Assembly (NCBI GenBank): GCA_947056845.1
Contig: CAMSCJ010000011.1
Location: 1-64,000, forward strand
DNA from: an uncultured Mycoplasmatota bacterium
GTDB taxonomy: Bacteria > Bacillota_I > Bacilli_A > RF39 > UBA660
Direction of reading: 5' to 3'
Length of the DNA: 64,000 bases
Shown here: positions 1 through 64,000 of the stretch, piece by piece
Numbering within the stretch: position 1 is the first letter of the stretch
Layout: every line of letters begins with the position of its first letter
Translations under genes and position numbers: made by a program
Notes under the pieces: generated by a model
Told to the model about the DNA's origin: nothing
Seen by the model: only the letters and a program-made list of their open reading frames with translations
The model's database searches: none

Positions 1-72
1 CCTATTATAATTATTTTAGAAAAAGTTTCAAATTCCTTTTTAAAATACAAAAAAATTACGATTTCTCGTAAT
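1..72 (-). repeat. 72-bp Rpn-type 5' leader, copy A (inverted relative to 40661-40732)
   Basis: Read on the minus strand, these 72 bases match 40661-40732 at 69 of 72 positions. The right-hand copy ends at the ribosome site of an Rpn family nuclease gene. This copy therefore probably precedes another Rpn gene lying to the left of the window on the minus strand. It contains a hairpin with 7-bp arms, a GAAA loop and a following T-run, then an AT-rich block ending in TATAATAGG. The hairpin's left arm is duplicated once just upstream, at about 73-82. Confidence 0.85.
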
Positions 73-191
73 TTCTCGTAATTTAACTTTTTAGCCACAC
101 CCAATTGGAAATAACAATAGAAATAACAAATAGCTAATTTAACTTTTTTTCCACCATATCACAATTTTAATATTAATTATCCAAAATTATT
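73..191. other. AT-rich intergenic region, no gene seen
   Basis: Between the Rpn-type leader and the stop of the small membrane gene I see no open frame. There is a short direct repeat of the leader's hairpin arm, and no convincing terminator. Confidence 0.5.
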
Positions 192-494
192 TTATTTTTT
201 TCGAAAAAAGATTCTAGCTGTATAAAATAAGAAAATCATAAATATAATCGCATATATCCAAATAAAGATTGTATTAACAATACCATTTGTATATTTGCCT
301 ATAATTGCTGGAATTGATTCTGGAAAATATCGTCCAATCAAGGCTTGTAATTCAGGTACAGGAACATGTGCTTTCACAAAACCTAAAATTCTTAAAAATA
401 TATCTACAATCGCTACAAAATAAATAAAACTATCAAACCTCTTAAAGAAAAATATAACAACTGCTAATAAAACAATTAAAATCGCTAAATCCAT
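192..494 (-). CDS. small membrane protein, unknown function
   Basis: A 100-residue protein with two clear hydrophobic stretches: residues 2-38 (probably one or two membrane passes) and about 70-93, with a positively charged RKK tail. The central part is polar and carries a VPVPEL segment. The ATG has a GAGGTGGTAG-type ribosome site. It ends the run priA-fmt-225 aa protein, with short gaps, so it is probably co-transcribed with them. I do not recognise the family. The size and pattern suggest a small integral membrane protein, and its function is unknown. Confidence 0.7.
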   Translation of the reverse strand: MDLAILIVLLAVVIFFFKRFDSFIYFVAIVDIFLRILGFVKAHVPVPELQALIGRYFPESIPAIIGKYTNGIVNTIFIWIYAIIFMIFLFYTARIFFRKK

Positions 495-509
495 ACTACC
501 ACCTCTTTT

Positions 510-1187
510 TTATTTAATATCATAGACATTATTTATATTACTATAATTAATTACTATAATATATTCTAAATAATCTTCCTCTAAATATTTGTAAAAGTTG
601 CTTAAATTAAGTTCAACCCTAACAATCTGTTTATCTATCTCACTAATCGTAATCGTCAATCTATCCAATAAATTATAATCTAATAAATTATAATCTAACA
701 CTTGCAAAAATTTATCTATATCTAATGCATACTCTTTAATTACCGAATCATCGGCAATTATTTTTTTCTCAGATATTAATATCGAGTTTGCCATCAAATT
801 ATTAATCAAATCTGGTGTAAATCTAAATGTATTAATAATATTTTTATCCCAGTTACTTAAAAATATATCCTCATACGAACCAACAAAATGCTCGCCATTA
901 TAATCAAAACTATATTTATCTTTATAACGTTTACCATTGATGCTATAAATGAAACTATTAATACTAATATTAGTAGAAAACTCATATACGTCATAATTTT
1001 CAAATTTTATAAATTCATTATAAGGCGTTCTACTAACACTTTTATTTAAATCAAACATTGAAAATATAACAGCAAAGAAAATAAAATATAATAACAAAAT
1101 CATTATTGATCTATATCGTTTATCATTCCAAAGTTGTTTAAATTTTCTAAAATAAACTTTAATCTTAGGTTCTTCGTTTTGTTCCAT
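510..1187 (-). CDS. membrane-anchored protein of unknown function
   Basis: A 225-residue protein with a charged N-terminus (about 1-25), one membrane segment (about 28-46) and a long extracytoplasmic-looking domain rich in Asn, Ile, Tyr and Asp. This is type II membrane topology with no cleavable signal peptide. A 15-bp tandem duplication near 670-700 duplicates a short DYNLL segment of the protein. The start has GGTGA-type spacing to ATG and lies 7 bases after the fmt stop, so it should be translated from the fmt transcript. I do not recognise a family. Confidence 0.7.
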   Translation of the reverse strand: MEQNEEPKIKVYFRKFKQLWNDKRYRSIMILLLYFIFFAVIFSMFDLNKSVSRTPYNEFIKFENYDVYEFSTNISINSFIYSINGKRYKDKYSFDYNGEHFVGSYEDIFLSNWDKNIINTFRFTPDLINNLMANSILISEKKIIADDSVIKEYALDIDKFLQVLDYNLLDYNLLDRLTITISEIDKQIVRVELNLSNFYKYLEEDYLEYIIVINYSNINNVYDIK

Positions 1188-1194
1188 ACTTCAC

Positions 1195-2160
1195 CTACTC
1201 TAACACTCTTCCAATCACTTTACCTTTATTAGCTAAACCGTTAACAAAATCAATTGCGCGCATTTTGGGTTTCCCTTCTGGTTGTACAATTGTAAACACA
1301 ACCTCACCATTTTCTACTTTTACACCAAAGCCATCATTATAAATATTAGTAATTTCCCCATTAAATTTATTTGGAAAATAATTTTCAGTTATATAGCTTT
1401 CCCATACTTTCAATATTTTGCCATCACACATACAGTAACTACCAGGCCAAGCATTTAAACCCCTAATTTGATTATAAACCTCTTTTTTTGTTTTTCCAAA
1501 ATTGATTTTTTCATCTTCTCTTTTAATAACAAAGCCATAAGTAGCTTTTGAAGAATCCTGTGGTATTCGCTTATTAGTTCCATCTAAAATACTTGGTAGG
1601 GTTTCCATTAATAATTTAGCCCCTAAAATAGATAACTTATCATGTAAAGTCGAAGCTGTCTCAGTATCAGTAATATCAATTTCTGTCTGGCTAATAATAT
1701 CACCCTCGTCCATCCTAGAATTCATATACATAATAGTAATACCTGTTTTTTTTGCTCCAGCCATAATAGCCCGATGAATAGGAGCCCCACCTCTATATTT
1801 AGGTAAAAGTGAGGCATGAACATTTATACAACCATATTTTGGATAATCTAAAATAGCTCGTGGTAAAATTTGACCGTATGCACATGTAACAATTAAATCA
1901 GGTTCAAGAGCTAATATTTCATCAACCGAATCACGAATGTGTTCTGGTTGAAGAGTTAAAATAGTATTAGCCATTGCAACTCTTTTTATAGGTGAAAAAG
2001 AAACATTCCCACCACGACCAACTTCCTTATCTGGCTGTGTTACTACTGCTCTAACTTTATAATTTTGAATTAGAGCCTCTAGAATTGGCACACTAAAAGA
2101 TGGTGTACCCATAAAAATAATTTTCAACTCTTTATTAATTTTTATATCGTCTAAATTCAT
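1195..2160 (-). CDS. fmt: methionyl-tRNA formyltransferase
   Basis: Transfers a formyl group from 10-formyl-tetrahydrofolate to initiator Met-tRNA in the cytoplasm. At 321 residues it has the normal family length. The N-terminal Rossmann-like domain has FMGTPSFSVP at 16-25. The catalytic Asn113 and His115 are seen in INVHASLLPKYRGGAPI and Asp151 in MDEGDI. The C-terminal OB-like domain follows residue 210. The ATG is preceded by GAAGGTGG. It directly follows priA, a common priA-fmt arrangement, although the usual def gene is absent between them. Confidence 0.97.
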   Translation of the reverse strand: MNLDDIKINKELKIIFMGTPSFSVPILEALIQNYKVRAVVTQPDKEVGRGGNVSFSPIKRVAMANTILTLQPEHIRDSVDEILALEPDLIVTCAYGQILPRAILDYPKYGCINVHASLLPKYRGGAPIHRAIMAGAKKTGITIMYMNSRMDEGDIISQTEIDITDTETASTLHDKLSILGAKLLMETLPSILDGTNKRIPQDSSKATYGFVIKREDEKINFGKTKKEVYNQIRGLNAWPGSYCMCDGKILKVWESYITENYFPNKFNGEITNIYNDGFGVKVENGEVVFTIVQPEGKPKMRAIDFVNGLANKGKVIGRVLE

Positions 2161-2206
2161 TGTCCACCTTCTCCATTATTATTTTAACACAAAAAATATT
2201 AAATAA

Positions 2207-4381
2207 CTATATTTTTATAGGATTTAAATCTACTTCTAAATTAACTTTATTATTATTTTGGTAATTTTTAAGTAGATAGTTAAGTTTATCAATAATATCT
2301 TGAACCTTCTTATATTTAATAATTAACTGCATATAAAAAATATTGTTTATCTTTGGAATACTTGAAAAATTTGGACCAAACACCTCAATATTTTTACCTA
2401 AATTTAAATCTAAATATTTTCTTATTTTATGAGCCTCATTATTCAAATAACTATCATCATGACCACTTATTTTTATTAAACAGATATTATAATAAGGGGG
2501 ATACTTTAGTTTTCTTCGTAAACACATCTCCTCATTATAAAAGCTATCATAATCATTACTGCAAGCCGTTTTAATACTATAATGGTCAATATTAAAGCCT
2601 TGAATAATTACCTCTCCTGGCAAAGAACCACGACCAGCCCTCCCAGCAATCTGATTTAAAAGCTGAAAAGTACGTTCACCACTTCTAAAATCGGGAATAT
2701 TTAAAGAAGCATCACCATTTAAGACGCCAACTAATGTAACAAGTGGAAAATCTAAACCTTTAGAAATCATTTGCGTACCAATCAAAATATCATAATCATG
2801 GTTTTTAAAACGATTAATTATTTCTCCATGGCTACCCTTTTTTGTTGTTGTATCTACATCCATTCTAATAACTCTAGCATTAGAAAAATTTCTTTGAATA
2901 TATTCTTCAAGTTTCTGTGTCCCCATTCCAAATTCATTAATATCTTGACTTTTACACTTTGGACAAACACTAATTCTTTTACAACCATAACCGCAATAAT
3001 GACATCGCATCGTATTAGAAGATTTATGATAAGTTAGTGGTATATCACAATTAGGACATTTTTCTGTATATCCACAATTATGACAAGTTAAAATTGTTGA
3101 ATAACCACGTCTATTTAATAAAATAATTACTTGCTCATTTTTTTCTAACCGTTTTGACATTTCTCTAAATAATAATTCTGATAGAATAGTATAACCCTTT
3201 TTTATTTCATTTTTCATATCAACTATTGTCGTCTTAGGTAAAGTATTATTAACGCGATTTTTTAATTCTAATAAATTATAAATACCAGCCTTTGACCTAG
3301 TATAACTTTCAATGGATGGCGTAGCACTACCTAAAATCAAAGGGCAATTATATCTTTTAGCTCGCCAAATAGCAATATCAATAGCGTTATATTTAGGAGT
3401 ATTCTCCTGTTTATAATTTTCCGAATGCTCTTCATCAATAATAATAATTCCTAGATTTGTAAACGGAGCAAAAATAGCGCTTCTCGCTCCAATCGCAATC
3501 TTAACTTCCTTTCGTTCAATTTTTCGCCATTCATCATACTTTTCACCTTCACTAAGTCGACTATGTAAAATCGCGACATTATAGCCAAACCTTGAACTAA
3601 ATATATTAACCATCTGAGGTGTTAAACTTATCTCTGGTACTAGAACGATAGCCTCCTTATTTAAAGAAATAATATGTTCTATAATGTGCATATACACTTC
3701 TGTTTTCCCACTACCAGTAACCCCAAATAATAAATATGGCTTAAAGAAATTAAGATTTGAGATAACTTCATTAACAGCCTTCAATTGTTGATCATTTAAT
3801 TTTACTCTATTATCTTTTTTTTGAAAACTATCATCTAAGCGATATACTTCTTCTTTATACTCCATTATAATTCCTTTATTTAATAAAGTCTTAGTACTAG
3901 AAGAAGAAATTGCGAGCGCATCCTTTTTTAAAATGTGATTACTACCTTTAAATAAATCTATTATTTGTCTTTGCTTATTTGTTAAAGAAGAACTATTGGT
4001 AATATTATTTAATTTTAAATATGTTACATATTTTTTATTTACATGTAAATTCTTTTTAGCCTTTAAAGCAGATGGCAACATAGTTTGATAACAACTTATT
4101 AATGGTGCTAATGTTTTTTTACTTATATATAAACCAAGCTCTAACATTTCTCTATTTAAAACAGAATCATTATCAATAACCATTAAAATGTCTTTTAAAG
4201 AAAAATCATGTTTTAAATTATTATTAATTTTTAAAACAAAACCTTCTAACTTTTGTTTTCCAAAAGGAACTAAAACCCTAATTCCAACCTTTATTTGCTC
4301 TTCTAAATTTTGAGGAACTGAATATGTAAAAGTTTTATCTATTTTTTTTAATTTTAATTCAACTAATACCTCAATAGTCAT
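2207..4381 (-). CDS. priA: primosomal replication-restart helicase PriA
   Basis: A 3'-to-5' DNA helicase that reloads the replisome at stalled forks. It has an N-terminal DNA-binding domain (about 1-105), Walker A GVTGSGKTE, a DEEH Walker B box and an eight-cysteine zinc-binding insertion (CHNCGYTEKCPNC through CPKCKS) characteristic of PriA. The C-terminal helicase motifs GTQMISKGLDF and QIAGRAGR are present. The frame is open 10 codons further upstream, but I place the start at 4381 because GGTGGT sits just before that ATG and the family N-terminus begins there. The product is about 724 residues. Confidence 0.96.
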   Translation of the reverse strand: MTIEVLVELKLKKIDKTFTYSVPQNLEEQIKVGIRVLVPFGKQKLEGFVLKINNNLKHDFSLKDILMVIDNDSVLNREMLELGLYISKKTLAPLISCYQTMLPSALKAKKNLHVNKKYVTYLKLNNITNSSSLTNKQRQIIDLFKGSNHILKKDALAISSSSTKTLLNKGIIMEYKEEVYRLDDSFQKKDNRVKLNDQQLKAVNEVISNLNFFKPYLLFGVTGSGKTEVYMHIIEHIISLNKEAIVLVPEISLTPQMVNIFSSRFGYNVAILHSRLSEGEKYDEWRKIERKEVKIAIGARSAIFAPFTNLGIIIIDEEHSENYKQENTPKYNAIDIAIWRAKRYNCPLILGSATPSIESYTRSKAGIYNLLELKNRVNNTLPKTTIVDMKNEIKKGYTILSELLFREMSKRLEKNEQVIILLNRRGYSTILTCHNCGYTEKCPNCDIPLTYHKSSNTMRCHYCGYGCKRISVCPKCKSQDINEFGMGTQKLEEYIQRNFSNARVIRMDVDTTTKKGSHGEIINRFKNHDYDILIGTQMISKGLDFPLVTLVGVLNGDASLNIPDFRSGERTFQLLNQIAGRAGRGSLPGEVIIQGFNIDHYSIKTACSNDYDSFYNEEMCLRRKLKYPPYYNICLIKISGHDDSYLNNEAHKIRKYLDLNLGKNIEVFGPNFSSIPKINNIFYMQLIIKYKKVQDIIDKLNYLLKNYQNNNKVNLEVDLNPIKI

Positions 4382-4427
4382 ATTACCACCATAATTATTA
4401 TAGCATAACAAAACATTTGTTTGTCAA

Positions 4428-4454
4428 GAAAAAAACAGTTAGAAACTTCTAACT
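4428..4454 (-). terminator. intrinsic terminator after the orphan histidine kinase gene
   Basis: On the minus strand there is an 8-bp stem AGTTAGAA/TTCTAACT with a 2-base loop, followed by a T-rich run. It lies about 95 bases past the histidine kinase stop and ahead of priA. Confidence 0.75.
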
Positions 4455-4546
4455 ATTAAGTACTATATCGTATTTTTTATAATTAAATCTCATTAATAAA
4501 AATAATTAGATATTAAAAACTGCTCTTTAATTTATTAACACCTAAG

Positions 4547-5794
4547 TTAATTCATACAATTCAAAATTATCTCTACGGTAGTTCCTTGACCTTCAACCGA
4601 AGAATAGTTTATTTTACCATCATGGGCACCAATTATTTCTGACGATAAAGTTACACCCAAGCCAGTTCCATTACACTTTGTTGTAAAAAAAGGTTCATTA
4701 AGATGTTTTAAAGCTTCTTTATCCATACCAACCCCATTATCAGCTATATAAATATTTACTTTATTTTTAATCTTCTTAGTATAAATTTTAATAAATCCTT
4801 GTCTATCACTAGGAATTGCTTCAATACTATTTTTAATAATATTTAATATAACTTGTTTTAATCGATTATAATCACCACTAATATATAATTCATCATCAGG
4901 TACCTTTAAATCTAATTTAATATTTTTATTCTTCAAAATAGGTCTAAAATCATCTGTAATATCCTCTATTAATAAATATATATCCATTGCTTCTTTTTCG
5001 ATATTCACTCTTGTTATTGATAAAAAATCCTGTAAAAGTAATAAAACACGCTCAATTTCTTCCCTTAATATAGGTACATATTTAGTACTATGCTCGGGAT
5101 TATTTGTATCAAACATATCTAAATATCCTTTACATACTGCAATAGGATTTTTAATTTCATGTGTAATTTTAAAAAGCGAATTTTGAATCTGTTTTGACTG
5201 TTCAAGCTCTTTTAAACTCATGTGATATTTTATTATTTCTTCTCCCTTTTCAAATAATAAAGTTGTAAAATATATTGTTAAATATAAAATTAAAATTAAA
5301 ATTAAAATTTGCGCAAAAAATTCTATATAATTATCCCCAGTATAAAAATTAGAATAAACACTAATCAAAGTAAAAAAGAATGATTTAACGATAATAAACG
5401 CATTAATATATTTATCATCATAATTCTTTTGATTTATTAGTGATAGATATAAAAAGAAATAAGTAATATACTCAATGATAATTAAAATAAAATTTAAATC
5501 AAAATGTTGTGTATAACAAATAACACTCATAATAGATAAAAGAAATATTGTAATATTACGTTTTTTTAAATAAGCTATAACAAGTGGAACATTCAAAATG
5601 ATCGGTGGAAAATATCCAAAAATTGGATTAGTAAATTTAATAATTAAATAAAACGAACTAATTAAAGCTACATCTAAAAACAAATTATTTTCTTCCTTAC
5701 AATAATTTCTATTATATGCCACATAAAATAAAAACATTAAAAGTGGATATGTTATATAAATAATACATAAAAATATATTTGTATATAGATTCAT
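4547..5794 (-). CDS. orphan membrane histidine kinase (KinB-like layout)
   Basis: A 415-residue sensor kinase. The first 185 residues are almost entirely hydrophobic, with about six membrane segments and no sizeable extracellular domain. A short linker leads to the H-box FKITHEIKNP with phospho-acceptor His212. The catalytic ATPase domain follows: an N-box near NIIKNSIEAI, DNGVGM, and a TGLGVTLSSEI G2 box. No response regulator is adjacent. The layout resembles the KinB type of sporulation or phosphorelay kinases, but that is inference from architecture. It has its own AAGGGGTGA ribosome site and a terminator at 4428-4454, so it is probably monocistronic. Confidence 0.88.
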   Translation of the reverse strand: MNLYTNIFLCIIYITYPLLMFLFYVAYNRNYCKEENNLFLDVALISSFYLIIKFTNPIFGYFPPIILNVPLVIAYLKKRNITIFLLSIMSVICYTQHFDLNFILIIIEYITYFFLYLSLINQKNYDDKYINAFIIVKSFFFTLISVYSNFYTGDNYIEFFAQILILILILYLTIYFTTLLFEKGEEIIKYHMSLKELEQSKQIQNSLFKITHEIKNPIAVCKGYLDMFDTNNPEHSTKYVPILREEIERVLLLLQDFLSITRVNIEKEAMDIYLLIEDITDDFRPILKNKNIKLDLKVPDDELYISGDYNRLKQVILNIIKNSIEAIPSDRQGFIKIYTKKIKNKVNIYIADNGVGMDKEALKHLNEPFFTTKCNGTGLGVTLSSEIIGAHDGKINYSSVEGQGTTVEIILNCMN

Positions 5795-5848
5795 AGAAAA
5801 TCACCCCTTAGTTATAATATATAATATCTAAAAAGCGAATTTTGTCGA

Positions 5849-5881
5849 AAAAAGAAAAAAAGTGATGAAAATTATCACTTT
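5849..5881 (-). terminator. intrinsic terminator overlapping the stop of the EIIB-like gene
   Basis: On the minus strand, stem AAAGTGAT/ATCACTTT with a 7-base loop is followed by a T-rich tract. The TGA stop codon of the 105-residue gene is inside the left arm. Confidence 0.85.
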
Positions 5882-6192
5882 AAATCATCAATATATTTTT
5901 TCAATTGGTTAGCTTCTTCACCCAAAATAATCTTAAGTTGATTGTCAATTTCAACAATTCCCTGAGCTCCAATTTTTTGAATTCCTTCTTTATTAACAAT
6001 ATCAATATTTTTTAACGTTACTACAAAACGTGATTTAAGAACTTCATAACTAATAATATTAGCCTTACCACCTAAGTATTCAACTAATCTATTAGCTTCA
6101 ATCTTAAAATCTTTTTTCTTGGATTTTGTAATTGCAAGTGCAACAACAAGTAACACAACAACAATTACAATATATTGCCACATATTTTCCAT
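5875..6192 (-). CDS. membrane-anchored EIIB-like domain lacking the phosphorylation cysteine
   Basis: A 105-residue protein with one N-terminal membrane helix (about 7-22), a KSKKK stop-transfer, then a domain that follows the glucose-family PTS EIIB pattern from memory: ALGGKANI, a middle strand, GAQGIVEI, and a LKIILG strand. Where EIIB enzymes carry the phosphorylated Cys (CITR motif), this protein has LKSR, so Leu52 replaces the cysteine while the following Arg55 is kept. It is therefore unlikely to transfer phosphate. It may be a degenerate binding or scaffold domain. No PTS transporter gene is nearby. Its ATG is followed downstream by a terminator that overlaps its stop. Confidence 0.7.
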   Translation of the reverse strand: MENMWQYIVIVVVLLVVALAITKSKKKDFKIEANRLVEYLGGKANIISYEVLKSRFVVTLKNIDIVNKEGIQKIGAQGIVEIDNQLKIILGEEANQLKKYIDDLK

Positions 6193-6236
6193 ATTATCAC
6201 CAAATTTATTATACTATATTTTTTAAAAATATTATA

Positions 6237-7487
6237 CTATTTTTTTAAAACTTCCATTGCCCTACGCATTGTTAAATCATATTTAACCATTTCTAAACCA
6301 CCAAATAGTTTTAAAAACTCTTCTTTTGGCAATTGATACTTACTAGCTAACTTTTCAGCTTCCTCTTCAGCTTGCTTATCATCAATTTCAATATTTTCAC
6401 TCTTAGCAATTTCTTCTAACATTAAGCGATATAATACACGTTTTTCTGCCTCTTCATGCATTTGGTCTTTTAATGCTTGCTCATTAGAATTTGTAAATTG
6501 ATAAAATTGTTCTAAAGTTAACCCTTGCATTTTTAAATTTTCTTCATATTGTTTTAACATACGGTCAATTTCTTCATGAATCATAACATGTGGTATGTCT
6601 ACTTCAACATTTTTACTTGCAGCTTCTAATAAATCATCAAAATATTTATTTTCAGCTGACTGTTCCTTTTGAACTGTTAAATTTTCTTCAACTTGTTTTT
6701 CTAACGCTTCTTTAGAATTAATACCTTCTAATCCTAAATCGGCAAAAAAATCATCATCTAAATCTGGTATTTTAACCATTTTAATTTCATTCAATTTAAC
6801 TTTAAAAACAACTGGTTTCCCTTTTAAATCTTCACTATGGTAATCACTAGGGAAAGTTAGGTTGATACTTCTCTCCTCACCCTTTTCCATACCAATTAAT
6901 TGCTCTTCAAATCCAGGAATAAAAGTATTTGAACCAATTGTTAAAGAATAATTCTCGCCCTTGCCACCTTCAAAGGCCACATCATCTTTAAAACCTTCAA
7001 AATCAATAATAGCGATATCACCATCTTCCAATTTACCATCTTTTGGAACATTTTCAGCATATCTTTTTCGCATACTTTCAATATTTTCACTTATTTCTTT
7101 TTTAGTTACCTTAACAGTATCCTTTTTTACTCCCAAATCTTTATATTGACCTAATTTAACAGTTGGTTTTAATGTTAAAATAAATTTGAACTCTACACCA
7201 TTTTCATCAATCGAATTTAAACTTAAAACTGGTTGAGCAACAATTTCTAAATCCTTATTTTCTTTTAACATTTGATCATAAGCATCTTCAACACACATAT
7301 TCATAGCATCATTATATAAAGACTCCTTACCATATTTTTTTAAAAATATTTCTTTTGGGGCTTTACCAGGTCTAAAACCAGCAATCTTAGCAGTTTTATT
7401 AGCTTTTGTATAAGCCTTATCTAAAGCATCTTGCCATTTTTTACCCTCTACCTTAATTACTATTTCCTTTTCATTTTTATTTGCCAT
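6237..7487 (-). CDS. tig: trigger factor, ribosome-associated chaperone
   Basis: A 416-residue protein, normal for the family. The N-terminal ribosome-binding domain carries the signature GFRPGKAPKEIF (about 37-48). An FKBP-type prolyl isomerase domain follows (about 145-235, with GDIAIIDFEGF and FIPGFEEQLIGM), then a long helical C-terminal domain. The ATG has GAGGAGG with ideal spacing. It acts in the cytoplasm on nascent chains at the ribosome exit. Downstream of greA on the same strand, with a separating terminator at 7566-7586. Confidence 0.97.
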   Translation of the reverse strand: MANKNEKEIVIKVEGKKWQDALDKAYTKANKTAKIAGFRPGKAPKEIFLKKYGKESLYNDAMNMCVEDAYDQMLKENKDLEIVAQPVLSLNSIDENGVEFKFILTLKPTVKLGQYKDLGVKKDTVKVTKKEISENIESMRKRYAENVPKDGKLEDGDIAIIDFEGFKDDVAFEGGKGENYSLTIGSNTFIPGFEEQLIGMEKGEERSINLTFPSDYHSEDLKGKPVVFKVKLNEIKMVKIPDLDDDFFADLGLEGINSKEALEKQVEENLTVQKEQSAENKYFDDLLEAASKNVEVDIPHVMIHEEIDRMLKQYEENLKMQGLTLEQFYQFTNSNEQALKDQMHEEAEKRVLYRLMLEEIAKSENIEIDDKQAEEEAEKLASKYQLPKEEFLKLFGGLEMVKYDLTMRRAMEVLKK

Positions 7488-7565
7488 TTAAATCCTCCTC
7501 AAACTAATACTATTATAGTATATAATATTTTTACCTATTTTACAATCTTTTTTAAATTTCCTATA

Positions 7566-7586
7566 GAAAAAAGCACGTATGTGCCT
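7566..7586 (-). terminator. probable weak terminator after greA
   Basis: On the minus strand, short stem GCAC/GTGC with a 4-base loop is followed by six T. The greA stop lies immediately before it. The stem is only 4 bp, so efficiency is doubtful. Confidence 0.45.
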
Positions 7587-8062
7587 TATGCTATTTTTAC
7601 AATTTCAACATCATATTTTCCATTAGGACTATCAACGGTTACCTTATTTCCAACCGAAAGTCCCATAATAGCTTTAGCGATTGGCGATTCATTGGAAATT
7701 TTGTTTTCAAATGGATCAGCCTCTTTACTACCAACTATTTTATATACCTCTGTATCCTCATCTTCAACATACTTAATTGTAACAGTTGTTCCTATTGATA
7801 CCTTATCAGTTTTTACATCCTTTATTACAATAGCATTTTCAAGCATTCTCTCTAATTCTAAAATTCTTCCTTCAACTTGTGCTTGTTCTGTTCTAGCCGC
7901 ATCATACTCAGCATTTTCACTTAAATCACCTAAAGCACGTGCATCTTTTAAAGCCGCAATAACCTCTGGTCTCTTCTCCAATTTTAAAAACTCTAATTCT
8001 TTTTCCATATCCTTTAAACCAGCTTCGGTTAAATAAATTTCTTTTGTATCTGAATTTGACAT
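7586..8062 (-). CDS. greA: transcript cleavage factor GreA
   Basis: Rescues backtracked RNA polymerase by stimulating transcript cleavage. It has 158 residues, full length. The N-terminal coiled coil (about 10-80) contains the conserved ARALGDLSENAEYDAAR tip with the acidic residues needed for cleavage. The C-terminal FKBP-like domain ends with ESPIAKAIMGLSVGNKV. AGGTGAAT precedes the ATG, and a strong promoter lies at 8114-8142. Its position near the U32 pair resembles the yrrN-yrrO-udk-greA order of Bacillus. Confidence 0.96.
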   Translation of the reverse strand: MSNSDTKEIYLTEAGLKDMEKELEFLKLEKRPEVIAALKDARALGDLSENAEYDAARTEQAQVEGRILELERMLENAIVIKDVKTDKVSIGTTVTIKYVEDEDTEVYKIVGSKEADPFENKISNESPIAKAIMGLSVGNKVTVDSPNGKYDVEIVKIA

Positions 8063-8113
8063 GTTTATTCACCTCATAATTTTTCAATTCTATTTATTTC
8101 ACAAGTCTACAAA

Positions 8114-8142
8114 ATAATACTACGTATTTATTATTTTGTCAA
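8114..8142 (-). promoter_or_regulatory. sigma-A promoter of greA
   Basis: On the minus strand, TTGACA at 8142-8137, a 17-base spacer, and TATTAT at 8119-8114, about 50 bases ahead of the greA start. Confidence 0.8.
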
Positions 8143-8219
8143 TAATTTTTGAAATTTTTTTAATTTTATTTTATACTGAATATTATATTCAAAAATACAA
8201 ATTTAATGACCAGTTTTTA

Positions 8220-8747
8220 TCATTTTTTTGTATTTATTTTATTTTCAAAAATCGCCAATAATAAATCTACTTCCATTTTAATATTATCACTAATATTGAT
8301 TGCCATAACATTTTTATGTTCTAAAATCCTAGCTAATAATTCTTTTGTATATTGAATATCACCATTTAAACTTAATTGTTCAAAATTATTTTCAAATCCA
8401 AATGATAAACTATGCTCACAAAACTTTAAAGCCACATCTACAGCAAATAAACTATTAATATAAGTATACTCATTAAATCCTAAATTATTTTTAACAAAAA
8501 AATATGGATTCTTTTTAATGGCGATAGCTAGACAAGCTGCTTTCTCATGAAGTTCTAGTTCTAAAAGTGAAGGAAATTGGGCACATTCGTTTTCATAACT
8601 CTCAAATAACGAAAGTAGCATTCCATCATAATCATTAACATAAACAGAATATTCAGATGAACAAACATTCTGATTATTTAATAACTTTAGGTAATCACGA
8701 GATTGCTTCTTAAAACAAAAGGCAATTATATCTAACTCTTCTAACAT
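8220..8747 (-). CDS. unknown 175-residue protein with a start-stop mini-ORF before it
   Basis: A soluble, acidic, helix-rich protein with no motif I recognise. It lies just after the U32 gene (19-base gap), where Bacillus has udk. The good AGGAGG site is 4 bases ahead of an ATG at 8756 that is followed directly by TAA. The annotated ATG at 8747 is in the same frame two codons later, 13 bases from the ribosome site. The first ATG would therefore give only fMet, and the real product must come from re-initiation or the longer spacing. This could lower expression. Confidence 0.7.
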   Translation of the reverse strand: MLEELDIIAFCFKKQSRDYLKLLNNQNVCSSEYSVYVNDYDGMLLSLFESYENECAQFPSLLELELHEKAACLAIAIKKNPYFFVKNNLGFNEYTYINSLFAVDVALKFCEHSLSFGFENNFEQLSLNGDIQYTKELLARILEHKNVMAINISDNIKMEVDLLLAIFENKINTKK

Positions 8748-8766
8748 TCTTTACATTTTCCCTCCT

Positions 8767-9972
8767 TTATCTTTTAATTCGCATCATATCACTTTGACAA
8801 ACTTTTAGTTCTACTTTTAATTTTACGATTTGCTTAGGATGCCTTACTACATCAATTATATTATTAAATTCATCATATATTTCACAAATTTTAAAAGAAA
8901 AGGATTTAGTATTAGGACCAAAAATTTCTACAATATCGCCTTTTTTAAAATAATTACGTTGTTCTATTGTTGCCAAGTTAGTTTTCTCATCATAATTCAA
9001 AACAATTCCAAGAAAATCCTGATTTGATACCTCAACACGTCCATTATAATATTGACAATCAATACCACAATTACCATCAAAAAATTGCGGAACAGAATCT
9101 CTATTAGCACAGTTTCTTAAAATATTTTCATATCCTATATTATAGTGATAATTTTCTCTATCAGAAAAATATTCATCAATTGCACGCCGATAAATATTAA
9201 CAACAGTTGCAATATAATAAGTTGAACGCATCCTACCCTCAATCTTAAAAGAATCAACTCCTAATTCAATTAAATCTGGAATATGCTTTAAAAGAGATAA
9301 ATCTTTAGTACAAAAAGTAAAATCCTTTTCACCTTGAAGTTTATTTTGTCCTTCATCCAATAATTTAAAATCCCAACGACAAATTTGACTACAACCACCA
9401 CGATTAGAATCACGAGCCGTTAAAAAATTGGATAAAACACACCTACCACTATAAGATGCACACATCGCCCCATGGATAAAACACTCTAATTCAATATCAA
9501 CCTTATCCTTAATTAATTTAATATCATCAGAACTAGTCTCACGAGCTAAAACAATTCTTGAAACACCTTCACGCTTAAAAAACTTGATGGCCTCATAATT
9601 TAAAGTTGACTGCTGTGTCGATAAATGAACAGGTATTTTAGTCTTTTTAATGGCCAATTCAATAATAAAAGGATCACTTGCAATAATAGCGTCTACGCCG
9701 ATTCTATCTAAAGACTCTAAATAATTAGCTACTATATCCGCTTCCGTATTATGTAAAGCAATATTTACTGTAACATATAATTTTTTTGACAAACTATGAG
9801 TAAATAATACTGCCTCCTCTAATTGTTCTAAAGAAAAATTAATTGCGTTAGCCCTAAGACTAAACAAATCACCACCAACGTAAACCGCATCGGCTCCATA
9901 TAAAAGAGCAATTTTAAGTCGTTCTAAATCGCCAGCTGGCGCTAATAATTCTGGTTTATTCTTTTTGTCCAT
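8767..9972 (-). CDS. U32 family protein, tRNA hydroxylation (TrhP2/YrrO-like)
   Basis: A 401-residue U32 protein. It begins PELLAPAGDLERLKIAL, the usual U32 start, and has the HGAMCASYSGRC and NRGGCSQICRW cysteine signatures (about 167-200) that bind an iron-sulfur cluster in this family, then FKIEGRMRS. From knowledge of the family, YrrN/YrrO-type proteins make 5-hydroxyuridine at tRNA position 34 using prephenate. The old 'peptidase' label is unlikely to be right. It overlaps the end of the 292-residue U32-like gene by 17 bases, so the two are translationally coupled. Confidence 0.88.
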   Translation of the reverse strand: MDKKNKPELLAPAGDLERLKIALLYGADAVYVGGDLFSLRANAINFSLEQLEEAVLFTHSLSKKLYVTVNIALHNTEADIVANYLESLDRIGVDAIIASDPFIIELAIKKTKIPVHLSTQQSTLNYEAIKFFKREGVSRIVLARETSSDDIKLIKDKVDIELECFIHGAMCASYSGRCVLSNFLTARDSNRGGCSQICRWDFKLLDEGQNKLQGEKDFTFCTKDLSLLKHIPDLIELGVDSFKIEGRMRSTYYIATVVNIYRRAIDEYFSDRENYHYNIGYENILRNCANRDSVPQFFDGNCGIDCQYYNGRVEVSNQDFLGIVLNYDEKTNLATIEQRNYFKKGDIVEIFGPNTKSFSFKICEIYDEFNNIIDVVRHPKQIVKLKVELKVCQSDMMRIKR

Positions 9973-10834
9973 TTTTTTTCACCTTATAAACTGTATCCTT
10001 GTATAAAAAACCTGTATCAATATTATAATCTAATCGCATATTCACCTTATCAAATAAACTTCTATCATCAATTCCTTTTGCCTCATTAAAAAGTTCTATA
10101 ATTTCTTTAAAGACAACCTCATTTATATTAAAACTATTAAATACAAAATAATCTATTTCCCCTAAATTATGTAGATCCATTAATAAATTTAATATTTTAC
10201 TAGAATAAACTGTTGTACCCTTTTCACTTATAATTGGGTAAATATTTCCTTCTTTTTCTAAATAATTTATTTTTGAATTATCACTTAAAGAAAATTTGTC
10301 TAAATAATTTTTAACAAGTGGTCTTTTAGAAGTAAACATAGGTATAAAACCAAATACATTCATCATAAGTGAACAACTTGTTTTTTTTCTTATAAGAAGA
10401 ATTTCATCAATTGTTAATTCACTAGACAAATAACTAGCAAATACACCTTTTTTATACCAATAATTAATAGTTTGATAATTAGTGACTAAATGTTCTTGAT
10501 TCCAAACTAATTTTAGATTTAAACCCAATTCTTCATTTAAATTAACAATCGCAATATCATAAAAAATTAAACCAGTAATCTCTAAATTAGATAGCTCTTT
10601 TAAAATATTAGTCAATTCAATTAATTGATTATTATGTATATTTTTATTTAGACTTACAAAAATCTCTTTTTTGCTTTCTAAACATAGTTTTATAATTTTC
10701 TTTGCTTCTTCCATATCAAAATAACATGGTAAATTCACACTTAAATTCTTTATACCAATTATAAAGCCATCACATATATTAAGCAAATTATTTATTTGTT
10801 TCATAGATTTAGCGATTATAATTTTTTTACTCAT
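9956..10834 (-). CDS. U32-like protein, partner of the following gene (TrhP1/YrrN-like)
   Basis: A 292-residue protein with a TIM-barrel-like pattern. It has LKLVWNQEHLVTNYQTINYW (the U32 'learned position' strand) and SLMMNVFGFIPMFTSKRPLVKNY, but lacks the cysteine cluster of the next gene. This matches the short YrrN type that pairs with YrrO in Bacillus. The start has GGAGTGA. It overlaps the U32 gene that follows, and the two probably work together on wobble-uridine hydroxylation. Confidence 0.78.
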   Translation of the reverse strand: MSKKIIIAKSMKQINNLLNICDGFIIGIKNLSVNLPCYFDMEEAKKIIKLCLESKKEIFVSLNKNIHNNQLIELTNILKELSNLEITGLIFYDIAIVNLNEELGLNLKLVWNQEHLVTNYQTINYWYKKGVFASYLSSELTIDEILLIRKKTSCSLMMNVFGFIPMFTSKRPLVKNYLDKFSLSDNSKINYLEKEGNIYPIISEKGTTVYSSKILNLLMDLHNLGEIDYFVFNSFNINEVVFKEIIELFNEAKGIDDRSLFDKVNMRLDYNIDTGFLYKDTVYKVKKNGQKE

Positions 10835-10872
10835 TTTTTCACTCCAATCGCTAGTATAGCATAAAATAGAAT

Positions 10873-11553
10873 CTAATTCAAATGTGAGTCTTTTATTTCT
10901 ATATTACTATCCATCAATAACTCATGCATAAACTCCTCTTGATTTTCAATATCAAGTTCTTCGATTCTATCAACACGACATTTTTCAGAAATTAAAATAG
11001 CTTCAATTTTTTTTACAGCCTCAGATACATCATTATTAATAACTACATAATTATATTTAGATATTTCATTTAACTCCTGATAAGCCGTTTTAAAACGTCG
11101 GATAATCTGTGCTTTTGTTTCACTACCTCTAGCTATAATTCGTCTTTTTAATTCCTGCATTGAAGGCGCCAAAACAAAAATTAAAATCGTCTCAGGAAAT
11201 TTTTCCTTTATAATCTTAGCCCCTTGTACCTCGATTTCTAAAATTACATCTTTACCACTATTTAGTTGCTGCTCAATCTCCATCTTAGGTGTACCATAAT
11301 AATGATCATGAACTAATGCATACTCTAAAAAATCATCATTAGCTATTTTCTGTTCAAACTCTTCCCTACTGACAAAATGATATGTAACATCATCTATATC
11401 ACCCTTACGTATTTCTCTTGATGTATAAGATACAGATAAAATTAAATCATCATTATTGTTTAACAATTCCTTAATTACCGTTCCTTTTCCGGCACAAGTA
11501 GTTCCAGATATAATAATTAATGATCCTTTTTTATTTTTCTTTATTGACCCCAT
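10873..11553 (-). CDS. gmk: guanylate kinase
   Basis: Converts GMP and ATP to GDP and ADP. The P-loop reads SGTTCAGKGT, a variant of the more usual SGPSGVGKGT. The GMP-binding region is present (YTSREIRKGD, YHFVSREEFE, DFLEYALVHDHYYGTP). LEIEVQGA and RRIIARG follow. The C-terminal tail (about 190-226) is longer and more acidic than usual. I place the start at ATG 11553 because AAGGGTGA lies just before it; the open frame starts three codons earlier with a GTG inside that ribosome site. The rnf terminator at 11634-11660 separates it from rnfB. Confidence 0.95.
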   Translation of the reverse strand: MGSIKKNKKGSLIIISGTTCAGKGTVIKELLNNNDDLILSVSYTSREIRKGDIDDVTYHFVSREEFEQKIANDDFLEYALVHDHYYGTPKMEIEQQLNSGKDVILEIEVQGAKIIKEKFPETILIFVLAPSMQELKRRIIARGSETKAQIIRRFKTAYQELNEISKYNYVVINNDVSEAVKKIEAILISEKCRVDRIEELDIENQEEFMHELLMDSNIEIKDSHLN

Positions 11554-11633
11554 TCTAATCACCCTTTTAATTAATTATTACCATTATACTATTTATTAAA
11601 ATTTTTACAATACTTATTTTCATTATAATCATA

Positions 11634-11660
11634 TAAAAAAATTTATCAAAATGATAAATT
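11634..11660 (-). terminator. intrinsic terminator of the rnf operon
   Basis: On the minus strand, AATTTATCA/TGATAAATT with a 3-base loop is followed by seven T, starting about 13 bases after the rnfB stop. Confidence 0.9.
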
Positions 11661-11672
11661 AAATAACCACTA

Positions 11673-11930
11673 CTATAATTTACTTATATAATCTTCCATA
11701 TTCTCTAAATTTTGACCCTTAAGAGGCTTACATTTTTTATACGCATTAATATCTTCACACATTTTTTTTGCCATACCACTACAACTTCCAAATCCACAAG
11801 CCCCACAATTATATCCTGGTAACAACTCTAAAAACTTCCCTTCCTTTTTGTTTTGTAATTTAGAATCTAGAATAACAATAATTAAACTAAGAAAAAAAGC
11901 TAATAAAGTCACAATTAAAATACCGATCAT
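11673..11930 (-). CDS. rnfB: minimal RnfB: membrane helix plus one 4Fe-4S domain
   Basis: An 85-residue protein with an N-terminal membrane helix (about 2-22) and the RnfB-type iron-sulfur motif: Cys42, Cys45, Cys50 and Cys67 in NCGACGFGSC...YKKCKP. Normal RnfB is about 190-330 residues and has one or more ferredoxin domains after this region. Here the reading frame stops cleanly and a terminator follows, so the protein is genuinely short, not frameshifted. Its ATG overlaps the stop of the 35-codon Cys-rich small ORF (TAATG), giving tight coupling. It should anchor a cluster next to RnfA/RnfE. Confidence 0.82.
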   Translation of the reverse strand: MIGILIVTLLAFFLSLIIVILDSKLQNKKEGKFLELLPGYNCGACGFGSCSGMAKKMCEDINAYKKCKPLKGQNLENMEDYISKL

Positions 11931-12037
11931 TATTTATCACCCTTGCATCTTAAACAATTCTGGCAATTTTTGCAACCTTTAGATTTATATAATAAAATAT
12001 TAAATAAAAATAAAATTGTTAAAATAATATAAGCCAT
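11930..12037 (-). CDS. small Cys-rich membrane protein (35 aa) inside the rnf operon
   Basis: This frame is too short for usual gene calling. It starts with ATG directly after the TAG of rnfA and its TAA shares a base with the rnfB ATG. It encodes a membrane helix (about 2-17), a KSKG linker, then four evenly spaced cysteines, Cys22, 25, 28 and 31, in GCKNCQNCLRC, and a charged tail. The CxxCxxCxxC pattern resembles ferredoxin loops and the FeoB-associated small Cys-rich membrane proteins. I infer a metal or Fe-S binding subunit of this Rnf complex. Junctions on both sides make it very likely to be translated. Confidence 0.75.
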   Translation of the reverse strand: MAYIILTILFLFNILLYKSKGCKNCQNCLRCKGDK

Positions 12038-12607
12038 CTATACACCTATAAAACGAGAAAATATAAGCGCCATTATAAAAGCTGTAATTAAAGCAATCGG
12101 ATAGCCTTTAAAATTTTTAGGAATTTGGCAATGCTCAAGTCTTTCACGTATACTTGCAAAAACATAAATAACCAAAGTAAAACCTATACTACTACCAATA
12201 CTAAAAACTAATGTTTCTATTAAATTATAATTACTATTAGAGGCAAGTAAAACTGTCCCTAATACAGCACAATTAGTAGTAATGAGTGGTAAATAAAGAC
12301 CTAAATTCTTATAAACAATGGGATAATATTTTTTTAATACAATTTCAACAATTTGCACAATTGCCGAAATAACTAAAATAAAAATAATGGTTCTTAAATA
12401 AACTGTATTAGTTGGAACTAAAATATATTTATAAATTAAAAATGTAAGCAAACTAGATAAAACAACAACAATCATAACAGAAAATCCCATCGATAAAGCG
12501 TTTTTTTCTTTATTTGATGTTCCAAAAAAAGGACACATACCTAAAAATTTTGTTAAGACAATATTCTCTGTAAAAATACTAAGCATCAATATACTAATTA
12601 GATTCAT
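12038..12607 (-). CDS. rnfA: Rnf complex membrane subunit RnfA
   Basis: A 189-residue integral membrane protein with about six helices, the normal family size. The signature TENIVLTKFLGMCPFFGTSN is near the N-terminus and NCAVLGTVLLAS is in the middle; their cysteines sit in the membrane and bind the intramembrane iron-sulfur site shared with RnfE. It starts inside the rnfE end (14-base overlap), with GGAGGATAACC before ATG. Part of the ferredoxin:NAD-type, ion-translocating electron-transfer complex. Confidence 0.95.
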   Translation of the reverse strand: MNLISILMLSIFTENIVLTKFLGMCPFFGTSNKEKNALSMGFSVMIVVVLSSLLTFLIYKYILVPTNTVYLRTIIFILVISAIVQIVEIVLKKYYPIVYKNLGLYLPLITTNCAVLGTVLLASNSNYNLIETLVFSIGSSIGFTLVIYVFASIRERLEHCQIPKNFKGYPIALITAFIMALIFSRFIGV

Positions 12608-13232
12608 GGTTATCCTCCTTTTTAAAAACCTTAAATAAAGCTATTAAGAAACCTAAAACAAGAAAAGCCCCAGCTCCTGATACAAAAATAGGATTAGGAA
12701 GTAAACTCATATCAGGATATACTTTATAGATGGCTCGGTAACCAGTTAGTTCACTTAAACTACTCATAAATGTAATTGTATTGGCACCCAATATCTCTCT
12801 AATAGAACCAATAAGCATTAAAGAAATAGTAAATCCAAGACCTATACCAATACTATCCTTAAAAGTATAAACAATATCCCTTTTACTTGCTACTGATAAA
12901 GCTCGTCCCAAAACCACACAATTAACAACAATTAGAGATAAATAAACGCCCAATTGCTCTGATAGTTTAGGTACATATTTATTCAATAGTAACTCTAAAA
13001 TCGTAACGACGGTTCCAATAATTAAAATATAGACAGGAATCCTAACATTATCAGGGATTATTTTTCTTATCAGACTAATAAGCCCATTTGATACACATAA
13101 CACTATCAAAAAACAAAGTCCCATCATATATGAACTTTCAAAATTAGTTGTTACAGCTAAAGCTGGGCAAAGTCCAAGCATTAATACAAAAAGTGGATTT
13201 TCATTAATTATTGTCCTAAATATTTGTTTCAT
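12594..13232 (-). CDS. rnfE: Rnf complex membrane subunit RnfE
   Basis: An integral membrane subunit paralogous to RnfA, with about six helices. It carries NPLFVLMLGLCPALAVTTNF at the start and VNCVVLGRA in the middle, the two cysteine-bearing half-sites of the intramembrane cluster. I place the start at ATG 13232 because GGAGGG lies 7 bases upstream. The open frame begins six codons earlier, inside the ribosome site, and would overlap the previous gene. The C-terminus ends in a charged cytoplasmic tail. Confidence 0.94.
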   Translation of the reverse strand: MKQIFRTIINENPLFVLMLGLCPALAVTTNFESSYMMGLCFLIVLCVSNGLISLIRKIIPDNVRIPVYILIIGTVVTILELLLNKYVPKLSEQLGVYLSLIVVNCVVLGRALSVASKRDIVYTFKDSIGIGLGFTISLMLIGSIREILGANTITFMSSLSELTGYRAIYKVYPDMSLLPNPIFVSGAGAFLVLGFLIALFKVFKKEDNHESN

Positions 13233-13242
13233 AATTACCCTC

Positions 13243-14073
13243 CTAACCAATCGTATAAATTCTTTTTATTTCGTTTAAAACAACTGCTTCGCAATCAAAT
13301 AAATTTTCGACTTGTTTATTATCAAAAACATAATTACAACCATCAATTAAATCACGCAATTGTCCTTCTCCTATAACATTGATAGCTGGAAAATAATATT
13401 TAGTATTATTATGTTCTAAAGATAAAGGATTAGAAATGTCATAAATTAAATAATCTTCCTTAGTTATTTTTACAATGTTATAAGAATGTAATTCTGATGT
13501 AATATTATCAATACCAAATTTTTCTAACTTTCCATAAATGAAATAACTATTTAATCCTAATAAACTTAAAATATTTTGCAAAATGGCTGATCTTTCTAAG
13601 CACATGGCAGCTCCTTTTTCTGTTAATTTGTGAACCGATAAACCTTCAACATCGAATATTTTATTTTGTAATTCACTAGAGTACTCACAATAAACTTCAT
13701 TACGTTTTTTTTGACTACCCATAAGGCCAAATGTATCAGTAAAGTAATTTTGCAAATCTTGAAACATTTTAATAATCTCATCTTCATTAATATGATTTTT
13801 ATATTTATTAATAAAATCATAATAAATATTTATATTATCTAAGTAAAATGCTTCAGCACTTTTAGAAGATTTTATTGGACTATTAGAAGAAATATAACCC
13901 TTATAAATCGATAAAACCCTATTATCCTCAGTTATACCCAATTTTTGTTCTTTTGTTCTTTTTTCTAACCACAAAACTCTATTTATGACATATTCTTTTA
14001 AATCATCATTATCTAAGTTTTTAATTTCTTTACTAACATTAGCAAAATCATCAACCTGAAAATTTCCATCCAT
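13243..14073 (-). CDS. transglutaminase-like (Cys-His-Asp) protein inside the rnf operon
   Basis: A 276-residue soluble protein. The C-terminal half has the order and spacing of a transglutaminase/papain-like triad: Cys158 in GAAMCLERSAIL, His196 in SELHSYNIV and Asp212 in LIYDISNP. The N-terminal half is helical and unassigned. No signal peptide is seen, so it is cytoplasmic. Its ATG shares one base with the stop of the 30-codon small ORF, and RnfE starts 10 bases after its stop, so it is a true operon member. Such domains can be peptidases, amidases or inactive binders. A role in Rnf assembly is only inference. Confidence 0.7.
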   Translation of the reverse strand: MDGNFQVDDFANVSKEIKNLDNDDLKEYVINRVLWLEKRTKEQKLGITEDNRVLSIYKGYISSNSPIKSSKSAEAFYLDNINIYYDFINKYKNHINEDEIIKMFQDLQNYFTDTFGLMGSQKKRNEVYCEYSSELQNKIFDVEGLSVHKLTEKGAAMCLERSAILQNILSLLGLNSYFIYGKLEKFGIDNITSELHSYNIVKITKEDYLIYDISNPLSLEHNNTKYYFPAINVIGEGQLRDLIDGCNYVFDNKQVENLFDCEAVVLNEIKRIYTIG

Positions 14074-14165
14074 TAATTAGTCCCCCTAAATACTAAATAG
14101 ATTAGTGTCGAACAAATTAAAGCTGTTAATGTTAAAGCCAAAATGGACTTTATTTTTTTACCCAT
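14073..14165 (-). CDS. 30-residue single-helix membrane peptide in the rnf operon
   Basis: An unlisted short frame. ATG at 14165 overlaps the end of the RnfD-G fusion gene by 8 bases (ATGGGTAA) and its TAA shares a base with the next ATG. The peptide has a KKIK start, one hydrophobic helix of about 18 residues with a Cys, and an FRGTN tail. The two coupled junctions argue for translation. It could be a small Rnf accessory subunit; no homologue is known to me. Confidence 0.6.
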   Translation of the reverse strand: MGKKIKSILALTLTALICSTLIYLVFRGTN

Positions 14166-15930
14166 TAGTATCACCTATATGTACCTTTAAAGTTTCGATT
14201 AAGGCTTGTTTTAAAGAGGTAGAAGTAATCGTGGCTCCAGCAACTGTATCAACATCTTCTAATTTAGATTGATTAGCAAGCAAATAATTAATATAATCAC
14301 TCTCTAGCACTTTTCCATAATAACTATCATTTTGTTCTAAAACAACAACACTAGTTATAATATTATCAATAATTGTAATATTTAATTTGAGTTTACTAGA
14401 AAAGCCTTTTTTAGTAACGATATATTCGTGTATATTGCCATTTATATTGTGTTCTAACACTTCAAAATCTTTATCAATAACAACATCGCCTTTTATCTCT
14501 TCATTACCGTTTTCTTTATAATCGTCTATTGTATTAATAAGCATCTTCTTTAATCCATTTGATGTAAATGTAACACCTGCTACTATATCAACATCGTTAA
14601 GTTTAGCTTGATTTTTAATTAAGGTATTTAAATAATTAGCCTGTGTAATTTTAGAATAATAACTATCATTTTGTTCTAGTATTTCATAAGAGACAACCTT
14701 ATCATTAGTTATAACTATTTTGGCTTTTAAAGTGCTACTATAACCTTTTTCTCCAACCATATATGCTACAGTATTACCATTTATCTCTTTAGAATAGATT
14801 TCAAAGTTTGGATCTATTTCTGTATCATTCCCTTTTCGGTAACCAATTCCAATATAGCAACTAATACCTAGCATTAAAATAATTAGAGTACTAAAATATG
14901 GTATTGACCTTTTTATATTAAAACGTGCTCGAACTCCAATTTTATCAATTATAAATACAAGCATATTCATAGTTAAAATACTAGTTAAAACGCCTTCTGG
15001 GTAAGGAGTTAGGTGTCTAAATACAATTGTTAAAATCCCAAGTGATATACCATATAAGGCTTGTCCTACAAAAGTAGTTGGACTAGTAACAGGATCAGTT
15101 GCCATAAAAACAGCTCCAAACATTAGTCCTCCACTTAAGATTTGAAATAATGAATAGGTACGTTCTAAATCATTAAATAAACCAATTATAAAGGCCATTA
15201 TAAAAACTGTTGATACATAAAAAACTGGAATTCGCCATTTAATCGTTTTCGTTAATGTTAAATAAAGAAAAGCAACTATACAAAGTAAAGCACTTGTTTC
15301 GCCAACAGCTCCAGGAATTGTTCCAACAAAAAAATTCATCAAACTTCCATAAGGTCTAACTAACTCGTTATAACTACCAATGCCTTCAACTAGACTGGCA
15401 TTCGTAAGGGGTGTTGATGAGGCAATCGTATCAAGTTCATAACTATTATGATAAACATATTTTCCAAAGGTAATTGCATAAGCTGTAATTATAAATATTC
15501 TTCCAACTAATGCAGGATTAAAAATATTATTCCCAAAACCTCCAAACAATAATTTACCAACCAAAGTGGCAACAAATGCTCCTAAAATAAGCATGGAAAA
15601 AGGTGTATTTAAAGGCATAATAAGTCCTAAAAATAATCCTGGATAAAAACTAAAAGAGTTTTTTACATATTTTAAAGCGTCAACTTTTAAAAAAATACTC
15701 GCATATAACATCTCGGTTAAAAAGGATGTTAAAGCTGGTAAAATAACAACCATTAATGGTAGAAATAAACCTTTTATATCAGTTAATCCATTTTTATATG
15801 GAATAATCCCATTTTTATAAAACGCAAATATAATAATTGGTAAAAGAGCAATAAATAAATGGAGCATCATCTTTGATGTTTTATTTTTTGAATTTAAAAA
15901 TGGTCCTTTTTCTACATCAAATGTTTTCAT
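14158..15930 (-). CDS. rnfD: RnfD fused to two RnfG-type FMN-binding domains
   Basis: A 590-residue protein. Residues 1-350 are RnfD: about ten membrane helices, FNPALVGRIF, and a STPLT site where Thr173 should carry covalent FMN. From about 375 to 588 come two FMN-binding (RnfG/NqrC-type) domains in tandem, each with KGxSS...ILEQNDSYY, ending in VAGVTFTS (Thr454) and VAGATITS (Thr567), the covalent FMN threonines. No separate rnfG gene exists in the operon, so the fusion replaces it. The gene begins on the last base of rnfC. A duplicated G domain would add one extra flavin. Confidence 0.9.
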   Translation of the reverse strand: MKTFDVEKGPFLNSKNKTSKMMLHLFIALLPIIIFAFYKNGIIPYKNGLTDIKGLFLPLMVVILPALTSFLTEMLYASIFLKVDALKYVKNSFSFYPGLFLGLIMPLNTPFSMLILGAFVATLVGKLLFGGFGNNIFNPALVGRIFIITAYAITFGKYVYHNSYELDTIASSTPLTNASLVEGIGSYNELVRPYGSLMNFFVGTIPGAVGETSALLCIVAFLYLTLTKTIKWRIPVFYVSTVFIMAFIIGLFNDLERTYSLFQILSGGLMFGAVFMATDPVTSPTTFVGQALYGISLGILTIVFRHLTPYPEGVLTSILTMNMLVFIIDKIGVRARFNIKRSIPYFSTLIILMLGISCYIGIGYRKGNDTEIDPNFEIYSKEINGNTVAYMVGEKGYSSTLKAKIVITNDKVVSYEILEQNDSYYSKITQANYLNTLIKNQAKLNDVDIVAGVTFTSNGLKKMLINTIDDYKENGNEEIKGDVVIDKDFEVLEHNINGNIHEYIVTKKGFSSKLKLNITIIDNIITSVVVLEQNDSYYGKVLESDYINYLLANQSKLEDVDTVAGATITSTSLKQALIETLKVHIGDTNG

Positions 15931-17210
15931 TATTTATTCTCCTTCCTAATTGTATCTTTAGCCTTTTGAACATAATCCCTAACCCTTATTTTTGATGGGC
16001 AAACATAAGTGCATAAACCACACTCGATACAACGATTGACTTCATATTTTTTGAGTTCATCAGGATTTTCACAATCGTTTTTAATTAAAACTGGAGCTAA
16101 TTTAGCTGGACAATATTTAACACAAAGTCCACATCTTAAACATTCAATACAGTTTTCTTGTTTTAATTTTGGTAAAACTAAAACACAATTTAAATTTGGC
16201 GTAATGACTAAATCATCACACTTCATACTATTACCCATCATTGGTCCACCAGCTATAAATAATAAATCATTAGTGTTTTTATATTTACAATATTTTTTAA
16301 TAATTTCACTAACTAGAGTTCCAAACTTTGCTTTGATATTAAGGGTTTTCTCTATCCCCTCACCAGTAAAAGTAACAATTCTAGAAAGTAAAGGTTTACT
16401 ATATTTTAAACTTTCGTAAATCGCATAAATAGTCGAAACATTATTAACAACCGTATTAACTTCAATTGGTAATCTATCATAAGATTTTTTCAAAATTTCC
16501 TCTACAATACTTTTTTCCCATCCCATTGGATAAAGATTTGGCATTAAATAAATTTTTATATTAGGAAATGTACCAATATATTTATTAAAAGCATTAATTA
16601 TTTTTGTATTTGTTTTTTTAATAGCGATATAAGCTTCGCTAATATTATTAATTTTTAAAATAGCATTTACACCTTCTAAAATTTCTTCAGCATGATCTAA
16701 AGCGAGAGTATAATCAGCGGTAATATAAGGTTCACATTCTACGGCATTAATAATTAAAGTTTTAATATTCTTATCAGTATCATATTTAGCAAAGGTTGGA
16801 AAATTTGCTCCACCTAATCCAACAATAGCATTATTTTTTAATATATCTATAAAGTTATCTTTACTAATTTTGGTAATGTCATCACATATTGGTATCTTTT
16901 TTTCCACTAATTCTTTAAAATCATTTTGAATTACAACACACTTTATTTTTTCACCATTTAAATAATACTTTTCTTCAAAACCAATTACAGTTCCACTTAC
17001 AGTAGATAAAATAGGGATTGGGAAATTTCCCTGTCTTTTACCTAGCGTAGTCCCCTTATATACATAATCATTTTTTTTAACGAAAACACTAATATTAGTG
17101 TCATATCCACTAATAAGAGGTATATATACATACTCGGGATTTAAATACTCGGTCAATTTATTTTTTAATGACATATTTTTTTTGCCGGAAATTTTAAAAC
17201 CTGTTACCAT
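15930..17210 (-). CDS. rnfC: Rnf complex peripheral NADH-binding subunit RnfC
   Basis: A 426-residue protein. The N-terminal barrel-sandwich part is followed by the NADH/FMN-binding fold with VGLGGANFPTFAKY (about 131-144) and NAVECEPYITADY. A SLBB-like region leads to two 4Fe-4S motifs near the C-terminus, CIECLRCGLCVKYCP and CIECGLCTYVCP. It is the first gene of the operon and overlaps the next ATG by one base. ATG with GGAG upstream. It exchanges electrons with NAD(H) on the cytoplasmic face. Confidence 0.95.
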   Translation of the reverse strand: MVTGFKISGKKNMSLKNKLTEYLNPEYVYIPLISGYDTNISVFVKKNDYVYKGTTLGKRQGNFPIPILSTVSGTVIGFEEKYYLNGEKIKCVVIQNDFKELVEKKIPICDDITKISKDNFIDILKNNAIVGLGGANFPTFAKYDTDKNIKTLIINAVECEPYITADYTLALDHAEEILEGVNAILKINNISEAYIAIKKTNTKIINAFNKYIGTFPNIKIYLMPNLYPMGWEKSIVEEILKKSYDRLPIEVNTVVNNVSTIYAIYESLKYSKPLLSRIVTFTGEGIEKTLNIKAKFGTLVSEIIKKYCKYKNTNDLLFIAGGPMMGNSMKCDDLVITPNLNCVLVLPKLKQENCIECLRCGLCVKYCPAKLAPVLIKNDCENPDELKKYEVNRCIECGLCTYVCPSKIRVRDYVQKAKDTIRKENK

Positions 17211-17490
17211 AAACTATGCTCCATTCTACTATATATTAATTATACCTTTTTTTTAAATAAAATAAAAGATACTAATTAAACAATATTTTATATATTTAAG
17301 CACTAATATCATTTCTTCGACATAAATTACTTGTCATTTAATAAATCTAAGTTATAATTTTGTACTACCACTCGTTGGAAGTGAAATAATGAAACAAAAA
17401 ATATAGAAAATTTTTTTACAATTATTATTTCTAATAAAATATGAGAAATAAGCATAAAGAAATAAACAGAACAATTATTTATAGAGACTA
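17211..17490. other. intergenic region upstream of rnfC
   Basis: There is no open frame of note. On the minus strand a TATAAT hexamer at about 17243-17238 lies about 28 bases ahead of the rnfC start, with no clear -35 element. I see no riboswitch fold in the rest of this AT-rich stretch. Confidence 0.4.
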
Positions 17491-17529
17491 AAAAGCAATA
17501 GATAACTTTTTAAAACATCTATTGCTTTT
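17491..17529 (-). terminator. intrinsic terminator of miaA, containing its stop codon
   Basis: A 13-bp perfect stem (AAAAGCAATAGAT and its complement) with a 13-base loop, followed by T residues on the minus strand. The miaA TAG stop lies in the left arm. Confidence 0.9.
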
Positions 17530-18403
17530 TTATAAATTTATTTACTTCTTCAACTGTCTTATTAAAATCTTCAAAATTAACATCAAACCAATTTATATCC
17601 ATCTGATTTCTAAACCAGGTATATTGCCTTTTGGCATATCTCCTACAATTTTGTTTAATTAAAGAAATAGCATCTTCTAGTGATACTAAATTATCAAAAT
17701 ATTCAAATAATTCTTTATAACCAATTGGTGTCATAACTGCTTTTGATCTAATACTGGTAGCATATATTTTTTTTGCTTCATTAATAAGTCCCATCTCTAT
17801 CATCTTATCAGTTCGTTTATTTATGAGATTATATAAGTTTTCTCTATCCGTTGTAAGTCCTATAAAAATAGAGTCATATAACAAATTATCTGCCTTGGTA
17901 TTTGCTGATATCGGTTTATTATTATTCAAAAAATAATTAATGGCTCTAACAACCCTTTTACGATTATTTTTATGTATTTTACTATTAGGATCAATCTTAA
18001 GCAATTTATCATATAACTCATCATTTGATAACTCATCAAAAGTCTCATGTATTTCTTCTTTACTAAAATCATAATCATATAAAGCAGCTTTAATATATAA
18101 ACCAGTTCCACCTACAATAATTGGTGTTTTATCTTTTTCTAGAATCTCTTTGATTTTTAACCTACAATCTCTTTGATAATCATAAACAGTATACTCTTCA
18201 TCAATATTTTTTATATCAAATAAATGATGAATTATACCTTCTTTTTCTTCTTCAGTTACTTTAGCGGTTGCTATATCCATATTTTTATATACTTGTGTAC
18301 TATCAGCATTTATTATTTCCCCATCTAATTTTTTAGCAAGTTCAATACTTAGTTTAGTTTTTCCTACGGCTGTAGGTCCTACAATCACAATAACCTTTTT
18401 CAT
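17519..18403 (-). CDS. miaA: tRNA dimethylallyltransferase
   Basis: Adds an isopentenyl group to A37 of tRNAs reading UNN codons. It has 294 residues, normal size. The P-loop GPTAVGKTKLS, the DSTQVYKNMDIATAK substrate loop and VGGTGLYIKA are all present, and RRYAKRQYTWFRN near the C-terminus binds tRNA. The start has only a weak ribosome site and lies 14 bases after the stop of the upstream unknown gene, so coupling is likely. Its stop codon is embedded in the terminator stem. Confidence 0.97.
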   Translation of the reverse strand: MKKVIVIVGPTAVGKTKLSIELAKKLDGEIINADSTQVYKNMDIATAKVTEEEKEGIIHHLFDIKNIDEEYTVYDYQRDCRLKIKEILEKDKTPIIVGGTGLYIKAALYDYDFSKEEIHETFDELSNDELYDKLLKIDPNSKIHKNNRKRVVRAINYFLNNNKPISANTKADNLLYDSIFIGLTTDRENLYNLINKRTDKMIEMGLINEAKKIYATSIRSKAVMTPIGYKELFEYFDNLVSLEDAISLIKQNCRRYAKRQYTWFRNQMDINWFDVNFEDFNKTVEEVNKFIKKQ

Positions 18404-18417
18404 CTTTTAACTCATTT

Positions 18418-19392
18418 TTACAATTTCTTTCTATACGTATTAAAATGTACATCAAAAGATTCAAATAGCCTTTTAAAGGATTGTTCATCTAAAACTAATT
18501 TACTATCTTTTAATTGCATTCCCATTCCAATTTCATAAAGAAAATCTTCATAAAATATATTATTAATATTTTCATTATAATAGTTTATTAATTCAGCAGA
18601 ATTAAAATAGTTGGAAATATATTTTGACATAAAAATACCTAATATATGACTAAATGATTGATAAAAATAATTTATTTTATTAGAACTAAAAATTTTATCT
18701 ATTATTTGTTTAATGTCTATATAATCAAGATTGATATCTTTATATTTTTTATTAAAATCACTCAATATCTTTTTAATTACGTCATCGGTTAGTATTACAC
18801 CATCTTTATAATATTTAAATACATAATTGGTAATTAATACTGCTATTGCGCAATTATATGAATCACAAAAGCGGTTTTGCTTAAATAAATGATATTCACA
18901 ATTATTATAATTCACATTATCTAAAAACTTTTCTAATTTATCTTCAGATAGCATAGATATACTCTCAGAAAAATAAAATCTGGCAGATGATATTACTGGC
19001 TCAAAATTTAAATAATGCATAAATTCATGGCATGTATTAAAGGCATCAGAAATGTTATGCTTAATATCAATAGCGATATTTGGATAATTATTTATATAAT
19101 TGCAGATACTACTATTTATAAATTGATTATCATTAATATTAATGTTGATTAAGCCAAGGTTTATAGCAGTATCAAATTTTTTTAAATAATCCTTATTAAT
19201 ATCATACAAACATTCTTTACATATTCTATATGTTTCGCTAATTGATACATATTTATAATAGATATCTACTTCTATCTCTTTATAATTAGAAACAAGAAAA
19301 TCTGCTAAAACTAAGCTGATATCAAAAAATGCTTGATGATTTAGATATTTATTATAAAAGTTAGAAATTTGATTATTTACACTATCAATCAT
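18418..19392 (-). CDS. putative zinc metallopeptidase-like protein (HEFMH)
   Basis: A 324-residue protein rich in Asn, Ile and Tyr, with no signal peptide. It has one HExxH motif, CHEFMHYLNF at His122-Glu123-His126. About 19 residues later comes an acidic FSESIS segment that could hold the third ligand of a gluzincin. Nothing else is recognisable. AGGTGA precedes the ATG. It sits between queA and miaA and probably shares their transcript. Two other unrelated-looking HExxH proteins occur in this window, at 29672 and 54631. Confidence 0.6.
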   Translation of the reverse strand: MIDSVNNQISNFYNKYLNHQAFFDISLVLADFLVSNYKEIEVDIYYKYVSISETYRICKECLYDINKDYLKKFDTAINLGLINININDNQFINSSICNYINNYPNIAIDIKHNISDAFNTCHEFMHYLNFEPVISSARFYFSESISMLSEDKLEKFLDNVNYNNCEYHLFKQNRFCDSYNCAIAVLITNYVFKYYKDGVILTDDVIKKILSDFNKKYKDINLDYIDIKQIIDKIFSSNKINYFYQSFSHILGIFMSKYISNYFNSAELINYYNENINNIFYEDFLYEIGMGMQLKDSKLVLDEQSFKRLFESFDVHFNTYRKKL

Positions 19393-19412
19393 AAAATCAC
19401 CTATACATAAAT

Positions 19413-20438
19413 TTACTTAATAAACATACTATCACCAAATGAAAAGAAACGATATTCTTTATCGATGGCCTCATGATAAGCCTTCATTATCTTTTCTTTG
19501 CTAGCTAAAGCACTAACTAACATTACCAAAGTTGACTTAGGAAGATGAAAATTTGTTATTAACGCATTAATCGCTTTAAATTGATAGTCAGGATAAATGA
19601 AAATATCAGTCCACCCACTACACTCTTTAAAACGACCATATAAACTCATAATTGTCTCTAAAGTTCTAGTTGATGTCGTACCAACACTTATAATTCTTTG
19701 ATTATTTTTTTTAGCTTCATTTAAAACATTAGCCGTTTTTTCATTCATCATATAAAATTCTGAATGCATCTTATGTTTTGTTACATCGGAAACATTGACT
19801 GGTCTAAAAGTTCCAAGCCCAACATGTAAAGTAATATATTCTATTTTAATACCCTTATTTTTTATTTTTTCTAATAGTTCTTCTGTAAAATGTAAACCCG
19901 CTGTTGGAGCTGCTGCTGAGCCTTCTGTTTTAGCATACACTGTTTGATAACGATTTTGATCCTTTAATTTTTCATGTATATAAGGAGGAAGTGGCATTTC
20001 GCCTAATCGACCCAAAACTTCATATAATATTCCTACATAATTTAGTTTAAAGTTTCTAATTCCTTCTAATCCTTCACTCGTACAAATGGCCTCAATATCG
20101 TGATTTCCAAAAATCACTTTTGTTCCAACCTTAACTCTTTTGGCTGGCTTAACTAAACATTCCCACTCATCCTTTTTTATTTCCTTTAACATTAAAATTT
20201 CAATATGAGCATCTGTTCCCTCTTTAATTCCATATAGTCTAGCAGGAATTACTTTAGTATCATTTAAAACTAAAACATCATTTTCATCTAATAAATCAAT
20301 AATATCATAAAAATGTTTATGCTCTATTTCACCTGTCTTTTTATCTAATACCAGTAATTTAGAATTATCTCTTTTATCAATTGGTGTTTGCGCAATTAAA
20401 TGTTCTGGCAACTCAAAATCAAAATCGTCTGTTCTCAT
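19413..20438 (-). CDS. queA: S-adenosylmethionine:tRNA ribosyltransferase-isomerase
   Basis: Makes epoxyqueuosine from preQ1-tRNA using the ribosyl part of SAM. Family motifs include [47 protein letters not shown] and [21 protein letters not shown] use the ATG at 20438, where the conserved N-terminus starts and AAAGGA lies upstream; the frame is open six codons further. It follows ruvB after one unknown gene, close to the common ruvA-ruvB-queA order. Confidence 0.96.
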
Positions 20439-20462
20439 ATACAGCAATCCTTTCAAAACTAT

Positions 20463-21098
20463 TTATTCAAAAACTCTTTTTTTAGCATCAATATCCGATA
20501 CGATAGATTTAACTAGTTTTTTACGATTATCATCAGTATAAAGATGATAATCTTGACGGTATCTTTTAATAGAATTATCTAAATTATGACTAATCTTATT
20601 GATAGCCTCATTACTAGTACTATAATCTTTAGGATAAATTCTATTTATAAAAGTTCTACTAAAAAATAAGTCATAATATTTATCATATTCGCTAACTTCA
20701 ATTTTATTAAATGCTTCTAATAAAACAAATAGGTTCCCAATGCTTTTTAATAAATATTTATTATCAATCATTTCAACTATATTAAATAAGTTGTAACTAT
20801 CTATTACTTTAGCACCATACATAGACAATAATTTTATTAAAGTTAAATTATAGTCAATTCTTTTCGCTGAGGTAAGTCTGTTTTCTTCATAATCAGCATC
20901 ACTCACAAATTTTTTTAAATAATCATAATATCTAAGATACATTTTTTTCAAACTAGTTGACATATCAAATAAATCATCCATAGCTGATAATTTTATTGTC
21001 TCATCATAAGAAGGGACACCATAAGTGTTTATAAGCGCTTCTTTTAATTCGTCATTACTTTTTCTTAATAGTTCATCATTTTTATCTAACACAATCAT
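20463..21098 (-). CDS. unknown protein between ruvB and queA
   Basis: A 211-residue soluble, helical protein with no recognised domain. Tyr, Asp and Lys are abundant. GGTGGTGA precedes the ATG. It overlaps the end of ruvB by 4 bases and ends 24 bases before queA, so it is co-expressed with both. The context alone does not tell its function. Confidence 0.7.
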
Positions 21099-22099
21099 TT
21101 TTTCACCACCATTGGTATATTTAAGTGTTCATAAGCTTTTTCTGTTACAACACGTCCCCTTGTTGTTCTTTTTAGAAGTCCTATCTGTAATAAATATGGT
21201 TCATACACATCTTCAATTGTCGTTTGCTCTTCACCAATACTTGACGCAATTGCTTCAATTCCAACAGGGCCACCATTAAATCTTTCAATAATGGACTTTA
21301 ATAAATTGTAATCTGTATCATCAAGACCTAAACTATCGACCTTTAATTTATCTAAAGCCATTTTACAAATATCCAAATCAATAGTACCATTCCCCATAAC
21401 AAGCGCAAAATCACGAACACGCCTAAACAAACGATTCGCAATACGTGGTGTACCACGACTACGTGTTGCAAGTTCAATCGCTGCCTTATCATCAATTTCA
21501 CAATTTAATACTTTACTAGTTCGCTTAACAATATTAGTTAGTTCTTCTACCGTATAATATTGTAATTTAGAAATAATACCAAATCGATCACGCAGTGGAC
21601 TAGTTAAATCACCTGCTCTAGTTGTTGCGCCAACAAGTGTAAATGGAGGCAGGTCAATTTTAATACTACGACTAGTTGAATCTGCTCCTATTACTATTTC
21701 TAAAGAAAAATCTTCCATTGCCGAATACAAGACTTCTTCAATAAAGCGTGGAATACGATGTATTTCATCAATAAAAAGGACATCCCCTTCTTCTAAATTT
21801 GACAAAATGGCCGCCAAATCACCAGTTTTCTCAATTGCTGGACCACTAGCTGTTTTTATATTTGTTCCAAGTTCATTAGCAATAATATAAGCAAGAGTTG
21901 TTTTTCCTAACCCTGGTGGACCATATAGTAAAACATGATCTAACGCTTCATTTCGCATTTTTGCGGCTTTAATATAAATGCCCATATTTTCTTTAACTTC
22001 ACTTTGACCAATATATTCATCTAACAATCGAGGACGTATATTAATTTCAAATTGATCTTCGTTTAACTCATTCGAAGTAACTAATCTATCATCCATCAT
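21095..22099 (-). CDS. ruvB: Holliday junction branch-migration helicase RuvB
   Basis: A 334-residue AAA+ motor with normal length. [12 protein letters not shown] at the start, Walker [12 protein letters not shown], Walker B LFIDEIHR, sensor 1 VGATTRAG with the nearby arginine finger LRDRFG, and a winged-helix domain with [11 protein letters not shown] and [13 protein letters not shown]. It starts within the end of the deoxyribonucleotidase-like gene (11-base overlap) with AAAGGA upstream. It works with RuvA, encoded two genes upstream. Confidence 0.97.
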
Positions 22100-22658
22100 T
22101 TTCCATCCTTTCTACTTCTTTATATATCTCTTTCCAACTAAAAACCCTTTTAAATAATTCACATTTTTTATTATAGCTAGCATCAAATAATAAAACAGGA
22201 ATATTATTATTTGCTACTTCTATACAATTATTAATACTATCATCAATAAATAAATCAATATTTTCTTCTAAACATATTGGTGCTTTTTTATGAACATTTG
22301 CAATTAATTTATCATAAGGAATTTTATGTTTATCTAAATATTTTGAACTTATTTTATAAGGATCATAAAAACCATTAATACTTCTAGCTGTAATAAAAAT
22401 TATTTCATGACCATCAGCTTTCAATTTTTTTAAAATTTTTCTGACATTTGGTTTCAACTTGTATTTTAATGAAATTATAGAATAATATTTTTTAGCAAAC
22501 TTACAATATTCTAAATAAGTACAGTTACAAGCTTCACAATACGATTTATCTGAATTTTTTAAAACACTAGAACTTATTTTAAAATGTTTACTAAGATAGG
22601 GAATAACAAAATCCCAAGTATTGCAAATGGTATCATCTATATCAATCCCAATTCTCAT
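22089..22658 (-). CDS. 5'(3')-deoxyribonucleotidase-like HAD phosphatase
   Basis: A 189-residue HAD-fold protein. Motif I is [15 protein letters not shown] with the nucleophile and acid Asp pair. Motif II is IIFITARS, and [12 protein letters not shown] is the motif IV acidic pair. This matches the NT5C type of small nucleotidase that dephosphorylates deoxynucleoside monophosphates, though substrate is not certain. Its ATG directly follows the stop of the previous gene and it overlaps ruvB, so it depends on translational coupling. Confidence 0.8.
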
Positions 22659-23075
22659 TTATATACCATTTCTATAAAATGATTTATTTAGCCCTGCAGC
22701 ATAATCAATATATTTCTGATAAGAATTTTTAGAAATATTACTGTGTTCTAAATAATACCTCAAAATTTGATTATTAGGTAACATCGGAAGAAAATCCTCC
22801 AAATCTAAACCCTTATCCTTTAGATCATCAAAATTATAGTATAACTCATTTTCTATATTATTAAGGCCCTCAAATTTTCTACATAAAACATAATTAAAAC
22901 AATCAATTATGGCATAATTTTCTTCTTTTTTCAAACACACCGCATCAGTTTGAATAAAAGTATTAGGACTTAACTTTAAAGAAATATTATTAACATTGGG
23001 TATAATTATTATTCTTCCTTCATATAAATCTGTTTTATATAATGTCAATTTATTAATTGTTCTTTTTAAATGCAC
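22659..23075 (-). CDS. unknown protein between ruvA and the nucleotidase
   Basis: A 138-residue protein starting at GTG with AGGTGA before it. The N-terminal 60 residues look beta-rich and the rest helical. There is no recognised motif. It lies 4 bases after ruvA and is immediately followed by the HAD gene. This lineage seems to have inserted two extra genes between ruvA and ruvB. Confidence 0.65.
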   Translation of the reverse strand: MHLKRTINKLTLYKTDLYEGRIIIIPNVNNISLKLSPNTFIQTDAVCLKKEENYAIIDCFNYVLCRKFEGLNNIENELYYNFDDLKDKGLDLEDFLPMLPNNQILRYYLEHSNISKNSYQKYIDYAAGLNKSFYRNGI

Positions 23076-23079
23076 TTTA

Positions 23080-23634
23080 TCACCTCATTAACAATTTTAG
23101 TGCCTCTTTTATTTGATTTTCTATTGTATTACTTTTAGGTACATTTGCTAAAACCTTTTTAATATCAGCAGGTTTATAACCTAATGATTTTAATGCTTCC
23201 ATTAATTCTTCATGATTATCTTCTTTTACATCAGCATTACCTGAAACTAATTTACCTTTTAAATCTAAAATAATTTGGCGAGCAACTTTATCTCCTATTT
23301 TAGGAAATTTTTTTAAATAATTAATATTTTCATTTTCGATAGCGCCTATAATACCATCAACCGCTCCATTAGCAAGCATTGGCAAAGCCATCTTACAACC
23401 TAAACCCTTTACTTCAATAAGCTTTAAAAACATTTCCTTCTCTTCTTTTGTTTTAAAACCATATAAACTTATTTCATCTTCTCTAACATATTGATATAGA
23501 TATATGGTTGCCTCAACATTTAATTCAAATGAATATGGATTAGCAGTATATATTAAATAACCAATATCAGAATTTTCTAAAACGATATAGTTACTTTCTA
23601 TATCGACAATTTTTCCTTTTATATAAGCATACAT
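23080..23634 (-). CDS. ruvA: Holliday junction DNA-binding protein RuvA
   Basis: A protein of 184 residues from the start chosen. An N-terminal OB domain (MYAYIKGKIVDIE), a helix-hairpin-helix region with VKGLGCKMALPMLANG and FPKIGDKVARQIILDLKGK, and a C-terminal RuvB-binding helix bundle (LMEALKSLGYKPADIKKVL). I place the start at ATG 23634 because AAGGTG sits before it. A GTG three codons earlier lies inside that site. Confidence 0.93.
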   Translation of the reverse strand: MYAYIKGKIVDIESNYIVLENSDIGYLIYTANPYSFELNVEATIYLYQYVREDEISLYGFKTKEEKEMFLKLIEVKGLGCKMALPMLANGAVDGIIGAIENENINYLKKFPKIGDKVARQIILDLKGKLVSGNADVKEDNHEELMEALKSLGYKPADIKKVLANVPKSNTIENQIKEALKLLMR

Positions 23635-23719
23635 TATTATCACCTTATTAATTGTATCAAATTTCTCTAAATATTCAAAGATAAAATCTAATTATCCATA
23701 CAAAATAATAACATAATAA

Positions 23720-24028
23720 TTATTTAGTATATATTTGATTAATACACTTATCTATTTGATCTTGTAATCTAAAAGCAATACCTTTATCATCAGGATGTTC
23801 AACAAATTCTAAAGCACAAATTAATCTATTTATTTTTTTAATTTCTTCATCACTAACAACTAATTTCGCCAAATCTAATTGATCAAATGCACTAAAATTA
23901 GATGAACCATCGATAAATTTTTGAAGATCATTAGAAAACTTTAATACCTCTTTATAAAAGGCACTATAAGACTTTAATAGTCTACTACTTTGATTTAATA
24001 ATTCTGCTTTTTTACTAGAATAACTCAT
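23720..24028 (-). CDS. small helical protein of unknown function
   Basis: A 102-residue all-helical soluble protein with coiled-coil-like heptads and no recognised family. The ATG has GGGTGG. It lies alone between ileS and ruvA, with the ileS terminator (24095-24116) ahead of it on the minus strand and about 85 bases before ruvA. Confidence 0.6.
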   Translation of the reverse strand: MSYSSKKAELLNQSSRLLKSYSAFYKEVLKFSNDLQKFIDGSSNFSAFDQLDLAKLVVSDEEIKKINRLICALEFVEHPDDKGIAFRLQDQIDKCINQIYTK

Positions 24029-24094
24029 TAGAAATCCACCCTTTCAATAAATGAATAGATTATATAATATCACAAAATTAAAAATTTATCAAAA

Positions 24095-24116
24095 AAAATC
24101 TAGTTATCTAGATTTT
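24095..24116 (-). terminator. intrinsic terminator of ileS
   Basis: Perfect stem AAAATCTAG/CTAGATTTT with a 4-base loop and a T-run on both strands. It lies about 75 bases past the ileS stop. Confidence 0.85.
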
Positions 24117-24192
24117 TTTAATAATTTAAACTTTAATTTGATATATAATTTTATTTAAATAATATAAATAAATTTTTTATATAACCCTGTTT

Positions 24193-27100
24193 TTATATTT
24201 TATCAATTAAAATACCAACCATAATATCATTTAATTCACAATTCTTATCCAAACGATTATCTTTAATTATTTCTAAAGCTAAAGTCTCATTTTTAATATA
24301 ATCAAGGTAACTATCAATTGTCTTTTCAATTTCAGTAGGTCCATTATAATAAATTTTTATTTTATCTGTAATATTTAAATCAGCTTCTTTTCTTAAACTT
24401 TGAACCTTTCTAACAATTTCTCGAGCAAATCCTTCCAAAATTAGGTCTTCATTTAATTCAGTATTCAAAATAACAAATGTTTTTGAATCGCTTGATGAAC
24501 AAAATCCATCTTTAACTTTTATATTAATTTCTACCATATCATTAGTTATTTCTAATGCTTCTCCTAAAAATTCAATCGTAATTTTAGCTTTTTTTATTTT
24601 TTCAATCTGCTCATTATTTAAAGTCGCTAATAAATTTTGGAAATCTTTTATTTTTGGACCAAATAATTTACCAACAACTCTAAAATTAGGTTTTATCATA
24701 TAATCCATATATTTTTCCATATCATCGGTAAATAAAATATTTTTGACATTTAATTCTTCTTTAATAATAGAAATTAAATTACCAATAATATCTTCAGTAT
24801 GTTTACTCAAAATAAGTTCACTAATTGGTTGACGAACTTTAATTTTAGCTTCTTCACGAGCAAAACGCCCTAATGAACAAATATTTCTAACAAGATCCAT
24901 TTTTCCTTCGATATTATCATCAATTAAATCACCATTACATTCTGGGTAATTAGCAAGATGAACTGACTCTTCACCTGTTAATTTTTGATATATTTCCTCA
25001 GTTAAATATGGTGTAATTGGCGCACATAATTTACATAAAGTAACTAATATCTCATAAGTTGTTAAATAAACAGCTTTTTTAGATTCTGTTAATTCACTAT
25101 CCCAAAATCTTCGTCTATTACTTCTAATATACCAATTTGATAAGTCTTCATTTAAAAATGGCACAATTAATTTAGTAACTTTATTTAAATCAAATTCACT
25201 AAACGCTAAATTGACATCTTTTATTAATCTATTTAACTTAGAAATTAACCATTTATCAATTAATTCCCTATCCTTAACAGGAATGTTATATTCCCTTGGA
25301 TCAATATTATCAGCATTAGCATACATTTCAAAGAATGAATAAGCATTTTTAAAAGTCGAAATATATTTAGAATAAATTTCTTTAACCCCATCTTCATCAA
25401 ACTTAAGTGGTGTCCAAACAGGTGAAGCATATAACATATACCATCTAATCGTATCTGCACCATATTGTTGCATTATTTTAGTTGGCTCAATAATATTTCC
25501 AACACTCTTGCTCATTTTCTTACCATAAGCATCTAACATCATATCATTAACCACAACATTTTTAAAACTAGACTCACCACTTATTAATGTCGATAAAACT
25601 AATAAAACATAAAACCAACCACGGGTTTGATCAACACCTTCAGCAATAAAATCAGCTGGAAATTGACTTTCAAACAACTCCTTATTTTCAAATGGATAAT
25701 GAAACTGAGCATAAGGCATAGCGCCTGAATCAAACCAAACATCCATAACATCACTAACACGCGACATAACTTTTTTACATTTAGGACATTCAATATGAAT
25801 TTCATCAACATAAGGGCGGTGCAATTCCAATGTTTCAATATCAATATCTTCTATAGCGCGTTTCTTTAATTCCTCACGTGAACCAATCGTTTCAAAATAC
25901 CCACAGTCACATTGCCAAATTGGTAATGGACAACCCCAGTACCTATTACGGGAAATCCCCCAGTCAATCATATTCTCAAGCCAGTTATTAAATCTTTTTG
26001 TGCCGATATAATCAGGATACCAATTAACCTTTTTATTAGCCTCAATAATTTCTTTTTTCCGAGAAGTATTATTTACATACCAAGCTGGTTTCGCATAATA
26101 AATTAATGGTTGCTTACAACGCCAACAATGTGGATAATCGTGCTTAATTTTAACCTTTTTAAATAATTTGTCGTTTTCTTTTAACCATTTAACAATCGTA
26201 ATTTCAAGCTCTGGATCAGTAACTAAAGTCCCTTCCCAAGGGCCAGTAGTATAATGACCGTCCTTGCCAACTGGATTAACAAAGCCTAACCCATATTCTT
26301 TACAAACACGGTTATCATCTGCTCCATAAGCGGGAGCTAAATGGACAATACCTGTTCCATCAGAATCTGTAACATAATTATCAGCTACGACTTCAAAAGC
26401 TTTACCTGGAACATCAATAAAAGGCATTATCTGTTCGTACTTTATTCCAACTAAATCGTTACCTTTAAAACGTTCTAATATTTTGGCTTCATCACCAACA
26501 ACACTTGACATTAATGATTCAGCTAAAATAAATTTATACCCCATTGATTCAACCTTTACATAAGTTAGATCAGGATTAACACATAACCCAACATTAGCCA
26601 TCAACGTCCAAGGAGTTGTCGTCCAAACTAATAAGTACTCATCTTTCCCAACCACTTTACAAGGAACAAAAACGGTATTAACACTAACTTCTTTATAACC
26701 TTGCGCAACTTCATGAGAAGCTAATTCCGTTCCACATCTTGGACAGTATGGTAAGACCTTACTACCATAATAAATTAGCCCTTTTTTGTTTAATTCATCA
26801 ACAATCCACCATTCTGTTTCAATGTAATCATTACTACAAGTAACATAAGGATGATCACAATCGATAAATTGACCTTGCATAACTGTAACTTTCTTTACTT
26901 CATCAATATTACTATCTGTCTCTAATTTACATTCTTCACAGAATTTTTTAACACCAATTTTTTCAATATCTGCTTTCGATTTAAAACCTAATTTTTTTTC
27001 AACATTGACTTCAATTGGTAAACCATGTGTATCAAGACCAATTTTTCTTAATACCCTATACCCTTGCATTGTTTTATATTTACAAAAAGTATCTTTAATT

Positions 27101-27288
27101 GTTTTGGCAAAAACATGATGAATACCTGGCTTCGCATTCGCATAAATTGGTCCGTCATAAAATACCCAATTTTTACTATCTTTTCTATTTTCGATTGTTT
27201 TATTTAAAATATCTACTTTTTCCCAAACTTTCGCATATTTTTCTTCAACTTCACTTATATTTCCTTTTTCTAATTTTTCAAACTTCAT
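24193..27288 (-). CDS. ileS: isoleucyl-tRNA synthetase, long type 2 form
   Basis: A 1031-residue class I synthetase. The HIGH signature is in the form KPGIHHV (Gly55-His58), KMSKS is at 591-595, and the editing domain has TTTPWTLMANVGLCV and GTGIVHLAPAYGADD. The zinc-like CPRCG and CPKCKK pairs lie inside the catalytic insertions. Its length and the ANAKPGIHH form fit the eukaryote-like IleS2 class, which from the literature is usually insensitive to mupirocin. GGAGG precedes the ATG. It is the second gene of a T-box-controlled unit. Confidence 0.96.
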   Translation of the reverse strand: MKFEKLEKGNISEVEEKYAKVWEKVDILNKTIENRKDSKNWVFYDGPIYANAKPGIHHVFAKTIKDTFCKYKTMQGYRVLRKIGLDTHGLPIEVNVEKKLGFKSKADIEKIGVKKFCEECKLETDSNIDEVKKVTVMQGQFIDCDHPYVTCSNDYIETEWWIVDELNKKGLIYYGSKVLPYCPRCGTELASHEVAQGYKEVSVNTVFVPCKVVGKDEYLLVWTTTPWTLMANVGLCVNPDLTYVKVESMGYKFILAESLMSSVVGDEAKILERFKGNDLVGIKYEQIMPFIDVPGKAFEVVADNYVTDSDGTGIVHLAPAYGADDNRVCKEYGLGFVNPVGKDGHYTTGPWEGTLVTDPELEITIVKWLKENDKLFKKVKIKHDYPHCWRCKQPLIYYAKPAWYVNNTSRKKEIIEANKKVNWYPDYIGTKRFNNWLENMIDWGISRNRYWGCPLPIWQCDCGYFETIGSREELKKRAIEDIDIETLELHRPYVDEIHIECPKCKKVMSRVSDVMDVWFDSGAMPYAQFHYPFENKELFESQFPADFIAEGVDQTRGWFYVLLVLSTLISGESSFKNVVVNDMMLDAYGKKMSKSVGNIIEPTKIMQQYGADTIRWYMLYASPVWTPLKFDEDGVKEIYSKYISTFKNAYSFFEMYANADNIDPREYNIPVKDRELIDKWLISKLNRLIKDVNLAFSEFDLNKVTKLIVPFLNEDLSNWYIRSNRRRFWDSELTESKKAVYLTTYEILVTLCKLCAPITPYLTEEIYQKLTGEESVHLANYPECNGDLIDDNIEGKMDLVRNICSLGRFAREEAKIKVRQPISELILSKHTEDIIGNLISIIKEELNVKNILFTDDMEKYMDYMIKPNFRVVGKLFGPKIKDFQNLLATLNNEQIEKIKKAKITIEFLGEALEITNDMVEINIKVKDGFCSSSDSKTFVILNTELNEDLILEGFAREIVRKVQSLRKEADLNITDKIKIYYNGPTEIEKTIDSYLDYIKNETLALEIIKDNRLDKNCELNDIMVGILIDKI

Positions 27289-27298
27289 ATATATCCTC

Positions 27299-28252
27299 CT
27301 AACCGATTATAACAAATGAATAATAGATGGCAAAAACCACTAACATAATTATTCCTTCTATATTTTTTATCTTATGATCTCTAAACGAAAACAAAAATAA
27401 TAATAATGCTGATAATAATAACACAATTAAATCGATATTATTAAACCCTACGGCCTTTATCCCACCAAATAAAGCAACAGGAAGACCTAAAACTATCCCA
27501 ATATTAAAAACATTACTTCCAACAATATTACCAACTAATATTTCTTGTTCACCTTTTTTGATAGAAACAATTGACGTTACGAGTTCTGGTAGAGATGTAC
27601 CAAAAGCAACAATCGTTAAAGCAATCATTTTTTGACTAACTCCTAAAGAAACCGCAATATTACTAGCGCTATCAACAACAAAATTACTGCCAATTATAAT
27701 ACACACAATTCCTAAAATTGTAAAGATAATTGATTTCGACATTCCAAATTTAGCGGATTCATCTGCATCCTCATCTTTTTTATTTCGCATAATTGATATT
27801 AAATAATAAATGAAAATCATAAAAAATAGTAAAATTATAAAACCATCATTTCTTGTAATCATATTTAAAGCATTATTATCAAATAAATTATCTTTCATTA
27901 AAAAGAATAATAAAGTACTAATCATAATGACAATAGGTATTTCTTTTTTTATCGTATTATTTTTGACAACAATTGGTTTAATTAAAGAACAAATACCAAT
28001 AATAAGCAAAATATTTAAAATATTGCTACCAACAACATTACCTAGCACCATATCCGAATTATTCGAAATAATGGACTTTACTGATACTGCAAATTCAGGA
28101 GCACTTGTACCAAAAGCGACAATGGTAAGCCCAATTAACATCTTAGATAATTTAAAATTTTGAGCGAGAGATGAAGCCCCATCAACAAAAATATCTGCAC
28201 CCTTTATTAAAATAACAAAACCTACAATAAGTAAAATTATTTGCCATAACAT
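27299..28252 (-). CDS. CaCA-family Ca2+(or K+)/Na+ antiporter, YrbG-like
   Basis: A 317-residue membrane protein with about ten helices and the two inverted alpha repeats of the cation/Ca2+ exchanger superfamily. Each repeat carries the acidic signature, VAFGTSAPEFAVSV with GNVVGSNI in the first and VAFGTSLPELVTSI with GNIVGSNV in the second. It starts 20 bases after the T-box terminator and ends 10 bases before ileS, so it is under the same T-box. Confidence 0.93.
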   Translation of the reverse strand: MLWQIILLIVGFVILIKGADIFVDGASSLAQNFKLSKMLIGLTIVAFGTSAPEFAVSVKSIISNNSDMVLGNVVGSNILNILLIIGICSLIKPIVVKNNTIKKEIPIVIMISTLLFFLMKDNLFDNNALNMITRNDGFIILLFFMIFIYYLISIMRNKKDEDADESAKFGMSKSIIFTILGIVCIIIGSNFVVDSASNIAVSLGVSQKMIALTIVAFGTSLPELVTSIVSIKKGEQEILVGNIVGSNVFNIGIVLGLPVALFGGIKAVGFNNIDLIVLLLSALLLFLFSFRDHKIKNIEGIIMLVVFAIYYSFVIIG

Positions 28253-28271
28253 ATTTATTTTCCCCCTTATA

Positions 28272-28480
28272 ACAAAAAAAGTTCTTAAAATTTAAGGACG
28301 AAAATTTTCCGCGGTACCACCTTAATTCAAGAACTTGCACTTAATAACTATAACGCGTTACCGTTTTTTCCTACTAAAATTCAAAAAAACACATCAGGAA
28401 TGATACTTATATTAAAACAACTATTAATTTCCACCAACCATTAACTCTCTATTAGTCCTTTAATATAACGTTTCCATCAT
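28272..28480 (-). promoter_or_regulatory. T-box leader, isoleucine specifier, upstream of antiporter-ileS
   Basis: On the minus strand the leader shows the GAGAG and GGTTGGTG elements of Stem I, a specifier ATC at 28404-28402 followed by A and TTCCTGA, and the T-box core AAGGTGGTACCGCGG at about 28326-28312. A competing terminator pairs AAGTTCTT...TTAAGG with CCTTAA...AAGAACTT and ends in a T-run near 28279-28273. Uncharged tRNA-Ile should bind and stabilise the antiterminator. It regulates the antiporter and ileS. Confidence 0.93.
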
Positions 28481-28485
28481 CTGTT

Positions 28486-28965
28486 TTACATTTCTATTTT
28501 ATCTAAATCACTTACTACTTCTAATTGAGATTCAATTATATCTCGCACTTTTTTCTTAAAAACACGAATATTTCTAGCTAACATATTAGATTCTAATTCA
28601 ATCTTTTCTGCTCGAAGCAATGCTTCATTAACAATTCTATTCGCATTTTTTTTCGCATCATCTAAAATTGTTTCACTTTCTTTATGGGCTGATAATCGCA
28701 TTTGATCTGAGGTTTTTTGGGCCATAACAATGGCCTTATTAAAAGTAGATTCCATTCTTTCATACTGTTCTAATTTTTGACGTAATCGCTGATTCTCTTC
28801 AGCTAATTTAGATAACTCGATAATTTTATTTTCCTGATTCTTAATTGTTAAATCTTTTTGTTTATTATCTGCCGTCATCTGTTCTACTTTTTGTATAACT
28901 TGATCCAAAAAGGTTTTAACCTCTTCTGTATCATATCCCCGCATTGTGCGATTAAATTTTTCCAT
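28486..28965 (-). CDS. divIVA: cell-division coiled-coil protein DivIVA
   Basis: A 159-residue protein. The conserved N-terminal membrane-curvature domain has FNRTMRGYDTEEVKTFLDQV, followed by two long coiled-coil stretches (about 30-75 and 75-150). It marks curved membrane at poles and septa and recruits partners. ATG with GGGGTGAG. It sits between sepF and the T-box-ileS unit, the usual Firmicutes order. A 10-bp hairpin lies just before its ribosome site. Confidence 0.93.
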   Translation of the reverse strand: MEKFNRTMRGYDTEEVKTFLDQVIQKVEQMTADNKQKDLTIKNQENKIIELSKLAEENQRLRQKLEQYERMESTFNKAIVMAQKTSDQMRLSAHKESETILDDAKKNANRIVNEALLRAEKIELESNMLARNIRVFKKKVRDIIESQLEVVSDLDKIEM

Positions 28966-28980
28966 AATCTCACCCCATAA

Positions 28981-29004
28981 ATGCTACAATTTTTATTGTA
29001 GCAT
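28981..29004 (-). other. perfect hairpin without T-run between sepF and divIVA
   Basis: A 10-bp stem ATGCTACAAT/ATTGTAGCAT with a 4-base loop, placed about 15 bases ahead of the divIVA ATG on the minus strand, just before the ribosome site. No T-run follows, so it is not a normal terminator. It may be a processing or stability element. Confidence 0.6.
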
Positions 29005-29026
29005 ATTTAATCTAAAAGTCAAATTT

Positions 29027-29443
29027 CTACCACTCAGTATTTATATCATCATTATCGTAAATATCCTTACCATCTCTCTCATCAGTAATTTTTCCTTGAA
29101 TATTTACATTATTAGGAGTACATAAAAATATACCTCCACCAATTTTTTGTAAATCGCCACCAATCGCATAAATTGTTCCACTTAAAAAGTCCACAATTCG
29201 CTTAGCTTGGTCAGAAGTTACTCTTTTTAAATTAACAACAACTGTATTTCTTGATTTTAAAAAGTCAGCTATTTGTTGTGATTCTGAATAAGCACGTGGT
29301 TCTAACAAAATCATCTTATTTTTACCATCATTTTCTTTTAATGATTCTTCAGTATTTACTGTATAATAAGCACTACCGTCATTAGCACTTGGCTCAAAAA
29401 CATCTTGATCATCTGAAGATAACCATTTTTTAATAAAACCCAC
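29027..29443 (-). CDS. sepF: Z-ring membrane tether SepF
   Basis: A 138-residue protein. The N-terminal amphipathic helix [11 protein letters not shown] binds membrane. The DUF552 core carries [28 protein letters not shown] and [20 protein letters not shown]. It links FtsZ filaments to the membrane. The start codon is GTG with AGGAGG 7 bases upstream. It is followed by divIVA. Confidence 0.93.
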
Positions 29444-29615
29444 TTTTATTCCTCCTTATCATGCATACACTTACTATAGACAATTTTACCACATAAATTT
29501 TAATTAATAAACCATTTTTTTAAAATTTTTTAAAGTTTTATACTTTTATGATTTTATTCTGCATTATAAGGATATACATCATTCTATGATTTACTTAATT
29601 AAAATAAAACTATTC

Positions 29616-29644
29616 TTTACAGTTATAGCGATTAATGTTATAAT
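29616..29644 (+). promoter_or_regulatory. sigma-A promoter of the HETKH gene
   Basis: TTTACA, 17-base spacer and TATAAT, 28 bases ahead of the start codon of the plus-strand gene. Confidence 0.8.
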
Positions 29645-29671
29645 AGCTAACTAAATAGAACAAAGGAACTA

Positions 29672-30745
29672 GTGTTTATGAAAAATTTAAATAAAGAAAA
29701 TATTGAAAGAATGAAAAGAATTGCCTACGATATTATTTCTAAAGAATTAGAAAAAAACAATTTAGACGCAAATATATATCTTGTTAATACTTTTGAATAT
29801 TATATTAAATATATTCCAAATGTAAATTTTGAGAGTATGAGTAACTTTATTAGTGCATTAAAAATGCCAATGCTAACGAAAGGGTTTACTTTTTGGCATT
29901 TAAATTATAAAGTAGAAAAACCTGATATAGTCATATTTATAAATTATTTTAAAAAATATAAAAATCCACTTCTAAATTTAATAAAAAATTGTTTTCACGA
30001 AACAAAACATTATATTCAATTAACTGCTGATGATTATGATTATATAAAATTTATGCGCAATTTAGAGACTATCTTAACCGAATATGACTGGAATAACTAT
30101 ATAAATTATCATGATGATTTTTTATTCGAAATAGAAGCCAATATTTACGCTATAAATAAAACAAAAGAATTATTAAAAGGTAAATATCCAAATATATATA
30201 AGTTAGAAAAAGATACTATCGATAAAATGGAAAAAGATTATAACATCGATTATATGCTATATGATGCGATAGAACAATTTGATAGACTTTTACATATATC
30301 TAATAAAATAATTATTATTAATACATACCCTGCTTTCGATATTTTTTTAAATGAGAATAACGCCTTTAAACCCATCAAGAATATAATTAGCAATCCCAAT
30401 TTTGAGCATGTTGACAAAAGAATTGTTCATACTGTTTTATCTAGCAACGCATTTTTAAAAAGTATTGATATGAAGAAATTATCCAATGAAGAATTAGTTA
30501 CTTTAAATGAATCTTTACAATATACATATAACGTTTATATTAATCAATTTAGGTTTATTTTAAATTCTTTTAATAATAATGACATCAACATTAATTATTT
30601 CAACCAAATCAAAAAATTATTAATAGAAAAAATTAAAAATATTAATGAATATATCGTTTTATTAAATAGTGCAAAGAATCCAAAACAATACCAATATGAA
30701 TTCATTAAAAGTAGGTTGAGGAAAAATAATGTTGAAATATTATAA
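29672..30745 (+). CDS. putative zinc-peptidase-like protein (HETKH)
   Basis: A 357-residue soluble protein rich in Asn, Ile, Lys and Tyr. HETKH at His109-Glu110-His113 is followed about 40 residues later by FEIEANIYAI, a candidate third zinc ligand. I do not recognise a family. It starts at GTG 29672 or ATG 29678; AAAGGA fits either. It is the only plus-strand gene before 40 kb, and has its own promoter and a downstream terminator-like hairpin, so it is an independent unit. Confidence 0.6.
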   Translation: MFMKNLNKENIERMKRIAYDIISKELEKNNLDANIYLVNTFEYYIKYIPNVNFESMSNFISALKMPMLTKGFTFWHLNYKVEKPDIVIFINYFKKYKNPLLNLIKNCFHETKHYIQLTADDYDYIKFMRNLETILTEYDWNNYINYHDDFLFEIEANIYAINKTKELLKGKYPNIYKLEKDTIDKMEKDYNIDYMLYDAIEQFDRLLHISNKIIIINTYPAFDIFLNENNAFKPIKNIISNPNFEHVDKRIVHTVLSSNAFLKSIDMKKLSNEELVTLNESLQYTYNVYINQFRFILNSFNNNDININYFNQIKKLLIEKIKNINEYIVLLNSAKNPKQYQYEFIKSRLRKNNVEIL

Positions 30746-30756
30746 AAATCAAAAAG

Positions 30757-30800
30757 GTTATAATAAAATTGTTTTATTCCATTATAGCCATATTTTTTTG
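30757..30800 (+). terminator. probable terminator after the HETKH gene
   Basis: Imperfect long stem, GGTTATAAT pairing with ATTATAGCC, and an internal AAAAT/TTTAT part, followed by a T-rich tract. Confidence 0.55.
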
Positions 30801-30848
30801 CTCTTATAATTATTTAAAATTAATACAACTTTGTTGATATTTGATTAT

Positions 30849-31955
30849 CTAAATTTTATATCTACTGCTATCAATTAAGTAATTATATCTTACCTCAGCT
30901 TCGCTTAGTACTCGATCATATAAACGAACAGAATAAATCGATCCATTAAAGAAACTACTTTCTGGTTTATTCCAGCTTGGGTTAGCTCCAAGCATTATAA
31001 TCGTGTTATTTTTAGTATATTGTAATCCATTAGAATTAACATTTTCACCTATTAACGTTCCATCTTTATAAAATTTCAATATATTTCCATCATACGTTCC
31101 CGTAACAGTATATATTTGCCCAAATTCAAAATTACCTTTACTTGTACTTATATATCCAATATTTTGAATATAACATTGAATCCCTGATTCTTTAGCGTAA
31201 TAGAAAATACCACAACCACCAGCATCTTGATTACCTATAATATTTAGCCAATTACTAGAATTATTAGCTTTAAAACTAACCTCCCAAGTAAAATTAGGTG
31301 TATTTATTTCAGCGATACTAACATAATCATCTATGCCATTAAAGACTAATCCATCATCAGTAAATGTTGCTCCATTTACTATTCCATCATATCCATTACC
31401 ACTTAAATCTTTTAATAATCCACTAGTATTACTACTATCTTCATAATTATATCTTACTAATAAATTATTTTTTACATACACATTATTTTTATCACCATTA
31501 TCGCCTTTAGAACAAATTACCTCACCATCAATTGGATAACCGCAACTAAACCCATTTATCTCTATAGCTACACTAATATCATTTCCATTATTGCTAACCT
31601 TAATATTCCCACTTTTTGGTTTCGTTCCTTTAAATTCTAAACGCTCTAATCCATCTAATTCATAGCTAGATAAACTACTTATATTTTCTAATATACAGCC
31701 ATTACTACTACAATTAAATACTAAATCAACATTTGGTAAAGACCCATTATTTTGTAACATAAAATTTGTTGTATATGTTTCAGCTGATTCAATTATTCCC
31801 ATAGTTGAATCCTCAGCAGCCGATAATCTTGCTTTATCTAATATTTTTAATACCTGTGGTACAGCAATCAAAGCTATTACTGCAAGTATTACTATTACTG
31901 CTAATAATTCTATCAATGTAAATCCTCTTAAATTTCTTATTTTCTTCTTTTTCAT
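30849..31955 (-). CDS. type IV pilin-like protein fused to a LamG-type lectin domain
   Basis: A 368-residue protein. A charged leader ends at Gly11, then FTLIELLAVIVILAVIALIA follows, a textbook class III prepilin cleavage and assembly signal with Glu at +5. A small pilin region (about 35-150) has paired cysteines (NCSSNGC, FSCG...VIC). From about 165 to 360 comes a concanavalin-A/LamG-like sandwich: NGYDGIVNGATFTDDGLVF, NGIDDYVSI, TGTYDG and FFNGSIYSVRLYDRVLSEAEV. It should be a surface adhesin or minor pilin. No pilus assembly gene is in the window. Confidence 0.88.
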   Translation of the reverse strand: MKKKKIRNLRGFTLIELLAVIVILAVIALIAVPQVLKILDKARLSAAEDSTMGIIESAETYTTNFMLQNNGSLPNVDLVFNCSSNGCILENISSLSSYELDGLERLEFKGTKPKSGNIKVSNNGNDISVAIEINGFSCGYPIDGEVICSKGDNGDKNNVYVKNNLLVRYNYEDSSNTSGLLKDLSGNGYDGIVNGATFTDDGLVFNGIDDYVSIAEINTPNFTWEVSFKANNSSNWLNIIGNQDAGGCGIFYYAKESGIQCYIQNIGYISTSKGNFEFGQIYTVTGTYDGNILKFYKDGTLIGENVNSNGLQYTKNNTIIMLGANPSWNKPESSFFNGSIYSVRLYDRVLSEAEVRYNYLIDSSRYKI

Positions 31956-32107
31956 ATACTACATCCTTCTACTATTATTCAAAACATTTCTTAATATTTA
32001 TTTAATATCTTCACTATCTTGCATTTACTATATTTTACATATTTATTATATATTTTTTATTTCAACTATTTAGAAAATTAACGTTGTAAAATTAATATAA
32101 TTTCTTG
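31956..32107. other. intergenic region between pilin-lectin and Rpn genes
   Basis: No open frame was seen. It holds the pilin upstream region; AAGGATG is its ribosome site. Confidence 0.4.
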
Positions 32108-32137
32108 TAAAAAAAATCTCTAAGATTTATCTTAAAG
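32108..32137 (-). terminator. intrinsic terminator of the Rpn gene
   Basis: On the minus strand, CTTTAAGA/TCTTAGAG stem with one G-T pair and a 4-base loop holding the stop codon, then eight T. It closely resembles the terminator at 33122-33163. Confidence 0.8.
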
Positions 32138-32963
32138 CTTCTATTTCTTTTATAGACATATTAGTATATTTTGCAATAAGCGAAATATCAACATTTTCTA
32201 TCAACATGTTTTTAGCGATTTCTTTTTTATTTTGAATTACACCTTCACTTCTTCCCTGATCAATTCCAATGCTAATACCGCGTTCAATTCCAACCTCATA
32301 AGCTGTATCATAATGCTCTGTTTCATTCATCATTAATCTTTCAATATCTTCCATTTTCTCATACTCCTTACTATCCAAATTATATCTTTTTATTTCTTCT
32401 AACATTTTTTTATAAATATCACTTGTAATTATTTTATCTAATTCATTTATATTTTCTGTATTAAATAAATTTACTAATTCATAATATTTATTTTCTTTAT
32501 TATTTTTATTAACTTTGGTTAAATCAAAGATTTCATATTCTAACTTCTTTGTAAATATTTTATTTTTTACTTTCAATCTAACACTATTTTTTATTTCACT
32601 ATTAAATAATGGATAATTGGTTATCGCATAGACTTTAATACCTTTTAATCTTTTGTAATCCTCTCCCTCCTTTAAACAATGACTATGTATTACAGCAGAT
32701 GAATAAAATAATAATCGCTCTTCAAAATTATATCTATCAATATTTTGTAATTCTAAGATTATTATTTCTTCATCAACACTAAGTAATAAATCAACTATTC
32801 CTACTTTACTATTTTTATTTTCTTTTATAAACGCAGTATTTAAATATTCAAGTTTTTTGGCTTTAATATCAAATAAATCTAATAATAATTTCTTTAAATA
32901 TTCTTGATTACTAAATATTTTTTTAAATAAGTAATCATTTTTTAATGTATATATTTTTGCCAT
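32127..32963 (-). CDS. Rpn family recombination-promoting nuclease / PD-(D/E)XK transposase
   Basis: A 278-residue protein. It opens with IYTLKNDYLFKKIFSNQEYL, the usual start of the family. The catalytic core has Asp in VGIVDLLLSVDEE and Glu/Gln in IILELQNIDRY, the PD-(D/E)XK metal site. A C-terminal helical tail (GIERGISIGIDQGRSEG and KKEIAKNMLIENVDISLI) ends in IKEIEALR. It can stimulate RecA-independent recombination. Its C-terminal tail is similar to that of the plus-strand Rpn at 40735, although the catalytic domains differ. Confidence 0.9.
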   Translation of the reverse strand: MAKIYTLKNDYLFKKIFSNQEYLKKLLLDLFDIKAKKLEYLNTAFIKENKNSKVGIVDLLLSVDEEIIILELQNIDRYNFEERLLFYSSAVIHSHCLKEGEDYKRLKGIKVYAITNYPLFNSEIKNSVRLKVKNKIFTKKLEYEIFDLTKVNKNNKENKYYELVNLFNTENINELDKIITSDIYKKMLEEIKRYNLDSKEYEKMEDIERLMMNETEHYDTAYEVGIERGISIGIDQGRSEGVIQNKKEIAKNMLIENVDISLIAKYTNMSIKEIEALR

Positions 32964-33121
32964 GCTATTAACTACTAATTAAATTATACTTTTTTTATAT
33001 TTTTTAGTCAATAGTATCTTATTCTTTATTTTGACAGTTTTTATAAAGTAAATCTAATTACAAAAATTCCTCCCTTCTAATTATAAATATAGTAAACAAG
33101 TTTTTAAAATCCTTTTTGGAA
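32964..33121. other. intergenic region between Rpn and the van-like cluster
   Basis: No gene was seen. It holds the upstream region of the Rpn gene, with only a weak ribosome site before its ATG. Confidence 0.4.
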
Positions 33122-33163
33122 CAAAAAAATCTCTAAGCCTCACCTTAAAGATTCCATTTCGCC
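33122..33163 (-). pseudogene. remnant of an Rpn 3' end with terminator, now ending the van-like operon
   Basis: On the minus strand, GEMESLR plus stop is encoded at 33163-33140 and is followed by a stem AATCTTTAAG/CTTAGAGATT and seven T. Over 32 bases from the GAA codon it matches the end of the complete Rpn gene at 32127 in about 27 positions. No more of the gene remains. It lies just after the NhaC stop, so it serves as that operon's terminator. Confidence 0.65.
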
Positions 33164-33186
33164 TACATTCTATTTTATTAATTTAT

Positions 33187-34635
33187 TTATGGTCTTTTAT
33201 CTTTATTCATACCATCATTTTGACCAACTTTTAAAAATATTGATAAAATCATAACCACTAATAAAACATAACCATATATAACAAATGGTGTAATTTGAAT
33301 AGCTGTTAAAGGACTAGTTGTATTACTCGCAAAACCTATAGTAAAAATAGCAGTTGGGGTCCACGGCATTGCGTAACATAAAGTATTGGACTGAGCATCT
33401 AATAAATTAGCCGTTCGATAACTAGAAATACCATATTTTTTAGATAATGGTTTGGCAAATGAAGAGCCTACTGCCAAAATAGCTGGTGCATTTAGACCCA
33501 TAATTGCTGATAAAATAATTACCATTAGCGATATGATTATCTCAGCACCAATCGAAGTTTTAACAATACCTTCTAATTTTTTTAATAACTTCTCGTCTCC
33601 CTTACCATAACGCATAATAGCTATCGAGCCAAACAATAAAAGAGCTAAAATAGAAACCTGAATCATACCTGAAAGCCCGGAATAAATAATACCCGTAAGA
33701 CTTCTATCTAATCCTTCTCCACTAAGCAAAAATAAAGAGTTAACATTTATATTAGTTGGGTCAATCTGCAAAAGTGAAAATTGATGCGTTACAACCCCAA
33801 TAATACTACCAGTAATAATACCAATCGTCGTCGCAAAAATCATATTACCCGTTTTAATAGCGCTAATAATAGTTAAGATAACAGCAATTAGCATAAAGAA
33901 TGCCGAATGATCATAATCATAATTCATATTAGATATATTCGATGGTGTATTTAAAATGTTTGCCAAAATGATAAAAATTATAATCGAAATAATCGAAGCA
34001 ACTAAAGAATATTTTAAACGTGATCTAACAACACCTGGCACATCAACCCCTTGCGAAGTTGCTGAACAAATTGTCGTATCAGATATAGGGGCTAAATTAT
34101 CACCAAATGCGGCTCCTGAAATAATTGCTCCTGCTAGTAATGCGGAATGACACCCTAAAACAAGACCTGATGGATATAAAACACCCATTCCAATCGCAAT
34201 TGTTCCAAAACCGGTTCCAGAAGCAGTCGCAAATAAAGCTGAAGATAAAAAGGTTATAACAACAAATGCGACATTGCCAACCCCGATATTAGTAACAAAA
34301 CCAGCAATCGCTCCCGCTAGACCAGATGCTTTTAAAATGGCACTAAAGACACCCGCAAAAATCCAACAAACAATCGGTGTAATAGTCTCCCTACTAGCCA
34401 TCCCTTTCATAATTACATCCGTATAATGCTTTTTATTTTTAGCAAAAAATAAAGGAATTAAAAGAGATAAAAAAGCAGGAATCCATAAAGCACCATCAGA
34501 AATTGAACCACCAATAAAAGTTGTCAAAATAATTAAAACAATAAAAATGATAAATGGTAAAAACGACATCCATACACCACCATAAAATTTTAAACAAAAG
34601 TTGGGATTATCTATTTCAAAATTTTCTTTTTCCAT
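33187..34635 (-). CDS. NhaC-family Na+/H+ antiporter in the vanT position
   Basis: A 482-residue membrane protein with about 11-12 helices. Family features include TASGTGFGTIAIGMGVLYPSG-like Gly-rich segments and AAFGDNLAPISDTTI. Its ribosome site AAGGAG overlaps the vanXY stop codon, so it is the last gene of the van-like operon. In known vanG operons this place holds vanT, a membrane serine racemase. The protein exchanges Na+ for H+, or perhaps an organic anion as related MleN/NhaC members do. Transport of a D-amino acid is possible but speculative. Confidence 0.9.
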   Translation of the reverse strand: MEKENFEIDNPNFCLKFYGGVWMSFLPFIIFIVLIILTTFIGGSISDGALWIPAFLSLLIPLFFAKNKKHYTDVIMKGMASRETITPIVCWIFAGVFSAILKASGLAGAIAGFVTNIGVGNVAFVVITFLSSALFATASGTGFGTIAIGMGVLYPSGLVLGCHSALLAGAIISGAAFGDNLAPISDTTICSATSQGVDVPGVVRSRLKYSLVASIISIIIFIILANILNTPSNISNMNYDYDHSAFFMLIAVILTIISAIKTGNMIFATTIGIITGSIIGVVTHQFSLLQIDPTNINVNSLFLLSGEGLDRSLTGIIYSGLSGMIQVSILALLLFGSIAIMRYGKGDEKLLKKLEGIVKTSIGAEIIISLMVIILSAIMGLNAPAILAVGSSFAKPLSKKYGISSYRTANLLDAQSNTLCYAMPWTPTAIFTIGFASNTTSPLTAIQITPFVIYGYVLLVVMILSIFLKVGQNDGMNKDKRP

Positions 34636-34638
34636 ACC

Positions 34639-35382
34639 CTACTCCTTATCTATAATTCTTTTAGTAACAATAAAGCCATCGACATTATTACCAGATATTT
34701 CAGCACCATCTAATATAAATTCTTTTTCCTCGGATTCCATTGCAATATAATAAATTTCATAATTTTCAAATTTTAAGCAATTATTACTACTATCAAATTT
34801 TCTTAAATAATCAATATATTCTTCTAAGCAAAAATGATTTTGTTCAATAATTTCCGAATGTGGATAACCTACATAACGAAAATGCCACTCTTCAGCTGAA
34901 ATATTTGTAATATTTGTTTTATCACTTGTATAACGTTCAATAAAACCATATTGTGAAGCTTTTAAACGAAAATCCTGACAAATTCCTTGATAAGGAAAAG
35001 CTGGTCTTATAAAATCAATGGGCTCCTGATTTAAACCTAAATCGATAGCTAACCCGGTTTGATGTTCACTAGTATTTGGATAGGCAACATATTGTTTCGT
35101 AAACTCTAAACCATTTTCTTCGATTGAAGATGTATAAATTTCTGTCTGCTCAAAAAGACTTCTATAACCACTTACAGGCACAATTTTATTATCAGCATCG
35201 ATAACTTCTAAAAGATTTTGTAACCATTTATTAGCCTCTTTAGAAATTAAAACACTATGATATTTAGAATTAAATGGTTCTAAAAAACTTTGTTCAACCT
35301 TTTGTTTTAGTGGATGCATTTGATTAACTAAAATTAAGTTCCCTTTATGAATATCATCTTTTTTTAAAATTATCTTTTGCAT
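34639..35382 (-). CDS. vanXY: VanXY-type D,D-dipeptidase/D,D-carboxypeptidase
   Basis: A 247-residue M15-family zinc peptidase. SGYR (71-74), zinc ligands His107 and Asp114 in SEHQTGLAIDL, and His167 with the catalytic Glu in EEWHFRYVG are present. The C-terminal part (YPHSEII...FCLEEYIDYLRKF) matches the VanXY form from memory. There is no signal peptide, which fits the cytoplasmic VanXY type rather than membrane VanY. It removes D-Ala from D-Ala-D-Ala and pentapeptide precursors. GAGG precedes ATG, 3 bases after the ligase gene. Confidence 0.88.
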   Translation of the reverse strand: MQKIILKKDDIHKGNLILVNQMHPLKQKVEQSFLEPFNSKYHSVLISKEANKWLQNLLEVIDADNKIVPVSGYRSLFEQTEIYTSSIEENGLEFTKQYVAYPNTSEHQTGLAIDLGLNQEPIDFIRPAFPYQGICQDFRLKASQYGFIERYTSDKTNITNISAEEWHFRYVGYPHSEIIEQNHFCLEEYIDYLRKFDSSNNCLKFENYEIYYIAMESEEKEFILDGAEISGNNVDGFIVTKRIIDKE

Positions 35383-35385
35383 ATT

Positions 35386-36429
35386 CTACCTCTTTAATTC
35401 AATTAACATTTCAACAATTTGCTCAAATGTATAATTATTTTGTTTTAACATATTAGGAAATCGACTATGTGATGTAAAACCAGGAAGGGTATTTACCTCA
35501 TTAAAAACAATCTCTTTATTTTTTGTATAAAACATGTCAATACGCGCTAAATCTTTACAGCCTAAAATGTTATATATTTGTAAAGCGACTTGTTTTACTC
35601 TTTCTCTTTCACTAGAAGATATACGAGCTGGTAAGTAAACTTTACTATCTCGTGATTCATATTTTTTCTCATAATCAAAGAAACCACCAGAAATTTCTAT
35701 TTCATCAACTTCACCAGTAATTAAATTATCATTACCTAAAACCGCGCAGCCAACTTCAAAGCCTTCAATATTTTCTTCAATAATAATCTGGTTATCATAA
35801 TTAAAAGCTAAGGTTAAAGCATTACTTAGTTCAGAGTCATCATTTACTTTAGAAACACCTAAAGAAGAACCAGCTCTTAATGGTTTTACAAATAATGGAT
35901 AACCTAAATCACTAATTGTTGATTCAATTTTTTCATAAGAAGTATCAGATGTAAATTTATAAGATTTAGGAACTAATAGACCATTTAAACGAACTAATTC
36001 GTGAGCTAAAAACTTGTCCATTCCAATTGCTGATGACATTAAATCACAACCAATATATTTAATACCAGCTAATTCAAATAATCCTTGTAAACGTCCATCT
36101 TCACCATTGATACCGTGTAAAATTGGAAAAGCCAAATCAATACTAATAATAGAATAATCTTTATTATCTAAAATAATAAATCCGTGATCTTCACGATTAG
36201 TTGACCAAGTTATTCTTTTGATATGTGCACTTTCAAACCATTCATCTTTCTCAATTTTATCAATATCGCCTTCATATAAATAAAAATTCCCATCTTTAGT
36301 AATACCAATCATAAATAAATCATATTTGTTCTTATCAATTGCTCTAATAACTGATGTTGCTGATACTAGCGAAATCGCATATTCACTAGAATTGCCGCCA
36401 AATAGGCACGCTATTTTTAATTTTTTCAT
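35386..36429 (-). CDS. vanG: VanG-type D-alanine:D-serine ligase (ATP-grasp)
   Basis: A 347-residue ATP-grasp ligase. Signatures include CLFGGNSSEYAISLVSATSV, PILHGINGEDGRLQGLFELA, FVKPLRAGSSLGVSKV, EENIEGFEVGCAVLGND, FFDYEKKY and NEVNTLPGFTSHSRFP. From memory these run with VanG rather than housekeeping Ddl, notably GFEVGCAVLG and FFDYxxKY. It therefore probably makes D-Ala-D-Ser, giving low-level vancomycin resistance. Its partners vanXY, vanW, vanS and vanR surround it in vanG order. A Ddl role cannot be excluded without a tree and an assay. GAGG precedes the ATG. Confidence 0.85.
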   Translation of the reverse strand: MKKLKIACLFGGNSSEYAISLVSATSVIRAIDKNKYDLFMIGITKDGNFYLYEGDIDKIEKDEWFESAHIKRITWSTNREDHGFIILDNKDYSIISIDLAFPILHGINGEDGRLQGLFELAGIKYIGCDLMSSAIGMDKFLAHELVRLNGLLVPKSYKFTSDTSYEKIESTISDLGYPLFVKPLRAGSSLGVSKVNDDSELSNALTLAFNYDNQIIIEENIEGFEVGCAVLGNDNLITGEVDEIEISGGFFDYEKKYESRDSKVYLPARISSSERERVKQVALQIYNILGCKDLARIDMFYTKNKEIVFNEVNTLPGFTSHSRFPNMLKQNNYTFEQIVEMLIELKR

Positions 36430-36432
36430 TTT

Positions 36433-37251
36433 TTACCTCTTTTCTATAACAATATCATTAGGCAATTTATATGTTACCTCTATTACTTCATCATATAAAT
36501 TTTCACTTTTTACAATTTCATTTGTATTTCTATCCCTAGTAACACGCACTACTGAAACACTCTCATATATTTTTCCATCTTTAGAAAAATATTTTAAATT
36601 ACTATTTATAATTTCATACGAAATATTAACTACATTATTAGTTAAGAGTTGGCCATACATATATGTGCAATCAAAATCGATAAATATTTGATAAATATCT
36701 TGTGTATTGTTTTTTACTTTTAAATCTAACCACCCACTATTAATAGTGGCATCAATTCCTTCTAATTCATCCTGTTCATTATTGGGTAAAGATTTAACTC
36801 TATGTCCATGACGCTCAACAATTGTTAAAGGGCTCATTAAGCATAAATAGTAAATTAAATTACTAATTTGACAGATGCCCCCACCTTTTTTAGCAACAAT
36901 TTTGTCATCAACCAAAACTAAGCCATCTTTATATTTGCCGTATTTTTTCACATTTTTAGTTAATAGACAAAAGGAAAAAGTTTCCCCAGGATATATCAAA
37001 ATTTTATTCAAAGTTTTACTTGTTAATTTTAAATTATCAACTTTATTTTCTTGGTACATTATGTCATATCCACTATGGTCATTTATCATTCGACTTTTAG
37101 TACTACTACATTCATAAGGTAATAAATCACCTACTTTTTTCGCATAATTATTTTTATCAAAATAACAAGTTATTCTAAAAAATAAATTCTTTTGCCAGAC
37201 TCTAATAGGTAGTAAAAAAGGAAAAATTTGTGTTAATCTTTTTCTAGCCAT
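36433..37251 (-). CDS. vanW: VanW family protein
   Basis: A 272-residue protein. The VanW core shows YPGETFSFCLLTKNV (about 85-100), KKGGGICQISNLIYYLCLMS and TIVERHGHRV, with a conserved cysteine. The start is ATG 37251 with GGAGG 7 bases upstream; the open frame is 8 codons longer. In vanB and vanG operons vanW sits just before the ligase, as here. Its biochemical role is not known. It follows the promoter at 37285-37313. Confidence 0.9.
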   Translation of the reverse strand: MARKRLTQIFPFLLPIRVWQKNLFFRITCYFDKNNYAKKVGDLLPYECSSTKSRMINDHSGYDIMYQENKVDNLKLTSKTLNKILIYPGETFSFCLLTKNVKKYGKYKDGLVLVDDKIVAKKGGGICQISNLIYYLCLMSPLTIVERHGHRVKSLPNNEQDELEGIDATINSGWLDLKVKNNTQDIYQIFIDFDCTYMYGQLLTNNVVNISYEIINSNLKYFSKDGKIYESVSVVRVTRDRNTNEIVKSENLYDEVIEVTYKLPNDIVIEKR

Positions 37252-37263
37252 AATTAACCTCCA

Positions 37264-37323
37264 TAAAAAAAACAATCATTTAAATTAATACGACATCATT
37301 GTATCAATTTCAATATGATTGTT
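37264..37323 (-). terminator. terminator-like hairpin between vanS and vanW
   Basis: On the minus strand, AACAATCAT and ATGATTGTT arms (9 bp) enclose about 35 bases and a T-run follows. It ends the vanR-vanS unit; the vanW promoter lies within its loop region. Confidence 0.6.
37285..37313 (-). promoter_or_regulatory. candidate promoter of the vanW-vanG-vanXY-nhaC unit
   Basis: On the minus strand, TTGAAA at 37313-37308, 17-base spacer and TATTAA at 37290-37285, about 34 bases ahead of the vanW start. Position matches the VanR-controlled promoter of known vanG clusters. Confidence 0.6.
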
Positions 37324-37347
37324 CTTTAATTTAAGGTTATGAAATCC

Positions 37348-38436
37348 TTAAGATTTTCTTAAAGGTAAGTTGATATAAAATTTTGTAAATTCTAAATCAC
37401 TAGTAGCTTTTATATTACCACCGTGTAATTCAACTATTTCTTTAGCAATAGCAAGCCCTAGTCCACTACCACCAGTTTTACTAGTGCGTGAGGAATCAAG
37501 TCGATAAAATTTTTCAAATATTTTCTGCAATTCGACATCAGATATTTTATTTCCTCTATTACTAATAATAACATTGGCATTATTTTCATCAATATTAACT
37601 TCAATTTTAATTGGATCATCACCTATACTATAATTAATAGCATTTTTAATAATATTATTAAAAACACGAGCCAATTTATCAGAATCACCATAAAGTGTTA
37701 TATTATTTTCCATTATAAATTCAATTTTTTTATTTAAATCATTTAAAGTTGGATAAAAATCATCAATAATTTGTTCTAACATTAATCGTAAATTAATCTC
37801 TTCATTTTTTAAAATAATCGTTTCTGAATTAAAACGTGTAATATCAAATAATTCATTAATTAAATCTTCTAGTTTATAAGCCTTATCCAAAGCAATACTA
37901 ACATATTTTTTTCTTTTTGATTTAGGCATATCATCTATTTCATCTAAAAGAGATAAATACCCAACCATTGATGTTAGAGGCGTTTTAATATCATGAGCTA
38001 AATAAACAATTAAATCATTTTTACGTTGCTCATTTTCTCGTGCTAATTTTAAATTATGCAGTGATTCCTGTTTAACTTGATTCATACGCGTTTCAACGGA
38101 AGTTAAATCTTCTGGTAACCTAATCAAATCATCATTATCAGTAATTAAAATTTCGCTTGCATCAACAATGGCATCAATATATGATAAAAATTTACGTAAA
38201 CTTAAAATACAAATAACAATGAAACCAATTAACCAAGTAAAAAATAAAAATAAGACATTATCTTCGATTGCTTTAAAGAAACGATATAAAAAATCCTTAG
38301 GTTGCCAAGTAAATAATCGACAAACAAAATTTCCAACAAAATATAAGATTATTAAACAAACAGTATATATAATTGTTTGAATTATAATTCTACTAATTAA
38401 TTTCCAGACTAACTTATTTCCATATTTACGCTTCAA
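37348..38436 (-). CDS. vanS: VanS-type sensor histidine kinase
   Basis: A 362-residue kinase with two membrane helices (about 15-38 and 53-77) and a very short extracellular loop, so it is not a large-domain sensor. A HAMP-like linker leads to the H-box VYLAHDIKTPLTSMVGYLSL, then NIIKNAINYS and TGGSGLGLAI. This matches VanS from memory, including the DEIDDMP stretch after the H-box. It starts with TTG and overlaps the vanR stop by 11 bases, so translation is coupled. It phosphorylates VanR. Confidence 0.9.
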   Translation of the reverse strand: MKRKYGNKLVWKLISRIIIQTIIYTVCLIILYFVGNFVCRLFTWQPKDFLYRFFKAIEDNVLFLFFTWLIGFIVICILSLRKFLSYIDAIVDASEILITDNDDLIRLPEDLTSVETRMNQVKQESLHNLKLARENEQRKNDLIVYLAHDIKTPLTSMVGYLSLLDEIDDMPKSKRKKYVSIALDKAYKLEDLINELFDITRFNSETIILKNEEINLRLMLEQIIDDFYPTLNDLNKKIEFIMENNITLYGDSDKLARVFNNIIKNAINYSIGDDPIKIEVNIDENNANVIISNRGNKISDVELQKIFEKFYRLDSSRTSKTGGSGLGLAIAKEIVELHGGNIKATSDLEFTKFYINLPLRKS

Positions 38437-39112
38437 TTTTATAACCTACTCCCCAAATGGTTTTTATATACTTGGAATTTTTATTGGTATCTTGCATTTT
38501 TTCTCTTAAATGTCTAATATGAACCATAATTGTATTATTATCTTTTTCAAAATATTTTGCTTTCCACACTTCCATAAACAAATCTTCTGTTTTAACTACT
38601 AAGCCACGATTTTTACATAAATGCCACAAAATAGCAAATTCAATTGGTGTTAAATTTAACAACTTATCGTTTAAATAGCATTCGTGAGTATCATTATTTA
38701 TGATAATATTACGAAAATCAATAATATTTGTATTCTCTACTTGATTATCATATTTTTTATATCGCCTAAGTTGAGCTTTAACACGAGCCACTAATTCTAA
38801 AGGTTGAAAGGGTTTTGTAACATAATCATCAGCACCTAATGTTAAACCACTTATTTTATCAATATCTTCGATTTTAGCTGTAACAAATATAATAGGAAAA
38901 TTATATTTTTCTCTAATCTTACTACATAAAGAAAAACCATCTATATCTGGCATCATTACATCTAGGACTGCTAAATCAATATTTATATTTTCCAAATCAT
39001 TTAAAATATTTTGACTCGAATAATATTTATAAACTTTAAAGTTTTCGTTTTGTAAATAAATCTCAATTAAATCGGCAATTTCTTTTTCATCATCAACTAC
39101 TAATACATTCAT
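38426..39112 (-). CDS. vanR: VanR-type OmpR-family response regulator
   Basis: A 228-residue regulator. The receiver begins NVLVVDDEKEIADLIEIYLQ with the phospho-acceptor in LAVLDVMMPDIDG, then VTAK and TKPFQPLELVARVKAQLRRY. The winged-helix domain has NLTPIEFAILWHLCKN, NTIMVHIRHLREKM and YIKTIWGVGYKI. I use ATG 39112, six bases from GAGGGG, rather than the ATG two codons upstream. It resembles VanR of vanB and vanG clusters. Its promoter has a perfect palindrome at 39134-39146. Confidence 0.9.
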   Translation of the reverse strand: MNVLVVDDEKEIADLIEIYLQNENFKVYKYYSSQNILNDLENINIDLAVLDVMMPDIDGFSLCSKIREKYNFPIIFVTAKIEDIDKISGLTLGADDYVTKPFQPLELVARVKAQLRRYKKYDNQVENTNIIDFRNIIINNDTHECYLNDKLLNLTPIEFAILWHLCKNRGLVVKTEDLFMEVWKAKYFEKDNNTIMVHIRHLREKMQDTNKNSKYIKTIWGVGYKIEA

Positions 39113-39128
39113 ACTCATCCCCTCTGTA

Positions 39129-39157
39129 ATTATAACATTTAATGTTTTATATGTAAA
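39129..39157 (-). promoter_or_regulatory. promoter of vanR-vanS with an embedded palindrome
   Basis: On the minus strand, TTTACA at 39157-39152, 17-base spacer and TATAAT at 39134-39129. The spacer carries a 13-base palindrome AACATT-A-AATGTT at 39146-39134, a candidate operator. Confidence 0.8.
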
Positions 39158-39181
39158 AGAAAAAATTGTCTTTCGACAACT
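39158..39181 (-). terminator. intrinsic terminator after the 246-residue gene
   Basis: TTGTC/GACAA stem with a GAAA tetraloop followed by a T-run on the minus strand, just ahead of the vanR promoter. It shields the vanR promoter from upstream readthrough. Confidence 0.85.
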
Positions 39182-39189
39182 TAGAATAT

Positions 39190-39930
39190 TTATTTTTTTA
39201 ATTTTAGTTCTAATTTTTTACATTCTGATATTACTGCATCATTTTCCCTTTGATCTATTAACATCTGTTCTCTTTTTTCTTTATTCTTTTGTACTAAATT
39301 AGGATGTGTTGATATAAAGGTATACATAAATGAAGATAGTTCTTCTTTAGTTTTATCCTTTATATTTTTTAAATCATTATCAATTAGATATTGAATTAAA
39401 CGATTAACAAATTCACGTAAATAGTTAAATTGTCCAAATCTATAATTTGGCTCACCAACATAGTTATAAAGCTCTACCATACTGTAAGTTCCATTCTCAA
39501 TCATAATTAAATCGCCGTTTTTATACAAACTATTAAGAATACTATAATCTATATTGCCATATTGTTTATTAATTTTCTCTTTAATTATGACAATAATATT
39601 ACTAAATTCACCCTTTTTAAAATTCTCATGTGGAATTGGAATATATACATATCTTTCGCCCTCTACGTAACTTAAAAGGGCTAAAAATATATCTACTATA
39701 TCAAGTATAAAAAATCTACTATAGTCCTTATATCTATCAGCAAGATTCCAAAATTTTTCGCCTTTTTTATAATCTTCTATTCCCACCGCTATTAAAATTG
39801 GCTTCATATTTTCTTGAATAGAACTTGTGGCTTCTTTAAATTTCTTCTCCATTGCCAATTCTCTAGTATGAGCAATCTTATAATCTTTTTTTGCTGTTTT
39901 TAATTCTTGATATAAATTTCCATTTTTCAT
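39190..39930 (-). CDS. unknown soluble protein upstream of vanR
   Basis: A 246-residue protein with charged helical ends (about 1-38 and 215-246, coiled-coil-like) and a mixed middle. No recognised domain. The ATG has a GGAG site about 11 bases away. It has its own terminator, so it is not part of the van-like unit, though it lies between vanR and a membrane gene and the flanking Rpn. No family was recognised. Confidence 0.65.
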   Translation of the reverse strand: MKNGNLYQELKTAKKDYKIAHTRELAMEKKFKEATSSIQENMKPILIAVGIEDYKKGEKFWNLADRYKDYSRFFILDIVDIFLALLSYVEGERYVYIPIPHENFKKGEFSNIIVIIKEKINKQYGNIDYSILNSLYKNGDLIMIENGTYSMVELYNYVGEPNYRFGQFNYLREFVNRLIQYLIDNDLKNIKDKTKEELSSFMYTFISTHPNLVQKNKEKREQMLIDQRENDAVISECKKLELKLKK

Positions 39931-39981
39931 TCAAAAAAACTCCTTAAAAATCTATAACATTAGTATAATCATTATTTGATA

Positions 39982-40545
39982 TTATGTCAAATATTCGTTA
40001 TTATTTCGATAAAAAAGTAAAAATGTAATACTACCTAAAAAGGCCGCAATTAAGTCAATCATCGTATCATTAACACCTGTTGTATCAGCGTGTTGTAGCG
40101 TCATACCAAATAAACTATCCATACCATATTCAAAGAATTCCCACATAACCGCTATTAAACAAGTAAAACTTAAAACATATATAATACGCCCTAAAAAGTT
40201 TTGTTTAATTTGGAATTTATTCATTAATAATATTCCTAAATAGGCTGTAAAAATACCAGATAAATAATGAGTGAAGGTATCAAACCAAGCAATTTTTCCA
40301 TATAAATTTACAACACAGCCTAGAAAATCAGCAAAGAAAATAAAACTAAAATAAATAATTTTCAAATTACTATCTAATTCTTTTTTTAATATTTTTTCTA
40401 ATAAATAAGGGACTAATAAAACGATTGGTAAAGCCAAATATGTATGTACTCTATCATAATTAGAAAATTTAACACAATTTATAATATAGAAAAAATCAAA
40501 ACCTAACATTATAAATATTAAGATATAATTAATTATTTTTTTCAT
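39982..40545 (-). CDS. membrane protein, DUF2238-like
   Basis: A 187-residue protein with about five membrane helices. WFDTFTHYLSGIF, AVMWEFFEYGMDSLFG and GVNDTMIDLIAAFLGS resemble the DUF2238/YjdJ-type family, in which conserved acidic residues in WEFxEY and DTxxD are typical. Function unknown. The ribosome site is weak (GGATG). It lies between the unknown 246-residue gene and the Rpn leader. Confidence 0.65.
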   Translation of the reverse strand: MKKIINYILIFIMLGFDFFYIINCVKFSNYDRVHTYLALPIVLLVPYLLEKILKKELDSNLKIIYFSFIFFADFLGCVVNLYGKIAWFDTFTHYLSGIFTAYLGILLMNKFQIKQNFLGRIIYVLSFTCLIAVMWEFFEYGMDSLFGMTLQHADTTGVNDTMIDLIAAFLGSITFLLFYRNNNEYLT

Positions 40546-40660
40546 TATTACACATCCATCTCTAATTTATTATACACGTTAGAATAATAAATATCAAAAA
40601 AATTTAAATTCATATAATTACTTTTTTCATATAACATTATTTTTAATACAACCTAAATAA

Positions 40661-40732
40661 ATTACGAGAAATCGTAGTTTTTTTGTATTTAAAAAAGGAA
40701 TTTGGAACTTTTTCTAAAATAATTATAATAGG
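40661..40732 (+). repeat. 72-bp Rpn-type 5' leader, copy B
   Basis: Matches the reverse complement of 1-72 at 69 of 72 positions. It holds a hairpin with a GAAA loop and T-run (40661-40683), then TTGGAA (40702-40707), 16 bases and TATAAT (40724-40729), directly before AGGAGG. The A-to-G change in the hairpin is tolerated as a T-G wobble in this strand's RNA. The hairpin would stop incoming transcripts. Confidence 0.85.
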
Positions 40733-40734
40733 AG

Positions 40735-41601
40735 GTGATAAAAATAACTACTGAAGAAGAAAAACAAGTTAAGCATCCATTACTATTAGAAATATATGAT
40801 TGTATGTTTAAAGCCATAATGTTAGATCCCGAAAATAGAGATTATTTAAGAGGAATGATACACTATATAACAGGTATACCACTCTCCGAATTAGAAAATA
40901 TAACGATTGAAAATTCTGATTATCTTATAAATAATAAAAAAGATAAAAAAATGCGAAGTGATATAATTATAAGTGTCGGAAATAGATATATAAATATTGA
41001 AATGAATAAAAGTTATTATGAAGGTGTATTTAGAAAAGATAGTGCTTACTTTGAAAAAATATCAGCAAATGTATATAATAATAGTGAGGATTATATTGAT
41101 GCTAAAGAAGTAATCCAAATATGCTTTGATAATTTTAGTCATTTTGAAGAACAACAAGAAATATATATATTTGCCTATAAAGAAGTAAATAGAAATTTTA
41201 AGTTACCAGAAAATCCGTTAAGATATTATATTAATCTAGCATATATTAAAAAGATGTGTTATAATAAACCTGTAGTAAATTTAAGCATATTTGAAAAATA
41301 TTGTTTACTATTACTAGCAGAGACAAGTGAATATGCGAAAGTTATAGCAGGAGATGATATCGTTATGAAAAAAGTATCTAATAAATTAGATAAATTAAGT
41401 AGTGATGAAAAAATGATTGGACTATATGATGCTGAGGTTGAAGAAGAAAAAATAAGAAGAACACAAATAATTAGTGCTCAAAAGCAAGGAATTAATGAGG
41501 AAAAAAGAAAAATTGCTAAAAACTTATTACAACAGAATATTGATATTAATACTATTATTACAGCAACTGGTTTAACAAAAAAAGAGATAGAATCTTTATA
41601 A
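40735..41601 (+). CDS. Rpn family nuclease/transposase with an abnormal start
   Basis: A 288-residue frame. HPLLLEIYDCMFKAIML opens the family domain. RSDIIISVGNRYINIEMNK holds the PD-(D/E)XK Asp and Glu. The tail has the same pattern as the 32127 Rpn (IAKNLL..NIDIN..I, KKEIESL). No ATG is available at the 5' end. GTG 40735 lies inside the AGGAGG site; an ATA codon at 40744 has ideal 8-base spacing. If transcription starts at the expected point after the TATAAT, the message could be leaderless from the GTG. It may also have lost its ATG. The stop is in the terminator stem. Confidence 0.8.
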   Translation: MIKITTEEEKQVKHPLLLEIYDCMFKAIMLDPENRDYLRGMIHYITGIPLSELENITIENSDYLINNKKDKKMRSDIIISVGNRYINIEMNKSYYEGVFRKDSAYFEKISANVYNNSEDYIDAKEVIQICFDNFSHFEEQQEIYIFAYKEVNRNFKLPENPLRYYINLAYIKKMCYNKPVVNLSIFEKYCLLLLAETSEYAKVIAGDDIVMKKVSNKLDKLSSDEKMIGLYDAEVEEEKIRRTQIISAQKQGINEEKRKIAKNLLQQNIDINTIITATGLTKKEIESL

Positions 41602-41627
41602 TAACAAATAAAGATTCTATTTTTATT
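41587..41627 (+). terminator. strong intrinsic terminator of the Rpn gene
   Basis: Perfect 13-bp stem (arms 41587-41599 and 41608-41620), 8-base loop and a following T-rich tail. The TAA stop lies at its edge. Confidence 0.93.
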
Positions 41628-41709
41628 AATATTTTTAATAATTTAAACATCTAATATTTTCCAAGTAATAATTAATATATATCAATTATCTAGTATTGCT
41701 ATAAGTACC

Positions 41710-41738
41710 TTGACACTAAAAATCTAATACGTTAAAAT
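41710..41738 (+). promoter_or_regulatory. sigma-A promoter of the methyltransferase
   Basis: TTGACA, 17-base spacer and TAAAAT, 18 bases before the ATG at 41756, with GGTGAT as ribosome site. Confidence 0.8.
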
Positions 41739-41755
41739 AAACTTGGTGATAAATA

Positions 41756-42423
41756 ATGAAAGATGATATGATAGATAGTTCTTTAAATTACTGGGAAGAT
41801 AATTATAAAAATTTTAATCACTTTGATACTAAATATGGAAATTGGTTAAATGATTTTAGTGAAATCATTGAAAAATGTCAAACCCCCATCATCGATTTAG
41901 GCTGTGGTCATGGCAATACAACCTACTATTTGATAAATAATGGTAAGAAGGTAATAGCGTGTGATTATTCAAAAAATTCTCTTTAAACACCAAACATAAT
42001 GTCAAAGGCATATATGCTACAAAATGTTTTAATATGTTAGACGGGTTCCCATTTGAAAGTAATTATACAGATTTAATTATCGCTGATTTATCGCTTCACT
42101 ACTTTAAAGAAGCAGATACATTTAAAATTCTAAATGAAATTAAGCGAGTATTAAAACCAAATGGCCATCTTATTTTTAGAGTCAACGCTATAGAAGATAA
42201 AAACCTTGGTTCAACTAAAGATACAGAAGAAATAGAACCCCACTTATATTTATATAATAATGAAATGTTAAAAAGATTTTTTGATGAAGAGGATATTTAT
42301 TACTTTTTTAAAAACTTCAAAATTGTATCATTAAAACAAGATTCTATAATGAAATATAACAATATTAAAAATCAAACATTGCAAAAAAATATGTATAAAG
42401 TTTGTGTAAAAAATACTGTTTAG
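41756..42423 (+). pseudogene. class I SAM-dependent methyltransferase, frameshifted
   Basis: Two frames make one protein. The first, ending at 41986, has YWEDNYKNFNHFDTKYGNW, motif I IIDLGCGHGNTTYYL and IACDYS. The second (from about 41986 to 42423) continues with TKCFNMLDGFPFESNYTDLI, DLSLHYF and VLKPNGHLIFRVN. The frame break lies in or near a run of six A at 41971-41976; one more A restores DYSKKFSLNTK and a single 222-codon frame. This can be a true mutation, slippage site or sequence error. It has a good promoter and ribosome site. Confidence 0.85.
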
Positions 42424-42534
42424 TAAAATAAATAATTGAAAATATTATATAGTACAGTAGAATGTCCTAGTTTTAAGAAATTAGATAACCACATATTTGC
42501 TTGGCACCTCTTAAATAATATATTTCGCAAAATA

Positions 42535-43041
42535 TTATACTTGTTGTCTAATAAACCCCAAAATTTTTAAAACAACCTCATTTATATTGTTATCATTTGT
42601 ATCAATTTTTTGGCCTTTAAAATCGGTTTTAAAAGTTTCTACACATCTATTGACTTGTTCATAAGCCCATTTAGTACTATTTCCTCTTTTATCTAATCTT
42701 TTTAATAAATTATCTTTTGAAGCAATTAATATGAAGTCTTTTACTTCTATATTTTCACTTTGTAATTTACCAACAATTTCATCATAATATTGTGAATTTG
42801 TTATTGTCATTGGTACAATAATCGTCTTAAACTTAGTATGTAGAAATTTTATTATTTCAAAATTAAAACTTCTCCATAATTCATAGTCCTGAAAATCATC
42901 TTTCTTTATTGGTAAAGTATTTGATAAAAAAACGCCTACTTCTTCTGGATCATAAATTATCGATTGATTGATTTTATCCTTTAATTTATTTGCAACCGTT
43001 GTTTTTCCTACTCCAAAGCTTCCATTAATCCAAATAATCAT
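42535..43041 (-). CDS. TmrB-like P-loop ATPase
   Basis: A 168-residue protein. P-loop WINGSFGVGKTTVANKL at the start, DPEEVG, NFEIIKFLHTKFKTIIVPM and an LLKRLDKRGN lid. This is the tunicamycin-resistance TmrB-like/AAA small nucleotide-binding family. Start ATG 43041 has AAGGGA 6 bases upstream; the frame is open six codons more. It is likely cytoplasmic and drug-protective, but the substrate is unproven. Confidence 0.8.
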   Translation of the reverse strand: MIIWINGSFGVGKTTVANKLKDKINQSIIYDPEEVGVFLSNTLPIKKDDFQDYELWRSFNFEIIKFLHTKFKTIIVPMTITNSQYYDEIVGKLQSENIEVKDFILIASKDNLLKRLDKRGNSTKWAYEQVNRCVETFKTDFKGQKIDTNDNNINEVVLKILGFIRQQV

Positions 43042-43067
43042 TATAATCCCTTCTTTCAAATTAGAAT

Positions 43068-43742
43068 TTACTTAATAAAACATTTTACTATTTCAAGAAT
43101 TAATAAAACTAAAATAATTATTAAAAAAATTATACTCACTTTACTTATAGTGATTTTTTTAGTTAAAGTTTTTTCTAAATTATCTAATGTACCTATATAT
43201 TTTAAACCAGGCAATCTTTTATTACTTAAATCTTCCTTCGTATATAAACCGAATGCTAAAGGATTATCATATTCGCTAAATTCAAAGTTTTTTAAACGAC
43301 TTAAACTATAAAACATAGTTAAGTCTCCAGAACTTCCGCCCATATTCATAATTGATAAAAGGATAAGCAAGTTATTAGATGTAATAATACCTATTATATA
43401 TGTAATAACACCTATTAAAATAAATGGTGCTAAAAGAGAAACTAATATATTAGCTTTAGTAATATTTTGCTTACAGGAACAACAAAAGATTCCTTGTTCT
43501 AAATGAGCTCCATAAGTTATATTTTTAAAATTAGCACCACATACAACATAGGCAATACTATGAATTATTTCGTGAAGCATAAAATAAGGAATAATAAAAA
43601 TAAGTAATAGAAGAAAATTAATATTACTTGTATTATAATTAGGCTGTATCACTCTCGTTACTATTAATAATACTACAACGATAATAATACAAAGAATATT
43701 TATATTTTTCATTTTCATTTCAAATAAGTTATATTTTTTCAT
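43068..43742 (-). CDS. DUF3267-type membrane metalloprotease-like protein
   Basis: A 224-residue membrane protein with five to six helices. HEIIH at His57-Glu58-His61 lies in a helix and a second acidic site NMGGSSGDLTMFYSL provides a possible Asp ligand, a site-2-protease-like layout of DUF3267. It has a GKD-like charged loop near residue 170. GGTGG precedes the ATG. Function unknown; it lies upstream of the TmrB-like gene and may be co-transcribed with it. Confidence 0.75.
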   Translation of the reverse strand: MKKYNLFEMKMKNINILCIIIVVVLLIVTRVIQPNYNTSNINFLLLLIFIIPYFMLHEIIHSIAYVVCGANFKNITYGAHLEQGIFCCSCKQNITKANILVSLLAPFILIGVITYIIGIITSNNLLILLSIMNMGGSSGDLTMFYSLSRLKNFEFSEYDNPLAFGLYTKEDLSNKRLPGLKYIGTLDNLEKTLTKKITISKVSIIFLIIILVLLILEIVKCFIK

Positions 43743-43826
43743 TCATTCTACCACCTTACTATTTAATTATACCAAAAAAGATAAACTTTTAATAGTTTAC
43801 CCTCATAAATTATAACTTTAAATTAA

Positions 43827-44375
43827 TTATCTAAAACTTGCAATAGTACATTTACCACTTTCATTATTAAATGTGGCACTTAAAACACGCTTATTTTTAT
43901 CTACCCAAATATAACCAACTGATTTAGTTGTCTTACTATCTAAAATACCTTCTATACCATTAAGTTTATCAACTAATTCTTCATAAGTAAAAGAACCATT
44001 ATTAAGCATTGTTTGTAATTCCGATGATGTTGGTAATTTTATATTTTCATTTTTTATTTTATCTTTATCAATCGTAGCTTGTAAGATTGGACTTTCTCCA
44101 GCATATTTTAAAGTAATCCAGTTTTTAGAATCTAATTTCCAAGTACGTTCTTCACTATAATCACTTTTCGTACCTTCAAAACCTATAATGTCATTTATTT
44201 CCTCAACAGAATTTGATGTTTCAATTTGTTTTATACATTCAGTTACCACACAATTACCTTTTGGAGTTTCTTCTTCCTTCTTTTCTTCTACTACTTCCTC
44301 ACTAGCACAACCCGTAGTTAAACCAAGTGCACATAAACTAATCATTGTCCATATTAAATTTCTTTTTAAATTCAT
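43827..44375 (-). CDS. lipoprotein of unknown function
   Basis: A 182-residue protein with a lipoprotein signal: KRN basic start, hydrophobic core and lipobox LTTGC (Cys23 becomes lipidated). An acidic linker EEVVEEKKEEE leads to a domain with two SxEEINDIIG / TYEELVDKLNG units that resemble the SmpA/BLIP-like fold by eye. Two Cys pairs may form disulfides. It is outside the cell membrane. GAGAGGGGA precedes the ATG. Function unknown. Confidence 0.8.
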   Translation of the reverse strand: MNLKRNLIWTMISLCALGLTTGCASEEVVEEKKEEETPKGNCVVTECIKQIETSNSVEEINDIIGFEGTKSDYSEERTWKLDSKNWITLKYAGESPILQATIDKDKIKNENIKLPTSSELQTMLNNGSFTYEELVDKLNGIEGILDSKTTKSVGYIWVDKNKRVLSATFNNESGKCTIASFR

Positions 44376-44458
44376 AAAATCTTTCCCCTCTCTATATATT
44401 AATTATTATACTAAAAATATATATAATTTTCAATAATGATATTACTCTAAGTAACATT

Positions 44459-44482
44459 AAAAAGGTGCCTAAACACCTTTTA
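44459..44482 (-). terminator. intrinsic terminator of the XRE-DUF4097 operon
   Basis: Perfect stem AAAAGGTG/CACCTTTT with 6-base loop and T-tail on the minus strand, directly after the DUF4097 stop. Confidence 0.9.
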
Positions 44483-44483
44483 A

Positions 44484-45371
44484 TTAATTATTTACTTTAA
44501 TATCGCCACAATCATTTTCTAATTTTAAAGTAATATCAGCTTTATGATTATTATTATTTATTTTAACACTACCTAAATCCGTTTTAGCATCAATATAAAT
44601 ATCATTTGTTGAACCTATTTTAATATCTCCTAAATTATTAACAATAGATGAATCTTCTTCTAAATTAAGAGAGTCAATTTTGATGTCCCCACAGTCATCA
44701 CTTATATCAAGGCTGCTTGTAACACTTTCTAAATTAATATCACCAAAATTATTTTCTATTTTAGCATTCTTAACTGTTCCAATTTTGACATCTCCAGCTG
44801 ATTCTTTAACATCTATCCAATTAGCCTCATCTATTTTAATATCACCATAAGAATTGTTAACAGTAACTTTATTACCTGAGGCGATATAAACATCACCACA
44901 ATCTTCATTAACTTCGATGTTAGCGTCTTTAAATTTAGCTATATCAATATTACCAAAATCATTATTAATTAAAATATCTTTATCATAATTAGTTGGTAAA
45001 TAAACGTCTATTTTATTTTTTGTTACATTAAAGCAAAAACCAAAACATTTTTGTTCCTCAAATAAAATATAAAGTTCCTGTGTTTCATCAGTTATATCTA
45101 AACGTTTTTCTTCACCATAAATAACTACTCTGATATTTTCATCATTTGAGGTTAAAATATTGATGTCACTAGTACTAGCATTGATATTTATTTTGGTAAA
45201 TTTATTTTCATAAGTTTTATCCATGATTAATTCAGTACTTATCTTATTAGAAAAATTAAACATTGGAAAACGCATTTTTCCATTCATTAGGAAAATCATT
45301 AAAACAATAAGAGCAATGGCAAGTAGCGATAAAATACTAATTAAAGTAATGATTAAACCTTTATTTTTCAT
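44484..45371 (-). CDS. membrane-anchored DUF4097 protein with GDI repeats
   Basis: A 295-residue protein with a single membrane helix (about 6-29) and then a beta-rich extracytoplasmic domain. It has about nine repeats ending in GDI/GDV/GNI/GSV, of which several carry DCGDI, so the repeats form a parallel beta-helix-like face. This fits DUF4097 (putative adhesin, LiaG-like). Start ATG 45371 uses AAGGG 8 bases upstream. It overlaps the preceding XRE regulator gene by 11 bases. Regulated by that membrane-tethered protein is an inference. Confidence 0.85.
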   Translation of the reverse strand: MKNKGLIITLISILSLLAIALIVLMIFLMNGKMRFPMFNFSNKISTELIMDKTYENKFTKININASTSDINILTSNDENIRVVIYGEEKRLDITDETQELYILFEEQKCFGFCFNVTKNKIDVYLPTNYDKDILINNDFGNIDIAKFKDANIEVNEDCGDVYIASGNKVTVNNSYGDIKIDEANWIDVKESAGDVKIGTVKNAKIENNFGDINLESVTSSLDISDDCGDIKIDSLNLEEDSSIVNNLGDIKIGSTNDIYIDAKTDLGSVKINNNNHKADITLKLENDCGDIKVNN

Positions 45372-45999
45372 ACTTTTCACCCTTTAACATAAATATTAAC
45401 TTTAAAATTTCTTCAAATAACCCACATACTATCCAAATAATCCAAGTAATATGCCATGCCATCGTCATAAAACTAATTAAAAGATAAATAATTAGAAAAA
45501 TTACACCTACAATACTATTAATTAGTTTTAATAATTTGTTTTCTGTAGAAACTTTTTCTTTTTGATTTTTATAAATCATACAAGAATAGATAATTAGGTA
45601 AGTTGCTACCCCACATATTATAAGAAAAATGGCTGATGCTACAATAGGATTCATCATCATCACAGGTATACTTATCATAATCCAAGCAATAGCAACAAAG
45701 TATAATAAAATACCCTTCCCTATACCCTTTGCTCTTCTTTGCTTATTATAAAGATAATTATCTTGCTCCTCCTGTTCACAAATGCCTACTTGCTTATTAT
45801 TAGATTTGCCTATAATAAGTTCATCAGCTGATATTTCAAATAATTCACAAAGCGGACCAATTTTATCTAAATCTGGGGTACTTTGATCTGTTTCCCATTT
45901 AGAAATAGTTTGTCTTGAAACATTTAAACAATTTGCTACTTCTTCTTGAGATAAATTTTTTTGCTTACGCAAATTTAAAAGTTTTTCTCCAATTGTCAT
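45361..45999 (-). CDS. XRE-family regulator with membrane domain
   Basis: A 212-residue protein. The helix-turn-helix is near the N-terminus: EKLLNLRKQKNLSQEEVANC with LNVSRQTISKWETDQS. A linker follows from about 70 to 95, then four membrane helices from about 97 to 205. It is thus a membrane-tethered transcription factor, probably sensing envelope state. Start at ATG 45999 with GAGGAG upstream; the open frame is five codons longer. The DUF4097 gene follows with overlap, so they form a pair. Confidence 0.88.
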   Translation of the reverse strand: MTIGEKLLNLRKQKNLSQEEVANCLNVSRQTISKWETDQSTPDLDKIGPLCELFEISADELIIGKSNNKQVGICEQEEQDNYLYNKQRRAKGIGKGILLYFVAIAWIMISIPVMMMNPIVASAIFLIICGVATYLIIYSCMIYKNQKEKVSTENKLLKLINSIVGVIFLIIYLLISFMTMAWHITWIIWIVCGLFEEILKLIFMLKGEKYEK

Positions 46000-46014
46000 A
46001 TATTCACTCCTCAC

Positions 46015-46332
46015 AAGAAAATTATATTATTTAGCTCAGTTGATTTCTACCAATTAAGCTTGGAAATTTGTCAACTAACATTAACATTGTATCATATAAC
46101 AAAAAAATTACATATAAATAAAAAATCTTTAAAAAATTTTTTCTTAAAGATTCTATTTTTTTATAATTAAATCTTCTATGATTACTTTCTTTATTGAAAA
46201 AAACACCAAATGTAATTTCCAGATTCAATAAAATCAATATTTCGTCAAGCAAAACTTTGTTATTTGAATACTTCTTCACCAAAATAATTTAAGCTATTAC
46301 TTTTTATAAATTCTATGCTTTCAAACTTATTT
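46015..46332 (-). other. gene debris between Nudix and XRE genes, with an Rpn-like end
   Basis: An 83-codon GTG-start frame lies at 46031-46282, but it is not a convincing gene. On the minus strand KKIESLR is encoded near 46159-46142, followed by a stem AATCTTTAAG/TTAAAGATT and T residues (46118-46160). This resembles the tail and terminator of the Rpn genes. A second, shorter stretch upstream (about 46332-46258) is protein-like in another frame and stops. I read this as remains of one or two decayed genes. Confidence 0.45.
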
Positions 46333-46956
46333 CTATTCGATAGTTAACTCAATTACTTTATTTAAGACATCACCATACTTGCCGATAGCAGTTTCTCCTT
46401 TGTTTACTAAAAATTTTTCAAATGGTATCTTTTGGTTTCTTACAATATTATTATCATTTTCTTTAGTTATAATTAAAGATTCTACCTCTCCCGATTCTTT
46501 CTTTAATAATTCTAATGTTTGCTTTGCATTTACTTTAACTAAACCACTTACTTCACTATCATCAAAATTAAATTCACTATACTCTCCATTAAAAATACAA
46601 ACATATACATTTGAAAAAGCACGATCTTTAAAAATACTTCCATCTTTTTTTTCTTTGTCCATAATAAATTTATAGATATTTACAAATTCTGCTTTATTAT
46701 AATCTACTTTAACCCCAATTTCTTCTTCCACTTCTCTTCCAAATCCTTCTTTAATGGTTTCTCCAGCTTTAACATGCCCTGACGCAGTTGTATATAATTT
46801 TTGTTCTTCTTTTCTTATTTGAAAGTAAATATTCCCATCCTTATCATATAACCAACAATGTACTGTATTATGCCATAAAGCATCTCTATGAACTATATTC
46901 CTATCTTCTTTTCCTAAATATTCGCCATTTTCATCATAGATATCCAAATATTCCAT
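46333..46956 (-). CDS. Nudix hydrolase (IPP-isomerase-like/YfcD type)
   Basis: A 207-residue protein. N-terminal LDIYDENGEYLGKEDRNIVH and DALWHNTVHCWLYD are typical of the YfcD group. The Nudix box is GHVKAGETIKEGFGREVEEE, then IG. It hydrolyses a nucleoside diphosphate derivative, but the substrate is unknown. GGGAGG precedes ATG. Confidence 0.88.
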   Translation of the reverse strand: MEYLDIYDENGEYLGKEDRNIVHRDALWHNTVHCWLYDKDGNIYFQIRKEEQKLYTTASGHVKAGETIKEGFGREVEEEIGVKVDYNKAEFVNIYKFIMDKEKKDGSIFKDRAFSNVYVCIFNGEYSEFNFDDSEVSGLVKVNAKQTLELLKKESGEVESLIITKENDNNIVRNQKIPFEKFLVNKGETAIGKYGDVLNKVIELTIE

Positions 46957-47056
46957 AATAAACCTCCCTATCTTATTTTAACATCAAATTGACAATTATT
47001 TTACTAAATTATAAAGTTGTACTAGATTGGTGCATTATAAAATCATAGATTTCACC

Positions 47057-48805
47057 CTAACAATTTTCGACATTCTCATATTTAAATAGTTTTTGATATT
47101 TTTCACATCTTTCTAATAATTCCTGATGAGAACCAATATCAACTATTTCACCCTTATCAATAACAACAATCTGGTCACAATTTATAACCGTAGATAACCT
47201 ATGAGCAATAATTAAAACTGTTTTATTTTTTCCAAGCCCATAAATAGCAGTTTGAATTTTATCTTGTGTTATATTATCCAAAGCACTAGTAGCCTCATCA
47301 AATAATAGAACATTGCTACCTTTAATTAGGCTTCGAGCAATGGCTAATCTTTGCTTTTCACCACCAGATAAAATAACGCCTCCCTCGCCAACTTCCGTAT
47401 CAAAGCCCTTTTCAAATTCCATAATTCGCTCATAAATATTAGCTTTACGACAAGCATCAATAATTTCTTCCATTGTAACATTTGGATTAGCGATTCTTAA
47501 ATTATCTATAATAGAAAAATTAAATATATAAGGATTTTGCGGTATAAGCGCTAAATGACTCCTTAATGAATTATAATTTATTTCTTTAATATCTATATCA
47601 TCAATATAAATATTGCCTTGTTCTAAAGGATAAAGTTTAGTTATCAAATTAAAAATAGTGCTTTTCCCACTGCCACTAGATCCAACAAAACCTATTTTTT
47701 CGCCTGGCATAATCATAAAATTGATATTTTGTAGTACGGCATTATCAGAATAGGCAAAATTTACATTGCGAAATTCTATTTTACCTTCTAGTTTATCTAA
47801 AGATATACCATCTTCATCCTCTTTTTCAAAAAAATCTCCTAATACCTCAAATACTCTTGTAGCACTTAAATTATAACGTTTAATCAGTTCAATAAAGCGA
47901 TTGTAAAAATTAAGTAAATTTTCGACTCTACCTCGATACATCTGTAAAACTAAAAAATTAGCAACCGAAAGATAATTATTTGATACTAAAATAATTCCTA
48001 GCAAAATAAACGTTACATCAAAAAAGTCACGAATATTGTCAGTAAAAAGTCTAAATTTTAAGCTAGTTCTTTCCATAGAAATCTTTTCCTTATTAACAAC
48101 ATCGATTTCTTTTTTTATTTGATTTAAAATACCATTCTTACCATTTAATAATTTTACATCCCTAATACCACGAATAAATTCAGCTGCAAGCCCTGTACTT
48201 TTTTCTCTAATTTTTCGATACTTCTTTCCCTGTTCATAGTACATATTTCGCCTTTTTCGATCAATAATTCCTAAAATTAAAGATGTAATAAGAAAGTAAA
48301 TAAACATATAAGGACTAATCATCAAAATAGCTACCAAAATACCGACATTAGAGATTAAATCAACAAAATAATTAACAAGATCAGAAAAGATATTAATAAT
48401 ATCATTTGTATCATTTTTTATACGATCAATAAAAGTTCCACTACTATTTTTATCAATTTCACTAGTTGAAATTTTAAGCGTTTCTGAAAACATTTCTAAT
48501 TGTGCTTCAGTTACTGCTTTAATCATATACATTTCAGTAATTTTATGTAAAAAAAATGAAACAATATTACGACAAACCTCTACTATAAATATAAATAAAG
48601 CAACACCTAACAATTCTTCTAATAAACCATTAGTAAGTTTTAAAAGTAAATTAGCTGATAACATAGGAACAACAATACTAATAAGAGATAATATAATTGA
48701 TAAGATAGACATTATAATTAAACTTTTTTTCTTATTTTTAATAAATTGCCAAGACATTTTTAAATTGTTTTTTGTTTCTTTAAACTCCTCTTTTAATTTA
48801 GACAT
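47057..48805 (-). CDS. ABC exporter, membrane-ATPase half-transporter
   Basis: A 582-residue type IV ABC exporter subunit. Six membrane helices lie in residues about 25-310, then the ATPase with Walker A GSSGSGKST, Q-loop, signature LSGGEKQR, Walker B NVLLFDEATSALD and switch His in IAHRLSTV. It should work as a homodimer. GGTGG precedes the ATG at 48805. It is alone between the MMPL and Nudix genes. Substrate (lipid, peptide or drug) cannot be told from sequence. Confidence 0.92.
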   Translation of the reverse strand: MSKLKEEFKETKNNLKMSWQFIKNKKKSLIIMSILSIILSLISIVVPMLSANLLLKLTNGLLEELLGVALFIFIVEVCRNIVSFFLHKITEMYMIKAVTEAQLEMFSETLKISTSEIDKNSSGTFIDRIKNDTNDIINIFSDLVNYFVDLISNVGILVAILMISPYMFIYFLITSLILGIIDRKRRNMYYEQGKKYRKIREKSTGLAAEFIRGIRDVKLLNGKNGILNQIKKEIDVVNKEKISMERTSLKFRLFTDNIRDFFDVTFILLGIILVSNNYLSVANFLVLQMYRGRVENLLNFYNRFIELIKRYNLSATRVFEVLGDFFEKEDEDGISLDKLEGKIEFRNVNFAYSDNAVLQNINFMIMPGEKIGFVGSSGSGKSTIFNLITKLYPLEQGNIYIDDIDIKEINYNSLRSHLALIPQNPYIFNFSIIDNLRIANPNVTMEEIIDACRKANIYERIMEFEKGFDTEVGEGGVILSGGEKQRLAIARSLIKGSNVLLFDEATSALDNITQDKIQTAIYGLGKNKTVLIIAHRLSTVINCDQIVVIDKGEIVDIGSHQELLERCEKYQKLFKYENVENC

Positions 48806-48902
48806 AAATACCACCACATACTAATAGAATATCAAAAATAAGCAGCTTTTGCAAACAATAACTAATGAGCTATAACTTTAAAATATTATTATAAAAGGCA
48901 AA

Positions 48903-48926
48903 AAAATCTAGAATTATCTAGATTTT
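48903..48926 (-). terminator. intrinsic terminator of the MMPL gene
   Basis: Perfect stem AAAATCTAGA/TCTAGATTTT, 4-base loop, T-run on the minus strand just after the MMPL stop. Confidence 0.9.
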
Positions 48927-48931
48927 AACTT

Positions 48932-51900
48932 TTATCTATCTTTTTTACATATAAATCTATCAAAAACAGCCAAGATAGAAGGTAAAACAAATAAGATTAA
49001 TATTAATGAACAAATAGTTCCTTCTGATAAAGTTTTACATATTTTAGCAGCAATCGCCGATGCAAAATTACCAACAATTAAAGTAACAATAATCAAAATA
49101 GAAGCACTTGTTAAAATGGTATGAATTGATTTATTATAAGCATTTTTAATTGATTCAATTACACTTAATTTTTGTCTTGATTCTTTATAATAAGAAGTAT
49201 AGACAATCGCATAATCAATAGTTGCTCCCATTAAAATACTTTGAACAATTAATAACGCAATAAAGTATACATTACCACCAAATATAGATAATATCCACAT
49301 CGTTAAGAAAACCGCACATTGAATTATTAAAACTAAAATAAGTGGTACAATAATCGATTTAAATGTAAATGCCACAACCACAAATATCGCAAGCATTGTT
49401 AAAATGGTAATAAAATCAAGTTCACTACCAAATGACCCACTCATATCATAAGCCATTGGTGAATCACCAATTACATAAATTTCTTTATCCTCACTATCTA
49501 AATTATCTTTAATACTTTTGACAAATTCAAAAGTTTCTTCTCCTTCTAATTTATAAGTTGTATTAATAATCATTCGAGAATATTCATCACTAACTAATAA
49601 TTTTTTAGCGTCATTAACGGTTTTCTGTGATTCTTTTATATTCTCTTTCATATCTTCATCAATAAACCTTACAAAACGACTATCAGTTAAAATATTTTTA
49701 TTTAAATACTTAACAAACTCTTCAACAGTTAATTCCCATTCACTATTATAATTATTAATACTTCCATTATATATATAAATAAGTTCAACCAAATCTTTAT
49801 CTAAATCATCTGTTAAATTTGATAACATTTGATAAAGATCACTAGCTGTATAAGAAGTATTATTCATTGTACCAGTCATAATATTTCTAATCGTTCTTAA
49901 CTTATTAAGAGAATTATCATCAAAATTATTAGAGTATGTTGGATTAGTAATAACATTTTCTAATAAAAAGTTAACAAAGTCATTCATTGATATTGTAATT
50001 TCTTTATTTAGATAAGCTACTTCATATAAAGAATATAATAAATCAATACTATTTTTATCTAACGAAATAAAATTAGCTAAATCATAAGAAGAATAATATA
50101 TATCATTATTAACACTATACATAATGGAACTTACTAAATATAGTTTATTAAGCATTTCATTATTTAATTTAGACGCAATTAATTCATTATCTTTATTATT
50201 TAAAATTAAATTAACAAAATTATTAGGACTTAGTTTAAAATCATAATTATTTACATAACTAATTAGAGCATACAGTTTGTTGACATTTGGTGTGTCAAGT
50301 GATAATAAAGCTGCCATTTCGGATATTGTATATTTTTGTTTTTCATCTCTTACGGAATCATCAATAACTAACTTCAAAATAGTTAATTTATCCTTTACAT
50401 CATCGCTTAAATAATCACTTAAATTTGTTAAAGTAAAATTAATGAATTCTTGTGGTGACATTAAATAATCATCTGGTAAATTTAAACTACCATAAACAGT
50501 ATTTACTAAAGTAGCATCAATAGACTTAAAGAAATTATTTAAATAAGCCTTATTCATTTTCATTGTATTATAATTATTTTCATTATTAGAAATAGAAATT
50601 AAGTTAGTTAAACTACTAACATCAATACTATCTAAATAATGCGTATTTTGACTTAAATAATATGTTCCATTAATTAATTCTGATAAACTTAATTTGTTAT
50701 CAAATTCTTCCTTTGTATAATTTAGTAATAATAATTGCTTAACACTTTCAATATCAAGGCCAAATATCTTAGAAAGCTCATTCGCACCCATATAACTATT
50801 AATTATATCTTTATTTAAAAATGGTGTCATTTGTCCTATTAAGTCTTTTGAATTTTGATCTATTACACTAGCATATTTTTCATTTACTAAAACATAGTTA
50901 TTTAAAAAGTTAACAAAATCAGTTAAGCGCAAATTAAGATTTATATCATGAGCGTTATATAAAATATAAAGACTTTTAATAATTTCTTCATTAAGACTTA
51001 AAATATCAGCTATTTCTCCACTACCTCTTAACTTATAAACTAAATCCATATCCGTAAAGTTATGTAACTTATTGATATTATTTTTCATATTATCATCTAA
51101 CTCTAAACTTAATTGATCATTGGTGTATATATTTTCCTCAATAAATTTTAAGAAATCACTAGAGGTCATATTAGTTTGTATATCACGATTATAATAATTA
51201 TAGTAAAGAATTTTTAAAAGATAATCTTCTATATCAGTTGAACTTCCTAAATCATCTAATTTTTTAGGTAGCGCTTGATAAGTTAATTTTTCATTTATAG
51301 TATTACCATAACATAAAACTTGAGTAATTTCATCTCCATCTAAATTACGGCAATATTTACTTATGGTATCTTCATAATCATTATTATAAATAATAGCCAT
51401 TTGGTTATTTTCCTTAAAATGCTTAGCTATTTCATCAGTTTCAGAATCGGTATAAAGAATTCCTAAACCACCCTTTAAAAAATAACTGATTATAAATAAT
51501 GCAACAAAGATAATAAGAATTGGAAAACGTAATTTATAACTTAAATTTCCTAACCAATCTAATTTTATATTTAAAGCTTTTTTACGTGTTTTTAAAATTA
51601 GTTTATCAAATAATAGTATTAAAGCAGGAAGACATAAGAAAATACTTAGTAGACTAAATAATACACCTTTAGCAAGAACAAAGCCCAAATCCTTACCAAT
51701 GGTAAAACTCATAAATACTAACGCCAAAAGTCCAACAATAGTTGTAATAGAGCTACTTGATATTGAGCCAAACGCATTTAAAAGAGCTTTTTTCATTGCT
51801 TCTTTATTATCTTTACTTTTTTCACGTTCTTGTGTATAACGATTCATTAACATTATTGAATAATCCATTGATAATGCCATTTGTAATATAGCTGAAATGG

Positions 51901-52531
51901 AATCTGTAATATGAGAAACACTAGGAAAAATAATATTCGTTCCCTTATTCATAAATACAGCAAGCCCTATTACAAATAAAAATAGGAATGGTTCAATATA
52001 AGAATCACACATAATTATTAAAATAATCATCGCAAAACTTATAGCTACGACAACTATCCAGGTATGTAAGACTGGTTTATTATCGCTTTCAATTGAACCA
52101 CTAAGATAAAATTCATAATCTTTAAATGTCTCATTAACATCTTCATAAACATCTTTAGCTATACTTGAGCTACTTACATCAGCAACATTAACAATAAATA
52201 AAGTAAATTCTTCGTGATTATAATCATCAGTATCATTATAATCCACACTATCAACACCATCGATAGTTTCCAATTTTTCTTTTATGTCATTTTTTTCATC
52301 ATCAGCTAAATCTTTAAACATAATATTTAATGAACTAGATTTAATTTCATCGAAATTAGCCTCCATTATATCCATACCAATTCTAGTTTCACTAGTATCA
52401 GGTAGGTATTCGGCTATATCGTGATTAATATTAACTTTCGTACCTAAATATAGTGATACAAAAGACAATATAATAAAAGTAATCAAAATAAAATATCTTT
52501 TGTTAACAATAAAATCTGTAATCTTTTTCAT
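48932..52531 (-). CDS. MMPL/RND-type transporter with a repeat-filled extracytoplasmic loop
   Basis: A 1199-residue protein in two RND halves: a helix at about 8-28, one block of five helices near 160-330, then helix 7 near 340-360 and a second five-helix block near 1030-1195 with GATIDYAIVYTSYYK. The first loop is normal. The second loop is enlarged to about 650 residues, holding about seven divergent repeats of about 85 residues (DFVNFL..., LSLD...LY.LY). Start chosen at ATG 52531, 9 bases from AAGGGA; two in-frame ATGs lie upstream. Divergent to TetR. It likely exports lipids or drugs. Confidence 0.88.
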   Translation of the reverse strand: MKKITDFIVNKRYFILITFIILSFVSLYLGTKVNINHDIAEYLPDTSETRIGMDIMEANFDEIKSSSLNIMFKDLADDEKNDIKEKLETIDGVDSVDYNDTDDYNHEEFTLFIVNVADVSSSSIAKDVYEDVNETFKDYEFYLSGSIESDNKPVLHTWIVVVAISFAMIILIIMCDSYIEPFLFLFVIGLAVFMNKGTNIIFPSVSHITDSISAILQMALSMDYSIMLMNRYTQEREKSKDNKEAMKKALLNAFGSISSSSITTIVGLLALVFMSFTIGKDLGFVLAKGVLFSLLSIFLCLPALILLFDKLILKTRKKALNIKLDWLGNLSYKLRFPILIIFVALFIISYFLKGGLGILYTDSETDEIAKHFKENNQMAIIYNNDYEDTISKYCRNLDGDEITQVLCYGNTINEKLTYQALPKKLDDLGSSTDIEDYLLKILYYNYYNRDIQTNMTSSDFLKFIEENIYTNDQLSLELDDNMKNNINKLHNFTDMDLVYKLRGSGEIADILSLNEEIIKSLYILYNAHDINLNLRLTDFVNFLNNYVLVNEKYASVIDQNSKDLIGQMTPFLNKDIINSYMGANELSKIFGLDIESVKQLLLLNYTKEEFDNKLSLSELINGTYYLSQNTHYLDSIDVSSLTNLISISNNENNYNTMKMNKAYLNNFFKSIDATLVNTVYGSLNLPDDYLMSPQEFINFTLTNLSDYLSDDVKDKLTILKLVIDDSVRDEKQKYTISEMAALLSLDTPNVNKLYALISYVNNYDFKLSPNNFVNLILNNKDNELIASKLNNEMLNKLYLVSSIMYSVNNDIYYSSYDLANFISLDKNSIDLLYSLYEVAYLNKEITISMNDFVNFLLENVITNPTYSNNFDDNSLNKLRTIRNIMTGTMNNTSYTASDLYQMLSNLTDDLDKDLVELIYIYNGSINNYNSEWELTVEEFVKYLNKNILTDSRFVRFIDEDMKENIKESQKTVNDAKKLLVSDEYSRMIINTTYKLEGEETFEFVKSIKDNLDSEDKEIYVIGDSPMAYDMSGSFGSELDFITILTMLAIFVVVAFTFKSIIVPLILVLIIQCAVFLTMWILSIFGGNVYFIALLIVQSILMGATIDYAIVYTSYYKESRQKLSVIESIKNAYNKSIHTILTSASILIIVTLIVGNFASAIAAKICKTLSEGTICSLILILFVLPSILAVFDRFICKKDR

Positions 52532-52583
52532 ACTATTCATTCCCTTCATAACAAAACAGTATTATAGATGGTTTTATTTGTAA

Positions 52584-52613
52584 ATAATAGGACAATTTGT
52601 CATTATTTGTCAA
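52584..52613 (-). promoter_or_regulatory. promoter of the MMPL transporter
   Basis: On the minus strand TTGACA at 52613-52608, 18-base spacer and TATTAT at 52589-52584, ahead of the MMPL start. Confidence 0.6.
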
Positions 52614-52625
52614 AATTTGAACACA

Positions 52626-52641
52626 ATACAAATTATTGTAT
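52626..52641. promoter_or_regulatory. candidate TetR operator
   Basis: Inverted repeat ATACAA-ATTA-TTGTAT in the divergent MMPL-TetR gap, between the two promoters. Position suits a repressor binding site. Confidence 0.4.
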
Positions 52642-52660
52642 ATTTTTACACTGTTTAGAT

Positions 52661-52688
52661 TTGAACAATATCAAAATAATGCTATAAT
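52661..52688 (+). promoter_or_regulatory. promoter of the TetR-GNAT pair
   Basis: TTGAAC, 16-base spacer and TATAAT, with GAGGTG ribosome site before the ATG at 52709. Confidence 0.75.
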
Positions 52689-52708
52689 ATTGCTAGAGGT
52701 GCAAACTT

Positions 52709-53260
52709 ATGAAAGTTAAAAATTTGAACTCATCAAGTAGAAAGACAAATAAAGTTATTAAAGAAACTTTTGCTCTCTTAATGCAAGAAAAGAAAGAATT
52801 AAATAATATTACTGTAACAGAACTTGTCAAAAGAGCTGAAATAACACGCTCAGCCTTTTATACCCATTTTGATAGTATTTATGATATTGCTCAAGAGATT
52901 CAAAATGAAACTTTAACTTTGCTTATGACAAATATTGACGCTATTCAAACAATGGATGATTTTGATTATTACCTAGATATTATATTCAATTATCTTAAGG
53001 AAAATGAAAAGATATATTCTATGATGCTATCAAGTAACGATCCTATGTTATTTTCCAATAAATTAAGTAAGGCCATAAATAAGCATATAAGTGAATTATT
53101 AAAAAGTACTAATAATGATAATCTCATTTTAAAGATAACTTTTTATACTGATGGTTGTATGAATTTAATTATTAAGCATTTTAGAAAAGAAATTGATAAT
53201 TCTTTAGATGAGTTGAATTCTTTTATGAAAGAGTTATTTAGAAATTTATTTATTAAATAG
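52709..53260 (+). CDS. TetR/AcrR-family transcriptional regulator
   Basis: A 183-residue protein. The helix-turn-helix lies at about 14-62, seen in IKETFALLMQEKKELNNITV and ELVKRAEITRSAFYTHFDS, typical of the TetR-DhaS type. The C-terminal ligand domain is helical and unassigned. It is divergent from the MMPL transporter and probably represses it. Its stop is followed by the GNAT gene 6 bases later. Confidence 0.9.
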   Translation: MKVKNLNSSSRKTNKVIKETFALLMQEKKELNNITVTELVKRAEITRSAFYTHFDSIYDIAQEIQNETLTLLMTNIDAIQTMDDFDYYLDIIFNYLKENEKIYSMMLSSNDPMLFSNKLSKAINKHISELLKSTNNDNLILKITFYTDGCMNLIIKHFRKEIDNSLDELNSFMKELFRNLFIK

Positions 53261-53266
53261 AAAGAG

Positions 53267-53713
53267 ATGAAAAAAAAGATGAATATAATATTTGAAAAAT
53301 TAAAAGAAGAAGACTTAGAAACAATCGCTACACTATATGATTTAGAAAGACCTATAAATACTAATAGAGAAAAAATGTGTCAAACATTTAATAAAATTAA
53401 AAATAATCCTGACTATTATATAATTGTGGCTAAGTTAAATAAAGAAGTTGTTGGAATTGCTAATATCTTTATTCATCAAGATATTTTTGAAGAAAACAAT
53501 CCTTTTATGACAATTTGGAGTGTAAGAATTAAAAAAGAATACCGAAAACAAGGAATTGGTCGTAAATTATTTCAATATATTGAAAAAATAGCTAATGAAA
53601 TTAATTGTGAATTTATTTGTCTAATAACTGAAAAAAATAATAAAGGCGCTAATGCTTTTTATCAAAAATTAGGATATAAGTGTGAAAATGGTTATATCAA
53701 AATGTTGAATTAA
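53267..53713 (+). CDS. GNAT-family N-acetyltransferase
   Basis: A 148-residue protein, full-length for a GNAT. The acetyl-CoA loop is RKQGIGRKLFQYIEK with strand IWSVRIKKEYRK before it, and NAFYQKLGYK near the end. Substrate unknown. Start is ATG 53267 or the in-frame ATG four codons later. It follows TetR by 6 bases, so they are co-transcribed. Confidence 0.88.
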   Translation: MKKKMNIIFEKLKEEDLETIATLYDLERPINTNREKMCQTFNKIKNNPDYYIIVAKLNKEVVGIANIFIHQDIFEENNPFMTIWSVRIKKEYRKQGIGRKLFQYIEKIANEINCEFICLITEKNNKGANAFYQKLGYKCENGYIKMLN

Positions 53714-53747
53714 AAATATTATTACCATATAGTATTTTTTTAAAGAA

Positions 53748-53777
53748 AAAAACGCATTTCTGCGTTTACCCTTTTTA
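53748..53777. terminator. terminator after the GNAT gene
   Basis: Perfect stem AAACGCA/TGCGTTT with TTTC loop and T-rich tract on plus strand and A-rich side on the other; it could serve both converging units. Confidence 0.8.
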
Positions 53778-53792
53778 TTCATTTTTTAGTTT

Positions 53793-54038
53793 TTATTTTT
53801 TTACATTAGATTTTGCTTGTTCAAAATAATCCTGTTTGATTGAATCTTCAACCTTATTCATTAAATACGTTTCTGTGATTAAATACTCCATCTTATTTAT
53901 TAATTGTAGTTCTTTTTCAGAACACTGTTCTTTATCTACACCTAATAAAGACAAATAAGGTTCATAAATACCTACTGAACCTTCAAAGCTATAATAAATA
54001 GGTTCCCCATCTAAATTTACACTATTACAACATAATTT
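53793..54038 (-). pseudogene. C-terminal remnant of an unknown gene
   Basis: A minus-strand frame with no start codon runs from just after the yqeK stop to TAA at 53795-53793. It reads as protein: NLDGEPIYYSFEGSVGIYEP in the first half, then a helical stretch ending YFEQAKSNVKK. No ATG, GTG or TTG is available near its 5' end. It looks like a truncated gene. No family was recognised. Confidence 0.4.
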
Positions 54039-54040
54039 TT

Positions 54041-54613
54041 TTATTTATTTTGAAGATTCAACATTAATTTTTTAGTTATTGGTGCTAACTGTGTATTGCC
54101 TTGTTTTAATTTCTTCTCTAATCCTTCTAATAAATTTAATAAGGCTAGATCTAAATCTTTATAAGATAATTTCTTTATATAAAGAAGTTGATCATTTAAA
54201 TTTTCTCTAGCTGTTTTATCAGCAATAAAAATTATTTTTTCCATAGTTGTCATTTCATCATTACCAATTGTATGATATTTAATAGCCTTACAAATATCTT
54301 CAGGACAATTATACATTTCTTTAGCCAAATAATAACCAAGTTCAGCATGTAATATTGGCTTATTTTTTTCACTATTCCATTCTTCTGATAAATTATATTC
54401 TTTGATTAATTTATTATTTTCTTCTTCACTAAGATTTTTAGCTATATCGTGAATAAGCCCAGCAAAATAACATTTATCTTCATCAATATGATAAATTTCT
54501 GCTAACTTTTTGGCCTCATCAGCTACCAAAAGTGAATGTTTATAACGTGTATCTTTAAGCATTTTCTTTAAATCATTTTTTACATCTTCTATATTTATAG
54601 TAAAATTATCCAT
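54041..54613 (-). CDS. yqeK: HD-domain Ap4A hydrolase YqeK
   Basis: A 190-residue HD-domain protein. RYKHSLLVADEAKKLAEIY, the metal site His-Asp in GLIHDIAKN, HAELGYYLA and IKYHTIGNDEMTTMEKIIF are the YqeK signature. It symmetrically hydrolyses diadenosine tetraphosphate to ADP. Usual neighbours nadD and rsfS are not here. It is the last gene of the run that starts with the ABC exporter at 59515. Confidence 0.9.
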   Translation of the reverse strand: MDNFTINIEDVKNDLKKMLKDTRYKHSLLVADEAKKLAEIYHIDEDKCYFAGLIHDIAKNLSEEENNKLIKEYNLSEEWNSEKNKPILHAELGYYLAKEMYNCPEDICKAIKYHTIGNDEMTTMEKIIFIADKTARENLNDQLLYIKKLSYKDLDLALLNLLEGLEKKLKQGNTQLAPITKKLMLNLQNK

Positions 54614-54630
54614 CTACAATCTCACAACCT

Positions 54631-55443
54631 TTAACTAATTATTATTCGCCAATCGATTCCGATTATATCTTTTATTTTTAAATTATTTTTTTCTAAATAT
54701 TCTTTTACTTTTAAGTAACCATATACATATCCAGTTCTAACTGGCATATTACTGTTTTGTAAATTTGCATACATATAAAAATAATTACTTATTAATTCAT
54801 TAGTATTGGTTTTATTTTTTATATCTTGCCTAATAACATCCATATTATTTTTAACCCAATCTACTGTCTTAGCGTTAACTATGCAATAGTCCGATTCCAA
54901 CATATTGGGAACTACTTCTTCTGAATAATTACTTGCAATTCCTTCAGTTACTAATCTTTCTCCAAGTGAATCTTCGAAGATATTTTTATCTAATAATCTT
55001 TTTCTAATAAAATGTGTAAATTCGTGAGCTAATAATATATCCAATATATTAGGTTCACCATTTGTTGCTTCTAAAAGTAATACTGTTATATCTTCACCCT
55101 CAAAATATGTACTATATATAGTTGTCGTATCAAGACCTATTATAATAAACAATTTAGCATTAGGTTCTATATTAAAATAATCACTAAAAAAATCAAATTT
55201 TTTATATATTAACTGTTCAATATTTTTATCTTTAAAATAATTAATAGTTTTTAAAACTTTATCAATATATATTTTATCTTTTAATTTTTCATTAATTAAT
55301 TTCTTATCTATCTTTTTAGGTATAAAGTAAATATCGTCAAGCATTTTATTGGAAAAATTATCCATTAATAAATCAACAATATTTTTAGTATTATCTATAA
55401 ATAACCTATGACTAATATTTTTAACTAACATATAAACATTCAC
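54631..55443 (-). CDS. putative gluzincin metallopeptidase (HEFTH)
   Basis: A 270-residue protein. HEFTH at His140-Glu141-His144 is followed 23 residues later by VTEGIA with Glu168 as the probable third zinc ligand, a gluzincin pattern as in DUF2268-type predicted proteases. No signal peptide is seen. Start is GTG 55443 or ATG 55431. It ends 17 bases before yqeK. Confidence 0.7.
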   Translation of the reverse strand: MNVYMLVKNISHRLFIDNTKNIVDLLMDNFSNKMLDDIYFIPKKIDKKLINEKLKDKIYIDKVLKTINYFKDKNIEQLIYKKFDFFSDYFNIEPNAKLFIIIGLDTTTIYSTYFEGEDITVLLLEATNGEPNILDILLAHEFTHFIRKRLLDKNIFEDSLGERLVTEGIASNYSEEVVPNMLESDYCIVNAKTVDWVKNNMDVIRQDIKNKTNTNELISNYFYMYANLQNSNMPVRTGYVYGYLKVKEYLEKNNLKIKDIIGIDWRIIIS

Positions 55444-55451
55444 CTACTATC

Positions 55452-56327
55452 TTATTTAAAATTAGCTAATATTCCATAAACCATAGAAATATTAGTTGGC
55501 ACAATATACTTAGCTCCAATTTTTTTAGCAACAACCAAAACAAATGCGCACATAGCTCTAGCTGCATACCACCACTTTGGATTTTCAACATTCTTCTTTA
55601 TATTATCTAATGATATATTTTCATAAAACCTTTTAGTTTCTTTTATTCGTGTATCGATATCCATCATAATTGGTGCACAAATATCATCATATAAAGTATT
55701 ATTTTCATACATTATACCAGCATTTCTAGCAAAAAATTCGTGGTCTCCACCAGCAAGAATTAGCGTATCAGCTTGTTCATTAGGAATACTTAATTTTTTT
55801 TCAATATAGCCCATTACCTCTTCTAATGATGTTTGCGCAATATCATTATCTAAATCTGGAAATTTATCCATTATATCCATTACACCTATAGGTGTATTTT
55901 TACTATCAATAATTTCTTTATCATATATAGATATTTCTGTTGATCCCCCACCACCTATAAAAACACATACTTTATCTTTAACAAATCTCGTTGCACCTAA
56001 CACCGTAAGGATATTTTCTTGGTTAGAGGATACAATATTAAAATCTAAACCTATTTTATTTTTAAAATCAGTTAAAAACGTTTCTCTAGCACTATCACTT
56101 AATTCTCTAAATATACTAGTCCCACAAACAAATATATCTTGATAATTATTTTTTAATTCATTAATTTTATTTATAAGTATATTAATATCTTCATTCAAAA
56201 TATTTTTATTCTCTTTATAATGCCGCTTAAAAAATATTGTTACTTCTTCTAAACGTTTTACATCCTTGCCATCATAGATATCTATTTTCGTATTGATAGA
56301 TCCAACTTCAACTACTATTTTTTTCAT
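55452..56327 (-). CDS. Ppx/GppA-like phosphatase of the ASKHA fold
   Basis: A 291-residue protein, shorter than typical Ppx/GppA (about 300-510). It has VVEVGSINTKIDIY (phosphate-1 loop), CGTSIFRELSDS, FIGGGGSTEISI (phosphate-2 loop) and ILAGGDHEF. It could hydrolyse polyphosphate or (p)ppGpp-type pentaphosphate, but its substrate is unknown. GAGGAG precedes the ATG. Confidence 0.82.
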   Translation of the reverse strand: MKKIVVEVGSINTKIDIYDGKDVKRLEEVTIFFKRHYKENKNILNEDINILINKINELKNNYQDIFVCGTSIFRELSDSARETFLTDFKNKIGLDFNIVSSNQENILTVLGATRFVKDKVCVFIGGGGSTEISIYDKEIIDSKNTPIGVMDIMDKFPDLDNDIAQTSLEEVMGYIEKKLSIPNEQADTLILAGGDHEFFARNAGIMYENNTLYDDICAPIMMDIDTRIKETKRFYENISLDNIKKNVENPKWWYAARAMCAFVLVVAKKIGAKYIVPTNISMVYGILANFK

Positions 56328-56346
56328 TTTAAATCTCCTCTTTATA

Positions 56347-57051
56347 TTAAAATTCTAATGATTTTGTTAAAACTTTTTTAAACCTATCAAAATCATTTTC
56401 ATAAACCCTTTTATTAACCTCAATCATAATAGATACAATTCCTGTATTTTTTATCCCATAATATTTATTTGGAACTAAAGAACCTTTATATGGATAATTA
56501 ATTTGGACAGAATAACCATTATCTTCAAAATAATTTCTAAAATAATGTGTTAGTTCTTCCGAATAATAATTTTCTTCTATACCAATACATATATCAGGAA
56601 CTGATTCATAATTAAATAATCGATAAACTAACTTAGATGAATAAGAATGTAGATCAATAATAATACATTTTTGATATTTTTCTAAAATATTTGTAACGGT
56701 TTCATCTAGTAATTTATGGTGTGCATCATATATGTCGGTAATTATTTTTCTTTGTTCAGCATTAGGATTAAACATTAATTTTCCAGTGCTAGTTTTGGTA
56801 TAGATATATCCCATTCCATATTTATTCATAGTCTCGTTTTCATCTTTAAATCTTTCTACGTCACAATATAACCTAGAGTAAGGAAAAATAATAGCTTGAC
56901 TTTTATCATCGATAAATTCATCAACTCTATAATCACACATAAATAAATTTTCTGTTTCTAACTCTTGCGATGACAATAATGCTTCCTTTTTATAATTTTC
57001 TGGAATATAAAGACTAGAATGTGGAATATGAATCAATATATAACTCTTCAT
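56347..57051 (-). CDS. N-formylglutamate amidohydrolase-like protein
   Basis: A 234-residue protein of the FGase/HutG2-like family. IHIPHSSLYIPENY at the start, DYRVDEF, IIDLHSYSS and SIMIEVNKRVYE carry the metal and active-site His, Asp and Glu. Without other histidine-degradation genes nearby, the natural substrate may be another N-acyl compound. GGGGAA precedes ATG. Confidence 0.85.
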   Translation of the reverse strand: MKSYILIHIPHSSLYIPENYKKEALLSSQELETENLFMCDYRVDEFIDDKSQAIIFPYSRLYCDVERFKDENETMNKYGMGYIYTKTSTGKLMFNPNAEQRKIITDIYDAHHKLLDETVTNILEKYQKCIIIDLHSYSSKLVYRLFNYESVPDICIGIEENYYSEELTHYFRNYFEDNGYSVQINYPYKGSLVPNKYYGIKNTGIVSIMIEVNKRVYENDFDRFKKVLTKSLEF

Positions 57052-57082
57052 TATAATTCCCCTAATTTTTTAAATTTTATAT

Positions 57083-57718
57083 CTAAATATCGACAATTTT
57101 ATCGTTAATTTTAAAAATATAATTTTTACCTAAATATTTAGCACACTTTTTAGGAATAGTAATTGCTTTATCCCAAGACATTAGTATATTTAAATCTAAT
57201 GAACCTTCAACAGTGTATTTTACGATTAAATTATTGGCATTTATTTCAACATCTACCTTTTTTATTTTTCGAAATTCATCATTTATCTCGTCTTGAATAC
57301 TTGAATTTTGAACCCTATGATAAGTAACATCTAACTTATCAGCTAAAACTAAAGCAAGATCAATATTATTTCTAATATCATTACCTTTGGAGTGATCAAA
57401 AATAGCGTGTTCAATAATCTTTTCTTCTTCATCGGTTATATTAGTTCCAACTATAAAATCTCTAAACATTTTACTGCTTTTTATCGCATGGTCTTCCTTA
57501 TTTGGTCCACTCTCACTCAAACCAATATCGTGTAATAAGGCCGATACTAAACCTAATTCAATTGTTCTTTCATCGGCATTTAGCTGTGTTAGAATACTTT
57601 GGACATAATTAGCAACTCTTATATAATGCCCTAAGCCGTGATCGGTTATAAATCCAATTTTTTCTATTTTATCTACTGCCTCTAAATATTTAGGATTATT
57701 TAAAATAAATTGATACAT
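57083..57718 (-). CDS. HD-domain phosphohydrolase
   Basis: A 211-residue protein. DHGLGHYIRVANYVQSIL, the HD pair in LLHDIGLSES, DHAIKSS, EHAIFDHSKG and LADKLDVTYHR give the full metal site. A small C-terminal beta domain follows (about 150-211). Substrate unknown. It begins 3 bases after the ABC exporter stop. Confidence 0.85.
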   Translation of the reverse strand: MYQFILNNPKYLEAVDKIEKIGFITDHGLGHYIRVANYVQSILTQLNADERTIELGLVSALLHDIGLSESGPNKEDHAIKSSKMFRDFIVGTNITDEEEKIIEHAIFDHSKGNDIRNNIDLALVLADKLDVTYHRVQNSSIQDEINDEFRKIKKVDVEINANNLIVKYTVEGSLDLNILMSWDKAITIPKKCAKYLGKNYIFKINDKIVDI

Positions 57719-57721
57719 ATT

Positions 57722-59515
57722 CTATTTTTCACCCTTTTCTTCCACTATCTCATCAATCAAATTAATATTATCTTGGGCTTTTTTATGTGAACTTGAATAA
57801 TTATTAGTTTGTAAATCTATATAATACGTATTATTTTTCATAAGTTCTTGATGCGTTCCTTGACCAACAATTTTTCCTTTATTAAGAACAACAATTTTAT
57901 CAGCAATTTTCATAACATCTTTTTTATGAGTAATAATGATAATTGTATGGTCTTGTTTCAAATCATCAAAAATTTCTTTTATTTTTTCAACTAACAATGT
58001 ATCTAATGAACTTGTTACCTCATCAAAAATTAGTATTTCAGCTTTTGATAATAAAGTTCTAGCGATAGCTAATAACTGTCTTTGACCACCAGAAAAATTA
58101 GTAGCATTTTCTGTTAATATCGTATTATAACCCTTAGGCAAACTCATAATATAGTCGTGAATGCCAACCCTTTTACAAGCCTCGATTTGATTTTCAATAT
58201 TTGAATCAATTAAACTTAAATTCTTCTTAATACTCATCGTAAAAATAAAAGGAGATTGATTTACACCAACAACATTTTTTGAATAGACATTTTTCGAATA
58301 TTCATAAATACTTTCACCATCAATTAAAACCTGTCCACTATCTATTTTATATTTACGCAAAAGTAAATTAATAATAGTTGTCTTTCCACTACCACTATGT
58401 CCAACTAAAGCAGTTATTTTATTTGGTTCGGCTTTAAAATTAATGTTCTCAATATTACCTCTATTTTTTGATTTATAAGAAAAATCGACATTATTAAATT
58501 CTACTAACCCATTAATATAATCATTCTCATTTATACCAAATTCAATTTGTTCACTACTTGAATAATCTAAAATTTTATTAATTCTTATAATAGAAATTGA
58601 CCATTCCCTAATTTGTCTAGAATATCCCATTAAATCTTTCGTATTACCCATTATATTTTCAAAATAAGTAATTAATAAGACTAATGTATTTACTTTGTAT
58701 TCTCCTTTTAAAACCAAATAAACTAAAATAGCGTATAAACTAACCTTGCCAATATGAATAACAAATGGTAGTAAACTTAAACGAATATTATAATATTTTC
58801 GCTTTCCCATATATTGATCTTGCCATTTAGTTGCAATAACATTAAAATTATGTTTCATCTTGTCATAAATATTAAATAATTTAATTTCACCTAAGCCATT
58901 TAATATTTGCCCAAGATTATCAGTTAGTTTATCTCTATACTTTTGTTGACCCATCAAATATTTTGTACTGTTAACATTACAATAATCAAAAATTTTTAAA
59001 TAAGTGAATTCAAATAATACAACAAGTAAACCAATAAAAATATTTGTTTTTAAAAAAATAAATATCATTATAATGACCTTAACAAAAACAACAATAATTT
59101 CGCACACATTATCAATCATTTCGGCTAAATGGCCAACATCAGCATTAACAGTATTTAAAATAGTACCTTTAGATATTTTGTCAGTAAAATCGGCATCATA
59201 GGTAAATATTTTATCAATCATTTGCTCACGTAATTTTCGGTAACTATATTTAAAATTATGCGAATATGATAAATAATTCAAATACCAAAAAAGATTATAA
59301 GCTATATAAGTTAGTAATAGCCATAAAATATTAAAATAAGTAGAACTAGCATTCATATCTGTTACATAATAAACAATATTTGAAGTAAAAACTGGTATTA
59401 ATAAACTTGATAAATGCCCTAAAATTGAACCTAAGAATAATAGGGGTACCCATAATTTACTTCCCCTTACTAACTTAAAAAAATCATGTATTATTTTTAT
59501 ATTATCTTTAAACAT
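57722..59515 (-). CDS. ABC exporter, membrane-ATPase half-transporter
   Basis: A 597-residue exporter with about six membrane helices in residues 20-310, then the ATPase with Walker A GHSGSGKTT, signature FSGGQRQLLAIAR, Walker B ILIFDEVTSSLD and His switch ITHKKDV. The last 30 residues are a charged tail. It heads a run of six minus-strand genes with gaps of 3-31 bases. Substrate unknown; genes downstream suggest a processed N-acyl or phosphorylated compound only by context. Confidence 0.9.
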   Translation of the reverse strand: MFKDNIKIIHDFFKLVRGSKLWVPLLFLGSILGHLSSLLIPVFTSNIVYYVTDMNASSTYFNILWLLLTYIAYNLFWYLNYLSYSHNFKYSYRKLREQMIDKIFTYDADFTDKISKGTILNTVNADVGHLAEMIDNVCEIIVVFVKVIIMIFIFLKTNIFIGLLVVLFEFTYLKIFDYCNVNSTKYLMGQQKYRDKLTDNLGQILNGLGEIKLFNIYDKMKHNFNVIATKWQDQYMGKRKYYNIRLSLLPFVIHIGKVSLYAILVYLVLKGEYKVNTLVLLITYFENIMGNTKDLMGYSRQIREWSISIIRINKILDYSSSEQIEFGINENDYINGLVEFNNVDFSYKSKNRGNIENINFKAEPNKITALVGHSGSGKTTIINLLLRKYKIDSGQVLIDGESIYEYSKNVYSKNVVGVNQSPFIFTMSIKKNLSLIDSNIENQIEACKRVGIHDYIMSLPKGYNTILTENATNFSGGQRQLLAIARTLLSKAEILIFDEVTSSLDTLLVEKIKEIFDDLKQDHTIIIITHKKDVMKIADKIVVLNKGKIVGQGTHQELMKNNTYYIDLQTNNYSSSHKKAQDNINLIDEIVEEKGEK

Positions 59516-59625
59516 CTAAATAACTCCTATCATAAAACTAAATACTATTGTTAAAACAATTTTAACATAAATTAATATAAAAAAACAATTTTTAAATATT
59601 TATTTTATATTTAATAATATTAAAA

Positions 59626-59650
59626 AATATCTAACAAGAAATTAGATATT
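59626..59650 (-). terminator. terminator of the 331-residue gene
   Basis: Stem AATATCTAA/TTAGATATT with a 7-base loop and T-run on the minus strand. Confidence 0.8.
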
Positions 59651-59676
59651 TAAAATTATACAAATATAAATTAAGA

Positions 59677-60672
59677 TTATCGAAAATATTTATATCTTTC
59701 TTTTATTGGAACAAGTCTCTTTATACTTTCAATTTCTTGTTCTAATTTTTGCTCATTTTCACTTTGATAATAATTCAAAAATGTAGATTCTTTCTCATAT
59801 ATACCTGTTTTTTCATTATAATTATATCTTGGTAGCCTATGTACTTCCCAATTCATTAATAAATAATTATAATATCGCTCATTTATATTTAAATATGAAC
59901 TAGTAATTACTCTAGGATTAGCTAAAAAATTAAACTCATAATCTTCATACGGATTTTTTATTTTAGAACCGTCTGGTTTAAATCTCTCTATGGAATCATA
60001 ACCTAAATATTGAACGCAAATATCTTTGAAATAAGAAAGTAATTCCCTAATTAAATATTCGCGATATACTTGTTCAATTTCCATATAATGATATTCACTA
60101 TATAATTGTTTTAACCGATTTTGAACAACTTTGGGATTCTCAATTGTTATTTTTCTTTGTATAGATTCAAAAAATTTGCCATTCTTATAAGCATTCCTAA
60201 AAAACAATAATAATTTATACTCAAACTTTTTATAATCATCTACAAAATAATCATAATTATATACAAATTCATCAGTGCTATATTTTTTAGCAGCATTATA
60301 TAAATCTTCAATATGTGTGATTCGATCATTCAATGTTTCTAAAAATTGCTCTATTGTTTCATAATTAAAATCATAATCTATTCCATAACCTCTTTTAACC
60401 AATTCATCAATTCCTAAATACTGATTATTTATGATTATATTATTATCTATTTTCCATTTTTTCAATTCTTCTATTGATGTATCTTTAATTATATAGCTAA
60501 TCCACGATAAAAAAGCCCATGATACAGGATTAGCCCAATCACCATGGCCTTCTCCACACAATAAAATATTGTAATCTATAAGTTTTCCATCTGGAGCAAA
60601 ATAACCTATATATGTTTCTCTTTGGCGTTGTTCTCTTTTAAAAATTTGTTCTTCTTTAAACTCTATTGTCAT
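59677..60672 (-). CDS. unknown 331-residue protein
   Basis: A soluble protein rich in Tyr, Glu and Asn, predicted helical in its middle. No recognised motif; ILLCGEGHGDWANPVSWAFL near residue 37 is the most conserved-looking region and has a Gly/His/Asp cluster. AGAGG precedes the ATG. It stands alone with its own terminator, downstream of a decayed gene. Confidence 0.65.
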   Translation of the reverse strand: MTIEFKEEQIFKREQRQRETYIGYFAPDGKLIDYNILLCGEGHGDWANPVSWAFLSWISYIIKDTSIEELKKWKIDNNIIINNQYLGIDELVKRGYGIDYDFNYETIEQFLETLNDRITHIEDLYNAAKKYSTDEFVYNYDYFVDDYKKFEYKLLLFFRNAYKNGKFFESIQRKITIENPKVVQNRLKQLYSEYHYMEIEQVYREYLIRELLSYFKDICVQYLGYDSIERFKPDGSKIKNPYEDYEFNFLANPRVITSSYLNINERYYNYLLMNWEVHRLPRYNYNEKTGIYEKESTFLNYYQSENEQKLEQEIESIKRLVPIKERYKYFR

Positions 60673-60732
60673 TTTATCAGCCTCTTTATTTAAATTTTAC
60701 ATTAATATAAATTAAATTATAAATAACTAATC

Positions 60733-60923
60733 TCAACAATTTATTATAAATTCTGCATTTTTTTGCATACTTTTACGTAATTTTTTATTTAACGCATCTT
60801 TTTGATTTTCGGAAAGTGGTACATTTAACTTTCTAAAATTACTATAAGTGCCCTTGGCCAATAATAATTAAGTTCTCCATTATTAATATGTCAAAAATAC
60901 TTATCTAAACTATAATTTCCCAT
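60733..60923 (-). pseudogene. small decayed gene
   Basis: From ATG 60923, with AGGAGT upstream, the reading is MGNYSLDKYF, then a TGA, then HINNGELNYYWPRA, then a frameshift into GTYSNFRKLNVPLSENQKD and a short basic helix ending NCstop at 60735-60733. One stop and one shift restore about 63 residues. It follows the 179-residue gene by 18 bases. Confidence 0.5.
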
Positions 60924-60941
60924 ATTTAATTTTAACTCCTT

Positions 60942-61481
60942 TTATAATTTATATTTTTTACAATATCCGAACAATTCTCGATTTTTTTCATCAATTTTAG
61001 CATATCGGTCATCTGTAAAAACAATTCCTCTATCCCTAAATGGTTTATACAACTCGCTAATATCTCCATTTTCAAAATTCCAAACAAATTTACCACAATA
61101 TATACTTCTTTCATTATCATATATAGCATAACCATCTTCATCAACAGCAGTATAAAGCATTACATTACCATCACGACTTTTTTTCATTATAACATCGTTA
61201 CGATTAGCGCACTTTCTTAAATAGCTAACAACGAAAAAACCACTCCTAGATATCCCTTTACTTTTGCAATATACTTTTAAATCTTTTAGTGTATCAAAAT
61301 AATGACCCTTAATATAATAAAGATCCATTTCTGATTTTGGTATCTTTGTTAAAGGATTCTTATTAACAGGTTTCCCATACCATATCTCTTCTAAAGTGGC
61401 ACTAGTTCGTTCTACTAAATCATCATCTTCAAATGCATCTAGCATTGCGCTAACTGCATCTAGATTCTTTTCGTCTTCCAT
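60942..61481 (-). CDS. unknown 179-residue protein
   Basis: A soluble protein with no recognised domain. Acidic N-terminus (DAFEDDDLVE), then YYIKGHYFDTLKDLKVYCKSKGISRSGF and a C-terminal WNFENGDIS/RELFGYCKKYKL part. GGAGGTG lies before the ATG. The Asp/Tyr-rich make-up is unlike core genes, so it may be accessory. The decayed gene follows in the same direction. Confidence 0.65.
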   Translation of the reverse strand: MEDEKNLDAVSAMLDAFEDDDLVERTSATLEEIWYGKPVNKNPLTKIPKSEMDLYYIKGHYFDTLKDLKVYCKSKGISRSGFFVVSYLRKCANRNDVIMKKSRDGNVMLYTAVDEDGYAIYDNERSIYCGKFVWNFENGDISELYKPFRDRGIVFTDDRYAKIDEKNRELFGYCKKYKL

Positions 61482-61540
61482 TACTGAAACACCTCCATAT
61501 ATTTAGTATAACATTATTTTAAATTGATTTACAAATTAAA

Positions 61541-63748
61541 TTAAACACTTTTTAACTTTAGTCTTTTTAAACGTAGAGCATTAAAAATAACAAATAAACT
61601 ACTTAATATCATTGATATACAAGCAATCATTGGATTAATTTCAAATCCTAAATTCACAAATAACCCCATAGCAAGTGGTAGCATACATATATTATAAAAG
61701 AAAGCCCAAAATAAATTTTGTTTAATATTTATAAGTGTCCTTTTACCTATATATAGAAAATCAACAATTTTAAGTAAATTATCATTCATTAAAATAACAT
61801 CGGCTGAAGATGACGCAATATCAGTAGCACCGGTTAGTGATACGCCAATATCAGCTAACGTAAGACTCGGAGCATCATTGATACCGTCCCCAACCATCAT
61901 AACCCTTTTATCTTTTTCTTTAAGACTCTTTATTACATCCGCCTTTTCCTTTGGTACAACATCAGAAATAATATTTTCAATTCCTAATTCTTTACCAATT
62001 TTTAAAGCCGTATCATTATTATCGCCTGTTAACATAATTACATCTATATTTAGCCTTTTTAAACTATCAATTGTATCTTTTGACGTTTTTTTTATAGTAT
62101 CTTTAACACCTATTAAGCCAATAATATTTTTATTCTTTACAATATAAACAATACTATTACCATCATTAGCTAATTTTTTCTCATCGTTAATATATTTATT
62201 ATTAATATTAAATTCTTTTAGAATTTTGGCATTACCAACATAATAATCTGTTTTTTTTATAATTCCTTTTATCCCTAAACCCACTAATGTTTCCGCTTTT
62301 ATATTTTTATCAAATTCAATATTATGTTCCTCAATATAATTTATAATTCCTCTAGCAATCGGATGTGTTGACGAATATTCCAAACTACCTAATAGAGAAA
62401 GTAATTCACTATCGGAATTCTTAGAATAATTAAATATTTTAGCAATAGTTAAATTTCCATTTGTTAATGTTCCTGTTTTATCAAAAACAATTGTATCTAT
62501 TTTACTAGATAGTTCTAGTGTTTCACTTTTTTTTACTAACACGCCATTTTTAGCACATACACCTTCACTCACCACAATCGCAAGTGGTGTAGCAAGTCCT
62601 AAAGCACAAGGGCAAGCTACAACCAAAACAGTAACAAAACGTGTTAAACTCATAGGAAATGAAGCACCAAAAAGTAATGAAAATATAAGCGTTATAATAG
62701 CAAGTATTATAATAATAGGGACAAAATAATTACTTATTCGGTCTGCCAGTAATGATATCGGAGCCTTTGTATTAGTTGCTTCAACAACTAACTTAACAAC
62801 TTCAGAAATAGTTGAATCCTTACCAATTCTCTCGGCCTTATAAAATATTAAATTATCATAATTTATTGAACCAGCAATTACGGAATCATTTATTCCTTTT
62901 TTGACAGGTTTACTTTCCCCTGTAATAAAAGCCTCATCTAAATGCGCTTCTCCATCTATTATTTTGCCATCAACGGCAATCTTATCACCAGCAAATGCAC
63001 ATAAAATATCACCTTTTTTAACCTCATCAATAGTAATTTCTCTATACCCATCTTCTGTCTTTATTTTAGCCATCTTTGGTGTAATAGTAACCAATTTTTT
63101 AATTGCGTCTTTGGTTTTATCTTTACTATTTTTATCAATAAATCTACCTAACTTTATAAAATAAATAACAAAGGCAGTCGATTCAAAATATAGATTGTGG
63201 GTATATTCTGTATACCCCAATAAAACCTGAAACACACTAAATAGACTATATAAAAAACTACTAAGAACACCAATACCAACTAATGTATCCATATTTGGCA
63301 TTTTATGAATTAAATTCTTAATTCCACTTTTAATAATATCAAACCCGTAAATTAAGAATGGAATTGTTAATATCACTAAACAGATACTATAATTAATAGG
63401 ATAATTTTCCATATTTAAAATCGTTATAATTGGCAAGTGAAACATATGTGACATTGAAATATACATAAGTAAAATAGCTAAAAATCCATAAATCAAAAAT
63501 GGTAACTTACTAGATTTGGCATCAAATTCATCTAGTTTTGCTATTCCTAATGACTTAAAGCCAGCCTGTTTAATAAATCTTTCTAAATCTGTAATTTTTA
63601 TATTATCATCATACTCAATACTGGCTGTTGCCATAACAAGATTTACAGTTGCTTTTTTAATACCAATTTGTCTATTTAAATACTTTTCTAACCCATTTGA
63701 ACAAGCACTACAACTCATTCCTTCAATACTTAATAATATTTTTTGCAT
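61541..63748 (-). CDS. copA: copper-exporting P1B-type ATPase
   Basis: A 735-residue pump. One heavy-metal domain with GMSCSACS (Cys13, Cys16), eight membrane helices with the CPC motif in VVACPCALGLATPLA, the phosphorylation site FDKTGTLTNG, STHPIARGI (the SEHP-like site) and GDGINDAPSLTLADIGVSL. The CPC and GMSCSAC point to Cu(I) export. It lies 2 bases after copZ. Confidence 0.94.
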   Translation of the reverse strand: MQKILLSIEGMSCSACSNGLEKYLNRQIGIKKATVNLVMATASIEYDDNIKITDLERFIKQAGFKSLGIAKLDEFDAKSSKLPFLIYGFLAILLMYISMSHMFHLPIITILNMENYPINYSICLVILTIPFLIYGFDIIKSGIKNLIHKMPNMDTLVGIGVLSSFLYSLFSVFQVLLGYTEYTHNLYFESTAFVIYFIKLGRFIDKNSKDKTKDAIKKLVTITPKMAKIKTEDGYREITIDEVKKGDILCAFAGDKIAVDGKIIDGEAHLDEAFITGESKPVKKGINDSVIAGSINYDNLIFYKAERIGKDSTISEVVKLVVEATNTKAPISLLADRISNYFVPIIIILAIITLIFSLLFGASFPMSLTRFVTVLVVACPCALGLATPLAIVVSEGVCAKNGVLVKKSETLELSSKIDTIVFDKTGTLTNGNLTIAKIFNYSKNSDSELLSLLGSLEYSSTHPIARGIINYIEEHNIEFDKNIKAETLVGLGIKGIIKKTDYYVGNAKILKEFNINNKYINDEKKLANDGNSIVYIVKNKNIIGLIGVKDTIKKTSKDTIDSLKRLNIDVIMLTGDNNDTALKIGKELGIENIISDVVPKEKADVIKSLKEKDKRVMMVGDGINDAPSLTLADIGVSLTGATDIASSSADVILMNDNLLKIVDFLYIGKRTLINIKQNLFWAFFYNICMLPLAMGLFVNLGFEINPMIACISMILSSLFVIFNALRLKRLKLKSV

Positions 63749-63750
63749 AA

Positions 63751-63972
63751 TTATTCCTCGATATTTACTACTTTAATTGGTTTAAATCCTGCTTTTTTTA
63801 TTCTTTTCTCTATCGCTTTTATTTTAATATTATCTTTACAAGTAATTTCAACTTGTTTAGTTTCTAATGATACTAAAACTTCAATTATATCATTATAGTT
63901 TTTCAATTCATTTTCAATTGTTCTCTTACATCCATCACAATGCATTCCATCAACATTAAATATTACTTTCAT
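63751..63972 (-). CDS. copZ: copper chaperone CopZ-like
   Basis: A 73-residue HMA-domain protein with metal site DGMHCDGCKRTIE (Cys13, Cys16 numbering approximate) and a ferredoxin-like fold pattern. Carries Cu(I) to CopA. AAAGGAGG precedes the ATG. It leads the copZ-copA pair; the regulator would lie beyond the window. Confidence 0.92.
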   Translation of the reverse strand: MKVIFNVDGMHCDGCKRTIENELKNYNDIIEVLVSLETKQVEITCKDNIKIKAIEKRIKKAGFKPIKVVNIEE

Positions 63973-64000
63973 TTATTTCCTCCTTTATATAGTTCTATAT

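Follow-up and report, generated by a model that had tools for sequence, protein, structure and literature searches.

A small cysteine-rich membrane protein that accompanies single-cluster RnfB in uncultured Bacilli

Introduction

Between rnfA and rnfB of an uncultured Mycoplasmatota bacterium lies an open reading frame of only 35 codons, raising the question of whether so short a frame is a gene and, if so, what its product would do for the Rnf complex. The frame is part of a 64,000-nucleotide stretch of genomic DNA (the window), and the original prediction described its product as an unannotated membrane protein with four regularly spaced cysteines that, beside an RnfB reduced to one cluster, could supply an extra iron-sulfur site or hold metal for assembly. 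We know of no described route by which Rnf acquires its iron-sulfur clusters, in RnfB or within the membrane, and to our knowledge all Rnf structures solved so far contain a long RnfB. Across a bacterial class a small protein accompanies the one-cluster RnfB, which makes it a candidate assembly factor or missing electron-entry part, and its size makes direct testing feasible. Our literature search, in which coverage of subscription papers was thin, returned no account of a short or truncated RnfB or of the small protein, and nothing linking the Rnf complex, Erysipelotrich and RnfB.

Results

The rnf operon encodes a single-cluster RnfB

The operon lies on the minus strand in the order rnfC, an rnfD-G fusion, a 33-aa ORF, a 276-aa ORF, rnfE, rnfA, the small ORF and a short rnfB. 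RnfC (15930-17210; TIGR01945, 2.6e-103) is followed by an RnfD that carries two fused FMN-binding domains of the RnfG type (14158-15930; PF03116 and two PF04205 matches), and further downstream by RnfE (12594-13250; TIGR01948, 1.1e-59), whose true start is probably an internal ATG after GGAGGG. The two RnfA cysteines expected to ligate the [2Fe-2S] cluster (C25 and C113 of the product of 12038-12607; TIGR01943, 1.9e-66) are invariant in our alignment A1. RnfB (11673-11930) has 85 residues, forming a TM helix and one [4Fe-4S] domain, and the single-cluster domain PF04060 is its only match (3.8e-8). Its alignment to the 174-aa Azotobacter vinelandii RnfB (8ahx_B) is confined to residues 38-79 of the latter, indicating that the C-terminal ferredoxin domain is missing and bearing out the prediction of an RnfB cut to one cluster. 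ApbE is also encoded in the host genome, in which no match to the FeoB_C domain was found.

Two further frames of the operon merit description. The 33-aa membrane ORF (14073-14174, minus strand) is, from its conservation and its likeness to RnfG N-termini, probably a detached RnfG N-terminal helix: one-helix ORFs of 30-33 aa are conserved between rnfDG and rnfE in G001, G002, G018, G123, G351 and other genomes, and the ORF in the window resembles the N-terminal helix of the free-standing RnfG proteins of the class. RnfG thus seems, from these sequence likenesses, to have been split, with the FMN-binding domains carried on RnfD and the anchor helix retained as a mini-protein. At the flavinylation motif the first RnfD-fused FMN-binding domain reads VAGVTFTS and the second VAGATITS, so that perhaps only one of the two is flavinylated. 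The 276-aa ORF (13243-14073, minus strand) has no convincing Pfam or NCBIfam match and looks transglutaminase-like by eye; it is conserved in G001 and G002, while other genera have a 179-aa ORF instead or none.

The small ORF is conserved in the host family

The small ORF occupies positions 11930-12037 and is read on the minus strand from an ATG at 12037 to a TAA ending at 11930, giving the product MAYIILTILFLFNILLYKSKGCKNCQNCLRCKGDK, in which one hydrophobic helix precedes a CxxCxxCxxC tail (C22, C25, C28 and C31), just as had been described. The gene is tightly packed, again as predicted: the rnfA stop codon TAG (12040-12038) abuts its ATG, and the final A of its own TAA (11930) is also the A of the rnfB ATG. 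Sequence context suggests a likely ribosome-binding site for the small ORF within the 3’ end of rnfA (AGGTG, 12043-12047, minus strand) and another for rnfB within the small ORF (AAGGGTG, 11938-11944, minus strand).

The original prediction depended on the frame and its cysteines being kept in relatives. The frame is open in two genomes of the same genus, G001 (63% identity) and G002 (53%). An rnfA homologue is present in 36 of the 193 genomes sampled from the host family (f1), and 32 of these 36 encode a similar one-helix ORF after rnfA (32-44 aa, 3-5 Cys). In nearly every rnf locus of the family a short RnfB comes next, and the ORF sought between rnfA and rnfB recurs at this place more than chance would allow; in G080 the locus is spread over two contigs whose pieces join up to place the ORF after rnfA. 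The sequence profile A3, built from rnfA-adjacent loci so that its positives arise partly by construction, gave 33 matches at E<1e-6 in 32 family genomes, all directly after rnfA, and the rest scored no better than 2e-4. Its absence from genomes lacking rnf is a fair test, and no A3 match at E<1e-6 was found in rnf-less genomes of the family. The small protein went undetected in four of the 36 rnfA-bearing family genomes: G119 and G123 have the short rnfB directly after rnfA, in G132 no rnfB comes after rnfA, and G028 has a distant homologue. Among the family loci read, L136, L137 and L138 lack the small ORF behind rnfA; in two of them a short rnfB is the next gene, and in L138 no rnfB is found there.

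The expectation of conserved cysteines held for C25, C28 and C31, which are invariant in 35 family sequences, but not for C22. The comparison of synonymous and nonsynonymous change gave dN below dS in nine of nine close pairs (0.26 and 0.66 for the window protein against that of G001), although selecting the pairs by protein similarity pulls dN downwards. Judged by these sequence comparisons, the small ORF is a real gene.

A longer version of the protein occurs through the class

Reading 80 further class loci downstream of rnfA revealed a longer version of the protein, of 53-83 aa, with an invariant C-x2-C-x(4-9)-C and the typical form helix-LNKKTPxPxGCExL...C-x2-C-x4-C. It is encoded between rnfA and a short RnfB of ~92-129 aa in families f2, f7, f8, f9, f10, f11, f13, f14, f19 and f21 and in single f12 and f16 genomes. 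In four f8 genomes (L176, L184, L190 and L208) RnfB is 183-192 aa long and consists of a helix and two tandem PF04060-type domains, with no ferredoxin domain. Three cysteines are invariant in each version, family and class; only three are present in 10 of 35 family and 8 of 31 class sequences, and their spacing varies, with CxxCxxC the commonest in the host family. The f1 and class profiles align in the helix only, and homology of the two Cys tails would accordingly rest on gene position, the helix and the Cys triad and not on a sequence score.

In f3, f5, most f12, most f16, f20 and f22, rnfB follows rnfA with no small ORF between them. The absence of the protein from these families that operon inspection had suggested proved wrong: with the class profile A4 (E<1e-6) it was found elsewhere in 24 of the 26 such genomes searched, and 11 of 11 controls were positive. 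By eye, and from sequence, the unlinked copies adjoin a phosphoglucomutase-like and a uracil-DNA-glycosylase-like gene in f22 and f20 and a dCMP-deaminase-like gene in f3, f5 and f16, while one f12 copy sits in a second complete rnf operon.

The small protein tracks one-cluster RnfB

Among 395 class genomes, mostly metagenome-assembled and 52-100% complete, A4 (E<=1e-8) detected the protein in 178 and an rnfA homologue was present in 212; both occurred in 176 and neither in 181, the two A4-only genomes being 85-86% complete. The corresponding Fisher value of 4e-72 takes no account of relatedness and serves as description only. The type of RnfB was established at ~120 loci, fewer than the 212 rnfA-bearing genomes.

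The 36 class genomes with rnfA and without an A4 match are instructive. Twelve of them have an Nqr operon in which an NqrF-like gene follows nqrE. Seven encode a full-length RnfB with ~25-30 Cys (G721 and G726 in f13; G502, G546, G557, G598 and G634 in f5, the G634 RnfB locus being cut by a contig end), while other members of f13 and f5 have the short RnfB and the small protein, so that the contrast holds within families. Six belong to f1, where the version is the short one; the copies in G641 and G491 are divergent; and in ~9 a short RnfB is present and a copy was not detected. No small ORF was found between rnfA and a full-length rnfB in 42 loci of named genomes, mostly Clostridia and Synergistales, and among the short-RnfB loci of named genomes the ORF is present in L044-L046 and L081 and absent from L087. 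The small protein thus tracks the one-cluster RnfB, and its proposed tie to a reduced RnfB is upheld by full-length-RnfB genomes without it even inside f5 and f13.

The Nqr operons of the same class encode no small Cys protein, despite containing NqrD/E, the homologues of RnfE/A. This weakens the idea of service to RnfA/E-type [2Fe-2S] clusters in general, and makes it unlikely that the protein has a generic part in that cluster. The Nqr-type operons L282-L289 (in f10 and f12) carry nqrB, C, D, E and F with no recognisable nqrA adjacent, and those of f10 encode very long NqrC-like proteins (650-850 aa).

Topology and relation to known families

An excess of Lys/Arg on the C-terminal side of the helix was observed in all 35 family and all 31 class sequences, which by the positive-inside rule predicts a cytosolic Cys tail. 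One TM helix with cytosolic cysteines is the defining trait of NqrM, and the predicted helix and C-side positive charge give the small protein the same layout. AlphaFold returned a confident helix only, leaving the tail at low confidence and without a defined site, and no relative was found among solved structures in the PDB. Neither Pfam nor NCBIfam has a name for the protein, in agreement with its description as unannotated; in uncultured Bacilli, the family libraries overlook a conserved part of a major energy-conserving complex. The NqrM profile PF04400 gave no match at E<=1 in 47 members or at E<=10 in ten, a search run without an NqrM positive-control sequence, and membership in NqrM was rejected. 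The nearest and only recurrent Pfam match is the FeoB-associated Cys-rich family PF12669, found in 18 of 35 family members at E<=1, with a best score of 27.6 bits against a cut-off of 27 and one member passing among the bit scores listed; the window protein itself has no PF12669 match, and its gene is adjoined by rnfA and rnfB and not by feoB. A plain FeoB accessory was rejected, there being no FeoB match and the scores falling short of the PF12669 cut-offs apart from that one member. Ferredoxin-type [4Fe-4S] carriers have four conserved cysteines at fixed spacing; three invariant cysteines at variable spacing were found here. We place the protein among the small, Cys-rich accessory proteins that serve membrane complexes dependent on metal.

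Discussion

The small protein is probably a dedicated helper or an extra part of the short-RnfB form of Rnf. Our best reading, tentative and close to evenly balanced, is a small accessory dedicated to the one-[4Fe-4S]-domain RnfB variant that delivers iron or Fe-S. The N-terminal helix would anchor the protein with its Cys tail in the cytosol. At the membrane the three conserved cysteines, together with the variable fourth, probably hold iron or an Fe-S cluster for a short time before passing it on to the complex, the most plausible target being the RnfB [4Fe-4S] cluster or the intramembrane RnfA/RnfE [2Fe-2S] cluster. We infer metal binding, delivery and target alike, and the role would be analogous to that of NqrM for Nqr. 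A cytosol-facing, metal-binding iron or Fe-S delivery factor is more likely than a fixed electron carrier: three invariant cysteines, drifting spacing and copies unlinked to rnf are easier to reconcile with assembly or the handling of metal than with a fixed redox centre. Delivery is consistent with the unlinked copies beside housekeeping genes in f3, f5, f16, f20 and f22 and with the conserved cysteines retained by RnfA; the lack of similarity to NqrM, an AlphaFold tail without a site, and G119 and G123, with a short RnfB and no detectable small protein, count against it. With no NqrM match and no copy in Nqr operons, the protein could at most resemble NqrM in function, and its target should be special to the short-RnfB complex. 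The presence of ApbE suggests that the FMN side is served separately.

A resident electron-transfer subunit, in which an Fe-S cluster held by the cysteines replaces the C-terminal ferredoxin domain of RnfB, accepts electrons from soluble ferredoxin and passes them to RnfB or RnfA/E, would account for the pairing with one-cluster RnfB and the absence beside full-length RnfB (also within f5 and f13), for a gene placed between the two electron-exchanging subunits, and for the predominance of CxxCxxC spacing in the host family. We nevertheless regard it as unlikely, if a serious contender: the fourth cysteine is missing from 10 of 35 family and 8 of 31 class sequences and the spacing is variable, so that a fixed four-Cys redox centre is not the simplest reading and transient iron or cluster binding is; several families encode the protein far from rnf; G119 and G123 do without it; and the retained RnfB [4Fe-4S] domain could accept electrons directly. 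Rather doubtful, too, is the stronger form of the proposal, that such an Fe-S subunit stands in for the lost ferredoxin domain to make a split electron-entry module from two very small membrane proteins. The helix is the only confidently predicted part of the protein and the family complex, which seems to keep the detached RnfG helix as a mini-protein, appears to tolerate helix-only parts, so a structural or docking subunit is conceivable, its helix packing on the membrane subunits of the short-RnfB complex and its tail holding zinc, forming disulfides or sensing redox state; yet no residues other than the cysteines are invariant, the helix sequence is weakly conserved and disulfides are rare in the cytosol, where the tail is predicted to lie, making this improbable.

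Reading the protein as a FeoB-associated Cys-rich protein would explain why PF12669 is its only recurrent Pfam match and why both are small, with one N-terminal helix and a Cys-rich tail. We consider it very unlikely, because the profile matches are weak, the window protein has none, the host genome lacks a FeoB_C match, there is no feoB context and the small protein tracks rnf. A further difference is the motif given for PF12669, Cx3-5Cx2-3Cx6-8C (PMC8749426). That the frame stands open by chance between two coupled genes, as its very short length and lack of a database name might suggest, is scarcely credible and was rejected on its conservation in family and class: frame, position and cysteines are kept across families, and dN is below dS in all nine pairs, pre-filtered as these were for protein similarity.

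We compared the protein with known systems. Like NqrM, it is a small membrane-bound protein with one TM helix and cysteines that is encoded with a homologous pump; it is shorter, has no profile match and belongs to short-RnfB Rnf and not to Nqr, and its Cys pattern differs from that of NqrM. Kostyrko et al. 2016 are said to have described NqrM with a single TM helix and four cysteines. NqrM is thought to be needed for inserting the [2Fe-2S] cluster of NqrD/E, the RnfE/A counterpart (PMC12174285). The N-terminal part of RnfB (TIGR01944), encoded by the adjoining gene, likewise has one helix followed by a cytosolic Cys tail, but the small protein has no PF04060 match and a different Cys pattern, and the RnfB N-terminal part is encoded separately next door. 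Nor is the protein among the subunits tabulated in a 2025 review of Rnf and Nqr, as expected from its supposed absence from described Rnf complexes; the sole extra subunit there is RnfH (PMC12174285). RnfH, of Azotobacter vinelandii Rnf1, is likewise an addition to RnfABCDGE, but it is cytoplasmic and without redox cofactor (PMC12174285).

Extra copies of the small Cys protein were also seen in f3 and f12 genomes (L229 and L234), near heavy-metal-associated-domain-like and copper-transport-ATPase-like genes, neighbours that hint at a metal role.
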